DNA of 46,993 nt from Smithellaceae bacterium (lineage in GTDB: Bacteria; Desulfobacterota; Syntrophia; Syntrophales; Smithellaceae). The position numbers and the translations under genes are program-made. Positions 1 through 46,993 of the stretch are shown here, piece after piece; position 1 is the stretch's first letter; each line of letters starts with the position of its first letter. The notes under the pieces are model-generated. The model was not told the DNA's origin. It did not search any database and was given only the letters and a program-made list of their open reading frames with translations. The stretch spans positions 1 to 46,993 of the forward strand of contig JAQUVQ010000018.1 of the NCBI GenBank assembly GCA_028693285.1, in the 5' to 3' direction.

Positions 1-757
1 CCCTGAGCGTTTTCTCCACCAGGACGTCCACAACCGCTTCCTGGTAGCTTGCGACGACATCCGGAAGCTCACTCTCCGCAAAGCCCTTCCCCCGCTTCTT
101 CATCATGACCAAAAGGGATGTTTTGAGTCCGCTGAAGCTGAAATCCGGCGAATCTTTCATGGCTCTGGGAAAACCGTAGGCCTCCGGATTTCCGTCTCTG
201 GCCATCCGGTCGATCACGACGCCGCCGGGGTAGCCCAGGTCGAGCAGTTTGGCCGCCTTGTCCAGCGCCTCTCCCGCCGCATCATCCCGCGTCTGGCCCA
301 GCAGCGCGAACCGGTGGTAATTTTTCACCGAATACACATTGGTGTGACCGCCGGAAACCACCAGAGCGGCAAACGGAAACCGCGGTTTTTTCTCCCCCAG
401 CGAAGACGCCATGATGTGCGCCTCCAAATGGTTGACTCCGACAAACGCAATGCCCAGCGCATAGGCCAGAGCCTTGGCGGCGGAGAGCCCGACCAGGAGC
501 GAGCCGATCAGGCCCGGGCCGCGGGTGACGGCAATCCCCTCGAGATCCCGGAAGGAAGCGCCCGCTTCCTTCAAAGACTGCTCCACCACGGGAACGATCG
601 CTTCGATATGCTTTCGCGAGGCGAGCTCCGGCACCACGCCCCCGTATGCGCTGTGATCCTTGATCTGCGACGCAATCACGCCGGAGAGCAGCTTTCCGTC
701 CCGGACCACCGCGGCCGCCGTTTCGTCGCAGGATGACTCAATGCCTAAAACAAACAA
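1..757 (-). CDS. tsaD: TsaD, tRNA N6-threonylcarbamoyladenosine transferase (3' end cut by window)
   Basis: Transfers the threonylcarbamoyl group to A37 of ANN-decoding tRNAs, with TsaB and TsaE, in the cytoplasm. 252 codons are visible of the roughly 335 usual for the family. The N-terminus reads FVLGIESSCDETAAAVV. The metal-binding motif VNHLEAH and the SGGHTNVY loop follow, all typical of the ASKHA-fold TsaD/Kae1 family. The start is chosen as TTG at 757: there is no ATG in frame near the conserved N-terminus, and AAGGAG lies 5 nt before the TTG. An ATG just upstream (775) is out of frame and closes quickly. The gene is divergent from nadB. The C-terminal part lies outside the window, so intactness is unknown. 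Confidence 0.96.
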   Translation of the reverse strand, partial: MFVLGIESSCDETAAAVVRDGKLLSGVIASQIKDHSAYGGVVPELASRKHIEAIVPVVEQSLKEAGASFRDLEGIAVTRGPGLIGSLLVGLSAAKALAYALGIAFVGVNHLEAHIMASSLGEKKPRFPFAALVVSGGHTNVYSVKNYHRFALLGQTRDDAAGEALDKAAKLLDLGYPGGVVIDRMARDGNPEAYGFPRAMKDSPDFSFSGLKTSLLVMMKKRGKGFAESELPDVVASYQEAVVDVLVEKTLR

Positions 758-781
758 GGAAACTCCTTTTTCATAATTTTC

Positions 782-811
782 TTTACAAACCGCGAAAAAG
801 GCTTATATAAA
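782..811 (+). promoter_or_regulatory. Candidate sigma70 promoter of nadB
   Basis: TTTACA at 782-787 is followed after 16-18 nt by the AT-rich block TATATAAA (804-811), which can supply a TATATA or TATAAA -10 element. It sits in the 111-bp gap between the divergent tsaD and nadB, about 58 nt before the nadB ATG. The TA-rich block is nearly symmetrical and could also serve tsaD. Confidence 0.5.
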
Positions 812-868
812 AGCCCCCGACATTTGTAAACAAACTTTTAGCGGCGGGAATGAGCGGGCTTTTCTCAC

Positions 869-2458
869 ATGGAAACACAAACTGATTTTCTCATCATCGG
901 AAGCGGAATCGCGGGTTTGAGTCTGGCCATCAAAGTGGCGCAGCTCGGTTCGGTCGCCATCGTCACCAAAAAGGAAAAATCGGAATCCAACACCAACTAC
1001 GCCCAGGGCGGCATCGCTGCGGTCACGGACAAGACCGACAGTTTTGAAGAGCACATCAGCGACACGCTGGAGTGCGGCGCGGGCCTCTGCCGGAAGGACG
1101 TCGTTGAATTTGTCGTGCGGGAGGCGCCGCCGCGCGTTCAGGAACTGATCGAATGGGGCGTCAATTTCACGAAATCGGAAGAGCCTCCCCACCTTTACGA
1201 TCTGGGCCAGGAGGGGGGCCATCACCGGCGCCGCGTGCTGCACGCCAAAGACCTCACCGGCCAGGAAATCGAGCGGGCGCTTCACGAAAAAGTCGCGGCG
1301 CTGAAAAACGTCCGGATTTACGAAAACCACATCGGCATCGACCTGATCCTCCGGAAAGATCCGCAGGGCCGGACCGTCAACTGTCTGGGCGCCTACGTGC
1401 TCGACATCAACGAGGACGAAGTCCGCACCTTCCGCGCCAAATATACGATTCTATCGACGGGAGGCGCGGGCAAGGTCTATCTGATCACCACCAATCCGGA
1501 CATCGCCACGGGCGACGGCATTGCCATGGCCTACCGCGCCGGCGCAAAAATCGCCAACATGGAGTTCATCCAATTCCACCCCACCTGCCTGTTCCATCCG
1601 GAAGCCAAGGCGTTTTTAATCAGCGAGGCCGTCCGCGGCGAAGGCGGCATTCTGAAGCTGAAGAACGGCGCCACCTTCATGGAAAAATACCACCCCATGA
1701 ACAGCCTTGCGCCGCGCGACGTGGTGGCCAAAGCCATCGACAATGAAATCAAGCAATCCGGGGATGAATACGTCCTTCTGGACATCTCGCACCACAGCCG
1801 CGAATTTCTCCTGAACCGGTTTCCCAATATCTACAACAAATGCCTGGAGTACGGCATCGACATGGCCCGGGAGCCCATTCCCGTCGCTCCGGCGGCCCAT
1901 TATATCTGCGGCGGCGTCGCGGTGGATCACTTCGGCAAAACCTCCATCGACAATCTGTTCGCCTGCGGGGAAGTTTCCTGCACCGGCCTGCACGGCGCCA
2001 ACCGCCTGGCCAGCAACTCGCTTCTGGAAGCCCTGGTGTATTCACACCGGGCCTATACAAAAATCGCCAAATCCTTCCGGCAGACCCAAATGAGCACCGT
2101 GCCCATCCGCCCCTGGGACCCCGGCGACACTTCGGAAAGCGACGACAGCATCGTGATCACCAACAACTGGGATGAAATCCGCCGGTGCATGTGGAACTAC
2201 GCGGGCATCGTCCGTTCGGACAAGCGTCTGGCGCGGGCCGAACGCCGCATCGACATGGTTCAGCGGGAAATTCACGAATACTACTGGAACTACAGGGTCA
2301 CCAAAGATCTGATCGAACTTCGCAACATCACCACCGTGGCCAAACTGATTGTGAAGAGCGCGCTGGCCCGAAAGGAAAGCCGCGGCCTGCATTTCACGAT
2401 GGATTATCCCGAAACGAAGGGTGACTTCCTGAAGGATACGATTCTGGCGAAAAAATAA
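869..2458 (+). CDS. nadB: L-aspartate oxidase NadB
   Basis: FAD enzyme that oxidises L-aspartate to iminoaspartate, the first step of de novo NAD synthesis; it can use fumarate as acceptor in anaerobes. At 529 aa it is full length. The N-terminal dinucleotide-binding motif is LIIGSGIAGLSLA (about residues 9-21). NYAQGGIAAV and the flavoprotein signature GLHGANRLASNSLLEALVY are the characteristic blocks, and a succinate-dehydrogenase-like C-terminal helical domain follows. The ATG at 869 has only a weak Shine-Dalgarno, but the conserved N-terminus begins a few residues later, so the start is secure. No nadA or nadC is adjacent. It converges with purB across a 105-bp gap filled with short tandem repeats. 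Confidence 0.97.
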   Translation: METQTDFLIIGSGIAGLSLAIKVAQLGSVAIVTKKEKSESNTNYAQGGIAAVTDKTDSFEEHISDTLECGAGLCRKDVVEFVVREAPPRVQELIEWGVNFTKSEEPPHLYDLGQEGGHHRRRVLHAKDLTGQEIERALHEKVAALKNVRIYENHIGIDLILRKDPQGRTVNCLGAYVLDINEDEVRTFRAKYTILSTGGAGKVYLITTNPDIATGDGIAMAYRAGAKIANMEFIQFHPTCLFHPEAKAFLISEAVRGEGGILKLKNGATFMEKYHPMNSLAPRDVVAKAIDNEIKQSGDEYVLLDISHHSREFLLNRFPNIYNKCLEYGIDMAREPIPVAPAAHYICGGVAVDHFGKTSIDNLFACGEVSCTGLHGANRLASNSLLEALVYSHRAYTKIAKSFRQTQMSTVPIRPWDPGDTSESDDSIVITNNWDEIRRCMWNYAGIVRSDKRLARAERRIDMVQREIHEYYWNYRVTKDLIELRNITTVAKLIVKSALARKESRGLHFTMDYPETKGDFLKDTILAKK

Positions 2459-2485
2459 GATCGCGGGGAACGGTTTTCATAACCG

Positions 2486-2541
2486 GATAACCTGATAATC
2501 TGATAACCTGAAGGTCACGCGAGGTCACGGGAGGTCACGCG
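2486..2541. repeat. Two adjacent triple tandem repeats (8 bp x3, then 10 bp x3)
   Basis: GATAACCT, GATAATCT, GATAACCT occupy 2486-2509 (period 8). Two bases later AGGTCACGCG, AGGTCACGGG, AGGTCACGCG occupy 2512-2541 (period 10). They fill most of the gap between the converging nadB and purB stop codons. No strong terminator hairpin with a T-run is present there. Function unknown. Confidence 0.85.
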
Positions 2542-2563
2542 GCCTTTCCCCGCTGCATTTTCT

Positions 2564-3859
2564 TTACTTTCCGAAAACCCGCTGAAAGATGAAATCCAGG
2601 TGCTTCAGAAAATGGTTGACGTCGAAAATGGCGTCGAGCTCGGCGGCGGTCAGAAGCTTCCGGACCCTTTCATCCTGATCGAGGAGTTTTCGAAATTCAA
2701 TTCCCTCGTGCCAGGATTTCATCGCGTTTTTCTGAACGACGGCATAGGCGTCTTCACGCGCCGCCCCCTTTTCAATGAGCGCCAGCAAAACCATCTGCGA
2801 AAATATCACGCCGTGCGTCATGTTGAGATTGGCGAGCATCCTTTCCGGATACACCAACAGCTTGTCCATCAAGCCGGTAAAGCGCCCCAGCATGAAATCC
2901 AGAACAATGGTGGCGTCCGGCGCGATCACCCGCTCCACCGAGGAGTGGCTGATGTCGCGCTCGTGCCATAAAGCCACGTCTTCCAGCGCGGCAAGCGCAT
3001 AGGAACGCACCAGGCGGGAAAGCCCGGAGAGGTTTTCCGAAAGCACGGGATTGCGCTTGTGGGGCATCGCCGAAGACCCCTTCTGCCCTTGCGAAAAATA
3101 TTCCTCCGCCTCGCGCACTTCCGTTCTCTGGAGCAGGCGGATTTCCTGCGCGAACTTGTCGATTGACGAGGCGATGATCGCCAGCGTGGAGAAAAATTCC
3201 GCGTGCCGGTCCCGCTGGATGATCTGAGACGAAACCGGCGCGGGGCTGAGACCGAGTTTTTTGCAGACATGCCCTTCCACAAAAGGATCCACAAAAGAAA
3301 ACGTGCCCACGGCGCCCGCGATCTTGCCGCAGGAAACGGCCTCGCGCGCGCGCTCCAGGCGCGCGCGGTTGCGCCGCATTTCCGAATACCACGAGGCGAG
3401 CTTCAGCCCGAAGGTGATCGGCTCGGCGTGAATGCCGTGCGACCGGCCGATCATCAGGGTATTTTTATGCTCCAGGGCCCGTCTTTTCAGAACCGCCAGG
3501 AGTTGGTCCAGGTCTTCCAGAAGAAGGCCGGACGCCTCTTTGAGCTGAACGGCCAGCGCCGTGTCGAGAACGTCCGAGGAGGTGAGCCCCATGTGAATGA
3601 AACGGCCGTCCTCGCCGATCACCTCGGTCAAAGAGGAAACGAAAGCGATCACGTCATGCCTTGTGACCTTTTCGATTTCATCGATGCGGGCCGTGTTGAT
3701 GACCGCTTTGGCTTGGATGTTTTCGAGCGCCTCAGCCGGAACCCTGCCCAGCTTCACCATGGCCTCGCACGCCGCAACCTCCACATCCAGCCATTTGGCG
3801 TACCGGTTTTCCGGGCTCCAGATGGCCGCCATTTTTTCTCTTGAATATCGAGGAATCAC
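2564..3859 (-). CDS. purB: Adenylosuccinate lyase PurB
   Basis: Cleaves adenylosuccinate to AMP and fumarate, and SAICAR to AICAR, in purine synthesis. It has 431 aa, the usual size of the bacterial short-form enzyme. The fumarase/aspartase-superfamily signature SSAMPHKRNP is intact, TSSDVLDTALAVQL is the conserved N-terminal catalytic block, and RSHGIHAEP carries an active-site His. The start is GTG at 3859 with AGGAG upstream. It lies 24 nt after metK on the same strand, so it is probably co-transcribed with metK and falls under the same SAM-responsive leader. The product AMP and its derivative ATP feed MetK, which makes the pairing sensible. Confidence 0.97.
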   Translation of the reverse strand: MIPRYSREKMAAIWSPENRYAKWLDVEVAACEAMVKLGRVPAEALENIQAKAVINTARIDEIEKVTRHDVIAFVSSLTEVIGEDGRFIHMGLTSSDVLDTALAVQLKEASGLLLEDLDQLLAVLKRRALEHKNTLMIGRSHGIHAEPITFGLKLASWYSEMRRNRARLERAREAVSCGKIAGAVGTFSFVDPFVEGHVCKKLGLSPAPVSSQIIQRDRHAEFFSTLAIIASSIDKFAQEIRLLQRTEVREAEEYFSQGQKGSSAMPHKRNPVLSENLSGLSRLVRSYALAALEDVALWHERDISHSSVERVIAPDATIVLDFMLGRFTGLMDKLLVYPERMLANLNMTHGVIFSQMVLLALIEKGAAREDAYAVVQKNAMKSWHEGIEFRKLLDQDERVRKLLTAAELDAIFDVNHFLKHLDFIFQRVFGK

Positions 3860-3883
3860 CTTTTTCTCCTGTTGGAAACAATT

Positions 3884-5059
3884 TTATTTTACGGCCTTCT
3901 GCAGCGTCTTCACCATGTCCGTTTTTTCCCAGCAGTAGTCGTCCATGAAGAAGGTCCGGGGAATTCTGCGGTAGATTCCGCCGTCGAGCAGTTTGAAGTT
4001 TTCGATCATTCCCTCCGGCGTCAGATCAAACAGATCCCCGATAATTTTTTCCAGCCGGTCGTCCGGGATTTTGCCCGTGCCGAACGTGTTGACGTAAATG
4101 GAGAAAGGATCGGCAATCCCGATGGCGTACGCCAATTGCACCGAGCACCTGGTGGCCAGACCCGCCGCCACGATGTTCTTGGCCACATGGCGCGCGCCGA
4201 ACGCCGCGGAGCAGTCCACCTTTTCGGGCGTCTTGTTGACCACCGCGCCGCCGCCCAACTGAGCTCCGGGATACCCGCCGTAAAACTGAACAACCAGCTT
4301 GCGTCCCGTAACGCCGGAATCCGCGGCGCTGCAGGAATTGATGGCGTTCCATTCCCCGGTCGGATTGAAAAGAAATTCCGTCTTTTTATCCACGCAGTCC
4401 TTCAGGGCCTCAAAAGCGATCTTTTTGGCACGGTCGCGGATTTTGAGGCGGTTGCCCTTGACAAAACGGTAATCGATCGAGTTGGACATCAGGACCTTGG
4501 CAACGCGGCGGGGCTTTCCGGTTTTGACGTCGTAATCGACGGACACCTGCCCCTTTCCATCCGGCGCGAAAATCGGATCCTGACAGTATTCAAAAGCGCG
4601 CATGAGCTTGTTGACCATCACATAAGGCAGCGGAAGCATTTCCGGCGTTTCGTCGCAGGCGTACCCGTACATGATGCCCTGGTCCCCCGCGCCGATTTCC
4701 CGTTTTTTGTTCAAAAGACAGCTTGTTCCCTGGTTGATGTCCGGCGACTGGGGAATAATGGCGTTGAGCACGCCCATCAGATATCCGTTGAGGCCCACCG
4801 CCGCGTGGTTGTAGCCGAGTTCGATCACGGAGTCCCGGGCGATCTTGTCGATGTCCACGCATACTCTCGACCTGACTTCGCCGCCCACCATGCAGATGCC
4901 CTTGCCCAGAAATACTTCAATGCCGCAGTGCGGCATATTGGCCAGTGTCAACTTCAGTTTCTTTTCCTCATCCAGAATGGCTGCAATCACATTCGCCGCA
5001 ATGATATCCGCCACCAGATCCGGATGACCTACTTTAACGCTTTCCGATGAAATCTGCAT
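3884..5059 (-). CDS. metK: S-adenosylmethionine synthetase MetK, divergent type
   Basis: Makes SAM from methionine and ATP. 391 aa. Key residues are all present: the His of GHPD near the N-terminus, the Asp of AGDQG, Arg-Lys of TGRK, and the two Lys and the Asp of GGGAVVNKTPEKVD. Between and around them the sequence departs from the E. coli type: SESVKVGHPD replaces SESVSEGHPD, SAADSGVTGRK replaces the GDCGLTGRK region, and FYGGYPGAQLGGGA replaces TYGGMARHGGGA. This suggests a separate bacterial MetK lineage. The start is the ATG at 5059, with AAGGAG 10 nt before it; a longer reading frame to 5146 would run through the leader hairpin and is rejected. Controlled by the SAM-II-like leader just upstream. 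Confidence 0.95.
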   Translation of the reverse strand: MQISSESVKVGHPDLVADIIAANVIAAILDEEKKLKLTLANMPHCGIEVFLGKGICMVGGEVRSRVCVDIDKIARDSVIELGYNHAAVGLNGYLMGVLNAIIPQSPDINQGTSCLLNKKREIGAGDQGIMYGYACDETPEMLPLPYVMVNKLMRAFEYCQDPIFAPDGKGQVSVDYDVKTGKPRRVAKVLMSNSIDYRFVKGNRLKIRDRAKKIAFEALKDCVDKKTEFLFNPTGEWNAINSCSAADSGVTGRKLVVQFYGGYPGAQLGGGAVVNKTPEKVDCSAAFGARHVAKNIVAAGLATRCSVQLAYAIGIADPFSIYVNTFGTGKIPDDRLEKIIGDLFDLTPEGMIENFKLLDGGIYRRIPRTFFMDDYCWEKTDMVKTLQKAVK

Positions 5060-5107
5060 AAAACATCTTCTCCTTACAGTTTTTTGTGCGGGTTTTGAAT
5101 TTAGAAT

Positions 5108-5133
5108 AAAAAACCCGCGCCAAAGCACGGGTT
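5108..5133 (-). terminator. metK: Intrinsic terminator in the metK leader (expression platform)
   Basis: On the minus strand AACCCGTGC (5133-5125) pairs with GCGCGGGTT (5120-5112) around a TTTG loop. It is nine pairs including one G-U, followed by a run of T to 5108. It lies between the SAM-II-like aptamer and the metK start, so it reads as an attenuator. Its 5' arm contains GTGCTTT (5128-5122), a perfect complement to AAAGCAC at the aptamer 3' end (5162-5156). Its 3' arm can also pair with AAAACCCGC at 5096-5088 to form a different hairpin. Confidence 0.72.
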
Positions 5134-5153
5134 CAATTGATTTCATTGACTTT

Positions 5154-5206
5154 CAGTGCTTTAGCACATTTATAGAGCGGAGCAATTTACCATTAAATCA
5201 CCGCTT
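5154..5206 (-). promoter_or_regulatory. SAM-II (SAM-alpha) type riboswitch aptamer upstream of metK
   Basis: On the minus strand, P1 arms AGCGG (5205-5201) and CCGCT (5180-5176) enclose a 20-nt loop that begins TGATTTAA (5200-5193). The P1 3' arm is followed by ATAAATGTGCTAAAG (5173-5159). As I recall it, the crystallised SAM-II RNA has the same order: P1, UGAUUUAA loop, P1', then AUAAAUGUAGCUAAA. TGCT in the loop (5184-5181) can pair with AGCA (5160-5157), giving the expected pseudoknot. The gene downstream is metK, the canonical target. Covariance-model scoring was not possible here. Confidence 0.82.
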
Positions 5207-5214
5207 GCATGGGC

Positions 5215-5242
5215 TTCTTAACACATCAGTCAATAAAATCAA
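5215..5242 (-). promoter_or_regulatory. Candidate promoter for the metK-purB operon
   Basis: Minus-strand TTGATT (5242-5237), a 16-nt spacer and TAAGAA (5220-5215). Transcription would begin near 5208, one or two bases before the first arm of the SAM-II aptamer. That fit is the main argument, since the -10 match is only fair. Confidence 0.42.
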
Positions 5243-5282
5243 GCAAAAATTTCCTGTTTGAAAAAAACCCTTCAGTCTCGCG

Positions 5283-5342
5283 CCCCCTGTAAAGGGGGTC
5301 AGCCCAATTCCCTTTTAAAAACCTTCAGCCTTCAGTCTTCAG
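5283..5342. repeat. Hairpin and 7-bp triple repeat downstream of the HD-GYP gene
   Basis: CCCCCT (5283-5288) and AGGGGG (5293-5298) form a perfect six-pair hairpin with a 4-nt loop; a T-run follows some 15 nt later on the minus strand, so it may act as a weak terminator. Next to it CCTTCAG, CCTTCAG, TCTTCAG form a period-7 triple repeat at 5322-5342. Apart from the metK leader signals, nothing else stands out in the 5060-5358 gap. Confidence 0.6.
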
Positions 5343-5358
5343 CCTAATCCCCTTATTT

Positions 5359-6939
5359 TCACACATCGATCTGCTGTGAAGCGAGCTCCTTTGCGGCATA
5401 CGCCATGTAAATTTTTTCCCGAATGAACAGCTCGTAGAGGTTGGCGTCGATATGATGGTCCTTGACCATCATTTCCATGATCTTCAAAGCTTCGCCCAGC
5501 GTCTTGCCCTTTTTATAAGGCCGGTCCTTGGCGGTCAGCGCTTCAAAAATATCGGCCAGCGCGATGATTCTCGACTGAAGGGAAAGCTCGTCGCCCTTGA
5601 GTCCCAGCGGATAGCCGCTGCCGTCGAGTTTTTCATGATGCGCGCCGGCATACTCGGAGATTCGCCGAAGCTTTTTGGGGAAAGGAAGTTTCGAGAGCAT
5701 CTTATGGGTCAGGGCCGCGTGGTTGTTGATGATTTCCCTTTCCTCGTCATTCAGCGTCCCGCGCCGAATGCTCAGGTTGTACACTTCATCTTCCGTGAGC
5801 AGCGGCCGGACCTCCCCGTCGCTTTTCCATTGTCTTTGGGCGATCCGCCGAATGCGCTCGATCATCTGATCCTTCGTGAATTCGCCCCCGATGTTCATCT
5901 GCAGCAGGAACCGGCGCTCATCGTCCAGTTCGTCGAGTTCTCGTTCCGTCTCCGCCTTATTCGCACCGGGCGGGTTTTCGCGTCCGCCGCACGCCGCGAG
6001 CAGGCGGTCTCTTTTCAGCACTTCGAACCGGGTTTTGATTTCACCGATGCGATCATACACTTTTTCCAGTTTTGTCGCTTTATCCACGACATGGTCCGGC
6101 GTTGTGATTTTTCCGACATCGTGCAGCCAGGCGGCCATCCGCAGTTCCCTCATTTCGTCCTCGGACAGTCGGGTGTTTGCGTAATGCCCGTCCCGGCAGG
6201 CATTGACGGCTTCGGCAATCTGCATGGTGAGGCCGGCCACGCGCCGGACGTGCCCGCCGGTGTAAGGGGATTTTTCGTCGATGGCCAGCGCGATCGTTTG
6301 GATGAAAGCTTCCAGCAGGGTCTGCAGTTCAAGAATCAGCAGATTGTTGGTGAGCGCCACCGCCGCCTGCGAGGCCAATGACCATGCCAGATCGCGGGCC
6401 CTTTCGGAAAACGGAATCACCAGGCCCGTATCTTTGTTCCGGGCGTTGATCATCTGCAGGACGCCGATGATTTCATTCTCGTGATTGAGCATCGGAACGA
6501 CCAGCATGGATTTCGTGCGGTAGCCCGTCTTCTGGTCGAACGCCCTGGGCCCGTCAAAATTGAACCCGGACGCGTCATAAACATCCTCGATGTTCACCGC
6601 CTCCCGGGTGATCGCCACGTGCGCGGATACGTTCGCGTGATTGGGCAGACCGTCGGCGCCGGTCATGGGCACGGGCGGCCAGGTGATTTTCTCGCCCGTC
6701 CCCCCCATGGTTACGCCCATGGATTCATTCTGGATGAAGGCGAACTGAAGTTCACGCTCGTTTTCCGACATGAGGTAGAGCGTTCCGCCGTCCGCGGACG
6801 TGATGGTGCGGGCTTCCGTGAGAATTTTTTCCAGCAGACGGTCGATATTCTTTTCCGCGGAAAGCGCCACGCCGATTTGCGTCAGCCGTCGAACGTGGTC
6901 AGCGTCCATCGAACTCTGGTCCGTGTTTTTTTCCTGCAT
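5359..6939 (-). CDS. GAF and HD-GYP domain protein, probable cyclic-di-GMP phosphodiesterase
   Basis: 526 aa, no membrane segment. A GAF sensor domain spans about residues 15-200. A helical linker leads to the HD-GYP domain (about 205-520) with LHDVGKI (H273, D274) and HHEKLDGSGYP (GYP at 442-444), then ADIFEALTAKDRPY. These are the metal-binding and c-di-GMP-hydrolysing signatures of the family. Between the HD and GYP motifs there are roughly 170 residues where about 75 are usual; the extra stretch (about 290-390) is highly charged. The start is the ATG at 6939, with a good promoter 37 nt upstream but a weak Shine-Dalgarno. Monocistronic. The signal sensed by GAF cannot be inferred. Confidence 0.9.
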   Translation of the reverse strand: MQEKNTDQSSMDADHVRRLTQIGVALSAEKNIDRLLEKILTEARTITSADGGTLYLMSENERELQFAFIQNESMGVTMGGTGEKITWPPVPMTGADGLPNHANVSAHVAITREAVNIEDVYDASGFNFDGPRAFDQKTGYRTKSMLVVPMLNHENEIIGVLQMINARNKDTGLVIPFSERARDLAWSLASQAAVALTNNLLILELQTLLEAFIQTIALAIDEKSPYTGGHVRRVAGLTMQIAEAVNACRDGHYANTRLSEDEMRELRMAAWLHDVGKITTPDHVVDKATKLEKVYDRIGEIKTRFEVLKRDRLLAACGGRENPPGANKAETERELDELDDERRFLLQMNIGGEFTKDQMIERIRRIAQRQWKSDGEVRPLLTEDEVYNLSIRRGTLNDEEREIINNHAALTHKMLSKLPFPKKLRRISEYAGAHHEKLDGSGYPLGLKGDELSLQSRIIALADIFEALTAKDRPYKKGKTLGEALKIMEMMVKDHHIDANLYELFIREKIYMAYAAKELASQQIDV

Positions 6940-6975
6940 TAAAGCAATGCCCGCCCTGATCGATGATTTTTTTGT

Positions 6976-7004
6976 ACTATCTCTGAAACAGGCTTTGCTG
7001 TCAA
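6976..7004 (-). promoter_or_regulatory. Sigma70 promoter of the GAF/HD-GYP gene
   Basis: Minus strand: consensus TTGACA (7004-6999), 17-nt spacer, GATAGT (6981-6976), placed 37 nt before the ATG at 6939. One of the cleanest promoters in the window. Confidence 0.72.
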
Positions 7005-7058
7005 CCGTGAAGTTGCAGGTGCGTAAGCACAGGTGTTAAAAGCAAATGAGTTGTGTTT

Positions 7059-7433
7059 TTATTTTTTCGGGAAATATTTGACCTTGTTTAAATCTTTAAA
7101 GTCCGCATCTTGAGTCCAGATAGTAGCCCTGAATTCCAGGGCTGTTGCAAGAATAATACTGTCTGCCATGGGAAACCGATGTTCCAGACTCAGTCTTGCC
7201 GCGGCCAGCGCCAGTGATGTATTTAAATTGATGACTTGTCCTTTTTGCATGGCAACAACCGCCTGCAATGCCTCATTCTCACTGGATTCCCTCAGGATGA
7301 CTTTGAATACTTCGTATAGGGTTATTGCGGGAACGATAAGCCTGGTTGGACTGCTCAATGGCGCCATAAAATGCTTTGCATTGATTTCATCGGCAAAATA
7401 AGCAAGCCAGCCTGAAGAATCTACAATATTCAT
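7059..7433 (-). CDS. PIN-domain toxin, VapC family ribonuclease
   Basis: 124 aa. The acidic residues expected for a PIN Mg-dependent RNase are present: D5 (NIVDSSGW), E41 (LYEVFKV), D91 (MADSIILA) and D109/D111 (TQDADF). The start ATG overlaps the antitoxin stop by 4 nt (ATGA), the usual translational coupling. The RNA target, commonly initiator tRNA or 23S rRNA in the family, cannot be told from sequence. The pair is visibly more AT-rich than its surroundings, consistent with horizontal gain. Toxin activity is inferred from family, not shown. Confidence 0.92.
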   Translation of the reverse strand: MNIVDSSGWLAYFADEINAKHFMAPLSSPTRLIVPAITLYEVFKVILRESSENEALQAVVAMQKGQVINLNTSLALAAARLSLEHRFPMADSIILATALEFRATIWTQDADFKDLNKVKYFPKK

Positions 7434-7636
7434 AATCGATCTTCCTCGCGCTTGAATTCCGTATTGATGCCTTTGAGAAATCCACGGAGCTCTTTGATGT
7501 CACGTTCGGGAATCAGTTCAATCCTTCCGGCGTATTCTACGACTTGCATTTTTTGACCCGGCTGAAGCTTTAAGGAGTCTCTGACTTCTTTGGGGATGAC
7601 CACCTGATATTTCGGGGATACCGTGACGGATTGCAT
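7430..7636 (-). CDS. AbrB/MazE-like antitoxin of the PIN toxin
   Basis: 68 aa. The SpoVT-AbrB swapped-hairpin DNA-binding domain fills residues 1-45 (VSPKYQVVIPKEVRDSLKLQ, then GQKMQVVEYAGRIELIPE). A short charged C-terminal tail (KGINTEFKREEDRL) would wrap the toxin. The ATG at 7636 follows GGAGG. In such pairs the antitoxin binds its own promoter, alone or with the toxin; the promoter region here carries two ATCGAT palindromes suited to that. Confidence 0.9.
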   Translation of the reverse strand: MQSVTVSPKYQVVIPKEVRDSLKLQPGQKMQVVEYAGRIELIPERDIKELRGFLKGINTEFKREEDRL

Positions 7637-7643
7637 GCCAATA

Positions 7644-7685
7644 CCTCCATCGATATATTGTTGGTATTACGATATCACAATCGAT
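7644..7685 (-). promoter_or_regulatory. Promoter/operator region of the toxin-antitoxin pair
   Basis: Minus strand TTGTGA (7680-7675), 17-nt spacer, TATATC (7657-7652) is the best-scoring pair, but it would start transcription inside the GGAGG ribosome site (7648-7644). A TTGACC further upstream with TATCGT about 18 nt later is the alternative. Two ATCGAT palindromes flank the region and may be operator half sites for the AbrB protein. Confidence 0.45.
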
Positions 7686-7816
7686 AGGTTTTGGTCAATG
7701 ATTCGATGATTCAAATTCTGATCCAACCAAACCCCTTCGCCCTTTTCGTCATCTTTCAAGTTGCAATTTATTCGGGGGCGGTTTATGAAAACAAAACTTC
7801 CCTCAAAGGATTGCCG

Positions 7817-8434
7817 ATGCTGAAGATTGACCCGATAAAAATATCAAAAATCAAAGGATTTCTGGATGAGGCGGAAGCCGGTCGCCTCTATGATCTGGCC
7901 CTCGAAGCCTCCCGGTCCGCCCCCTGCCTGGAAATCGGCAGCTACTGCGGAAAATCCTCCGTCTATCTTGGGTGCGCCTGCCGGGAAAACGGCGCCATAT
8001 TTTTTTCAGTGGACCATCATACCGGCTCGGAGGAGCAGCAGCCGGGCCAGGAATATTTTGATCCCGAGCTGCTGGACAAGGAAACGGGGAAAATCGACAC
8101 GTTCCGGCTGTTTCGCAAAACGATTGAAGATTTCGATCTTCAGGACACCGTCGTCCCGATTATCGGCCGGTCGGACATCATCGGACGGGCCTGGAAGACG
8201 CCGCTTGGCCTTGTCTTTGTGGACGGAAGCCACGCCTACGAATCCGTTCTGAAAGACTATCAAGTTTGGGCGGATCACGTCCGGTCCGGCGGCTATCTGG
8301 TTTTTCACGACATTTTTCCCAATCCCGCCGACGGCGGCCAGGCGCCCTACCTCGTTTACCAACAGGCGGTCGCTTCCGGCCTCTTTGACGCAGCGCCTCT
8401 TTTCAAATCGCTGGGGGTTTTGAAAAAGAAATAA
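7817..8434 (+). CDS. Class I SAM-dependent methyltransferase (Methyltransf_24 type)
   Basis: 205 aa. The SAM-binding glycine motif is LEIGSYCGKSSVYLG (about residues 35-50), and an acidic motif 2 (FFSVDHH) follows. VFVDGSHAYESVLKDY near residue 135 is the typical block of the Methyltransf_24/CmcI-like group, many of which act on sugars or secondary metabolites. The start ATG at 7817 has AAAGGA 6 nt upstream; the open frame extends back to 7691, but without conserved sequence. It stands alone, divergent from the toxin-antitoxin pair and convergent with the radical SAM gene. The substrate is unknown; proximity to the glycosyltransferase operon suggests a sugar or lipid, as inference only. Confidence 0.85.
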   Translation: MLKIDPIKISKIKGFLDEAEAGRLYDLALEASRSAPCLEIGSYCGKSSVYLGCACRENGAIFFSVDHHTGSEEQQPGQEYFDPELLDKETGKIDTFRLFRKTIEDFDLQDTVVPIIGRSDIIGRAWKTPLGLVFVDGSHAYESVLKDYQVWADHVRSGGYLVFHDIFPNPADGGQAPYLVYQQAVASGLFDAAPLFKSLGVLKKK

Positions 8435-8494
8435 AAGATTGAACGGAAAAAATACAGTTTAGCCTTATAGGCCGCGCGCAGTCATCCGAAGGTT

Positions 8495-10069
8495 TCAGCT
8501 CCAGCGCCAGATGCAGCCCCTGTCGCTGAAATCGGCTCTCAGATAGCCTTTGGCGATAAAATCCCGCACGGTCGATTCAACCACTGCGGGATCGCCGGAA
8601 ATGGATTCCTTCATTCTTTCGATGAGCAGGTTTTCCGCCTCGTCTTTGCTTCCGCCGCCGGCCAGGGATGAATCGATGACGCCCAGGCGCTCCACGAGGT
8701 CTTCCTTGAGAATGGCATACGTGATTTTCGTCCGGCTCTGCCCTTCAACCCGCAAATCGTCGTAGGGGGTGTTTTTCCCCGTCTTGTAGTTGTCCACCAC
8801 CTTTTGCCAGTCGCCGTTCACCTCGGCTTCATATCGGGCGACAAAATCCCGAATGTCCTGGGGCACAAGCTCCGATGTTTTCACGATCGCGTCGTTGGCA
8901 TCATATTTGGACCAGTCGCGGGTCAGAATCTGCAGATCATAGCGCTCCACTTTCTCGCACAGGGTCGTGCCCGGAAAAGGCGCAAGGTAGTGGTAGCCGT
9001 ACATGATGTCCAGACTCCGGGCAAATTCATCCGTCCGCTGAAGCGTTTCTTTTGTCTCTCCCGGCAGACCGACCATAAAGGAGGCGTGCGCCAGCATTCC
9101 GGACTGCTTGCACATTCGGACGGCCTCGGCCGCCTGCGCAAGCGTTATGCCCTTGCGCACCCTTTTGAGCATTTCCGGACAGCCCGATTCGACGCCGAAA
9201 CTGACGCTGTCGCAGCCCACGGACGCCATCTCATCAAACATTTCCTGCGTGACGGTGTCCACGCGCGCGAAAGCGCTCCAGGTGAATTTCAGGCCGCGCT
9301 CGCGAATGCCCCGGCAGATTTCCCGAACGCGGTTTGTGTCCGAAGCAAAAAGGTCGTCGGCGATGTTCATCCGGTCAAAGCCCATGCCAATGATCTGCTC
9401 GATCTCGTCCACCACCAGGGCCGGATTGCGGCGGCGGACTTTCGCGCCGACCATTTTTCTTCCCAGACAAAAAATGCAGCCGTGCGGACAGCCGCGGCCG
9501 GTGATCATGCTGACGGGATACCCCAGCGCCCGGTAGCGGGAAATGGGCAGCAGACGGCGTGCGGGCAGCGGAATGCGGTCCACATCCGTGATGAAGTCCC
9601 TGCGGCCGGTATGGACGATGCCGTCGCCGTCGCGATACGCGAGGCCCCGCACCTGAAGCCATTTATCTTTCCGTCGAATCAGCGGCGCGAATTCGATGAT
9701 GGTGTCGTCCGCCTCGCCGATAAACACCACGTCGATTTCCGGGTAGGTCTGCAGCGTCTCTTCCACGGTAAAGGACACATGGGGTCCGCCCATCATGGTA
9801 AGGATGCCGGGATCGATGCTTTTCACGTCGCGCAGAATCCGCTGCCCGTCGTAAAAATTCATCGTGACCGAACCGGCGCCCACGGCATCCGGCTGAAAAT
9901 CGGCCAGTTGAGCAGCCAGTTTTTCCCTGGAATAACAAGAGATGATATAGTCGAAAATCCGCACTTCGCAGCCCGCCGCTTCAAAGGCCGCGGCGACGTA
10001 GGCAATGCCCAGGGGCGGCGAGGGAAATTCTTCCAGCGGGTAAGGAGCGGCAATCACGGCAACGCGCAT
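8495..10069 (-). CDS. B12-binding domain radical SAM protein
   Basis: 524 aa. The N-terminal cobalamin-binding-like Rossmann domain covers about 1-135, starting RVAVIAAPYPLEEFPSPPLG. The radical SAM core follows with the 4Fe-4S motif GRGCPHGCIFC (C194, C198, C201). A C-terminal region of roughly 120 aa has no motif I know. The layout is that of BchE/HpnP/GenK-like enzymes, which do methylations or cyclisations at unactivated carbons and are oxygen-sensitive. The N-terminal part lacks the DxHxxG base-off motif, common in this superfamily. It is the last gene of a six-gene minus-strand block, 4 nt after the acyltransferase, so it probably modifies the product of that pathway. Substrate unknown. 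Confidence 0.9.
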   Translation of the reverse strand: MRVAVIAAPYPLEEFPSPPLGIAYVAAAFEAAGCEVRIFDYIISCYSREKLAAQLADFQPDAVGAGSVTMNFYDGQRILRDVKSIDPGILTMMGGPHVSFTVEETLQTYPEIDVVFIGEADDTIIEFAPLIRRKDKWLQVRGLAYRDGDGIVHTGRRDFITDVDRIPLPARRLLPISRYRALGYPVSMITGRGCPHGCIFCLGRKMVGAKVRRRNPALVVDEIEQIIGMGFDRMNIADDLFASDTNRVREICRGIRERGLKFTWSAFARVDTVTQEMFDEMASVGCDSVSFGVESGCPEMLKRVRKGITLAQAAEAVRMCKQSGMLAHASFMVGLPGETKETLQRTDEFARSLDIMYGYHYLAPFPGTTLCEKVERYDLQILTRDWSKYDANDAIVKTSELVPQDIRDFVARYEAEVNGDWQKVVDNYKTGKNTPYDDLRVEGQSRTKITYAILKEDLVERLGVIDSSLAGGGSKDEAENLLIERMKESISGDPAVVESTVRDFIAKGYLRADFSDRGCIWRWS

Positions 10070-10073
10070 GAGT

Positions 10074-10796
10074 TCAGTCTCCCTTTCTCGGAAAAATAAT
10101 CGACCGGAACCAGCCTATCATCGTGTTGCCTTTCATCATGTCGCGGTCAATCTCTTCAAACTCTTCGGCCAGCTTGGCGGGGTTGGCCAGCCATTCCATG
10201 CGCGTCCGGATCGGTTTGTCCGGATCCAGATATTTGATCACCGCGGCCGGGTTCCCGGCGGCAATCGCGTTGGCCGGAATATCCTTGACCACAATGGAGC
10301 CGGCGCCGATCACGGCGTTGTCCCCGATCGTCACACCTTTGCAGATCACGGCGTTTTCGCCCAGCCAGACGTTGTTGCCGATGCGGACCGGCTGTGTAAC
10401 GCCCACCGGCTGGCTGCGATCGTACAAATCATGCCAGTCGGAATCGCTGATGCTGACATGCTGGGCCGTCATGCAGCCGTCGCCCATCGTGACAGATGTG
10501 GCCGCCATAATTCTCGTCCCCGGGCAGATCAGGCAGCAACGGCCGATTTCGATCTTCCCTGCGCTTTTCCAGGCCGGCCAGACGGTCAGCCTGACTTTCT
10601 TGTCCGGGGTGGCAATGACATTCGAATGATCCCCAAGGGAAACCGGTCCGCCGAAGATTTCCACGTGCCAAGGCTTCATGAATACCAGTCCCCGGCCGAA
10701 ATACTCGAACTGCGGCGCCAGAAAATATTGAGCGTACATTTTCTGAAACCGGTTGTAAAAGCGCTTGACGTAATAGGGTCGGTGATCCTTCAGCAA
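10074..10796 (-). CDS. Hexapeptide-repeat (left-handed beta helix) acyltransferase
   Basis: 240 aa. Hexapeptide repeats run from about residue 60 to 190 (IGRCCLICPGTRIMAATSV, IGNNVWLGENAVICKGVTIG, IGAGSIVVKDIPANAIAAGN), ending with the usual NPAAVIKYL. The C-terminal tail resembles sugar O-acetyltransferases of the WbbJ/maltose acetyltransferase type. The start is TTG at 10796 with AGAGGA 6 nt before it; no ATG fits as well. It lies between the toroid protein (94-nt gap) and the radical SAM gene (4-nt gap). Likely to acylate a sugar or glycolipid made by the neighbouring glycosyltransferase. Confidence 0.9.
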   Translation of the reverse strand: MLKDHRPYYVKRFYNRFQKMYAQYFLAPQFEYFGRGLVFMKPWHVEIFGGPVSLGDHSNVIATPDKKVRLTVWPAWKSAGKIEIGRCCLICPGTRIMAATSVTMGDGCMTAQHVSISDSDWHDLYDRSQPVGVTQPVRIGNNVWLGENAVICKGVTIGDNAVIGAGSIVVKDIPANAIAAGNPAAVIKYLDPDKPIRTRMEWLANPAKLAEEFEEIDRDMMKGNTMIGWFRSIIFPRKGD

Positions 10797-10890
10797 TGCT
10801 TTCCTCTTTTCAAAGTGCCGCGGCTGACAATGAACATCAAAAATCCCGCCGCCGGGAGTCCGCGGTACCGTTTTCGGAAATGGATGGGGT

Positions 10891-11916
10891 TTACTCCGGC
10901 CAGGAGCTGTGGGCGAATATTTTCGAGGCCGGCGTCATGCCGTTGAGCGCATCCCAGGCCAGCAAAACCGCGGCGGCCGTCCAGCCGGTTTTTTCCTCCG
11001 GCCAGATCACCGTGTCGGGAAACGTCACGCCCATCCAGTAGGAACCGTCGAAATAGCGCTTGTCGCCAAGCCAGCTGAAGATGGCCCGCGCCCGGGTGTG
11101 GTCTTCCATGGCGGCCAGCGTCAGGATGAATTCCGATGTTTCGGCCATCGTCACCCAGGGACGGTCGCTGACGCAGCGCACTCCCCAGTCGGGCACGACA
11201 AACTTGTCCCACAAGTGATCGATGCGGGCTTTCGCCTCGTTTCCCCTGACGGCTCCGCACAGGATGGGATAGTACCAGTCCATCGAAAAACGGGATTTGA
11301 TCATGTTGAAAAGATCCGGGCGGCTGCGTATGGTTTCTCCCAGCCGCTCTCTGGCCTTCTGCCAGGCGGGCTTTTTGATGTCCAGCAGGTCCGCGACGGC
11401 CAGCGCGCACTTGAGGCTCATGTAAATCGAGCTGCATCCGGTCAAAAGCGCCATCCGGTCGATGGCCCCCTCGCGGTTTCTGGCCCAGTAGATTTCTCCA
11501 TCCGGCGCCTGCATGTTGACCGCGTATTGAATGCCGCGTGATAAAGACGGCCACATGGTTCTGAGAAAAGTCCTGTCGCCCGTAATCAGATAGTGATGGT
11601 AAACGCCTACGGCGATATAGGCGGCAAAATGGGTTTCCTTCGTTGAATTGGTGACCACTCCGTCGCGGATTTCCGACCACCAGCTTCCGTCCGGCAACTG
11701 GGCGGAAACCAGCCAGGCATAGGCGCGCTCCGCCTCGGCGGTCCATCCGGCGACGCTCAGGCCCATCGCGCTTTCAATGTGGTCCCAGGGATCCGTCTTT
11801 CCGCCCCGCGACCAGGGGATTTCACCGTTTTCCTTCTGCAGGGAGGCGATGAATTCGGCCACCTTTTCCACATCAATGGGTTTGAGCTCTTCGCTCAGCG
11901 ATATATTCAATTCCAT
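10891..11916 (-). CDS. Alpha/alpha-toroid protein, prenyltransferase/terpene-cyclase-like
   Basis: 341 aa, soluble. The sequence is a series of helix pairs with recurring QxPDGSWW/DGEIYW-type turns, for example TDPWDHIESAMGLSVAGW (about 41-58), AQLPDGSWWSEIRDG and TGCSSIYMSLKCALAVADL. This is the (alpha/alpha)6 barrel pattern of the family usually named prenyltransferase or squalene-cyclase-like, which also resembles glycoside hydrolase toroids. From memory, close relatives sit beside glycosyltransferases and methyltransferases in other phyla too. No catalytic DXDD motif is visible, so a cyclase reaction is not supported. It follows the methyltransferase by 4 nt, so the two are surely co-translated. 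True activity unknown. Confidence 0.75.
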   Translation of the reverse strand: MELNISLSEELKPIDVEKVAEFIASLQKENGEIPWSRGGKTDPWDHIESAMGLSVAGWTAEAERAYAWLVSAQLPDGSWWSEIRDGVVTNSTKETHFAAYIAVGVYHHYLITGDRTFLRTMWPSLSRGIQYAVNMQAPDGEIYWARNREGAIDRMALLTGCSSIYMSLKCALAVADLLDIKKPAWQKARERLGETIRSRPDLFNMIKSRFSMDWYYPILCGAVRGNEAKARIDHLWDKFVVPDWGVRCVSDRPWVTMAETSEFILTLAAMEDHTRARAIFSWLGDKRYFDGSYWMGVTFPDTVIWPEEKTGWTAAAVLLAWDALNGMTPASKIFAHSSWPE

Positions 11917-11920
11917 ACGG

Positions 11921-12622
11921 TCAGCCCTTTTTCGAATAAAACACGATGCTCTTTCCGATGACCGGATTCAACGCTTCCTCCAGAACCCGCACCGCCCTTG
12001 GCTTGCAGAACATGTCCCAAACCAGAAACCGATGATAAAGCTTCACAAAATAATTATTGTCGTTCTTGATGCCGACCAGGCACTTAAGCCACCAGTAGGG
12101 CGCGTGCAGCGCATGTTTGTAATTGATCTTCCAGCACTTCATCCCCTGCACCGCCAGCATCTTTTGCAGATTTTTCTTTTTGTAAATTCGGATGTGCCCG
12201 CCTTCGTCGCTCGAGTACGCCGGAGATATCATCCAGCAGATGCGCTCGGAAAAATAGCGCGGAACGCTGACGACCAGCGTGCCCCGGGGCTTCAGCGCGC
12301 GGACCAGCTCCTTCAGCGCGGCTTCGTGCTCCGGAATGTGCTCCAGCACCTCGGAGCAGATCACGCAGTCGAAAGTTTCATTCGCAAAGGGCATTTTCGT
12401 AATATCGGCGGCCTCCACGGAAACCTCCCGGGAAAGCGCGTCCGGCATCTCCGAGAGCGCTTTCGCCGCCTCGGCCACATCGGCGGGGTTGCGGTCGATT
12501 CCGAATATTTTCAGGCCCGGCAGTCTCGCCAGCGCCCGCAGATGTCTGCCCGTGCCGCATCCGGCATCCAGAACCGCGAATCCCGGCTTCAGATTCAGCT
12601 CCTGCAAATCAATGGTAATCAT
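11921..12622 (-). CDS. Class I SAM-dependent methyltransferase
   Basis: 233 aa. Motif I is VLDAGCGTGRHL (about residues 17-28), motif II GIDRNPADV, post-motif ADITKMPFANETFDCVICSE, then a Methyltransf_11-type C-terminal half with an aromatic and basic stretch (ALHAPYWWLKCLVG) that may meet a lipid or membrane. The start ATG at 12622 overlaps the glycosyltransferase end by 14 nt, which rules out the much longer open frame extending to 12775. It sits mid-operon between a GT4 glycosyltransferase and the toroid protein. Probably methylates a sugar or lipid carrier; the substrate is not identifiable. Confidence 0.9.
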   Translation of the reverse strand: MITIDLQELNLKPGFAVLDAGCGTGRHLRALARLPGLKIFGIDRNPADVAEAAKALSEMPDALSREVSVEAADITKMPFANETFDCVICSEVLEHIPEHEAALKELVRALKPRGTLVVSVPRYFSERICWMISPAYSSDEGGHIRIYKKKNLQKMLAVQGMKCWKINYKHALHAPYWWLKCLVGIKNDNNYFVKLYHRFLVWDMFCKPRAVRVLEEALNPVIGKSIVFYSKKG

Positions 12623-13862
12623 GGATTGCCTCGCGATAAACCTCAACCGATTCCCGGGCGGCCTTTTCCCAGCTGAACACGGAATGAACGCGCCTAAGCC
12701 CCTCCCGCGCGTATTTTTGCCTTTCTTCGGAAGAGTCCAGCAGATGCTCGATTGCCCGCGCCAGCGCCGGCGCATCCGCGGGCGGAACGATGATCCCGGC
12801 GTCCCCCACCACTTCCGGAAGGGCCCCGCCGGCGGCGGAAATCAGCGGCACGCCGCAGGCCATCGCTTCGGCCGCGGGGATGCCGAATCCTTCGTACAGA
12901 GACGGCACGACGGCGATGGTCGATTTGGCGTAGTAATCGGCAAATTCCTCGTTGGCGATTCGCCCGGTAAAATGCACGGTGCCGGAGAGATTCAGACGGG
13001 CCACCAGGTTTTCAATGATGCCGTCTTTTTTGGGCTGGCCGATCACCGTCAGCCGGATCGGCCGCTTTCGGCGGATCTCATCCACCGCCTCCAGCAGGTA
13101 CCGGAGCCCCTTCAGGGGCGTATCCGCGCTGTTGGTCACAATCAGGGAATTTTCCGGCCGCGGACCGTTTTGCTTGGGATAAAAGTATTCGTTGTTGACG
13201 CCGTTGTGCACCACGCGGAATTTATTTTCATCAAGGGAGAATTCCTTGGCGATGTCCTTTCGGGTGAAGGCCGACACGGTGATGATGTGGGAAAAGCTTT
13301 TGGCCACCTTAAGCTGCATGTTGATGAACGAGTACCAGCGGAACACGCGGAATTTTTGCCGCAGCGTCCTGGCCGCCTTGTATTCTTCCTGCCGGTCCAC
13401 GGTGATCGGATGGTGAATCGTGGGGATCGTCGGCATGACTTTCTGCGCCAGCCTGCCGATGCCGTAGGACAGGCACTGGTTGTCGTGGACAATGTCGTAA
13501 TCGCCGCGGTGCTTTTTCAGATAAGCATAAACCCGCTCGCCGAAGGAGAAGGGCTCGGGAAAGCCGCCCGCGCAGACGCTTGCAAACTCGTACAGATTCA
13601 GCGGCCGGGCCAGATCCCCAAAGCGCTCCGGCCGGAACAGATGGTCGGGATTGTAAAGATCCAGGCTTGGCATTTTAATCAGGCGGACGCGGTCGTCGAG
13701 CTGCGGATAGGGAGGTCCGGAGATGACATCCACAAAGTGGCCTTCATCGGCCAGCGCCTTGCTCAAATGCTTGATATACACGCCCTGCCCGCCGCAGGTG
13801 GGATTGCCACGATACGTGAGCAGACAAATCTTCAACGGCCCTGAATTTGAATTCTTTTTCAC
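12609..13862 (-). CDS. GT4-family glycosyltransferase
   Basis: 417 aa, GT-B fold. The N-terminal domain begins CLLTYRGNPTCGGQGVYIKH, with the glycine-rich donor/acceptor loop. The C-terminal nucleotide-sugar domain has VVPSLYEGFGIPAAEAMACG, containing the EX7E motif (E of EGF and E of AAE), and ends in GLRRVHSVFSWEKAARESVE. Such retaining enzymes transfer hexoses from NDP-sugars to lipids or growing glycans at the inner membrane face. The start is GTG at 13862, overlapping the PHP gene stop by 4 nt (GTGA). Confidence 0.92.
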   Translation of the reverse strand: MKKNSNSGPLKICLLTYRGNPTCGGQGVYIKHLSKALADEGHFVDVISGPPYPQLDDRVRLIKMPSLDLYNPDHLFRPERFGDLARPLNLYEFASVCAGGFPEPFSFGERVYAYLKKHRGDYDIVHDNQCLSYGIGRLAQKVMPTIPTIHHPITVDRQEEYKAARTLRQKFRVFRWYSFINMQLKVAKSFSHIITVSAFTRKDIAKEFSLDENKFRVVHNGVNNEYFYPKQNGPRPENSLIVTNSADTPLKGLRYLLEAVDEIRRKRPIRLTVIGQPKKDGIIENLVARLNLSGTVHFTGRIANEEFADYYAKSTIAVVPSLYEGFGIPAAEAMACGVPLISAAGGALPEVVGDAGIIVPPADAPALARAIEHLLDSSEERQKYAREGLRRVHSVFSWEKAARESVEVYREAIHDYH

Positions 13863-14509
13863 GCACGGGCCCTTTGAACGATCTTTTGGGAATTTTTGAA
13901 CATGATGACGATTTCTTTTTCGGATAAGCCCGCGCCGCGGGCGATGTTTACGGCCATGGGGCGGCCTGCAAAATCACCCGGCGCGTGAGCGTCGTTGTTG
14001 AGCACCAGATCCGCCCCGCATTTTCCGGCCATGGCGGCCACGTGTCCGTTGGTGTAGCTGTGCCCCCGGCGGGTGGTGATTTCCAGATAAACGCCTTTTT
14101 TCGCGGCGAGCTTCGTCTCTTCGCGTGTAATCAGCCCCGGGTGGGCAAGAATATCCACTCCGGCGCGGATGGCGGCCAGATTGGTCCCGGGAGGAACCGG
14201 CTCGGTGAGGGTTTCCCCGTGGACGACCACTATCTTCGCCCCCAGCTTTCGGGCTTCGGCCGCAAGCGAAGCGATGTCGGAGGGATCGACATGCGTCAGT
14301 TCCACGCCGGGTATCACGAAAATATCGCCTTTTTCCGAAAGCTTGCCGCAAACCCGGACCATTCGCGGAATCACGAAATCGATATTGGAATCATCGACAT
14401 GGTCCGTAAGCGCGATCGCCTTGTACCCGGCGACAAAGGCCCTTCGGGCCGTCTCCGCCGGGATGAGCGCACCGTCGCTGAAAAGGGTATGTGTATGCAG
14501 ATCAATCAC
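13859..14509 (-). CDS. PHP-domain phosphoesterase
   Basis: 216 aa from GTG at 14509. PHP metal ligands: IDLHTHTLFSDG at the very N-terminus, ALTDHVDD, PGVELTHVDP, VVHGE, ILAHPG, and NNDAHAPGD near the C-terminus. This is the trinuclear-metal phosphoesterase set (histidinol phosphatase/polymerase PHP). An upstream in-frame GTG at 14557 would add 16 unconserved residues. A weak candidate promoter (TTGACG at 14583-14578 and TAAGTG at 14560-14555) would overlap that codon, favouring the shorter form. First gene of the six-gene block; it may dephosphorylate a sugar-phosphate intermediate, which is inference. Confidence 0.88.
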   Translation of the reverse strand: MIDLHTHTLFSDGALIPAETARRAFVAGYKAIALTDHVDDSNIDFVIPRMVRVCGKLSEKGDIFVIPGVELTHVDPSDIASLAAEARKLGAKIVVVHGETLTEPVPPGTNLAAIRAGVDILAHPGLITREETKLAAKKGVYLEITTRRGHSYTNGHVAAMAGKCGADLVLNNDAHAPGDFAGRPMAVNIARGAGLSEKEIVIMFKNSQKIVQRARA

Positions 14510-14739
14510 GTGCCGCCGTCCATGAGCTTTTGAGCTTTTGCAAAAACTAGTGGTCACTTAGCAAATTTGCGGGCGTCCGTCAATAAAGATGATGAAATCA
14601 CTGAAAATGAAACAATAGTTTTGATTGTGTTTTGCGGGAAAATGACATAGACAGTCCGGCAATTGAGCGGAGAACATTTTCGAATGATGGCCCGGATCGA
14701 ACGGGGTCCCCGCGACAAAAGAACAGAAGGAGATCGTTT

Positions 14740-16548
14740 ATGCACAAGTTTACACTGGACAAGCCTGACAACCTGATCGACTGGTGGCAGGAAAGCGAAG
14801 CGAAGTTTTCCGATCGAAGACTTTTCGGCACCAAGAACAAAAGCGGCGTTTATGAATGGGTCACGTTTGGAGACGTGGGAACCCGCATCCGCAATCTCAG
14901 GGCGGGTCTGGCCAAGCTGGACATCAACCGGGGAGATGTGGTCGGCATTATCGCCAACAACCGCGTGGAATGGCCCATTGTGGCTTTCGCCGCCTGGGGG
15001 CGCATAGCCCGTTTCGTTCCCATGTACGAAGCGGAACTGGTGCAGATCTGGAAATACATCATTGCCGACAGCCAGATCAAGGTGCTGTTTGTTTCCAAGC
15101 CGGAGATCTATGAGAAAATCAAGGATTTCCCGAAGGATATTCCCACGCTGAAGCATATTTTCGTAATCGACGCCGAAGGCGAAAATTCCATGGCCGCCCT
15201 GGAAAAGAAAGGCGCCGCCAAACCCGTCGCCGCGCAGGTTCCCACACCGGACGACATCGCCGAACTCATCTACACGTCGGGCACCACCGGCAACCCCAAG
15301 GGCGTTCTTCTGTCCCACGGCAACTTCACCAGCAACTCCCTGGCCGGACTGAAAATGTATCCCGAACTGGAAAAAAACGAAGGAAGAGACGTCGTGACCC
15401 TGGCCATTCTGCCCTGGGCCCATTCTTTCGGCCAGACCGGCGAACTCTACGCGGTCATCCGTCTGGGCGGCTCCATAGGCCTGGCGGAAAGCCCCGCCAC
15501 GATTGTCGATGACATCGTCAAAGTGAGGCCCACCTTTCTGGTCGCCGTGCCCCGCGTTTTCAACCGCATCTACGACGGCCTCTGGGCCAAAATGAACAAA
15601 GAAGGGGGGCTGGCCAAATCGCTGTTTGTCATGGGCGTGGACGCCGGAAAGAAAAGGCGGGAACTGGCCGCCCGGAACCAATCCGATTTTCTCACCAATC
15701 TCAAATTCAAGATCGCGGACAAAATCGTCTTTTCGAAAATCCGGGAAAAGCTGGGCGGCCGGATACTGGGCGCCATGACCGGCAGCGCCGCGATGAATCC
15801 GGAAATCGGTCATTTCTTCTTTGACATCGGTCTGCCGGTTTACGACTGCTACGGTCTCACGGAGACCTCGCCTGCCGCAACGATGAACGCCTCCTACGCC
15901 TACCGCCTGGGGAGCGTCGGACGCGCCATCGAGAAGGTCAGGATCGTGATTGATTCTTCGGTGGTGGAGGAAGGCGCCACGGACGGCGAAATCATCGTTT
16001 ACGGCCCCAACGTCATGAAGGGCTATCACAACCGGCCCGAGGACACGGCCGCTTCGATAACGCCCGACGGCGGTTTCCGCACGGGCGACCGCGGCCGCCT
16101 GGACAAGGACGGCTACCTCTTCATCACGGGCCGCATCAAGGAGCAGTATAAGCTGGAAAACGGAAAGTTCTGCTTCCCCGTCTCCATCGAGGAAGAAATC
16201 TGCCTGCTGCCCCTGGTTCAGCAGGCGGTCATTTACGGATACAACCGCCCCTTCAACATCTGCATCGTCGTTCCCGATTTTGAAGCGCTGAAAAGCTACG
16301 CGAAGGGAAAAGGCCTGCCGACGGACATCAAAGCGCTGGTGGAAAGGCAGGACGTGGCGGACATGTACGGCGCGCTGATCACGAGCCACCTCAAAAACAA
16401 GTTCGGCGGCTACGAAATCCCCAAAAAGTTTTTGCTGATTGACGAACCGTTCACGCTGGAAAACGGCACGCTGACCCAGACCATGAAACTCAAGCGCAAA
16501 GTGGTCCTGGATAAATTTCAGGACCGGATTGAAGCGCTGTACCGATAA
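14740..16548 (+). CDS. Long-chain fatty acyl-CoA ligase, FadD15 type
   Basis: 602 aa AMP-forming ligase: fatty acid + ATP + CoA give acyl-CoA, AMP and PPi. The P-loop-like motif is LIYTSGTTGNPKGVLLSHGN, the A5 motif YDCYGLTETSP, and A7/A8 TGDRGRLDKDGYLFITGRIK. The C-terminal catalytic region reads YEIPKKFLLIDEPF with the tail TQTMKLKRK. The extended FadD15/ACSL-like insert (about residues 280-350) is present. The start ATG at 14740 has GAAGGAG 7 nt before it. It is divergent from the PHP gene and ends at a bidirectional terminator shared with HU. With the FATP-like ligase and the acyl-CoA dehydrogenase it suggests a fatty-acid-degrading anaerobe. Confidence 0.93.
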   Translation: MHKFTLDKPDNLIDWWQESEAKFSDRRLFGTKNKSGVYEWVTFGDVGTRIRNLRAGLAKLDINRGDVVGIIANNRVEWPIVAFAAWGRIARFVPMYEAELVQIWKYIIADSQIKVLFVSKPEIYEKIKDFPKDIPTLKHIFVIDAEGENSMAALEKKGAAKPVAAQVPTPDDIAELIYTSGTTGNPKGVLLSHGNFTSNSLAGLKMYPELEKNEGRDVVTLAILPWAHSFGQTGELYAVIRLGGSIGLAESPATIVDDIVKVRPTFLVAVPRVFNRIYDGLWAKMNKEGGLAKSLFVMGVDAGKKRRELAARNQSDFLTNLKFKIADKIVFSKIREKLGGRILGAMTGSAAMNPEIGHFFFDIGLPVYDCYGLTETSPAATMNASYAYRLGSVGRAIEKVRIVIDSSVVEEGATDGEIIVYGPNVMKGYHNRPEDTAASITPDGGFRTGDRGRLDKDGYLFITGRIKEQYKLENGKFCFPVSIEEEICLLPLVQQAVIYGYNRPFNICIVVPDFEALKSYAKGKGLPTDIKALVERQDVADMYGALITSHLKNKFGGYEIPKKFLLIDEPFTLENGTLTQTMKLKRKVVLDKFQDRIEALYR

Positions 16549-16575
16549 ACGGATCGTCGCCCGTCACACCGCAAT

Positions 16576-16613
16576 AAAAAAGCCGGCTCCTTTTATGAGA
16601 GCCGGCTTTTTTT
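16576..16613. terminator. Bidirectional intrinsic terminator between the acyl-CoA ligase and HU genes
   Basis: GCCGGCTC (16582-16589) pairs with GAGCCGGC (16599-16606) around a 9-nt loop. It is preceded by six A (16576-16581) and followed by seven T (16607-16613), so it can stop transcription from both converging genes. Confidence 0.93.
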
Positions 16614-16631
16614 GATGATGACAAATGAAAT

Positions 16632-16901
16632 TTATTTAACCGCGTCCTTCAAACCCTTTCCGGCCTTGAAAACCGGAACCTTCTTGGCGGCGATCTTGAT
16701 GGCTTCGCCGGTCTGGGGGTTTCTGCCTTTGCGGGCCTTTCTCTTGCTGACAGAGAAGGTGCCGAATCCCACCAGGGTTACGCTGTCGCCTTTCTTGAGC
16801 GCCTTCTGAATTGCCGCCAACGCAGCGCTGATCGCCGCATCAGCCTCTTTCTTCGTGCTTGTCACTTTTGCCACTTCTTCGACCAATTCTGCTCTGTTCA
16901 T
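16632..16901 (-). CDS. hup: HU-family nucleoid-associated DNA-binding protein
   Basis: 89 aa, the standard HU length. It begins MNRAELVEEVAKVTSTKKEA. The family signature GFGTFSVSKRKARKGRNPQT covers the DNA-intercalating beta arm, and PVFKAGKGLKDAVK ends the protein. It forms dimers that bend and wrap DNA. The Shine-Dalgarno is AAGGGG. Nothing suggests IHF rather than HU, since the arm and C-terminus are HU-like. Confidence 0.95.
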   Translation of the reverse strand: MNRAELVEEVAKVTSTKKEADAAISAALAAIQKALKKGDSVTLVGFGTFSVSKRKARKGRNPQTGEAIKIAAKKVPVFKAGKGLKDAVK

Positions 16902-17257
16902 TGCTCACCCCTTTAAGTTTTATTTTGTAAAACGTTGGCCAATGCTTAACCCTAATTCAAAAAAAAATCTACTGTTTTTTGTAAAATTCATTCGATTATT
17001 TTCGTGTATTTTGAGGCCTGAAGGGCTTTCCGGCCGTTTTCCCCCCTGAAGCGCATATCCGCTCTTCATATTTTCCATGTTTTGCTGTAAAGGGAAAACG
17101 AATCCAAAGGAATTTGCCTGTCTGGATGACGACGGAAACACGCTGCGCATGGCCCGCAACGCACAGGAGCCCTGGTTCCGGATCAATCCAGGAATCACCC
17201 GGCATGGGTGGCGCAGGAAGTTTGCAGGAAACCATAAACCTTAAGGAGAAGATACAG
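16902..17257. other. 356-bp gap between HU and the second acyl-CoA ligase
   Basis: The left 100 bp (to about 17000) is AT-rich and must carry the HU promoter, but I find no convincing -35/-10 pair. The right part is GC-rich. It ends in AAGGAG (17243-17248), 9 nt before the ligase ATG. A TGGC/TTGC pair near 17209-17225 looks like sigma54, but its spacing is 2 nt too long. No gene is supported. Confidence 0.6.
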
Positions 17258-19090
17258 ATGAGCGCACAACCGGTAAAAATCCCCACAACCTTAAGCGCGT
17301 CGGAATTCTTTCTGAAGATCGTTGAAATCGCGCCGCGGCTTCCGTCGATGATCTTCAACCTGATCAAAGGACTCAAAAGCATCGGCGGCAAAACCAACAA
17401 CTCCTGGGGACTGGAACTTGAAAAGATCGCCGCCCGGTTCCCGGACAATCCCGCGGTCAAGTCCCCCGACGGAACCCTCACCTACCGGGAGCTGAACGAG
17501 CGGGCCAACCGCTTTGCCCATTACCTGATCTCCAAAGGCGTTTCCCGCGGCGATGTGGTGACGCTTTGCTTTGAAAACCGTCCCGAACTGCTGGCCGCCT
17601 ACTGCGGCTGTTCAAAAGTCGGCGCCATCGCCTCGCTGATCAACACCAATCAGCGTGGAGACTCTCTGGTGCACAGCTTCAATCTCAACCGGGGCAAAGT
17701 TGTCCTGATCGGCGAGGAATGCTGCGAGTTTTTCATCGAGGCGCGCGCCGGAATAGATCTTTCCCAATCGACGCTTGGAATGGTCAGGGACGCGGGACAA
17801 TTCCAGACAAAAGACGTCCCTGACATTACGGGCGAGCTGGCGCGTCAAAGCGGCGCAAACCCCTCCACCACGAAAAGCGTCACCCTGAAAGACACCTCTG
17901 CATATGTCTACACATCCGGAACAACCGGGGGCCTGCCCAAGGCGGCGGTCATCATCAACAAACGGACTCTTTCGGCCATGTTCTGGTTCGGGAAATTTGT
18001 CATGCCCGTGAAGCCCACGGATACGATTTACATTCCTCTTCCCTTTTTCCACACCAACGCCATCACCGTCGGATGGCCGCCGGCGCTCTATAACGGCGCG
18101 GCGGTGGCCCTGCGCAGAAAATTCAGCGCCAGCAAATTTCTGGACGACGTCCGGCAGTTTCAGGCGACGCACTTCGTTTACGTGGGAGAAGTCTGCCGCT
18201 ATCTGATGGCGACGCCCGCGAAGCCCGACGATCATCAGACGACGCTGAAATACATTTGCGGCAACGGGCTTCGGCCGGATATCTGGATGCCCTTCAAGAA
18301 GCGGTTCGGCATTGAAAAAATATACGAGTTTTACGGCGCGGCCGAAGGGGTGGGCGTCTTCACGAACTTTCTGAACATCAACTACAGCGTGGGCACGAGC
18401 GTGACGCCCTTTGCCATCGTGGCCTACGACACCGAAAACGACCGGCCCGTCAAAGACGAAAAGGGCTTCCTGAAAAAAGTCGGCAAGGGCGAGACCGGGC
18501 TTCTGATCATGGAAATCTCGGAGAAAACACCCTTCGCCGGATATTCGGACAAGAAAAAAACGGAAGAAAAAATATTCCGGAACGTGTTCAAGAAAGGCGA
18601 TCTGTGGTTCAACACCGGCGACATGCTCCGGAACATGGGCTTTGGCCACGCGCAGTTCGCCGACCGGCTGGGCGACACCTTCCGCTGGAAAGGCGAAAAT
18701 GTGGCCACGCAGGAAGTCGAAAAAGCGATCGACACCTTCCCCGGCGTCAAGCAGTCGGCGGTTTACGGCATCTCCATGCCCGGCAGCGACGGAAAGGCCG
18801 GAATGGCCGCCGTCATTCGGGATGAAAACGAGCCGTTCGATCTGGCCCGGCTGGCAGCCCACCTGAAGGCGAGCCTGCCGAAATACGCCGTGCCGATCTT
18901 CATCCGTTTCGTTCCGGATTTTGAATGGACCGCCACGCACAAAATCAAGAAGACCAACCTCAAGAATGAGGGCTATGATCCGGCGCAGGTCAGGGAGGAA
19001 CTGTACGCGCTTCTGCCGGGGAGCGAAACCTATGTGCCCGTCAGTGATGAAATCTATCGCAACGTGACGGCCGGAACGTATAAATTTTAA
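17258..19090 (+). CDS. FATP-type long/very-long-chain acyl-CoA synthetase
   Basis: 610 aa. It belongs to the fatty acid transport protein/very-long-chain synthetase branch of AMP-forming enzymes. AYVYTSGTTGGLPKAAVIIN is the AMP-binding motif and YEFYGAAEGVGVFTN replaces the usual YGxTE motif as in FATPs. FNTGDMLRNMGFGHAQFADR and GDTFRWKGENVATQEVEKAI form the VLACS signature. An N-terminal hydrophobic/amphipathic stretch (about 20-45) may touch the membrane. The start is ATG 17258; the frame open to 17114 has no conserved content. Its stop overlaps the stop of the convergent Bmp-Cache gene within TTAA. Confidence 0.9.
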   Translation: MSAQPVKIPTTLSASEFFLKIVEIAPRLPSMIFNLIKGLKSIGGKTNNSWGLELEKIAARFPDNPAVKSPDGTLTYRELNERANRFAHYLISKGVSRGDVVTLCFENRPELLAAYCGCSKVGAIASLINTNQRGDSLVHSFNLNRGKVVLIGEECCEFFIEARAGIDLSQSTLGMVRDAGQFQTKDVPDITGELARQSGANPSTTKSVTLKDTSAYVYTSGTTGGLPKAAVIINKRTLSAMFWFGKFVMPVKPTDTIYIPLPFFHTNAITVGWPPALYNGAAVALRRKFSASKFLDDVRQFQATHFVYVGEVCRYLMATPAKPDDHQTTLKYICGNGLRPDIWMPFKKRFGIEKIYEFYGAAEGVGVFTNFLNINYSVGTSVTPFAIVAYDTENDRPVKDEKGFLKKVGKGETGLLIMEISEKTPFAGYSDKKKTEEKIFRNVFKKGDLWFNTGDMLRNMGFGHAQFADRLGDTFRWKGENVATQEVEKAIDTFPGVKQSAVYGISMPGSDGKAGMAAVIRDENEPFDLARLAAHLKASLPKYAVPIFIRFVPDFEWTATHKIKKTNLKNEGYDPAQVREELYALLPGSETYVPVSDEIYRNVTAGTYKF

Positions 19091-20880
19091 CGTTCGACGC
19101 CGTCTCCGGCAAAGGCGGCGGCCAGGCGCCAGGGCGTGCCGTGCAGTTCCACGGTGCGCCATTCCACCGTTTTGAAAATCGGCGCTTCACCGACTTTTCG
19201 GTAAAAACGGTAAACGCCCGATCCTTCGCGGGTATCGGCCATTCTGCGGCAAAGGGCAATCAGCTCCGGAAACGGCTGGTATAACGGATCGGTGAAGATG
19301 TTGAGTCCGATCTGTTTCGCATCCACGTCATAAATAAAAAGGCCGTCGGTCTGCATCAGGAAAATGGAAACCGGCATGTAGGCGGCGATCGGTCCGATCA
19401 TGCTCGAAAGCAGGTATTCCGGCGCAAACAGAGCCGAGACCGATCCCGAAAATTTACGGTCTTTTAAAAATACGGGATGATGAATCACGACCGCCCGGGG
19501 GCCTTCCACGGACTGGAATGAGCCGCTCAATACAGGCGTGTGGGTTTTGAACAGCCGGACCATGTGCGACTGTCGGCTGATGTCGGCGCCTTCGGACGAC
19601 CGGTGCGCCGGCGGCTCCACCGCCAGCATGATTCCCGAATCGCTCACCGTCTCACAGTCGATGATATAGGGATTTGCCCTGTAAAGCCCCTGGAGAATGC
19701 CGCGCGCAAAATCGCCCCGCAGGTCTTTGCCGGCCAGCACCTTTGCGCCGTGCCGCAAATCATTGTCCAACCGGTTCAGCGTCGTCTGAATCTCGGATTG
19801 CAGACGGGACAAAAGATCCCGCAATTCCTGTCGGGAAAGCGCCGTCCGGTGTCCGCTCGCTTCGGGAACCGCCAGCTCGCCCGACACAATTTTTGCCCGC
19901 AGCGCCTGAACCTGCTGATGAATGCTTTCTGGAATCAGCTTCTTATTCTGGTTATTGTAAACAAATCCGACGCCCCGTTCCTTCAGCCCCAGCGTTTTGA
20001 GACCTCCCGAAAAGTTTCCGTGAGCGCAGGATTGAACAGCCTCGAACACCGCCCCGTCGATATTTTTCAGCATGCTCGTCAGGACACGGCCCGGCGCCTG
20101 CGCGCTCTGGTCGATATCCGCTCCGATCGCCAGACGATTCATCTTTCTTGCCGCCTGAAAGAGGCCCGCTCCCGTTTCACCTGCGGCATGATAAATGACG
20201 TCCGCTCCGTTTTTATACATGCTCACCGCGATCCGGTAACCTTTCCGCGGATCCCTGAAGGCCTGTCCGGTGATGCCTGCATAGCGCGAATAAATCCGGA
20301 TGCCCGGACGAACGGCTTTTGCGCCCGCCTCATACCCTGCCTGAAATTTTCGAATAATCGGGCTGTCCATTCCGCCGATAAAACCGATTTTCCCGGACCG
20401 GCTTTTCAGAGCCGCGATCGCCCCGACCAGAAAGGACCCTTCCTCTTCCCTAAACGTCAGCCCCGCAAGATTGGGCGGCGGCGAGATGAGGTTTCCTCTC
20501 TCATCGTAATTCGCGCTGTAGTCCACCACGACGAATTTTTTATCCGGATGCCGCCCGGCCAGATGATCGAATTTTTCCGAAAAGGCAAAACCGACGCCGA
20601 TGATCATTTCCGCGTCGGAAGCCGCGGCCCCGCTTACGGCATAATCCAGCTCGAGGTTTCGTTTATGCTCGACATAGACGGCCTTCACGCCCAGCTCCGC
20701 AACCGCTTTTTCCATGCCGCTGTATGCGGAATCGTTAAAACCGCCGTCTCCCCTGCCGCCCATGTCAAAGATCAGGACCACCTTCAGCGGCGATGAATCC
20801 TGTGCTTTCGCGTCCTGAACAACCGCCGGAGAGCCCAACAGGATCAGCCAGCACAAAAAAAGCACCCATGCCTTTTTCAA
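19087..20880 (-). CDS. Exported Bmp-family binding protein fused to a Cache-like domain
   Basis: 597 aa. A signal peptide ends near AKA-QD; there is no lipobox and no later membrane helix, so it should be free in the periplasm. Residues about 30-345 match Bmp/PnrA purine-nucleoside-binding proteins: KVVLIFDMGGRGDGGFNDSA, IGFIGGMDSPIIRKFQAGYE, ADVIYHAAGETGAGLF. About 350-400 is a coiled linker. About 400-590 resembles a Cache sensor: DSGIMLAVEPPAHRSSEGAD, VIHHPVFLKDRKFSGSVSAL, LQTDGLFIYDVDAKQIGLN-like segment. I do not know this fusion, and no permease or ATPase lies nearby. The start is TTG with AAGGAG 8 nt upstream. Last gene of the caspase run, 38 nt after DUF4384. A ligand-sensing role is inference. 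Confidence 0.8.
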   Translation of the reverse strand: MKKAWVLFLCWLILLGSPAVVQDAKAQDSSPLKVVLIFDMGGRGDGGFNDSAYSGMEKAVAELGVKAVYVEHKRNLELDYAVSGAAASDAEMIIGVGFAFSEKFDHLAGRHPDKKFVVVDYSANYDERGNLISPPPNLAGLTFREEEGSFLVGAIAALKSRSGKIGFIGGMDSPIIRKFQAGYEAGAKAVRPGIRIYSRYAGITGQAFRDPRKGYRIAVSMYKNGADVIYHAAGETGAGLFQAARKMNRLAIGADIDQSAQAPGRVLTSMLKNIDGAVFEAVQSCAHGNFSGGLKTLGLKERGVGFVYNNQNKKLIPESIHQQVQALRAKIVSGELAVPEASGHRTALSRQELRDLLSRLQSEIQTTLNRLDNDLRHGAKVLAGKDLRGDFARGILQGLYRANPYIIDCETVSDSGIMLAVEPPAHRSSEGADISRQSHMVRLFKTHTPVLSGSFQSVEGPRAVVIHHPVFLKDRKFSGSVSALFAPEYLLSSMIGPIAAYMPVSIFLMQTDGLFIYDVDAKQIGLNIFTDPLYQPFPELIALCRRMADTREGSGVYRFYRKVGEAPIFKTVEWRTVELHGTPWRLAAAFAGDGVER

Positions 20881-20918
20881 TCTTCCATCTCCTTTTCCGT
20901 TGGCTGCAAAGACGGCCC

Positions 20919-21779
20919 CTACTTCCTCGTCTTCACCACCGCTTTGACTTCGGAAAATTCCGCGGCCAGTCCCGCGTCGTCCGACGCGGCCTTGATCTTG
21001 ACGCTCCTTGTTTTCACGCCGATGTCTTTTGATCTGGTTTGAACGGCAAATATGCTTCCCTCATCCTTCAGCTTCAAATCGCCCAGCTCCGAGACGCTGG
21101 CATAGACGATGATGTTTTCCTCGCCGAAGGGCGGGTTCACTTCCAGCTCAAACTGATCCTTGCCGGAAGGGATTTCGTAAATCACGCCGCCCTGGAAGTA
21201 ATTGTCCCGGCGGTAGGGATTGGGCAGGAGCTGCAGGTTGTTTTTCACCGCGTCCCGGTAAATCACACGCGCAAAGAAAGGCTTGTTGCCCTTGAGATAA
21301 ATTCTGATCTTCTCTCCGGCGGCATAAGACGTTTTGTCCGTCCAGACCTTCACGGTCAAAGGCAGAGACGGATCATCCAGCGCGGCATCCGCAGCCTTTG
21401 CCCCGGCCTTTTTCATCGCCTTTTCATCCGGAATGACCTCCGCTTTGAGCTTGATCCGGTAGCAGTCGCCCTGCCCCGGGTCTTTATACCAGCCCTTTTC
21501 CAGCGTCTCGAGAACTTCGACGGTGGCGTTGGCATAAGCGGACACCAGGTCTTTCTGCAGCTCGAAGTCTTTCACCTCCGTCGCGGATGAAACATAGGTC
21601 TTGACCGATTCGACGGCGTTTCGCTTTGCATCCGCCAGCGCCGCGGTTTCCGTCTGCTTGCGGGACTTGTCGTCCCCCATGCAGGCGGAGCCTTCGGCGA
21701 TCTTGATGGTGGATTGCGCGGCATAAACCGGCGCCGCCAAAAGAATGATCATTGCCGCAAGAAATAAAATTTTACGCAT
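20919..21779 (-). CDS. Exported DUF4384 protein
   Basis: 286 aa with a signal peptide cleaved after APVYA. The middle (about 20-120) is a helical/beta region like LPP20/FlgT-type domains (ETAALADAKRNAVESVKTYV). The C-terminal half is DUF4384: LTVKVWTDKTSYAAGEKIRI, then a block on FARVIYRDA and LLPNPYRRDNYFQGGVIYEI and GEENIIVYAS. DUF4384 is often found in or beside caspase-domain proteins, which fits the gene 18 nt upstream. The start at 21779 is chosen over an ATG 15 nt earlier because GGGAGG precedes it by 5 nt. Role unknown; probably a periplasmic partner or adaptor of the caspase. Confidence 0.85.
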   Translation of the reverse strand: MRKILFLAAMIILLAAPVYAAQSTIKIAEGSACMGDDKSRKQTETAALADAKRNAVESVKTYVSSATEVKDFELQKDLVSAYANATVEVLETLEKGWYKDPGQGDCYRIKLKAEVIPDEKAMKKAGAKAADAALDDPSLPLTVKVWTDKTSYAAGEKIRIYLKGNKPFFARVIYRDAVKNNLQLLPNPYRRDNYFQGGVIYEIPSGKDQFELEVNPPFGEENIIVYASVSELGDLKLKDEGSIFAVQTRSKDIGVKTRSVKIKAASDDAGLAAEFSEVKAVVKTRK

Positions 21780-21797
21780 GGAAACCTCCCTCATCGT

Positions 21798-24700
21798 TTA
21801 TCTGCCAAGCACCAGCGGAAAATCCATTCCCCGGGAATCCACCACGGGGTACTGGGCTTCCTGTTTATACTTTTTTGTGATTTCCGGCAACTGCTCTTCC
21901 ACGTAAACCATCAGCTTGCGGACGGTGACGGGTTCGCCCGGACCCGCCGCCTTGCCGCCCAAGCCCGCAAGCAGCGTATAGGTGAAAACGCCGTGCCCCA
22001 GATCTTTCACTTCGGCGGCAAACTGGTCTTTGGTGGACGCGGCCACGACATGCACGCCCGTGGAGCGCGATAGCTGGGAAAGCGCTTTGCGGTCCTCAAA
22101 TCCGCGGAAAGCAATCAGCACGGCGCCCGATTTGCAGGCATCCACCAAAAGCAGGATTTTTTGCGCTTTGATGTTTTTGATATAGCCGGACAGATCATCG
22201 GATGAAACACCCTTCGTCCGCACATCCGCTTCCCGTTCGGGATAGGTCAATTCATGCGGGATGAAGTACCATTTATCGTTCAGGCTCTCACCATGCCCCG
22301 CGAGATAGATCAGCACCGCATCCTGTGGATTGGTATTTTGCAGCTCGTTCAATTGAGAGACGATATTCTCCCGGGTGGCCTGCTCACTGTAAATTTCGCG
22401 GATATTGACTTTCCTGAACAATCCGCCGCCCCGCTGACTGAAGAAGCCGGCAATGCTCTTTGCATCCGGCTCGGCGTAGTTGAGGTTGAGCGCGGGATTC
22501 TTGTATTTGTTGATGCCGACCGCCAGGACATAAAGAGACACTTCCTTGGAAGGGGCCTTAAGCCGGACCATCAGTTCATAAGGATTGGATTCCGTCCTGT
22601 CTCTGCTGAATCCCACGGCCCGAAACGTATTCGCGCCATCGACCAGGGACACGGAATATTGCCGGACCGTTTCCCCGCCCCGGGGGACGATTTTGACGGC
22701 GCGTTGATCGCCGCCGACAACCTTGCCGTTATGATAAAGCCGAATTTCGTCGATGCCGCCGCCCGTGTCTCTGGCCGCCACGGCAACGGCCAGCGTATCC
22801 GTATTCAATACGCTTCCCGCCGCGGGAGACGTGATCCGGACCTCCGGCGGTGAAAGGATGCCTTTTCGGATGTCGGCCGTCGCTTCCACTTTCTTGCCCT
22901 GCAGCACGGAGGCCACATATACGGGATTGAAAAACTTCTCGAAGAGATTGTCGATGGAATAGACATTCAATCCGATGCGAACATTCAGGTGTTTTGCGCC
23001 GCCCGGAGAGGCGTTGAAATATCCTTCCGGGGTGATCACAATCCATTCACCATTGGTGAAGCTGACGAATTGGGCGATTTCTTTGCCGGACGCGATATCC
23101 CACTGGCGCGCCGTGCCGTCCTTGCTTGCGGAAAGAATGTAATTTCCATCCCGCGAGAAGGCCAGGGATTTAATCTCGTCCGTATGTCCCTTGAATGTTT
23201 TGACCTCGCCGCCCTGACGGAGATTCCATAATTTCACGGTGCCGATCCAGTCGCCGGAAACGACGAACTTTCCGTCGCCGGAAAGCGCCAGAGAAGTGAT
23301 GAAACCGGGATGACCCGGAAAGGATCTTATTTCCCGGCCCGAGGTCAGATCCCAGAGTCCGAGGATGCCCTGATTGCCGCCTTCGGCCGCAACGATCTGT
23401 TTTGAGTCGGCGGTAAAAGCCACCTGGCTAAAGCCTTCCCTTTTTTGATTCGCCCGCAGTCTGATGGATTGCTTTCCCGTGGCCGTATTCCAGATGACCA
23501 GGACTCCCCGTTCTTCATCATGAGAGTATGATGCTGCAGCAACAAGGCTCCCATCCGGAGAAAAAGCCGCGTACCCGTCAGATGATGACAGACTCACGTG
23601 ATCAGGGAAATTTACCAGTTCGATCGAACGGCGACTCCGGACATCGAGCAGGCTGACTTTTCCTCCGTCTTTCTCCGCCAAAAGCGCGTACCTGCCGTCG
23701 GGAGAAAAAGTAACGGCCTGTTGCGGGCTGTCGTAGGCCGTCGGATAGCGATCGGCGGCGTCGCTGATGATCGCCCGGTCTGTTCGGCTGTCGATCACCT
23801 GATAGCCCTTGTCGATGATTTTGAAAAAGCGCCGATTGCCCCATTCGTTTTGCCCTTTCGCCCACCAGTTGTCGAATGGCTCGATTGTCCGGCGGCCGGT
23901 CAAACGGCCCTGGCGGCGGTCAAACACCGCGAGCTCCTCATTTCCGGCGATTTTGACCTGCTCCTGGTCCGCTGAAAAGAAAGCCAGATTGATTCCCTGG
24001 ACATCGCCGCCGAAGCTTCTGATTTTTCTGTGCTTCGCGGCATCCCAGAGGGAAACCTTATCGGTCGCGGAAACGGCGATCAACCGGCCGTCCGGTGAAA
24101 AACGCACCGCGGCATCGTCAAGTTTATGATCATCCGTCATGCCGGCTTCCACCTGTCCCGTAACCATATCCCAGAGAATCATGACCGGAGGGAAGGAGGA
24201 AACGGCAACAAAGCGCCGCCCGTCGGGAGAAAAGGCGATCGTGCCGTTGGTTTTAACACTGCCTGCCGGAAAGCCGCTTAGCGCCTTTGCCTGTTTTCCG
24301 CTGCCGACATTCCAGAAAAAAATATTTCTGTCCTCGCCGATGGACGCTACAAACTGACCGTCGGGAGAGAACGCGACCTTGCTGACTCCTTCGGTGTGTC
24401 CGGCAAAGCGGTGTATTTCTTTTCCCGACTTTACCTCCCAGAGTCTGACGGTGTCATCCTTTTTACCCTTGTTCAGATTGGGCGTCTCGCTTCCCGATGC
24501 CAGATATTTTCCGTCCGGTGAAAAGGCGATCGTGTGAATGCTGGAGGAATGCCCTTTGAAGATCATCAACTCGCGGCCGGTATTGAGATCCAGGAGCTGA
24601 ATGTTGCGGAAAGTAAGATCCCCGCCGGGGACCTTCTCGTCCTGGCCGCCCACCACGGCAAGAGACGTCCCGTCGGGAGAAAAAGCAGCCGCAATCGCGA

Positions 24701-25094
24701 GGAGCGGCTTCCCCTTTTTGCCAAGCCTCCTGATTTCCCGACCGGTCTTTACATTCCATAACGCGGCGCCCCCCTTGGATTCCAGGGAAAGCAGGGATTG
24801 GCCGTCGGGACTGAAGGCGACAAAATCAACCATGTCCCGGGCGACGAATGTCCGAATCTCACGGCCCGTTTCCACGTCCCACAGCTTGATGTTTTTATCA
24901 GAGCTTCCCGAAACGAGATACTTCCCATCCGGCGAAAAGTCGATGGTGTTGACATTTGTGGAATGCCCCTTCTGCACAAAAATATCCGGCCCCTGCGAAC
25001 TTCCCGCCGGGACAAGCGGTTTGGCGCAAAAAGCTTCGGTTGTAAAAACCATAATTATCAAAAAACAATAAACAAAAACTAACTTCCTGGTCAT
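21798..25094 (-). CDS. Exported WD40-repeat protein with active-type caspase (C14) domain
   Basis: 1098 aa. The signal peptide (residues 3-24) ends at AFCA. About 13 WD40 blades follow to residue 690, each with FSPDGKYLVSG...IKLWD-like motifs, enough for two propellers. Then come a short conserved segment (EWIVITPEGYFNAS, about 710), an Ig-like domain (ITSPAAGSVLNTDTLAVAVA) and the caspase fold from about residue 870 (YVLAVGINKYKNPALNLNYA). The catalytic His is H934 in YLAGHGES (codon 22293-22295) and the Cys is C987 in LLVDACKSG (codon 22134-22136). Both are present, so an Arg/Lys-directed cysteine protease like metacaspases is plausible. The start at 25094 has AAAGGG upstream. It lies 124 nt after the pseudocaspase gene and 18 nt before DUF4384. 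The signal peptide places it outside the cytoplasm. Confidence 0.9.
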   Translation of the reverse strand: MTRKLVFVYCFLIIMVFTTEAFCAKPLVPAGSSQGPDIFVQKGHSTNVNTIDFSPDGKYLVSGSSDKNIKLWDVETGREIRTFVARDMVDFVAFSPDGQSLLSLESKGGAALWNVKTGREIRRLGKKGKPLLAIAAAFSPDGTSLAVVGGQDEKVPGGDLTFRNIQLLDLNTGRELMIFKGHSSSIHTIAFSPDGKYLASGSETPNLNKGKKDDTVRLWEVKSGKEIHRFAGHTEGVSKVAFSPDGQFVASIGEDRNIFFWNVGSGKQAKALSGFPAGSVKTNGTIAFSPDGRRFVAVSSFPPVMILWDMVTGQVEAGMTDDHKLDDAAVRFSPDGRLIAVSATDKVSLWDAAKHRKIRSFGGDVQGINLAFFSADQEQVKIAGNEELAVFDRRQGRLTGRRTIEPFDNWWAKGQNEWGNRRFFKIIDKGYQVIDSRTDRAIISDAADRYPTAYDSPQQAVTFSPDGRYALLAEKDGGKVSLLDVRSRRSIELVNFPDHVSLSSSDGYAAFSPDGSLVAAASYSHDEERGVLVIWNTATGKQSIRLRANQKREGFSQVAFTADSKQIVAAEGGNQGILGLWDLTSGREIRSFPGHPGFITSLALSGDGKFVVSGDWIGTVKLWNLRQGGEVKTFKGHTDEIKSLAFSRDGNYILSASKDGTARQWDIASGKEIAQFVSFTNGEWIVITPEGYFNASPGGAKHLNVRIGLNVYSIDNLFEKFFNPVYVASVLQGKKVEATADIRKGILSPPEVRITSPAAGSVLNTDTLAVAVAARDTGGGIDEIRLYHNGKVVGGDQRAVKIVPRGGETVRQYSVSLVDGANTFRAVGFSRDRTESNPYELMVRLKAPSKEVSLYVLAVGINKYKNPALNLNYAEPDAKSIAGFFSQRGGGLFRKVNIREIYSEQATRENIVSQLNELQNTNPQDAVLIYLAGHGESLNDKWYFIPHELTYPEREADVRTKGVSSDDLSGYIKNIKAQKILLLVDACKSGAVLIAFRGFEDRKALSQLSRSTGVHVVAASTKDQFAAEVKDLGHGVFTYTLLAGLGGKAAGPGEPVTVRKLMVYVEEQLPEITKKYKQEAQYPVVDSRGMDFPLVLGR

Positions 25095-25151
25095 AAATAC
25101 CCTTTCATACGCCTGGAGCAAGGAATCTTGCCAACCTAAGGTGTGGACTTG

Positions 25152-25216
25152 CCACCTTTAGGTGGTTGCAACTCCTTGGTCTCCCTCCTTCCATCCACCA
25201 TGCACCATACACCATC
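25152..25216. repeat. Palindrome and 7-bp triple repeat between the two caspase genes
   Basis: CCACCT (25152-25157) and AGGTGG (25160-25165) form a perfect hairpin around TT. Further right CACCATG, CACCATA, CACCATC repeat with period 7 at 25196-25216, directly after the pseudocaspase stop. The 124-nt gap has no obvious promoter or terminator T-run. Confidence 0.7.
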
Positions 25217-25218
25217 CA

Positions 25219-28200
25219 CTACTTCACTTTCCCGATGGAAAACGCCTGTCCGCTGATGGAAACGACCGGATACCGGGTATGTTTGAAAATCTTCTCCGAC
25301 TGTGCCGGCATTTCAACGCGCACATAGGCGGTGAGATCCGTGCTACGGATGCTGCCGGTTTTATCTCTGTCTGCCGCACCCCGCAAGCCTTCGGCGACCA
25401 GGTGGACGAACAGGCTGTGCCCCTGATAGCCCGCCACCGCCTCCGAAAGAGGCGCGGATGAAGCCAGAACGGTTAACCCGAGCGTTCCGCCGAATATCTT
25501 CAGAGCTGTCTCTTCACTCATTGCCCTCGTCTGGAAAGCCGCTTGCGCATCCGCACTCTGAATGCGGGGATTGCAGGCATCAATCAGAATCAGTTTTCCG
25601 GCCGTCGGAATATTGCCGAGAGCCTCCATCAGCTTTCGCAGGGAGATGGCGTCCGTTTTGAGTTTTTCCGCACTCAGCGAATTCACATTGGATGTCAGAA
25701 GAAAATATTCCCCATCCTCAACAACCGCATATGCGGCAATATACAGGACAAACAGATCCTCCGCGCGCAGGGTCTGATGTGTTTGAATCTCCCGAAGGAT
25801 CGCCTCCATCGTTGTTTCTTCCGGCCGGGTCATGGTCTTGACGGCCGGCTTTTCATAGATTCCTTCCGATGCCCCCTTGAGCGCGCCCGCAACAAGCTCC
25901 GCGCTCGCCGCGGCAAAGGGAAGCTTGAGCCCCGGATCTTTGTATTCACCGACGCCGATGGCCAAAACGGCAAGCGACGGCCCGGCCGCCGCGGCATAGG
26001 AGGCTGTCACTACTTCCCATGCCGCCTTGTTGCTCCGCATGGTGTTGTCTCCGTTCAATGCTGCGGCGTGGATGACATTTTTCCCGCGGGCAAGCTTCAG
26101 GGGATAGGCCCTGAACACGGCCCGCTGCGACTTTTCCGGCTCCGAAACCGAACGGGAATCCAGAACCACGGCGGTCCCGTTCAGATAAAGACGGATGTCC
26201 CCGATGCCGCCGCCCTGCTCGTCGAGGTTCAGCCGGACGTGAACTTCATCCGCGGCGACGGAGGCGGGCGTATCGACAATCCTCACTTTCGGCGGTTCTT
26301 TTTCGTCCGTCAACTTCGGCAAATCTTTCAGGGAATCTCCGGCCAGCGCCCTTTTGACCACTTCGGGACGGTAAAAGGATTCCCGGTAGTTTTCGATGCC
26401 GTAAACCGAATCTCCGACGCGGACGTTGATATGGCGGTCTCCTCTGGACGAGGCGTTGTAATATCCTTCGGGCGTCATAACAATCCATCCGCCGTCGGTG
26501 AAACTGACAAGCTGCACAATCTCTTTGCCTGCGGGCAGATCGTATTCGCTGATGGAAATCCCGTGCCGAAGGATGGCCCTGCGCCGGTCGGACGTCAGCG
26601 ATACGCTGAGGACTTCCTGTTCCACTCCGATGGAAGCGTTTTTCCTGCCGGACGTCAGGTCCCACACCGTCATTTCGTTCTGATCTTTGTCCACAGCGAC
26701 CATCATTTTTTTGTCGCGGGAAACGTCAAACGGTCCGGGCGGCACAAAATCGGCAAATTTCCTCGTCAGGCGGCCGGTCGCCGCATCGATCGTGTAAAAT
26801 CCTCCTTCGAGATCGGCACAGAGGATGAGCCTTCCGTTCAAGGAATAATAAGATTTTGCCGCATTCTTCCCGCACTCCAGAACTCTCTCCAACTGGCCGG
26901 AGGAGGCGTCCCAGATCATATTCCGGGAAAGCAGGAAACGGCCGTCGGGGGAAAAAGCCACCCAGGGATAGGGAACGTTGGGTTGGGCAAACGCCAGCAG
27001 GCTTTTCCCTGTCGCGGTTTCCCAGACGCCCGATCCGCAGGCAAGGCGAAGGCCGTCGGGGGAGAAGGCCAGAATTCCGTTTCCGTAATCGACGAAATCG
27101 CCCGCATTCAACTCGTCGGCGTAGATGGGCTTGTAATCCGTTTTCACTTCGGACACTTTCTGTCCGTCGCTCAGATTCCAGATCCGGATAACGCCGGAAC
27201 GGGCAAGCGCCGCCGCAAAACGCCGATCGGAAGAAACCGCCGTGGCCAGAATCATTTCCTTCTCCATCGCCGGCAGACTCTTTTTCAGTGTGCCCGCGCC
27301 GATGTCCCAAAGTTGAACCTCACCGGCAACATCTCCCGTTACGGCAACGCTTCCGTCCGGCGACAAAGCCAGCGAACTGATCTGGGCCGAGGACTTGCCC
27401 GTAAAAGGCGGCAGCGGCCCGCCGCTTGCCCTGTCAAAGGCCTGCAGGACGGCGCCCGACGGCGCAACGACTTTTCTCCCGTCGTACGTCAGCAGTCCGT
27501 GCTTGGCGGAGAAGCGCCGAATCTCGAGACCGGTCCGGACATCCCACAGAACGATGTCTGTGTCATAACGGCTCTTCGTCAGGACGATGCCTTCTTCCGC
27601 GCAGACGGAAAGGGATAGAAAAGCGCCGCTCTGCCCGAAGCGGCCCAGAATGCCGCCGCCGGCAATGTCCACGAGCGTGCTCTTTTTAGCGCTGTCGAGA
27701 TAGAGCTTTTGTTTCTTCGGTCCGGCCGACGGGGCAAATGCCTGCGGCCCCCGTTCGGTCAGCTCCCAGTATTCGTTGGCCAGAAAATATTTCCCGTCTT
27801 CGGAAAAATGAAAATCCGCGCTCATGTATTTTTTGACTTCACGCCCTTCCGGCGTCAGGACTTTGATCATCCGGTGGTCCAGCACTTTATCGTCATAGGC
27901 GATCAGCAGATGGCGGCTGTCGTCCGCAAAGCCGATGGATAGGGCGCGGCCGGGAAACGGGAAGGTTTTTTGAACAGCGCCGGAATCCAAATCCCAAAGC
28001 CGGACCTCGCTGCTTCCGTCAAGGCTTAAAATCCTTCGGCCGTCCGGCGAGATTGCGGCCCTGACTATTTTTTCCCGGTGGCCGGCAAACGTCCTTAGCA
28101 GCGTACCGCTTTGCGGATTCCACAACTTCAGGGTTTTGTCCTCGCCGGCCGAAAGAGCGTATTTGCCGTCCGGGGTGAAGAGAACGGCGGCAACTCTTTC

Positions 28201-29418
28201 CGTGTGCGCCTGAATGGTTTCCAGCAGTTTCCCGGAAGTTTTATCCCACAGGCGGATTTTTCCGTCCGGCGTCCCGCTCAAAACATGTCGGCCGTCGGGC
28301 GACATCACCAGCACATAGCCGCTGTCGGCTTGGCTTTTGAGCGCCCTCACCTCTTCACCGGTTCGCGCGTCCCAGATCCGTATGTCGCCGTCCGCATCTC
28401 CGGATACGGCAAACCGTCCGTCCGGCGAAAAACGGGCAAGCGTAACCCTCGCCCGATGGGCAAAGGCCCGAACTTCCTTTCCCGCTTCGATGTCCCAGAG
28501 CCTCAGGGTATGGTCGCGGCTTCCGGAAAGAACATATTTCCGATCGGGTGAAAAGGCGAGTGATTCGATTTCCTTCTGATGACCGGCAAACACGGCCGCG
28601 GCCTTGCCTGTTTTCAAATCCCACACGCGGATGGTTTTATCCCGCCCGCCCGACGCGGCATAGGATTCGTCCAGAGAGAGGGCTACCGCATCGATCCGGT
28701 CTGTGTGGCCGTCCAGCGTGAAAAGAATATTCCCCGTGGAAAGCTCCCACAGGATCAGTTTTTTGAACCGGGTATCCGACGGATCTTCGGGGACGGCGGA
28801 AATCATCTTTTTGCCGTCCGCGGTCACCAGGTTTTTGTGTCCGAAATCGTATCCCGAAAAATATTTTTTGACGGGCGCCCCTTCAGGCAGTTGCTCCGCG
28901 GGCAGAACCTTCCCCTCCGAGAGCTGCGCGGCGTAAAGCCTTGAAGAGACGATGGCGCGGACAACAGAGCCGTCAAAAGAAACGGGGTCAATGATCATCG
29001 GTTCTTTTTCACCGCTTAAGGAAAATCCTCCGGTCCGCGCGCCGCCGTCAATGTTCCATATTCCCACGCCGCCTTTTTCGTTTACGGAAAAAAAGGATTT
29101 GCCGCCGGGCAGAAAATGAACGTACAAGATTCCTTCACCGTCTGGAAACGTGCGGATCAGCCTTCCGCTTTGGGCGTCCCACAGCTTGACGCTGCCGTCG
29201 CTGCTTCCCGAAAGAATGAACCTGCCGTCGGGCGACCATTCCACCGCATTTACGGAACCCGAATGCCCTGCCGGAATGAAGATTTCCGCCTTCTTTTCGG
29301 TTCCGCAGGGTGATGGGGGGCTATCCCCTGCCGATACAACAACAGGGAAAAGAATCCATAAAGAAAGGAAGCAAAACCATATCGTCGATAAGCGAGAAAA
29401 TCTCCTGCCGGTAACCAT
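25219..29418 (-). CDS. Exported giant WD40-repeat protein with degenerate caspase domain (pseudocaspase)
   Basis: 1399 aa with a signal peptide ending VVVSA-GD. Roughly 18-20 WD40-like units span residues 50-1010. The same tail as the neighbour follows: a GGWIVMTPEGYYNAS segment, an Ig-like domain and a caspase fold from about 1150 (LAVLAIGVGEYKDPGLKLPF). The segment aligned with YLAGHGE of the neighbour reads YIAAYAV, so the catalytic His is Tyr (Y1230, codon 25729-25731), while Cys is kept (C1282, LILIDACNP). Such a domain should not be catalytic by the usual mechanism. The start at 29418 has AAGGGAG 5 nt upstream. First of the two caspase genes in the run; it probably arose by duplication and may act as a scaffold, decoy or regulator of the active one, which is inference. 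Confidence 0.88.
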   Translation of the reverse strand: MVTGRRFSRLSTIWFCFLSLWILFPVVVSAGDSPPSPCGTEKKAEIFIPAGHSGSVNAVEWSPDGRFILSGSSDGSVKLWDAQSGRLIRTFPDGEGILYVHFLPGGKSFFSVNEKGGVGIWNIDGGARTGGFSLSGEKEPMIIDPVSFDGSVVRAIVSSRLYAAQLSEGKVLPAEQLPEGAPVKKYFSGYDFGHKNLVTADGKKMISAVPEDPSDTRFKKLILWELSTGNILFTLDGHTDRIDAVALSLDESYAASGGRDKTIRVWDLKTGKAAAVFAGHQKEIESLAFSPDRKYVLSGSRDHTLRLWDIEAGKEVRAFAHRARVTLARFSPDGRFAVSGDADGDIRIWDARTGEEVRALKSQADSGYVLVMSPDGRHVLSGTPDGKIRLWDKTSGKLLETIQAHTERVAAVLFTPDGKYALSAGEDKTLKLWNPQSGTLLRTFAGHREKIVRAAISPDGRRILSLDGSSEVRLWDLDSGAVQKTFPFPGRALSIGFADDSRHLLIAYDDKVLDHRMIKVLTPEGREVKKYMSADFHFSEDGKYFLANEYWELTERGPQAFAPSAGPKKQKLYLDSAKKSTLVDIAGGGILGRFGQSGAFLSLSVCAEEGIVLTKSRYDTDIVLWDVRTGLEIRRFSAKHGLLTYDGRKVVAPSGAVLQAFDRASGGPLPPFTGKSSAQISSLALSPDGSVAVTGDVAGEVQLWDIGAGTLKKSLPAMEKEMILATAVSSDRRFAAALARSGVIRIWNLSDGQKVSEVKTDYKPIYADELNAGDFVDYGNGILAFSPDGLRLACGSGVWETATGKSLLAFAQPNVPYPWVAFSPDGRFLLSRNMIWDASSGQLERVLECGKNAAKSYYSLNGRLILCADLEGGFYTIDAATGRLTRKFADFVPPGPFDVSRDKKMMVAVDKDQNEMTVWDLTSGRKNASIGVEQEVLSVSLTSDRRRAILRHGISISEYDLPAGKEIVQLVSFTDGGWIVMTPEGYYNASSRGDRHINVRVGDSVYGIENYRESFYRPEVVKRALAGDSLKDLPKLTDEKEPPKVRIVDTPASVAADEVHVRLNLDEQGGGIGDIRLYLNGTAVVLDSRSVSEPEKSQRAVFRAYPLKLARGKNVIHAAALNGDNTMRSNKAAWEVVTASYAAAAGPSLAVLAIGVGEYKDPGLKLPFAAASAELVAGALKGASEGIYEKPAVKTMTRPEETTMEAILREIQTHQTLRAEDLFVLYIAAYAVVEDGEYFLLTSNVNSLSAEKLKTDAISLRKLMEALGNIPTAGKLILIDACNPRIQSADAQAAFQTRAMSEETALKIFGGTLGLTVLASSAPLSEAVAGYQGHSLFVHLVAEGLRGAADRDKTGSIRSTDLTAYVRVEMPAQSEKIFKHTRYPVVSISGQAFSIGKVK

Positions 29419-29463
29419 AGATGCTCCCTTCATGTTGAACGTGTGGACATCATAAGCCAAAGG

Positions 29464-29961
29464 TCATACGATGCCCGCGCCGCAAAGCTGTTGAATTTTC
29501 CCATGCTGACGATTTTTCTGAAAGTAAGGATCGTGTCTGCTGTGAATAAAAGCAAAAAAAAGGAAAAGAAGCAGAATCAGCGCAAAAACCGTCAGCAGAT
29601 TCCCCCTCATTCGCCCCAAGGCCGGCATGAAGCCGGACAAATCGCCCTGCCCTTCCCTGCCGATTTGCGCAAACGTGTAGATCAGGCCCAAAACCAACGG
29701 CGGCCCCAGCAGAGGAAACACCGACGCCGTCGCCGCGGCATAGAACCGCCAGGAGTTCAGAGGACGGCCGCCCCGGCGCCGCATTTCGGCGTAAGCCCCG
29801 GCCGTCATCAAAATCCAGGAAGCCGGGTAAATCATCTTGAAAAATACATCCGCGCCGGACGAGGTCGTCATGCCGGCAAGCAGCGCCGCGGCATGACAGA
29901 TGCATCCCGCGCTCAGAGCGTTTCTTCCAAAAACGGTAGTGGCGATTTCGCGCGCCGGCAT
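29464..29961 (-). CDS. Small integral membrane protein of unknown function
   Basis: 165 aa. Hydrophobic segments: about 17-30 (AGCICHAAALLAGM, weak), 43-58 (FKMIYPASWILMTAGA), 72-98 (FYAAATASVFPLLGPPLVLG and on) and 120-140 (LLTVFALILLLFLFFAFI). That gives three or four membrane helices. The ATG at 29961 follows GGAGG at 5 nt and overlaps a TAA stop of the upstream remnant frame as TAATG. It lies 45 nt before the pseudocaspase gene. Not recognised. An overlapping longer frame (29450-30025) is Arg/Cys-rich and looks non-coding. Confidence 0.7.
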   Translation of the reverse strand: MPAREIATTVFGRNALSAGCICHAAALLAGMTTSSGADVFFKMIYPASWILMTAGAYAEMRRRGGRPLNSWRFYAAATASVFPLLGPPLVLGLIYTFAQIGREGQGDLSGFMPALGRMRGNLLTVFALILLLFLFFAFIHSRHDPYFQKNRQHGKIQQLCGAGIV

Positions 29962-30031
29962 TATCGCCTCCGGGCTGAATCAGGCGTTTCTTCCAGCAAC
30001 ATATTGGCGCCCCTGTGTTTGGCAAATACTT
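29962..30031 (-). pseudogene. Possible C-terminal remnant of a lost gene
   Basis: In the frame one base off the truncated hydrolase, the minus strand reads on past the hydrolase stop as ASGQYAMKVFAKHRGANMLL followed by EETPDSARRR and a TAA that overlaps the membrane-protein ATG. TAATG coupling suggests this frame was once the real upstream partner, so the hydrolase end may come from a frameshift or deletion joining two genes. Confidence 0.35.
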
Positions 30032-30586
30032 TCATGGCGTATTGTCCGGAGGCCTTAACCGGTCGTAGTAGGCCATCATGGCCGATTCGTACGCCTCGCC
30101 GAAGTCGCCCGTTTTCTCGCCTTTCTCGATGGCGCCCCTAATGTCTTTCGGCAATAGGGCGATATTCCGCCGCTGGTCTGCATCCCAGGCCGGAGAAGAA
30201 AGATACGGAGCGCACAGCATCACGCCCTTTACGCCGAAGGGCTTTCGATCCAGCAGGTAGGAGCAGGCCAGCGCGCAGCCCCAGGAAAATCCCATCAGGA
30301 AAACGTCGTCAAGCTTTAAGGCGGCCCGCACTTCCGCCAATTCGGCGACATAATTTTCCACCGAATAAAAATTTTTGTCCGGAGCCCGGTCGCTTTTGCC
30401 GCAGCCCAACTGGTCGTAAAAAAACACCGGACGGTCTTTCCACAGCGGCTCGAGACCGTTATCCATGCTGGAAAAGCCGGGGCCGCCGTGAAGGACGAGA
30501 ACGGGCATCCTGTTCCCGCCGCCGCCGCGAACCCCATACCAGAGGCTGCCGTTGGCCGTGCGGATCTTTCCTTCGCGGCTGCTCAT
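30032..30586 (-). pseudogene. Truncated alpha/beta hydrolase, proline-iminopeptidase type
   Basis: 184 aa. The N-terminal half is a good match to S33 proline iminopeptidase/amide hydrolases: LVLHGGPGFSSMD (oxyanion HGGPG), FYDQLGCGKSD, and the nucleophile elbow MGFSWGCALA with Ser. Family members are about 290-300 aa; this one stops after MMAYYDRLRPPDNTP, right where the cap domain normally continues (RHVCRLDPWP-like). The catalytic Asp and His are therefore missing. It overlaps the lipoprotein stop by 4 nt and is followed by a 70-nt remnant in another frame. Most likely a decayed or deleted gene; a short functional product cannot be excluded. Confidence 0.75.
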
Positions 30587-31026
30587 TCAATCTTCCCTCC
30601 CCTGGAAAAAGGATAGGCGATGCTTCCGAAAATTGTCCTGACGTTCGCCTCCCCTTCGATGCGATAGGGAATGTCCTTGTCGGCGATCACGGCCCGAAGG
30701 CTTTCGTTCCAGTTTTTGAAGCCGGCCGTGACCGGCGCCTGAATCCTTGTCGTGGACAAGGCGGGCGCCAGAATTTCCTTTTCCAGGCGTCCGCTTCCGA
30801 TTTCACGCTCGTTCAACAAAAGTTTGTACTGAAGAGACTGAATGGTCAGATCGAAGCGATTCGGATTCTGCACGTCCAGTTCGAGGATTAGTTGGATTTC
30901 CGTGAGGGAGCGGGGGTGAAGCGAAACCCGGCGAAGCTGCACGGAAGGCTCTTCGGTCAAGCAGCCCGCGCAGGACGAAAGCGCCAGATACAGCAATCCA
31001 AGGGGGATCAGATATCGTTTTTTCAT
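30583..31026 (-). CDS. LEA-type-2 (WHy domain) lipoprotein
   Basis: 147 aa. The signal peptide has lipobox LSSC (LYLALSSCAGC), so it should be lipid-anchored. The rest is a single LEA-2/WHy beta-sandwich: VSLHPRSLTEIQLILELDVQ, NPNRFDLTIQSLQYKLLLNE. These domains are linked to desiccation or envelope stress, but molecular roles are vague. The start ATG at 31026 lies 7 nt after the -10 box of a consensus promoter and has no Shine-Dalgarno, so the mRNA should be leaderless. Its stop overlaps the hydrolase start (ATGA). It heads a minus-strand gene run that continues into the caspase genes. Confidence 0.85.
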   Translation of the reverse strand: MKKRYLIPLGLLYLALSSCAGCLTEEPSVQLRRVSLHPRSLTEIQLILELDVQNPNRFDLTIQSLQYKLLLNEREIGSGRLEKEILAPALSTTRIQAPVTAGFKNWNESLRAVIADKDIPYRIEGEANVRTIFGSIAYPFSRGGKIE

Positions 31027-31032
31027 GGCGAG

Positions 31033-31061
31033 ACTATACGAAGGATGGCTTTCCCTGTCAA
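31033..31061 (-). promoter_or_regulatory. Consensus promoter producing a leaderless lipoprotein mRNA
   Basis: Minus strand: TTGACA (31061-31056), 17-nt spacer, TATAGT (31038-31033), then six bases and the ATG at 31026. The predicted start of transcription coincides with the A of the ATG. Confidence 0.82.
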
Positions 31062-31069
31062 TGGGATTG

Positions 31070-31091
31070 TCCAATACCGGTCCAATACTGG
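31070..31091. repeat. Two 11-bp direct repeats between divergent promoters, possible operator
   Basis: TCCAATACCGG (31070-31080) is followed immediately by TCCAATACTGG (31081-31091). The pair fills the space between the two opposed -35 boxes (31056-31061 and 31095-31100). One helical turn of spacing would suit an activator or repressor dimer acting on both promoters. Confidence 0.65.
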
Positions 31092-31094
31092 TAG

Positions 31095-31123
31095 TTGACC
31101 CGGCCGCGTCCTGTCGATATACT
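31095..31123 (+). promoter_or_regulatory. Sigma70 promoter of the transglutaminase-ABC operon
   Basis: TTGACC (31095-31100), 17-nt spacer, TATACT (31118-31123). Transcription would start near 31130, about 40 nt before the ATG at 31170. Confidence 0.78.
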
Positions 31124-31169
31124 CTTGCAGAATTTCGACGGTTGAAACGGCTGGGAAAGTTTGGCGCGC

Positions 31170-32639
31170 ATGGCAAAAATCAAATGGAATTGGATCTGGG
31201 GCATCGGCATCACGGTGGTGTTTCTCGGCCTGCTGGCGCATCGCGTGGAGTTCTTTCGGGAAAAACCGCCTGAGTCTCCCGAGCCGCAAACCATTGAAAT
31301 TGCCCGCCCACCCGAATCCTGGATGAATATTTACCAAAACAGGAGAAAAATCGGCGTAATCCACCGCACCTTCACCGCGCTGGAAAACGGCCGCTTCCAG
31401 ACCCGCGAAAACGTCGCCATGCAGATCAACACCATGGGCGTCGTGCAGGCGCTGAATCTGTCCACCGAGTCGGAGCTCTATCCCGACATGACCTTTTCCT
31501 CTTTCCATTTTGAGATCAACTCCAGTCTTTTTCGTTTTGCCGCCCGGGGCTACGCAAGCCATGACAAGCTCATCGTTTTCGCGGGGCTTCCCCACGCCCA
31601 AAAGAAAACCGTCCTGCCCCTGAAGGACCTTCCCCATATCGGCGGAAACATCTATGAAGCGGCTTTTCGCGGCAGCCTGGAGAAAGGCCAAACCCGCAGC
31701 TTCAGCATTTTTGATCCTTCGACGCTCGGCCTTAGAAAAGTTGCGGTTACGCGCCACGCCGATGAAATCATTCCGATCATGGGAAAGCGCGTTCTGACGC
31801 AGAAATTCTGCGCCGACTTCATGGGCGCCCAAAACTGCGCCTGGCTGGCCAAAGACGGGGAAACCCTAAAGGAAACAGGCATGATGGGCCTTTCGATGGA
31901 AAAGGTGGATGCCCAAAAGGCGCGTGAAGGCATTGCGGCGGAAGGCATTGCCGACTTTGCCCAGATCGCCTCGATCGCCTCGAACCGGATTCTTCCCGAG
32001 CCCTCCACACTGACGGAAATCGTCATTCGGACGGGCGGCGTCCGCAACCTGCCCCTGCTGCTTTCCGGCGGCAGGCAGAAATTTTCTTCCGGCATTTTAA
32101 CGATCACTAAAGAGGAAATGCCCGACACGGCCCCGCCGGACAAGGATCCTCCGCTCTTTGGGCAATATCTTCAACCGTCGCCGCTGGTTCAGTCCGATGC
32201 TCCGGAAATTCAAAAACAGGCGGCAAAAATTATTTCCCCGAAGGACAGCCCGCCGGCGAGGCTCAGGAAAATCGTGCACTGGGTTTACCGCACCATCGAG
32301 AAAAAGCCCGTCCTGTCCGTCCCCAACGCCCTGGAGGTTTTGAAAAACAGGGCCGGCGACTGCAACGAGCATGCGGTGCTCACCGCCGCGCTGCTTCGCG
32401 CCGCGGGCGTGCCCGCTCAGATGGAAACCGGCCTCGTGTATCTGAACGGCCGTTTTTATTACCACGCATGGAACGTGGCCTATGTGGGCCGGTGGGTGAC
32501 GGCCGACGCCGTTTTCGACCAGGTTCCGGCCGACGTCACGCATATTCGGCTGGCACGCGGGGAAGGAGGCGAGCAGCTGGACCTGCTGGGCGTCATGGGC
32601 AAAATAACTCTGGAGGTTCTCTCTTTCAAACATGATTAA
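31170..32639 (+). CDS. Membrane-anchored transglutaminase-like domain protein
   Basis: 489 aa. One N-terminal membrane helix (WNWIWGIGITVVFLGLLAH, about residues 6-24) is followed by a long exported region. The C-terminal transglutaminase-like core has the Cys-His-Asp triad: Cys in AGDCNEHAVL, His in FYYHAWN, Asp in VTADAVFDQ. Bacterial proteins of this type act as proteases, amidases or cross-linkers; the reaction cannot be predicted. A TTG at 31161 is an alternative start. Its end overlaps the ABC ATPase by 8 nt, so the three genes 31170-35059 form an operon, perhaps an exporter with its processing enzyme. Confidence 0.87.
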   Translation: MAKIKWNWIWGIGITVVFLGLLAHRVEFFREKPPESPEPQTIEIARPPESWMNIYQNRRKIGVIHRTFTALENGRFQTRENVAMQINTMGVVQALNLSTESELYPDMTFSSFHFEINSSLFRFAARGYASHDKLIVFAGLPHAQKKTVLPLKDLPHIGGNIYEAAFRGSLEKGQTRSFSIFDPSTLGLRKVAVTRHADEIIPIMGKRVLTQKFCADFMGAQNCAWLAKDGETLKETGMMGLSMEKVDAQKAREGIAAEGIADFAQIASIASNRILPEPSTLTEIVIRTGGVRNLPLLLSGGRQKFSSGILTITKEEMPDTAPPDKDPPLFGQYLQPSPLVQSDAPEIQKQAAKIISPKDSPPARLRKIVHWVYRTIEKKPVLSVPNALEVLKNRAGDCNEHAVLTAALLRAAGVPAQMETGLVYLNGRFYYHAWNVAYVGRWVTADAVFDQVPADVTHIRLARGEGGEQLDLLGVMGKITLEVLSFKHD

Positions 32640-33357
32640 ACTGATCAATCTGACCAAGGATTTCAAAACGACGCTGGCCGTCAACCGCCTGAACCTGGAG
32701 GTGGCCGCCGGGGAAATTTACGGCTTCATCGGCCCCAACGGCGCGGGCAAAACCACGACCATCCGCATGATGGGCGGCATCATCGAGCCGACCGACGGGA
32801 AAATTCTCATCGGCGAAATCGACGTGAGCCGCGACCCGGTGGGGGCCAAAAAAATCATCGGTTTCGTTCCGGACAGGCCGTTTTTGTACGAAAAGCTGAC
32901 CGGCATGGAGTTTATGAAATTCATCGCCGATTTGTACCACGTCGATCTTCGGGCATTCTCCCGCAGGTCACTGGAGCTGCTGGAGCAGTTTGCCCTCCTT
33001 GAATGGAAAGACGAAATCATCGAGGCCTATTCCCACGGCATGAAGCAGCGATTGATAATTGCCGCGGCGCTGCTGCATGACCCGCGGGTGATGATCATCG
33101 ACGAGCCGATGGTCGGGCTGGATCCGGAAGCGGTGCGAATGGTCCGGGATATCCTCAAGGGGCTGGCCTCGCAAAACGTGACGGTTTTCGTATCCACGCA
33201 CACGCTCAGCCTCGCCGAGGATTTGTGCGACCGGATCGGCGTGATTCACAAGGGAACGCTCCTCGCGCAGGGAACGGTCGCCGAGCTGAATCTGGCCGCA
33301 AAAACCGGCGAAGCCCGTCTGGAAGAGGTCTTTCTGACACTGGTGCGGGAGTTGTAA
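32632..33357 (+). CDS. ABC transporter ATP-binding protein
   Basis: 241 aa. Walker A GPNGAGKTTT, Q-loop region IGFVPDRPFLYEKLTG, an atypical signature YSHGMKQRL in place of LSGGQ, Walker B VMIIDEPMVGLDP, switch His in VSTHTLSLAED. The sequence is of the CcmA/YhaQ-like export group. It pairs with the permease that starts 4 nt after its stop. Substrate unknown. Confidence 0.95.
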   Translation: MIKLINLTKDFKTTLAVNRLNLEVAAGEIYGFIGPNGAGKTTTIRMMGGIIEPTDGKILIGEIDVSRDPVGAKKIIGFVPDRPFLYEKLTGMEFMKFIADLYHVDLRAFSRRSLELLEQFALLEWKDEIIEAYSHGMKQRLIIAAALLHDPRVMIIDEPMVGLDPEAVRMVRDILKGLASQNVTVFVSTHTLSLAEDLCDRIGVIHKGTLLAQGTVAELNLAAKTGEARLEEVFLTLVREL

Positions 33358-33361
33358 GTCT

Positions 33362-35059
33362 ATGCAGAGCAAAGTGTGGACATTACTGAGGCCGAGGCTG
33401 CTTTCCGCGCTAAACGGCCTGAAGCCGAACGCGCAAAGCCAGAACCGGGCGAGGCTGGTCCTGTTTTTGCTGATCGGCGTCACTTTCTGGGCCGGCGCCT
33501 TTGCCATTTTTTACCGCGTTCTGCGATACTTTCAGAATGTTCAGGATTTCGGCGACATTCTGGCCATGAAGCTTCTGTCCATGATGGTCATCACCTTCTT
33601 CACGCTTTTGCTTTTCAGCAGCATCATCAACAGCCTGTCGCACATGTATTTAAGCCGGGACCTGTCCCTGCTGCATTCCCTGCCGGTCGACGTCAGGGAT
33701 GCATTCCTGTCGCGCTGGCTGGGCAGCACGTTCGATTCTTCCTGGATGGTGGTGGCCTTCAGCCTTCCCGTTTTCCTGTCCTACGGCCTCGTCTATCAGG
33801 CCGGCCTTGCCTTTTACCCCATCGCGCTTTCCGCAATCGTCTGTCTGTGCCTGCTGGCTTCCGCGGCAAGCAGCCTGCTGGTGCTTCTTGGCGCGGCCAT
33901 TCTTCCCGCCGGAAAGATCCGGACTCTTTTCGTCATCATGGGCGTAGGCCTGGCGCTGCTCCTTATTTTGGTTCTGCGCATGATTCGTCCGGAGCAGCTG
34001 GTCAATCCGGACAGCTTCGCCTCGGTTGTTCTGTACCTGAACTCCATGCAGGCGCTGGACTGGCCGTGGCTTCCCACCACCTGGATCACGGATACGGTTC
34101 GTCTGGCCCTGAAAAGGGAATGGGGTCCGTCGCTTTTCAGCCTGACGCTCTCGGCAAGCTGCTTCTTTTCATTGATGTTTTTTACCCAAACCGCCGCGGG
34201 CGCCCTCTATTTTCGGGGGTTTTCCCGCGCCCAGACCACCGCCAAACGGCTTTTTACCCCCGTGAAATTCCACGGATACAGTTGGGAAACGCTTCTGAAT
34301 TTTCTTTCCCGGCCGGCGAGAGCCTTTGCCGTAAAGGAAATCCGCTCCTTTTTCCGGGATTCGACGCAGTGGCCGCAGCTCTTTCTGATCTGCGCCCTGA
34401 TCGTCGTCTATCTCTACAACTTCTCCGTTCTGCCCCTGGATAAATCGCCCATGAAGACGGTCTATTTGCAGAATGTGTTTTCATTTTTGAACGTGGGGCT
34501 GGCCGCCTTCGTGCTTTCCGCCATTGCCGCCCGTTTTGTTTTTCCCGCGGTGAGCATGGAAGGAGAAGCGTTCTGGATCATTCAATCCGCCCCCGTTTCG
34601 ATGAAAACATTCCTGTGGATCAAGTTTTTTCTCTACTATATTCCGCTTTTGATGCTGTCCGAAATTCTGATTGCCGCATCCAACATTCTGCTGGGCGTAA
34701 CTCCGTTCATGATGTTTTTGTCCACCGTCACCATCTTCTGCCTGGTCCCGGCCATCGTCGGGCTGGCCGTTGGCTTAGGCGCCCGCTACCCGAACTTCAA
34801 GTCGGAAAATCCGGCCTTGTCGGCCACCAGTTTCGGCGGCGTCCTTTTCATGCTGCTTTCTTTCGGTCTGATCGCCCTGGTGATCATGCTGGAGGCCGGT
34901 CCGGTTTACAGAATCTTCATGTCCAGAATGCACGGCCATGCCTTTTCCCTGCTTCAGATCCTCTGGTTTATCCTGTCCTTTTGTCTTGCGCTGTTTCTTT
35001 GCGTCCTCGCGGTTTTCTACCCCATGAGGCAGGGCGAAAAGAACCTGCTGAAGAGATGA
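33362..35059 (+). CDS. Large ABC transporter permease
   Basis: 565 aa with about 12-14 hydrophobic segments, for example LVLFLLIGVTFWAGAFAIFY, MVITFFTLLLFSSIINSL, IALSAIVCLCLLASAASSLL, and GVLFMLLSFGLIALVIML near the end. The soluble LSRDLSLLHSLPVDVRD is the conserved loop of the family annotated as putative ABC exporter permeases. It forms a complex with the preceding ATPase. With the transglutaminase-like protein it may move or mature an envelope peptide or lipid; this is inference from gene order. Confidence 0.85.
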   Translation: MQSKVWTLLRPRLLSALNGLKPNAQSQNRARLVLFLLIGVTFWAGAFAIFYRVLRYFQNVQDFGDILAMKLLSMMVITFFTLLLFSSIINSLSHMYLSRDLSLLHSLPVDVRDAFLSRWLGSTFDSSWMVVAFSLPVFLSYGLVYQAGLAFYPIALSAIVCLCLLASAASSLLVLLGAAILPAGKIRTLFVIMGVGLALLLILVLRMIRPEQLVNPDSFASVVLYLNSMQALDWPWLPTTWITDTVRLALKREWGPSLFSLTLSASCFFSLMFFTQTAAGALYFRGFSRAQTTAKRLFTPVKFHGYSWETLLNFLSRPARAFAVKEIRSFFRDSTQWPQLFLICALIVVYLYNFSVLPLDKSPMKTVYLQNVFSFLNVGLAAFVLSAIAARFVFPAVSMEGEAFWIIQSAPVSMKTFLWIKFFLYYIPLLMLSEILIAASNILLGVTPFMMFLSTVTIFCLVPAIVGLAVGLGARYPNFKSENPALSATSFGGVLFMLLSFGLIALVIMLEAGPVYRIFMSRMHGHAFSLLQILWFILSFCLALFLCVLAVFYPMRQGEKNLLKR

Positions 35060-35222
35060 TCCTCCGTCCGGCTTCCCCGGGGGAAAAAGGAGCCTCAAAA
35101 TCGCCAGAAGCCGAAAATTATCTTGATTTTACTTGTTGGATACGCTAAACAAACGCGCATTCTGCAATGACCCGTTTCATCAGATCTTCTGCGGATTTGT
35201 TGAGATATCGAAAGGAGTTTCC

Positions 35223-37304
35223 ATGGCAAAGTACGAACCCAAACAACTCAGAAATCTGGCCGTTATCGGCCACGGCGGCACAGGCAAAACCTCTCTTTGT
35301 GAATCCCTTTTATTTATTACCGGCAAAAATGAACGTCTGGGACGCGTTGACGACAATACGTCCACCATGGACTTTGAGCCGGAAGAGCAGAAAAAGCATG
35401 TTTCCATCTCATCGGCGGTCAATTTTGTCGAATGGGATAAGCATAAAATCAATATCGTGGATACGCCGGGTGACTCCAACTTTACCTTTGATATTCAATG
35501 TTCCCTGAGCATCGTGGACAACGCCGTCGTCGTAATTGACTCCGTGGGCGGCGTCGAATTCCAGACGCAAAAAGTCTGGGAAATCGCGAATGGGTATTCT
35601 CTCCCGCGCCTGATTTTCGTCAACCGCATGGACCGCGAACGGGCGGATTTCAATAAAGTGCTGGAAAGCATCAAAACAAAGCTCAAGAAAAAAGCAACCC
35701 CCGTCTGTCTGCCGATCGGCGCGGAAGACAAATTTCAGGGCATCGTGGACCTGATCGCCATGAAGGCTTACACCTTCGCCGACAACAAAGGCGCGGGAAA
35801 AGCCGTGGATATTCCAGCCGACCTGGCCGATGAAGCAGCCGAGCTTCGCTCATCGATGGTGGAAGACATTGCCGAAGCCGATGACGAATTGATGAATAAA
35901 TACCTGGAAGCCGGCGAACTTTCCGCTGAAGAGATCATGTCCGGTTTGCGAAAAGGCGTAATTGCGGGAACCCTTCTTCCCGTCATTTGCGGCTCCGCCG
36001 TTAAAGGCATCGGCGTCACTCTGCTTGCGGATCTGGCCGTCAGCTCTTTCGCATCCCCCGTGGACCGCGGGCCGGTCAAAGGCAAAAAACCTCAAACGGA
36101 CAGCGTCGAAGAAAGGCAGCCCTCGGAAGACGCTCCTTTCTCAGCCATCGTATTCAAAACCATCGCCGACCCTTACGCGGGCCGGCTGACGCTGTTCCGG
36201 ATCTATTCCGGAAAGCTCAATTCCGACTCGGCCGTATATAATTCCACGAGGAAAATCACGGAAAAATTCGGTCATATTTTCTTTCTGGAAGGCAAAAACC
36301 AGAAACAGGCGGAGACGCTCATTCCCGGCGACATCGCGGGCGTGGCCAAACTGAAGGAAACCGTCACCGGCGACACGCTGTGCGCCGAGAAATATCCCAT
36401 TATCTTTGAGAAAGTTGCCGTTCCGCCGCCGATCATGTCGTTTGCCGTGGAACCGAAATCCAGAGGCGATGAAGACAAGATTGCTTCGTCGATTCACCGT
36501 TTAACGGAGGAAGATCCGACCATCGTCTTCTCCCGCAACGTTCAGACCAAAGAAATGATTCTCTCCGGCATGGGCCAGGTGCACATCGAAGTCAACATTG
36601 AAAAGATGAAGCGGAAATTCGGCGTTGAAGTCAATCTCAACACGCCGAAAGTCCCCTATCTGGAGACCATTAAGGGAAAAACCAACGTCCAGGGACGCTA
36701 TAAGAAGCAATCCGGCGGACGCGGCCAGTTCGGCGACTGCACGATCGACATCGAACCGCTGCCGCGCGGCGGAGGCTATGAATTCCTGGACAAAATAGTC
36801 GGCGGCGTCATTCCCGGCCAATACCGCCCGGCCGTAGACAAAGGCATTCAGGAAGCGGCTGCCAAGGGCGTCATCGCCGGCTATCCGGTCGTGGATTTCA
36901 GAATATCCCTGGTGTTCGGCTCTTATCACACCGTGGACTCCTCGGAAATGGCCTTCAAAATCGCCGGCTCCATGGCGTTTCAGAAAGGCGTTATGGAATG
37001 CCAGCCGATTCTGCTGGAACCGATCGTCAATATTGCCATCGAAGTTCCCGATGAATACATGGGAGACGTCATCGGCGATCTCAACAGCCGCCGCGGGCGC
37101 GTTTTGGGCATGGACACCAACGGCACCAATCAGGTCATCAAAGGCCAGGTGCCGCTTGCGGAAATTCTGAAATACGCCCCCGATCTTCGTTCCATGACCA
37201 GCGGACGCGGCAACTTTACCTACACCGATTCGCACTATGAAGAAGTCCCCTCTTACATCGCGGACAAGATCATCGCCGAATCAAAAAAGGAAGCGGAAGA
37301 TTAA
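35223..37304 (+). CDS. fusA: Elongation factor G, type 2 (EF-G paralogue)
   Basis: 693 aa. The G1 motif is GHGGTGKTSL, not the AHIDAGKTT of the canonical ribosomal-operon EF-G, so this is the EF-G2-like branch. G3 is DTPGDSNFT and G4 NRMDRERADF has Arg instead of Lys of NKxD. Domains II-V follow (GRGNFTYTDSHYEEVPSYIA at the end). Such paralogues take part in translocation or ribosome recycling; which one is not clear here. The start at 35223 has AAAGGAG 5 nt upstream; the longer frame from 35133 is rejected. The stop overlaps the next gene as TAATG. Confidence 0.93.
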   Translation: MAKYEPKQLRNLAVIGHGGTGKTSLCESLLFITGKNERLGRVDDNTSTMDFEPEEQKKHVSISSAVNFVEWDKHKINIVDTPGDSNFTFDIQCSLSIVDNAVVVIDSVGGVEFQTQKVWEIANGYSLPRLIFVNRMDRERADFNKVLESIKTKLKKKATPVCLPIGAEDKFQGIVDLIAMKAYTFADNKGAGKAVDIPADLADEAAELRSSMVEDIAEADDELMNKYLEAGELSAEEIMSGLRKGVIAGTLLPVICGSAVKGIGVTLLADLAVSSFASPVDRGPVKGKKPQTDSVEERQPSEDAPFSAIVFKTIADPYAGRLTLFRIYSGKLNSDSAVYNSTRKITEKFGHIFFLEGKNQKQAETLIPGDIAGVAKLKETVTGDTLCAEKYPIIFEKVAVPPPIMSFAVEPKSRGDEDKIASSIHRLTEEDPTIVFSRNVQTKEMILSGMGQVHIEVNIEKMKRKFGVEVNLNTPKVPYLETIKGKTNVQGRYKKQSGGRGQFGDCTIDIEPLPRGGGYEFLDKIVGGVIPGQYRPAVDKGIQEAAAKGVIAGYPVVDFRISLVFGSYHTVDSSEMAFKIAGSMAFQKGVMECQPILLEPIVNIAIEVPDEYMGDVIGDLNSRRGRVLGMDTNGTNQVIKGQVPLAEILKYAPDLRSMTSGRGNFTYTDSHYEEVPSYIADKIIAESKKEAED

Positions 37305-37798
37305 TGTTTAATGCCGGCATCATCACCGTCAGCGACAAAGGCTCGCAGGGAAAGCGGGAGGACAAAAGCGGCCCCGTCATCGCAGAAATGCTTGCGGGCG
37401 CCGCTATTCAAATCAAGCAAACCCTCATTATCCCCGATGAAGTCGCGCAAATCGCCAAAGCCATCATTCAGTTTGCGGACGTTGAAAAACTGGATCTGAT
37501 TCTGACGACCGGCGGCACGGGCGTCAGCCCGCGCGACCTGACGCCGGACGCCACGCTTCAGGTTCTGGACAAGGAAATCCCGGGAATAGCGGAAGCCATG
37601 CGGGCCGCCAGCATGAAGGTGACGCCGCATGCCATGATCTCCCGCGCGGCGGCCGGCATCCGCGGCCGATCCCTGATCATCAACCTCCCCGGCAGTCCCA
37701 AGGGGGCCCGGGAAAACCTTTCCGTCGTGATGCCCGCGCTGACCCACGCCATGGAAAAAATCCAGGGCGACGACAGGGATTGCGGGGTATTGCCGTAA
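37304..37798 (+). CDS. mog: MogA/MoaB-family molybdopterin adenylyltransferase
   Basis: 164 aa. It adenylates molybdopterin before Mo or W insertion (Mog) or belongs to the closely similar MoaB set. The MPT-binding motif is LTTGGTGVSPRDLTPDAT, with INLPGSPKGARENL near the C-terminus. It is translationally coupled to EF-G2 by TAATG, with no functional link I know of. No other moa/moe genes are in the window. Confidence 0.93.
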   Translation: MFNAGIITVSDKGSQGKREDKSGPVIAEMLAGAAIQIKQTLIIPDEVAQIAKAIIQFADVEKLDLILTTGGTGVSPRDLTPDATLQVLDKEIPGIAEAMRAASMKVTPHAMISRAAAGIRGRSLIINLPGSPKGARENLSVVMPALTHAMEKIQGDDRDCGVLP

Positions 37799-37838
37799 CC
37801 AACCCGAAAACCTCTTACCGTTTCAAGGAGGATCGCCA

Positions 37839-38036
37839 ATGGAACCAAACGTGGGACCCATCGACCGGATCGCTCGTCTCGTCATCGCCGTTCTATTCAT
37901 CGTCGCCGTCATCGCGGACTGGATCGGCGGCATTGCCGGCGTTGTCCTTTGCGTCATCGCCGGAATGCTTCTCTCCAGCGTGGTGTCGGGATACTGCCCG
38001 CTATACGTAAAACTGGGCTTGAAGAAATCCTTCTGA
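37839..38036 (+). CDS. DUF2892 small membrane protein
   Basis: 65 aa. It begins MEPNVGPIDRIARLVIAVLF, the DUF2892 (YgaP-like inner membrane) start, with two membrane helices and a short loop (DWIGG). The C-terminus has CPLYVKLGLK, typical of the family (CPLY). AAGGAGG lies 7 nt before the ATG. It is 40 nt after mog and 5 nt before the kinase, so probably in the same transcript. Confidence 0.92.
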   Translation: MEPNVGPIDRIARLVIAVLFIVAVIADWIGGIAGVVLCVIAGMLLSSVVSGYCPLYVKLGLKKSF

Positions 38037-38041
38037 CCAGG

Positions 38042-40012
38042 ATGGGAAGCCGGGAAAACCAGACCAGACGCGGCGCCGGTCCCGAAGAGGCCCTGCGTGA
38101 AAGAGCCGGGATGCTCGAAAGCATCTTAAACGGCGTGTTGCTGCTCATCACGTACACCGACAAAGATGAACGATACGCTTTTGTGAACCGGGCCTACGCC
38201 GAGTGGTATCACATCAAGCCGGAAGAGCTGATCGGGAAAAGGGTTTCCGAAGTTTTAAAACCGGACGTCTACGCCAGGGCCTTCGAAAACATTCAGAAGG
38301 CGCTCGGCGGCGAGCGTGTCGCTTACGAAAACCAGGTGACCGATCCGGAAGGCCGGGAAAGAATCCTCAGCGTTCAGTATGAACCGCATTTCGAAGGCGA
38401 AGCGGTAAAAGGATTCTTCACCTCCATCGTGGACATCACCGGGCAGAAGAGCGCAGCCCGGGAGCTCAAGGAGCGGGAACGGGTGCTGGCTACGATGATC
38501 GCCAACCTTCCCGGATTCGTTTACCGCTGCGCAAACGACCACGACTGGACGATGACGTTCCTGAGCGAGAAGTGCGCCGACGTCACCGGATATACCGTCT
38601 CCGATTTCCTCCAAAACAAAATCAACTATAACGACATCGTTCATCCGGATTATCGCGAATCCTTGAGAGAAAAGTGGCAGGAGGCGATCCTGCGGAAAGG
38701 TTTTTTCGAGGAAGAGTATCCGGTGGTCGCCGCCTCGGGAGAAACCAGATGGGTGTGGGAGCGCGGACGCGGCGTTTTTGATCCGGCGGGAGAATTGCTC
38801 TTTCTCGAAGGCTTCATTGGAGACATCACGGACCGCAAGCGCGACGAGAAGGAAAAGGAAGATCTGCAGACACAGCTGATCCAGGCGCAAAGGATGGAGT
38901 CCATTGGAAGACTCGCCGGAGGCATCGCCCATGATTTCAACAACATGCTCGCCGTCATCCTGGGGCGCGCGGACATGGCCATGATGCGGATGGACCCCGC
39001 CCAGCGTCTTTACAGGGATTTGCAGGAAATCCGGAAAGCCGCTGAACGCTCGGCCAATCTGACCCGCCAGCTTTTGGCCTTCGCGCGCAAACAGACCGTG
39101 GCGCTGAAGGTCCTCGATCTGAACGAAATGGCGGAGGGAATGCTGAAGATCCTTCGAAGGCTCATCGGCGAAAATATCGATCTCGTCTGGCAGCCGGGCA
39201 GGAATCTGCCTCCGGTCAAAGTCGATCCGGACCAGATGGACCAGATCCTGGTGAATCTGTACGTCAACGCAAAAGATGCCATTGGAGGCGTAGGCAGGAT
39301 CATCATGAAAACGGGGGCCGCGGCGCTCGACGAAGCTTTCTGCGCCGTACACAGGGGCTTTGTCCCCGGAGACTACGTGACGCTTTCCGTCAGCGACAAC
39401 GGCTGCGGAATGAACCAAGAAACGCTGAACAGGATTTTTGAACCTTTCTTCACCACCAAGGATACGGGCCGGGGCACAGGCCTGGGATTGTCCACCGTAT
39501 ACGGCGTCGTCAAGCAGCACGGCGGCTTCATCAACGCGGAGAGTGAACCGGGCCGGGGCTCGACCTTCACGGTCTATTTGCCCCGCCACCTGAAAGCAGG
39601 CATTGAAACGGCCGGAAATAAAGAAACGGCATCCGTCGCCGGAACGGAAACCGTTCTGCTGGTAGAGGACGAACCTGCAATTCTGGAAATGGCCCGAATG
39701 ATGCTCCAGCGTCTGGGCTACACCGTTCTTTCGGCCGGAAAACCGACGGAAGCAATGGAGCTGGCCCGCAGCCACACCGGAGAGATTCATCTTCTGATGA
39801 CTGATGTGATCATGCCTGAAATGAACGGGCGGGACCTGGCCCTGAGCATTTCATTCCTCCATCCGAAAATCCGGCGCCTTTTCATGTCCGGGTACCCGGC
39901 CAACGTCATCGCCCGCCAGGGCGTCCTGGACGAGGGAGTGCATTTCATTCAGAAGCCGTTTTCGATGAAGGATCTGGCGATCAAACTGCGCGAGGCCATC
40001 GAAAACCGGTAA
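38042..40012 (+). CDS. Soluble PAS-PAS hybrid histidine kinase with receiver
   Basis: 656 aa. PAS1 about 20-135 and PAS2 about 145-265 (PAC end FIGDITDRK). HisKA has phospho-acceptor H297 in GGIAHDFNN, the type seen in hybrid kinases with HWE-unlike F box. The HATPase_c domain has VSDNGCGM (G1) and GRGTGLGLS (G2). The receiver domain from about 535 has D588 in MTDVIMPEMNG and ends PFSMKDLAIKLREAI. No membrane segment or output domain is present and no regulator gene is adjacent, so it is an orphan signalling to an unknown partner. The start ATG at 38042 has only AGG close by; the true start is uncertain. Confidence 0.9.
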   Translation: MGSRENQTRRGAGPEEALRERAGMLESILNGVLLLITYTDKDERYAFVNRAYAEWYHIKPEELIGKRVSEVLKPDVYARAFENIQKALGGERVAYENQVTDPEGRERILSVQYEPHFEGEAVKGFFTSIVDITGQKSAARELKERERVLATMIANLPGFVYRCANDHDWTMTFLSEKCADVTGYTVSDFLQNKINYNDIVHPDYRESLREKWQEAILRKGFFEEEYPVVAASGETRWVWERGRGVFDPAGELLFLEGFIGDITDRKRDEKEKEDLQTQLIQAQRMESIGRLAGGIAHDFNNMLAVILGRADMAMMRMDPAQRLYRDLQEIRKAAERSANLTRQLLAFARKQTVALKVLDLNEMAEGMLKILRRLIGENIDLVWQPGRNLPPVKVDPDQMDQILVNLYVNAKDAIGGVGRIIMKTGAAALDEAFCAVHRGFVPGDYVTLSVSDNGCGMNQETLNRIFEPFFTTKDTGRGTGLGLSTVYGVVKQHGGFINAESEPGRGSTFTVYLPRHLKAGIETAGNKETASVAGTETVLLVEDEPAILEMARMMLQRLGYTVLSAGKPTEAMELARSHTGEIHLLMTDVIMPEMNGRDLALSISFLHPKIRRLFMSGYPANVIARQGVLDEGVHFIQKPFSMKDLAIKLREAIENR

Positions 40013-40042
40013 GAAAATCCCGCGGCGCCGCCTGACTTTTTT

Positions 40043-40534
40043 TCACAGGCCTTCCGCCCCGGACACCAGGATGCCGTTGTCTTTCAAAAACCGCAGGGCG
40101 TTGCGCCGGTGCGTTCCGGGCCAGAAAATTTTCCGGCATTCGGGACACTGCGTGTATTCGGCGCAATGCTCAAAAACATATTCCGGCACGAGGTCCCGAA
40201 CATTCCGGCGCTCCAGGGAAATCATTTTTTGATTGCAGGAAAGACAAAGCGTGTAAAGGTTTCGGGCCTCGATTTCCAGCGACAGCTTCCCCAGCACAAA
40301 AGAAAGCTGCTTTGCAACGGCCGTGTCCGGCAGAAGCAGCAGACGCCCGGAAAACTGACGCTCCAGGAGATCTCTTCTGCGGGTAAGCAAAATCCGGTCT
40401 TCGCCCGCCGCCTGCCTCATCAACGGCCGGCCCGCTTTCTCCTGAACGCAGACCGTGTCAAATCCCAGCAGCCTGAGCCACCGGGCCAGTCCCGAAAGCG
40501 CTGCGTCGGCGAGAAATCTGGTTGGAGTATTCAT
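40043..40534 (-). CDS. Mut7-C RNase-domain protein with zinc ribbon
   Basis: 163 aa. The N-terminal PIN-like Mut7-C fold has FLADAALSGLARWLRLLGFD and ILLTRRRDL. The C-terminal zinc ribbon has LCLSCNQ and CPECRKIFWPGTH. These are predicted ribonucleases, named after C. elegans Mut-7; bacterial targets are unknown. It overlaps LapA by 4 nt and is the last of four minus-strand genes. Confidence 0.9.
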   Translation of the reverse strand: MNTPTRFLADAALSGLARWLRLLGFDTVCVQEKAGRPLMRQAAGEDRILLTRRRDLLERQFSGRLLLLPDTAVAKQLSFVLGKLSLEIEARNLYTLCLSCNQKMISLERRNVRDLVPEYVFEHCAEYTQCPECRKIFWPGTHRRNALRFLKDNGILVSGAEGL

Positions 40535-40848
40535 GCCGGAGGAACGTGTGTTTTCTTGCTGTCTTCAATCATCGGCGGGGCTTCGTGTTCCCTCAGCTCC
40601 TTGCGCAGATCGCGAATCACCTTGTTCTGCTTGGAGATGGTGCGGTTGAGCCGAAATCTTTCCACCACGCCCAGAAATCCCGTTATGACGACGCCCACCA
40701 GAAGCGCGACAAAAATGAGCATGTAGGCCGGAACCACCAGATCCTGAAGGTAATAGTACTTGATGGTCACGGGCGCCGAGTTGAATTGTGAAAAGGTCAC
40801 GATAAAAAAAGCGAACACAATGGTGAGGATTAAATAGAATATCTTCAT
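40531..40848 (-). CDS. LapA-domain (DUF1049) membrane protein
   Basis: 105 aa. Two membrane helices (YLILTIVFAFFIVTFSQFN and VPAYMLIFVALLVGVVITGF) are followed by a basic coiled segment (LNRTISKQNKVIRDLRKELR), the LapA layout (lipopolysaccharide assembly protein A domain). In E. coli the related protein works with LapB to control LpxC; here no lapB is adjacent. A short Pro-rich tail ends the protein. Confidence 0.88.
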   Translation of the reverse strand: MKIFYLILTIVFAFFIVTFSQFNSAPVTIKYYYLQDLVVPAYMLIFVALLVGVVITGFLGVVERFRLNRTISKQNKVIRDLRKELREHEAPPMIEDSKKTHVPPA

Positions 40849-40854
40849 CTCGTT

Positions 40855-41340
40855 TTAAACCTCCCGGCAATATTTTTCAAACAGGGGGATCAGGGCCGCG
40901 GCGGTGGCGGCCAGGTCCTGCGGAATAACGCGGACATTGCCGACGACGCTCATGAAATTGGTGTCTCCCTCCCAGCGCGGAATCACGTGAACATGGATAT
41001 GCTCGGCGATTCCGGCGCCGGCCGCCTTGCCCAGGTTCATGCCGATGTTGAAGCCCTGGGGGTTCATCGCCTCCTTCAGAACTTTCACGGAGACGTCCAC
41101 CAGGCTGAAAATTTCCGCCCGCTCTTCAGGGTTCAGCGCCGCAAGGTCGCCCAGATGGCGCAGCGGAATGATCATCAGATGACCGTTGACGTAAGGGTAA
41201 CGGTTCAGCATGACAAAGCAGGTCTTCCCTTCCAGCACCACATAATCATCGCAGCGAAGGGAACTTTTGCAAAACACGCATCCTTCCGGTTTTTCACACA
41301 TGAGATACTCCATTCGCCACGGCGCACACATTGTTTCCAT
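40855..41340 (-). CDS. HIT-family nucleotide hydrolase/transferase
   Basis: 161 aa. HIT triad EHIHVHVIPRW. The N-terminal CVFCKSS and APWRMEYL are typical of the Ap4A-phosphorylase-like HIT branch with a structural zinc. It acts on dinucleoside polyphosphates or nucleotide adducts. The start at 41340 is kept because APWRMEY is conserved in relatives, although GGAG precedes a later ATG (41301). It sits 6 nt before LapA and 30 nt after the phosphoesterase. Confidence 0.92.
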   Translation of the reverse strand: METMCAPWRMEYLMCEKPEGCVFCKSSLRCDDYVVLEGKTCFVMLNRYPYVNGHLMIIPLRHLGDLAALNPEERAEIFSLVDVSVKVLKEAMNPQGFNIGMNLGKAAGAGIAEHIHVHVIPRWEGDTNFMSVVGNVRVIPQDLAATAAALIPLFEKYCREV

Positions 41341-41370
41341 CTGTCCGGTACCTGATCGCGGTCTATCGCG

Positions 41371-41865
41371 CTATTTGAGGTTGATAATGCTCCCGTTGAT
41401 TTCGAAGCCCATTTCCAAAATTCCGACGCTCCGGTGTCTGGCAAACCGCCGGTCCATCGCCGAACCCGGATTGAAAAAATAAATGCCGTCGATTTTTTTG
41501 TTGACCGGGTAATGCGTGTGGCCGAAAACGATGCAGTCCACCTTCCCCAGTTTTTGGGCCAGCTTTCCTTCCAGGCCCGCGGGCGACCCCCAGCCGTGAA
41601 TCATTGCGACGCGAAATCCGCCGATGTCCATGATCATTTGCTCGGGCAGCCTCTCTCTGACCTGCGGGCCGTCCATGTTGCCGCAAACCGCCTTTACGTC
41701 CTTTTCGCCGAAAAGCTGAAGAACGGATACATCCACCAGGTCCCCCGCATGAAATATCAGGTCGACCTCCGAAAAATTTTCATCGATGATCCGCTTCAGG
41801 TTCGGGTCGAACCCATAAACATGCGTATCGGACAACACACCGATTTTGACTTTATTTTCCTTCAT
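41371..41865 (-). CDS. YfcE/MJ0936-type metallophosphoesterase
   Basis: 164 aa. The dimetal ligand set is complete: VLSDTH, HAGDLVD, CGNMD, MIHGWG and FGHTHYP. Small phosphodiesterases of this family hydrolyse artificial and cyclic nucleotide diesters; the natural substrate is unclear. It heads the four-gene minus-strand operon ending at 40043. The upstream region to ligA is 118 bp and carries a fair promoter match (TTGTAA, 17 nt, TAAGAA) on the minus strand. Confidence 0.93.
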   Translation of the reverse strand: MKENKVKIGVLSDTHVYGFDPNLKRIIDENFSEVDLIFHAGDLVDVSVLQLFGEKDVKAVCGNMDGPQVRERLPEQMIMDIGGFRVAMIHGWGSPAGLEGKLAQKLGKVDCIVFGHTHYPVNKKIDGIYFFNPGSAMDRRFARHRSVGILEMGFEINGSIINLK

Positions 41866-41896
41866 CGCCCCGTGGATTTTCTTATCGGTAAGATAA

Positions 41897-44044
<2,148 letters not shown>

Positions 44045-44090
44045 AAGATTGTTCATCCTTTCCGGGCCGCCGCCCCTCAGAATGGTGGTT

Positions 44091-44366
44091 ATGAAAAGAA
44101 TGCATGTTTTGATTTCAGGGCGTGTGCAGAGGGTTTTCTTTCGTGCGGAAACGCTGCGAACCGCGCTTAGCCTCGGCCTTGCGGGATGGGTGCGCAACAT
44201 GGAAGACGGACGCGTCGAAGCCCTTTTTGAGGGAGAAGACGAAAGCGTGGACCGAATGCTGGCGTGGTGCCGTCAGGGACCGTTGCACGCCCGCGTGGAC
44301 CGGGTGGACATGACGGAGGAACCCTGTCGAGGCGATCTTCAAGGCTTCCGTATCAAAGATTTTTAA
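44091..44366 (+). CDS. Acylphosphatase-like protein
   Basis: 91 aa. Acylphosphatase fold with GRVQRVFFRAE (catalytic Arg of FFR kept) and GWVRNMEDGRVE (Asn kept). The first signature is normally GxVQGVxFR; here the second Gly is Arg (GRVQRVFFR), in the phosphate-binding loop, so activity may be altered. It lies 46 nt after ligA. An upstream ATG GTG GTT ATG gives a second possible start at 44082. Confidence 0.88.
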   Translation: MKRMHVLISGRVQRVFFRAETLRTALSLGLAGWVRNMEDGRVEALFEGEDESVDRMLAWCRQGPLHARVDRVDMTEEPCRGDLQGFRIKDF

Positions 44367-44403
44367 CCCGCGACCGGTTGCAGAAAACTGAACCTGAAAA
44401 GAC

Positions 44404-44431
44404 TTGACGAAGCAAACTCCGGTTCTATATA
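44404..44431 (+). promoter_or_regulatory. Candidate sigma70 promoter of the acyl-CoA dehydrogenase
   Basis: TTGACG (44404-44409), 16-nt spacer, TATATA (44426-44431), 76 nt before the ATG. The leader has a small hairpin (GCCC...GGGC near 44457-44470) and a strong AGGAGG 8 nt before the start. Confidence 0.65.
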
Positions 44432-44507
44432 GCAGTCGCAGGACACGTTCCTGACCGCCCTTGGACGGGCAACCCGCTTTGCACAAAAAGAACAGGAGGA
44501 AATTTTC

Positions 44508-46112
44508 ATGTCGTTGGCAGATCGAAACAACCCTTACAGCTTCAATGAATTCCTGGCCTGGCGCCAGGGTGCGGATTACTACGCCGATGATCCTTTCATT
44601 CAAAAAGTCGTGCGCCACTATACCGGCGATATCCGGCGCGAGGTGGATGCCGAAGCGCGCGCCGTCTCCGCCAAAGCCTCTTTCCGCTGGCGCGACATGG
44701 CCGAGCGGATCGCACGGCCGGAGGAGCGCCCCTATATTCTGCACTACGACGGCCACCACAACCGCATCGACCGGATCGTGCGGCCCCGCGATACGGAAAT
44801 CATGGAAAAAGAAATTTTTTCCGAAGCGTTCTTTGCGGAGAAAACACCTCCCTGGGTCAAACTGATCAAGATGTATATCATTTACCAGAACGGCGAGGCC
44901 TGCATCGGCTGCCCCGTCACCTGCACGGAAGGCCTCGTCGAACTGCTCAACAAGTACGCCGATTCTCCGGAAACAAAAGAAATCCTTCGGCACTGCAAGG
45001 AAGGCATCGACGGCGACTTTGCCATCGGCGCGCAGTATCTGTCCGAAATCCAGGGCGGATCGGACGTGCCGTCCAATGTTCTGGAAGCCGTGAGGGAAAA
45101 CGGCGTCTGGAAACTCTATGGAACAAAATTCTTCTGCTCGGCCACGCATGCGGATTATGCTGTCGTGACGGCCAAACCGGCAGGCTCGGAAAAGGTGGGG
45201 CTGTTTGTCGTGCCGTCGTGGCTCGCGGGCAGCAAGGAAAAGGAAATCCGCAACGGCTGCACCATCGACCGGATCAAGTGGAAAATGGGCACCAGCGAAC
45301 TGACGACGGCCGAACTCACCTTCAACGGCGCGGTGGCTTACCCCGTCGGGCCGCTGGACAAGGGAGTGGCCAACGTGGTGGGCATCGTGCTCACCTATTC
45401 GCGCCTGACGGTGGGGCTTTCCGCCGCGGCTTACATGACGCGGGCCGTGCGGGAGGCGGAAAAATACGTCTCCTTCCGCGACGCGTTCGGCCTTCGGCTG
45501 AATCAATTTCCTCTGGTCGCCGTCCAGCTCGACAGAATCCGGAAAACCACCCGCCGGACCACCGCCGGCGCCTTCAAGCTCTACCGCGATTTCCTGAAGC
45601 TGGAAGGCGGCCTCAAGGGCAGCCGGGGCGACGACGAACCGCTTCCCGCGCGCCGTCACCGGTTCAATATCCGCGAACTGATCATGCTGCAGAAGATCGC
45701 CGCCTCCTGGGACTGCACCGATGTCATCCGTGAAGCCATGTCGCTTTTCGGCGGCCACGGCGTGATGGAGGATTTTTCGTGCCTGCCGCGCCTGTATCGT
45801 GACTCCGCCATCAACGAACTGTGGGAAGGCCCCCGCAACGTTCTTTTGACGCAAATCCACCGCGACCTGCAGAAGGCAGCCGGCTGGTACAAACCGGAGG
45901 AATTCGTCGCTGAAATTCTTCAGGGACTGGACAAGGCGCAGGTTCAGGAGATGGCCGAAGAAATCAAAGCGCTGGTCGCGCATCCGCACCTCTTTGGAAT
46001 GGATGAGGCCACGATCGATGTCTGCCGCCGATGGGACGCCTTCTGCCACAGATTCTCCCACGCCTATCAGGACCTGGCCGTGAAGGAAATGGACTCCCCG
46101 CTCAAGGGGTAA
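44508..46112 (+). CDS. AidB-type acyl-CoA dehydrogenase
   Basis: 534 aa, longer than the 380-aa fatty-acid type because of an N-terminal domain (1-130) as in AidB and large ACADs. FAD/substrate blocks: YLSEIQGGSDVPSNV, SLFGGHGVMEDFSCLPRLYR, INELWEGPRNVLL (usual WEG catalytic region). KWKMGTSELTTAEL is the middle block. It could oxidise an acyl-CoA in anaerobic fatty or aromatic acid degradation; AidB itself is a DNA-alkylation-response protein with unclear activity. No ETF genes are nearby. A double terminator follows. Confidence 0.9.
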   Translation: MSLADRNNPYSFNEFLAWRQGADYYADDPFIQKVVRHYTGDIRREVDAEARAVSAKASFRWRDMAERIARPEERPYILHYDGHHNRIDRIVRPRDTEIMEKEIFSEAFFAEKTPPWVKLIKMYIIYQNGEACIGCPVTCTEGLVELLNKYADSPETKEILRHCKEGIDGDFAIGAQYLSEIQGGSDVPSNVLEAVRENGVWKLYGTKFFCSATHADYAVVTAKPAGSEKVGLFVVPSWLAGSKEKEIRNGCTIDRIKWKMGTSELTTAELTFNGAVAYPVGPLDKGVANVVGIVLTYSRLTVGLSAAAYMTRAVREAEKYVSFRDAFGLRLNQFPLVAVQLDRIRKTTRRTTAGAFKLYRDFLKLEGGLKGSRGDDEPLPARRHRFNIRELIMLQKIAASWDCTDVIREAMSLFGGHGVMEDFSCLPRLYRDSAINELWEGPRNVLLTQIHRDLQKAAGWYKPEEFVAEILQGLDKAQVQEMAEEIKALVAHPHLFGMDEATIDVCRRWDAFCHRFSHAYQDLAVKEMDSPLKG

Positions 46113-46145
46113 GCTCAGCAGGGTTAATAAAGTTTTTATGCCGCT

Positions 46146-46174
46146 GGTCCGGTTTTGCCGGACCGGTTCGTTTT
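46146..46174 (+). terminator. Intrinsic terminator 1 after acyl-CoA dehydrogenase
   Basis: GGTCCGG (46146-46152) and CCGGACC (46158-46164) form a perfect seven-pair hairpin with a TTTTG loop. It is followed within 6 nt by a short T-run (46171-46174). Confidence 0.7.
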
Positions 46175-46206
46175 AAAAAACTGTTGCCTTCGGGCAGCAG
46201 TTTTTT
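46175..46206. terminator. Bidirectional terminator with TTCG tetraloop
   Basis: Six A, CTG, then TGCC-TTCG-GGCA, CAG and six T, all pairing except one T/G apposition. It is one of the strongest hairpins of the window, right after terminator 1. Confidence 0.88.
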
Positions 46207-46299
46207 ACTTTTGATTTGCATCCCCCGGCAAATCGGGTTAAATGTTTTACCGTTTCTTCGCAACGGATCGACAGCAAGCGGGACAGACAAAAGGAAATG

Positions 46300-46993
46300 A
46301 TGTTTTTATTGAAACAGGTGGTTCATCGGCTGCGGAGTATTTTTCTGGAAAACATCGCGCGGTGGCTGGTGTTCGGGCTTTTGGTCGGCATCGTTTCGGG
46401 ACTCGGGGCGTCGGCCTTTTATTACCTGCTCCAGGCCGGCCGCCACTTCTGTTTTAACCTGCTGGCGGGGTATGCCCTTCCGGCGCCTGCGGGTGAACAG
46501 CTCTTCGAAGCCGCAGGCACGCTTCAATTCCATCGCCTGGTTTTTTTCCTTTTGCCCGCCCTGGGAGGTCTGATCAGCGGTTTGCTCGTCTATCATTTCG
46601 CGCCGGAAGCTGAAGGCCACGGTACAGACGCAATGATTGACGCATTTCACAACAAGAAAGGGCGCATCCGGACGCGTGTACCCCTCATCAAGGGACTGGC
46701 TTCCATTATCACGCTGTCCAGCGGCGGCAGCGCGGGAAGAGAAGGACCGATTGCCCAGATCGGCGCCGGCATCGGTTCGGCCATCGCGCGTCTTTTAAGA
46801 CTAAGCGACCGCGAGCGGCGCATTTTGCTTCTGGCGGGCTGCGGAGGAGGTCTTTCGGCGATTTTTCGCGCTCCTCTCGGCGGCGCACTCACCGCCATTG
46901 AAATCCTCTACAAGGAAGACATGGAAACGGAAGCCCTCGTGCCCACGGTGGTGAGTTCGATTACCGCCTATATCATCTTTACCTATTTTTTCG
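46300..46993 (+). CDS. ClC-family chloride channel/antiporter (3' end cut by window)
   Basis: 231 codons visible of a protein that is usually 430-600 aa. Helices begin at [20 protein letters not shown]. The selectivity-filter motif GREGP ([20 protein letters not shown]) has the gating Glu, preceded by [13 protein letters not shown], the GSGIP-equivalent loop. [14 protein letters not shown] follows, a conserved ClC block. The GxFxP filter lies beyond the edge. The start is ATG 46300, since AAGGA is too close to the ATG at 46297. Preceded by a terminator pair, so it has its own promoter somewhere in 46207-46299; none is clear. Confidence 0.92.

Follow-up and report, generated by a model that had tools for sequence, protein, structure and literature searches.

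The question raised by this locus is what a pair of apparently exported WD40-caspases, one of them with a damaged catalytic dyad, is doing beside a DUF4384 gene and a Bmp-Cache gene, and whether these genes form one system. Bacterial orthocaspases and metacaspases with WD40 repeats and signal-peptide-like N-terminal helices, many of them in Deltaproteobacteria, are described in an earlier survey, which suggests an extracellular action for them (Asplund-Samuelsson et al. 2012, PMC3501461). A preliminary description of the window, that is, the whole stretch of 46,993 nucleotides of Smithellaceae DNA that was analysed, had proposed a four-part sensor-protease system.

Architecture of the locus

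The listing of open reading frames and the Pfam matches bear out the four same-strand genes of the preliminary description (Table 1), which are separated by gaps of 38, 3 and 97 nt, with the DUF4384 gene coming after the caspase gene. All domain matches lie above the curated cut-offs: Bmp (3.9e-66), HK-GC-Chemotax_sensor (3.6e-33), DUF4384 (6.2e-21), Big_7 within the WD40-caspase (4.2e-9), the WD40 repeats, and Peptidase_C14 (PF00656, cut-off 21.4 bits) at 7.9e-16 and 58.9 bits in the caspase and at 2.5e-6 and 27.8 bits in the pseudocaspase. The catalytic dyad had been placed exactly, as H934/C987, which corresponds to H943/C996 in the longer open reading frame of 1107 aa. The preliminary description had overlooked the gene for a small membrane protein, which lies directly before the pseudocaspase gene in the upstream direction. 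A truncated abhydrolase adjoins the locus.

Table 1. Features of the caspase locus, in positions of the window
Feature	Positions	Strand	Basis
Predicted exported Bmp-Cache fusion; optional neighbour, not a core part	19087-20880	-	ORF, Pfam
Predicted exported DUF4384 protein; alpha/beta N-domain (Lpp20-like at best) and DUF4384 beta-sandwich	20919-21794	-	Pfam, model
Predicted exported WD40-caspase, dyad intact; 1098 aa from ATG at 25094	21798-25121	-	ORF, Pfam
Caspase tail: Ig-like domain and caspase domain, YLAGHG/VDAC type	21801-22994	-	alignment
Caspase catalytic Cys codon	22134-22136	-	alignment
Caspase catalytic His codon	22293-22295	-	alignment
Caspase linker GEWIVITPEGYFNAS, conserved, after last WD40 blade; head/tail exchange zone	22995-23054	-	breakpoints, alignment
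WD40 head of caspase (limits approximate)	23097-24989	-	sequence comparison
Predicted exported WD40-pseudocaspase; 1399 aa from ATG at 29418	25219-29460	-	ORF, Pfam
Pseudocaspase kept Cys codon	25573-25575	-	alignment
Pseudocaspase Tyr codon replacing lost His	25729-25731	-	alignment
WD40 head of pseudocaspase (limits approximate)	26536-29283	-	Pfam WD40
Small membrane protein gene, 165 aa, weakly DUF2189-like	29464-29961	-	homologue search

Export and fold of the caspases

Localisation of these proteins was judged by sequence heuristics. All four N-termini combine a basic n-region, a hydrophobic h-region and an AXA-like site, so that the export claimed for the set agrees with a heuristic of our own, which is not SignalP. 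By the same heuristic, signal-peptide-like N-termini are present in 55 of 60 relatives, nine of them with a lipobox, and four of the five that fail end at a contig edge. PDZ-like stretches near the N-terminus were noticed in several paralogues by eye, not by HMM.

The tail of the WD40-caspase is predicted to adopt a caspase fold and belongs to Peptidase_C14: an AlphaFold2 model (pTM 0.83) matches the caspase domain of MALT1 with a Z score of 21.6 and an rmsd of 2.3 over 191 residues. A sequence search of the tail against solved structures gave no caspase match, whereas the fold search did find a caspase. In the alignment, an Asp two residues before the catalytic Cys is invariant, while Asp886 is kept in active tails and replaced by Ser in the pseudocaspase; by analogy with MALT1, these residues may form part of an acidic specificity pocket for Arg or Lys.

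The model for the EACC1-associated conflict-system caspase (NF047832) is matched at 77 and 45.6 bits, below its cut-off of 140, and the PADLOC caspase model PDLC02987 (1.4e-15) covers the caspase tail only, at profile positions 3-174 of 453. The latter match shows homology, as judged from the profile, and not a defence role; the cytoplasmic location expected of the PADLOC anti-phage caspase effector is also at odds with an N-terminus that is signal-peptide-like by our heuristic. The best 25 Pfam matches of each full protein are all propellers and include no NOD/STAND or other NTPase family, and separate scans of the C-terminal parts gave none either.

Exchange of heads and tails at a conserved linker

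The exported WD40-caspases of this order are modular, and their heads and caspase tails recombine at the conserved linker that follows the last WD40 blade. This was shown by comparing the window caspase with a caspase of the related genome G005 (contig C142), in which the head is 91% identical in amino acids (92% in nucleotides over 1836 nt) and the tail 39%; in G031 (C120) the corresponding values are 67% and 36%. The converse is seen in many protein pairs, where tails are 80-91% identical and heads near background, at about 25-30%. A paralogue in the window genome, carried by contig C45, has a mosaic structure whose crossover lies at the same linker, near codons 680-760: its head shares 93-98% of nucleotides with G005:C64, while its tail is nearer G005:C269 (about 78-97% nucleotide identity vs 61-78% over most of the tail). 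Trees of heads and tails conflict: the head clade forced on the tail data is rejected at a p-AU of 7.6e-131, and the tail clade forced on the head data at 3.5e-4.

The window assembly is the only one in which the WD40-A head was seen on this tail, so that the pairing could conceivably be a local misjoin, although each half of the combination has independent support elsewhere. Since dN/dS in the compared heads is about 0.2, no point-by-point diversifying selection is seen between the compared head pairs. Several sources of variation were considered and rejected. The genome has no reverse transcriptase match that would point to a diversity-generating retroelement, the WD40 genes are without the tandem DNA repeats needed for HET-like internal repeat shuffling, and a REP-like element in the gap that separates the caspase genes, considered as a recombination site, has only short partial matches elsewhere in the genome and is not predicted to fold significantly. 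A limited literature search, which does not prove absence, found no paper on recombination in orthocaspases.

The inactive caspase

As stated in the preliminary description, one caspase is intact and one is dead: the pseudocaspase has YIAAYA in place of YIASHG, so that His is replaced by Tyr while the Cys is retained. The dyad is intact in 55 of 57 tails, and the two exceptions, in the window and G005, are orthologues that share the His-to-Tyr loss; further orthologues in G031, G034 and G013 keep intact dyads. The pseudocaspase is under continued purifying selection. Its reading frame is intact over 1399 codons with a dN/dS of 0.20-0.34 against two species, the WD40 head having 0.22 against G005 and the caspase domain 0.34 (0.23-0.51).

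In pseudo-orthocaspases one or both catalytic residues are lost, the commonest form being Tyr/Ser with both lost (PMC6426788). The proteins of the window and G005 are alike in that the catalytic His has become Tyr within a kept, conserved fold; they differ in that the Cys is kept and that the loss is seen in two related species only.

Neighbouring genes and turnover

The preliminary description had asked whether the four genes recur together, and they are not limited to one strain. The set is contiguous in the window and in G013, where the gene order is different; in G005 it lies at the corresponding place, divided among contigs C43, C142 and C102, and in G012 it is incomplete, being partly visible on C32 and C75. 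This recurrence in close Smithella-group genomes supports the four-part proposal in part; elsewhere Bmp-Cache is usually a lone gene. Its full-length relatives L045 and L047-L050 have neither caspase nor DUF4384 alongside (L050 is cut by the contig end), G008 has caspase and DUF4384 at the same place without Bmp-Cache, and G011 has DUF4384 and Bmp-Cache without caspases, which speaks against Bmp-Cache as a built-in sensor. The gene is under purifying selection. Its solved relatives are 7x0r for the Bmp part and 5ere for the Cache part: the binding domain is of the Bmp/PnrA type, as in 7x0r and 2fqw, and the Cache domain is clearly related to that of the PBP-Cache fusion 5ere (Extracellular ligand-binding receptor), of which only the Cache part was matched.

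That DUF4384 accompanies caspases, as had been claimed, is true at the level of genomes (both present in 24, DUF4384 only in 2, caspase only in 7, neither in 26; Fisher 3.7e-8, a test that ignores phylogeny). Outside the genus, DUF4384 lies mostly apart from caspases, for instance in G022, G023, G031 and G034 beside a gene that we read from its sequence as pyrD, and it was rejected as an obligatory caspase partner. The DUF4384 model, with a pLDDT of 62 and a weak Foldseek match to Lpp20 (5ok8), is too weak for a firm claim on its fold. The small membrane protein is a steadier partner of the caspases than either Bmp-Cache or DUF4384: one homologue each is found in 12 of 59 related genomes, adjoining WD40-caspases in nine of the twelve and DUF4384 with Bmp-Cache in a tenth.

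WD40-caspases vary widely in number: G027 has as many as 20, and none were found in G006, G014, G020 and others. In G007, G009 and G015 the final ~33 codons of a caspase tail survive as scars, either adjoining DUF4384 or a short way upstream of it, and G019 retains only the remnant of a DUF4384-Cache fusion.

Models for the function of the locus

The explanation that we prefer, and to which we give about an even chance, treats the locus as a single copy of a variable array of Sec-exported WD40-caspases that occurs throughout the genus and order; its putative function is that of a set of envelope proteases whose recognition modules can be exchanged. Each member is predicted to begin with a signal peptide, followed by a WD40 propeller as its head, the conserved linker, and then the Ig-like and caspase domains. 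Within the envelope, the head would bind one specific target, a protein or a surface, and present it to the tail or thereby activate the tail, which would cut after basic residues. The comparisons above show that heads and tails are exchanged, that caspase genes are lost or replaced as wholes, and that one tail has turned into the His-to-Tyr pseudocaspase; the exchange would re-target the protease, and the dead tail would serve as a binding-only partner or a decoy. DUF4384 and the small membrane protein may assist in the envelope by anchoring or folding the proteases, with Bmp-Cache as an optional ligand-binding neighbour.

Ordinary envelope proteolysis, by periplasmic housekeeping or stress proteases resembling Deg proteases with beta-propeller adaptors, is a possible but rather doubtful alternative. 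It accords with Sec export, with purifying selection on heads and tails and with the PDZ-like stretches seen by eye, and the exchange could be a neutral outcome of tandem paralogues. Such a role is difficult to reconcile with the patchy occurrence of the caspases, with heads no more alike than background on tails that share about 90% identity, and with gene loss that leaves scars at one locus. Loss of the catalytic His, the fusion remnant, the truncated abhydrolase next door and the scars in three genomes could also describe a degenerating mobile island whose genes are neighbours by chance, but the intact and selectively constrained pseudocaspase and the retention of the set at the same place in related species make this decay highly improbable.

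The four-part extracytoplasmic sensor, in which Bmp-Cache would bind a nucleoside and another ligand and signal through DUF4384 to the active caspase, with the dead caspase tuning it, is very unlikely as well. Gene order on one strand is kept in the window, in G005 across contigs and in G012 within contig reach, the set recurs in another order in G013, selection maintains Bmp-Cache, and dead caspase relatives that regulate live ones have precedents in c-FLIP and TbMC4 (PMC6426788), by analogy with which the dead copy might tune the live one. Against this stand the separate occurrence of Bmp-Cache and caspases described above and the intact dyads of the three further pseudocaspase orthologues.

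Comparison with known systems

The envelope repertoire that we favour shares with the WD40 orthocaspases, as far as the available part of the survey describes them (PMC3501461), a caspase p20 domain with a His-Cys dyad, WD40 repeats and signal-peptide-like helices; that part does not describe tandem arrays, a partner membrane protein or the swapping of heads and tails at one fixed linker. Fungal NLR/HET receptors (PMC4986451) likewise recombine a WD40 recognition region with different effector parts in a tandem, paralogous family, whereas the proteins described here appear exported, show no NOD/STAND NTPase in the scans above and have WD40 blades without internal repeats at the DNA level. Polymorphic toxin systems (PMC3482391) also consist of exported proteins with several domains, in which recombination replaces the C-terminal effector; here all tails found belong to one caspase superfamily, and no immunity gene pairs were identified. 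DUF4384 has the position of an immunity gene, after the caspase, in the window, while outside the genus it lies mostly apart from caspases. It is conceivable, but unlikely, that Smithella and its relatives possess an outward-facing repertoire of recombining WD40-caspases directed at non-self surfaces, be they those of phage, predators, rivals or partner methanogens, with proteolysis as the means of execution, as an exported, NTPase-free counterpart of the fungal WD40 immune receptors with dead tails as decoys or inhibitors.

Exchange of heads and tails at a fixed linker offers a concrete route to the role of an exported bacterial caspase, since transplanting a head may change the target. The locus also offers, in a syntrophic group that is uncultured, a naturally occurring caspase with Tyr for His that selection has maintained next to an active copy, and it connects caspases with an unstudied membrane protein and with DUF4384. 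For a Smithella-group bacterium of methane communities, this suggests a recombining recognition-and-cutting system with a putative role on the cell surface.

Gene set and domain architecture

The window is the whole of contig C41 in a genome of 2.68 Mb (95 contigs) with four caspase-domain genes, two in the window and the others on contigs C45 and C55. The preliminary description had proposed an exported system of four genes, all of which were found as ORFs on a single strand, the intergenic distances from Bmp-Cache to the pseudocaspase being 38, 3 and 97 nt. The domain assignments were matched by a Pfam profile search, and both caspase lengths were reproduced from the ATGs. In the active protein, an additional Ig-like Big_7 domain separates the caspase domain from the WD40 head. 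The dyad H934/C987 is correct (H943/C996 in the longer ORF numbering) and is intact in one window copy alone, the other having Tyr for His with the Cys retained. The signal peptides claimed for all four correspond to export-type N-termini, as scored with a heuristic. Records labelled Smithellaceae and Smithella hold close relatives of the Bmp-Cache gene.

Features of the caspase locus in the window
Feature	Position	Strand	Start	Length	Remark
Bmp-Cache	19087-20880	minus			ORF
DUF4384	20919-21794	minus			ORF
WD40-caspase	21798-25121	minus	ATG 25094	1098 aa	ORF
WD40-pseudocaspase	25219-29460	minus	ATG 29418	1399 aa	ORF
Membrane protein	29464-29961			165 aa	overlooked in the preliminary description
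Upstream alpha/beta hydrolase	30032-30586			184 aa	shortened
Sigma-70 promoter	31033-31061	minus			near-consensus (11/12)

The model of the caspase tail (pLDDT 81, pTM 0.83) has a caspase fold, with MALT1 as the best match (Z 21.6, rmsd 2.3, 191 residues) and caspases and metacaspases next. For DUF4384 the model was weak, at pLDDT 62, with an N-domain that is Lpp20-like at best. Among solved structures, the Cache part of Bmp-Cache resembles 5ere, and the Bmp part 7x0r and PnrA-type proteins.

Exchange of heads and tails

Heads and tails have been exchanged among the WD40-caspases, the window's own junction being known from one assembly. For the comparison, 60 WD40-caspases of related genomes were each divided into a WD40 head and an Ig-caspase tail, with the cut at GEWIxITPEGYxNAS, a conserved linker. 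Compared with the caspase on contig C142 of genome G005, that of the window has 91% identity in the head and 39% in the tail; at the DNA level, 92% identity across 1836 nt drops to about half. G031:C120 carries a window-type head (67%) on a G005-type tail, and the proteins of C45, G005:C269, G009:C65 and G023:C47 have tails 85-91% alike, with most head pairs near the background of ~25%. C45 is itself a mosaic of a head like G005:C64 (93-98% nt) and a tail like G005:C269 (mostly 78-97%), with the crossover at about codons 680-760, where the linker and the beginning of the Ig domain lie. Head and tail trees conflict: the head clade imposed on the tails is 512 log units worse (p-AU 7.6e-131) and the tail clade imposed on the heads 377 (p-AU 3.5e-4), values which measure strength and are not a blind test because the groups were picked after the identities were known.

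The pseudocaspase

His and Cys are both present in 55 of 57 tails, and Tyr/Cys occurs in the pseudocaspase of the window and in the orthologue from G005; the orthologues of G031, G034 and G013 have intact dyads. A conserved acidic residue is also gone, with Ser aligned at Asp886 of the caspase. Between the window and G005, dN/dS is 0.22 for the head and 0.34 (0.23-0.51) for the caspase domain, and between the window and G012 it is 0.20 (1147 codons), compared with 0.10 for the active tail pair C45-C269. The dead copy is therefore a maintained protein, under weaker constraint than that active pair.

Recurrence and turnover at the locus

The locus is marked by LEA2 and/or abhydrolase, the membrane protein and the pseudocaspase on one side, with Bmp-Cache and an AMP-dependent ligase on the other. 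The proposed set recurs there in G005, split across contigs C43, C142 and C102, and in G012 to the extent its contigs extend. G011 has DUF4384 and Bmp-Cache only. The remnant in G019 is a DUF4384-Cache fusion that lacks an intervening caspase, and in G008 Bmp-Cache is missing while a caspase and DUF4384 lie at the ligase. In G013 the order is DUF4384, caspase, caspase, Bmp-Cache. Most compared genomes are metagenome assemblies, in which repeats may break or misjoin contigs. DUF4384 and caspases co-occur across 59 genomes (24/2/7/26, Fisher 3.7e-8, kinship ignored); DUF4384 orthologues are frequent in the order, mostly apart from caspases outside the genus, and five contigs of other lineages hold Bmp-Cache relatives with neither caspase nor DUF4384 adjoining. 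In G019 (L040:7626-8528) a deletion has left the DUF4384 N-terminus and the C-terminal Cache part as one in-frame fusion. A HEPN/MNT toxin-antitoxin-like pair, recognised by eye from sequence, lies upstream of DUF4384 in G013 (L038:380-1375) and G019 (L040 near 7000).

Caspase genes turn over at the locus. The final ~33 codons of a window-like tail remain immediately before DUF4384 in G009 and slightly upstream of it in G007 and G015, while the window tail type still stands before DUF4384 in G004 and in G050, of another family. In the regions read from G009, G007 and G015 (L127, L130, L131), radical-SAM proteins, an ABC transporter and a peptidase-like gene occupy the former caspase site, with the 3' scar kept. 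In G050, at a contig end (L137:9828-11081), the caspase tail is 89% and DUF4384 78% identical to the window, reflecting either horizontal transfer or contamination.

Recurring neighbours

The membrane protein has a single homologue per genome in 12 genomes and adjoins a WD40-caspase in 9 of them, far above chance on a rough assumption of 1% per gene; the G011 homologue adjoins DUF4384 and Bmp-Cache. Ankyrin-repeat proteins, a 274-aa protein and a small lipoprotein-like protein are also repeatedly near caspases. The last (~150 aa; IGPVPVDVVMIDNELYFVLEEER) and the 274-aa protein recur between WD40-caspase genes (L129, L132, L136 and others). The alpha/beta hydrolase is split into two frames in G005 and full (288 aa) in G012. 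The promoter, just before the LEA2 gene, is a candidate start of a transcript through the caspase genes.

Proposed mechanism

Exported WD40 caspases are already known (PMC3501461), as are pseudo-orthocaspases (PMC6426788); a limited literature search gave no account of heads and tails being exchanged in either. Parallels are known in the WD40 receptors of fungi (PMC4986451) and in polymorphic toxins (PMC3482391), neither of which fits completely. The WD40 heads would bind targets and the caspase tails may cleave after basic residues, with DUF4384 and the membrane protein as putative helpers in the envelope. The dead copy could provide binding without cutting, and head/tail exchange would allow re-targeting.
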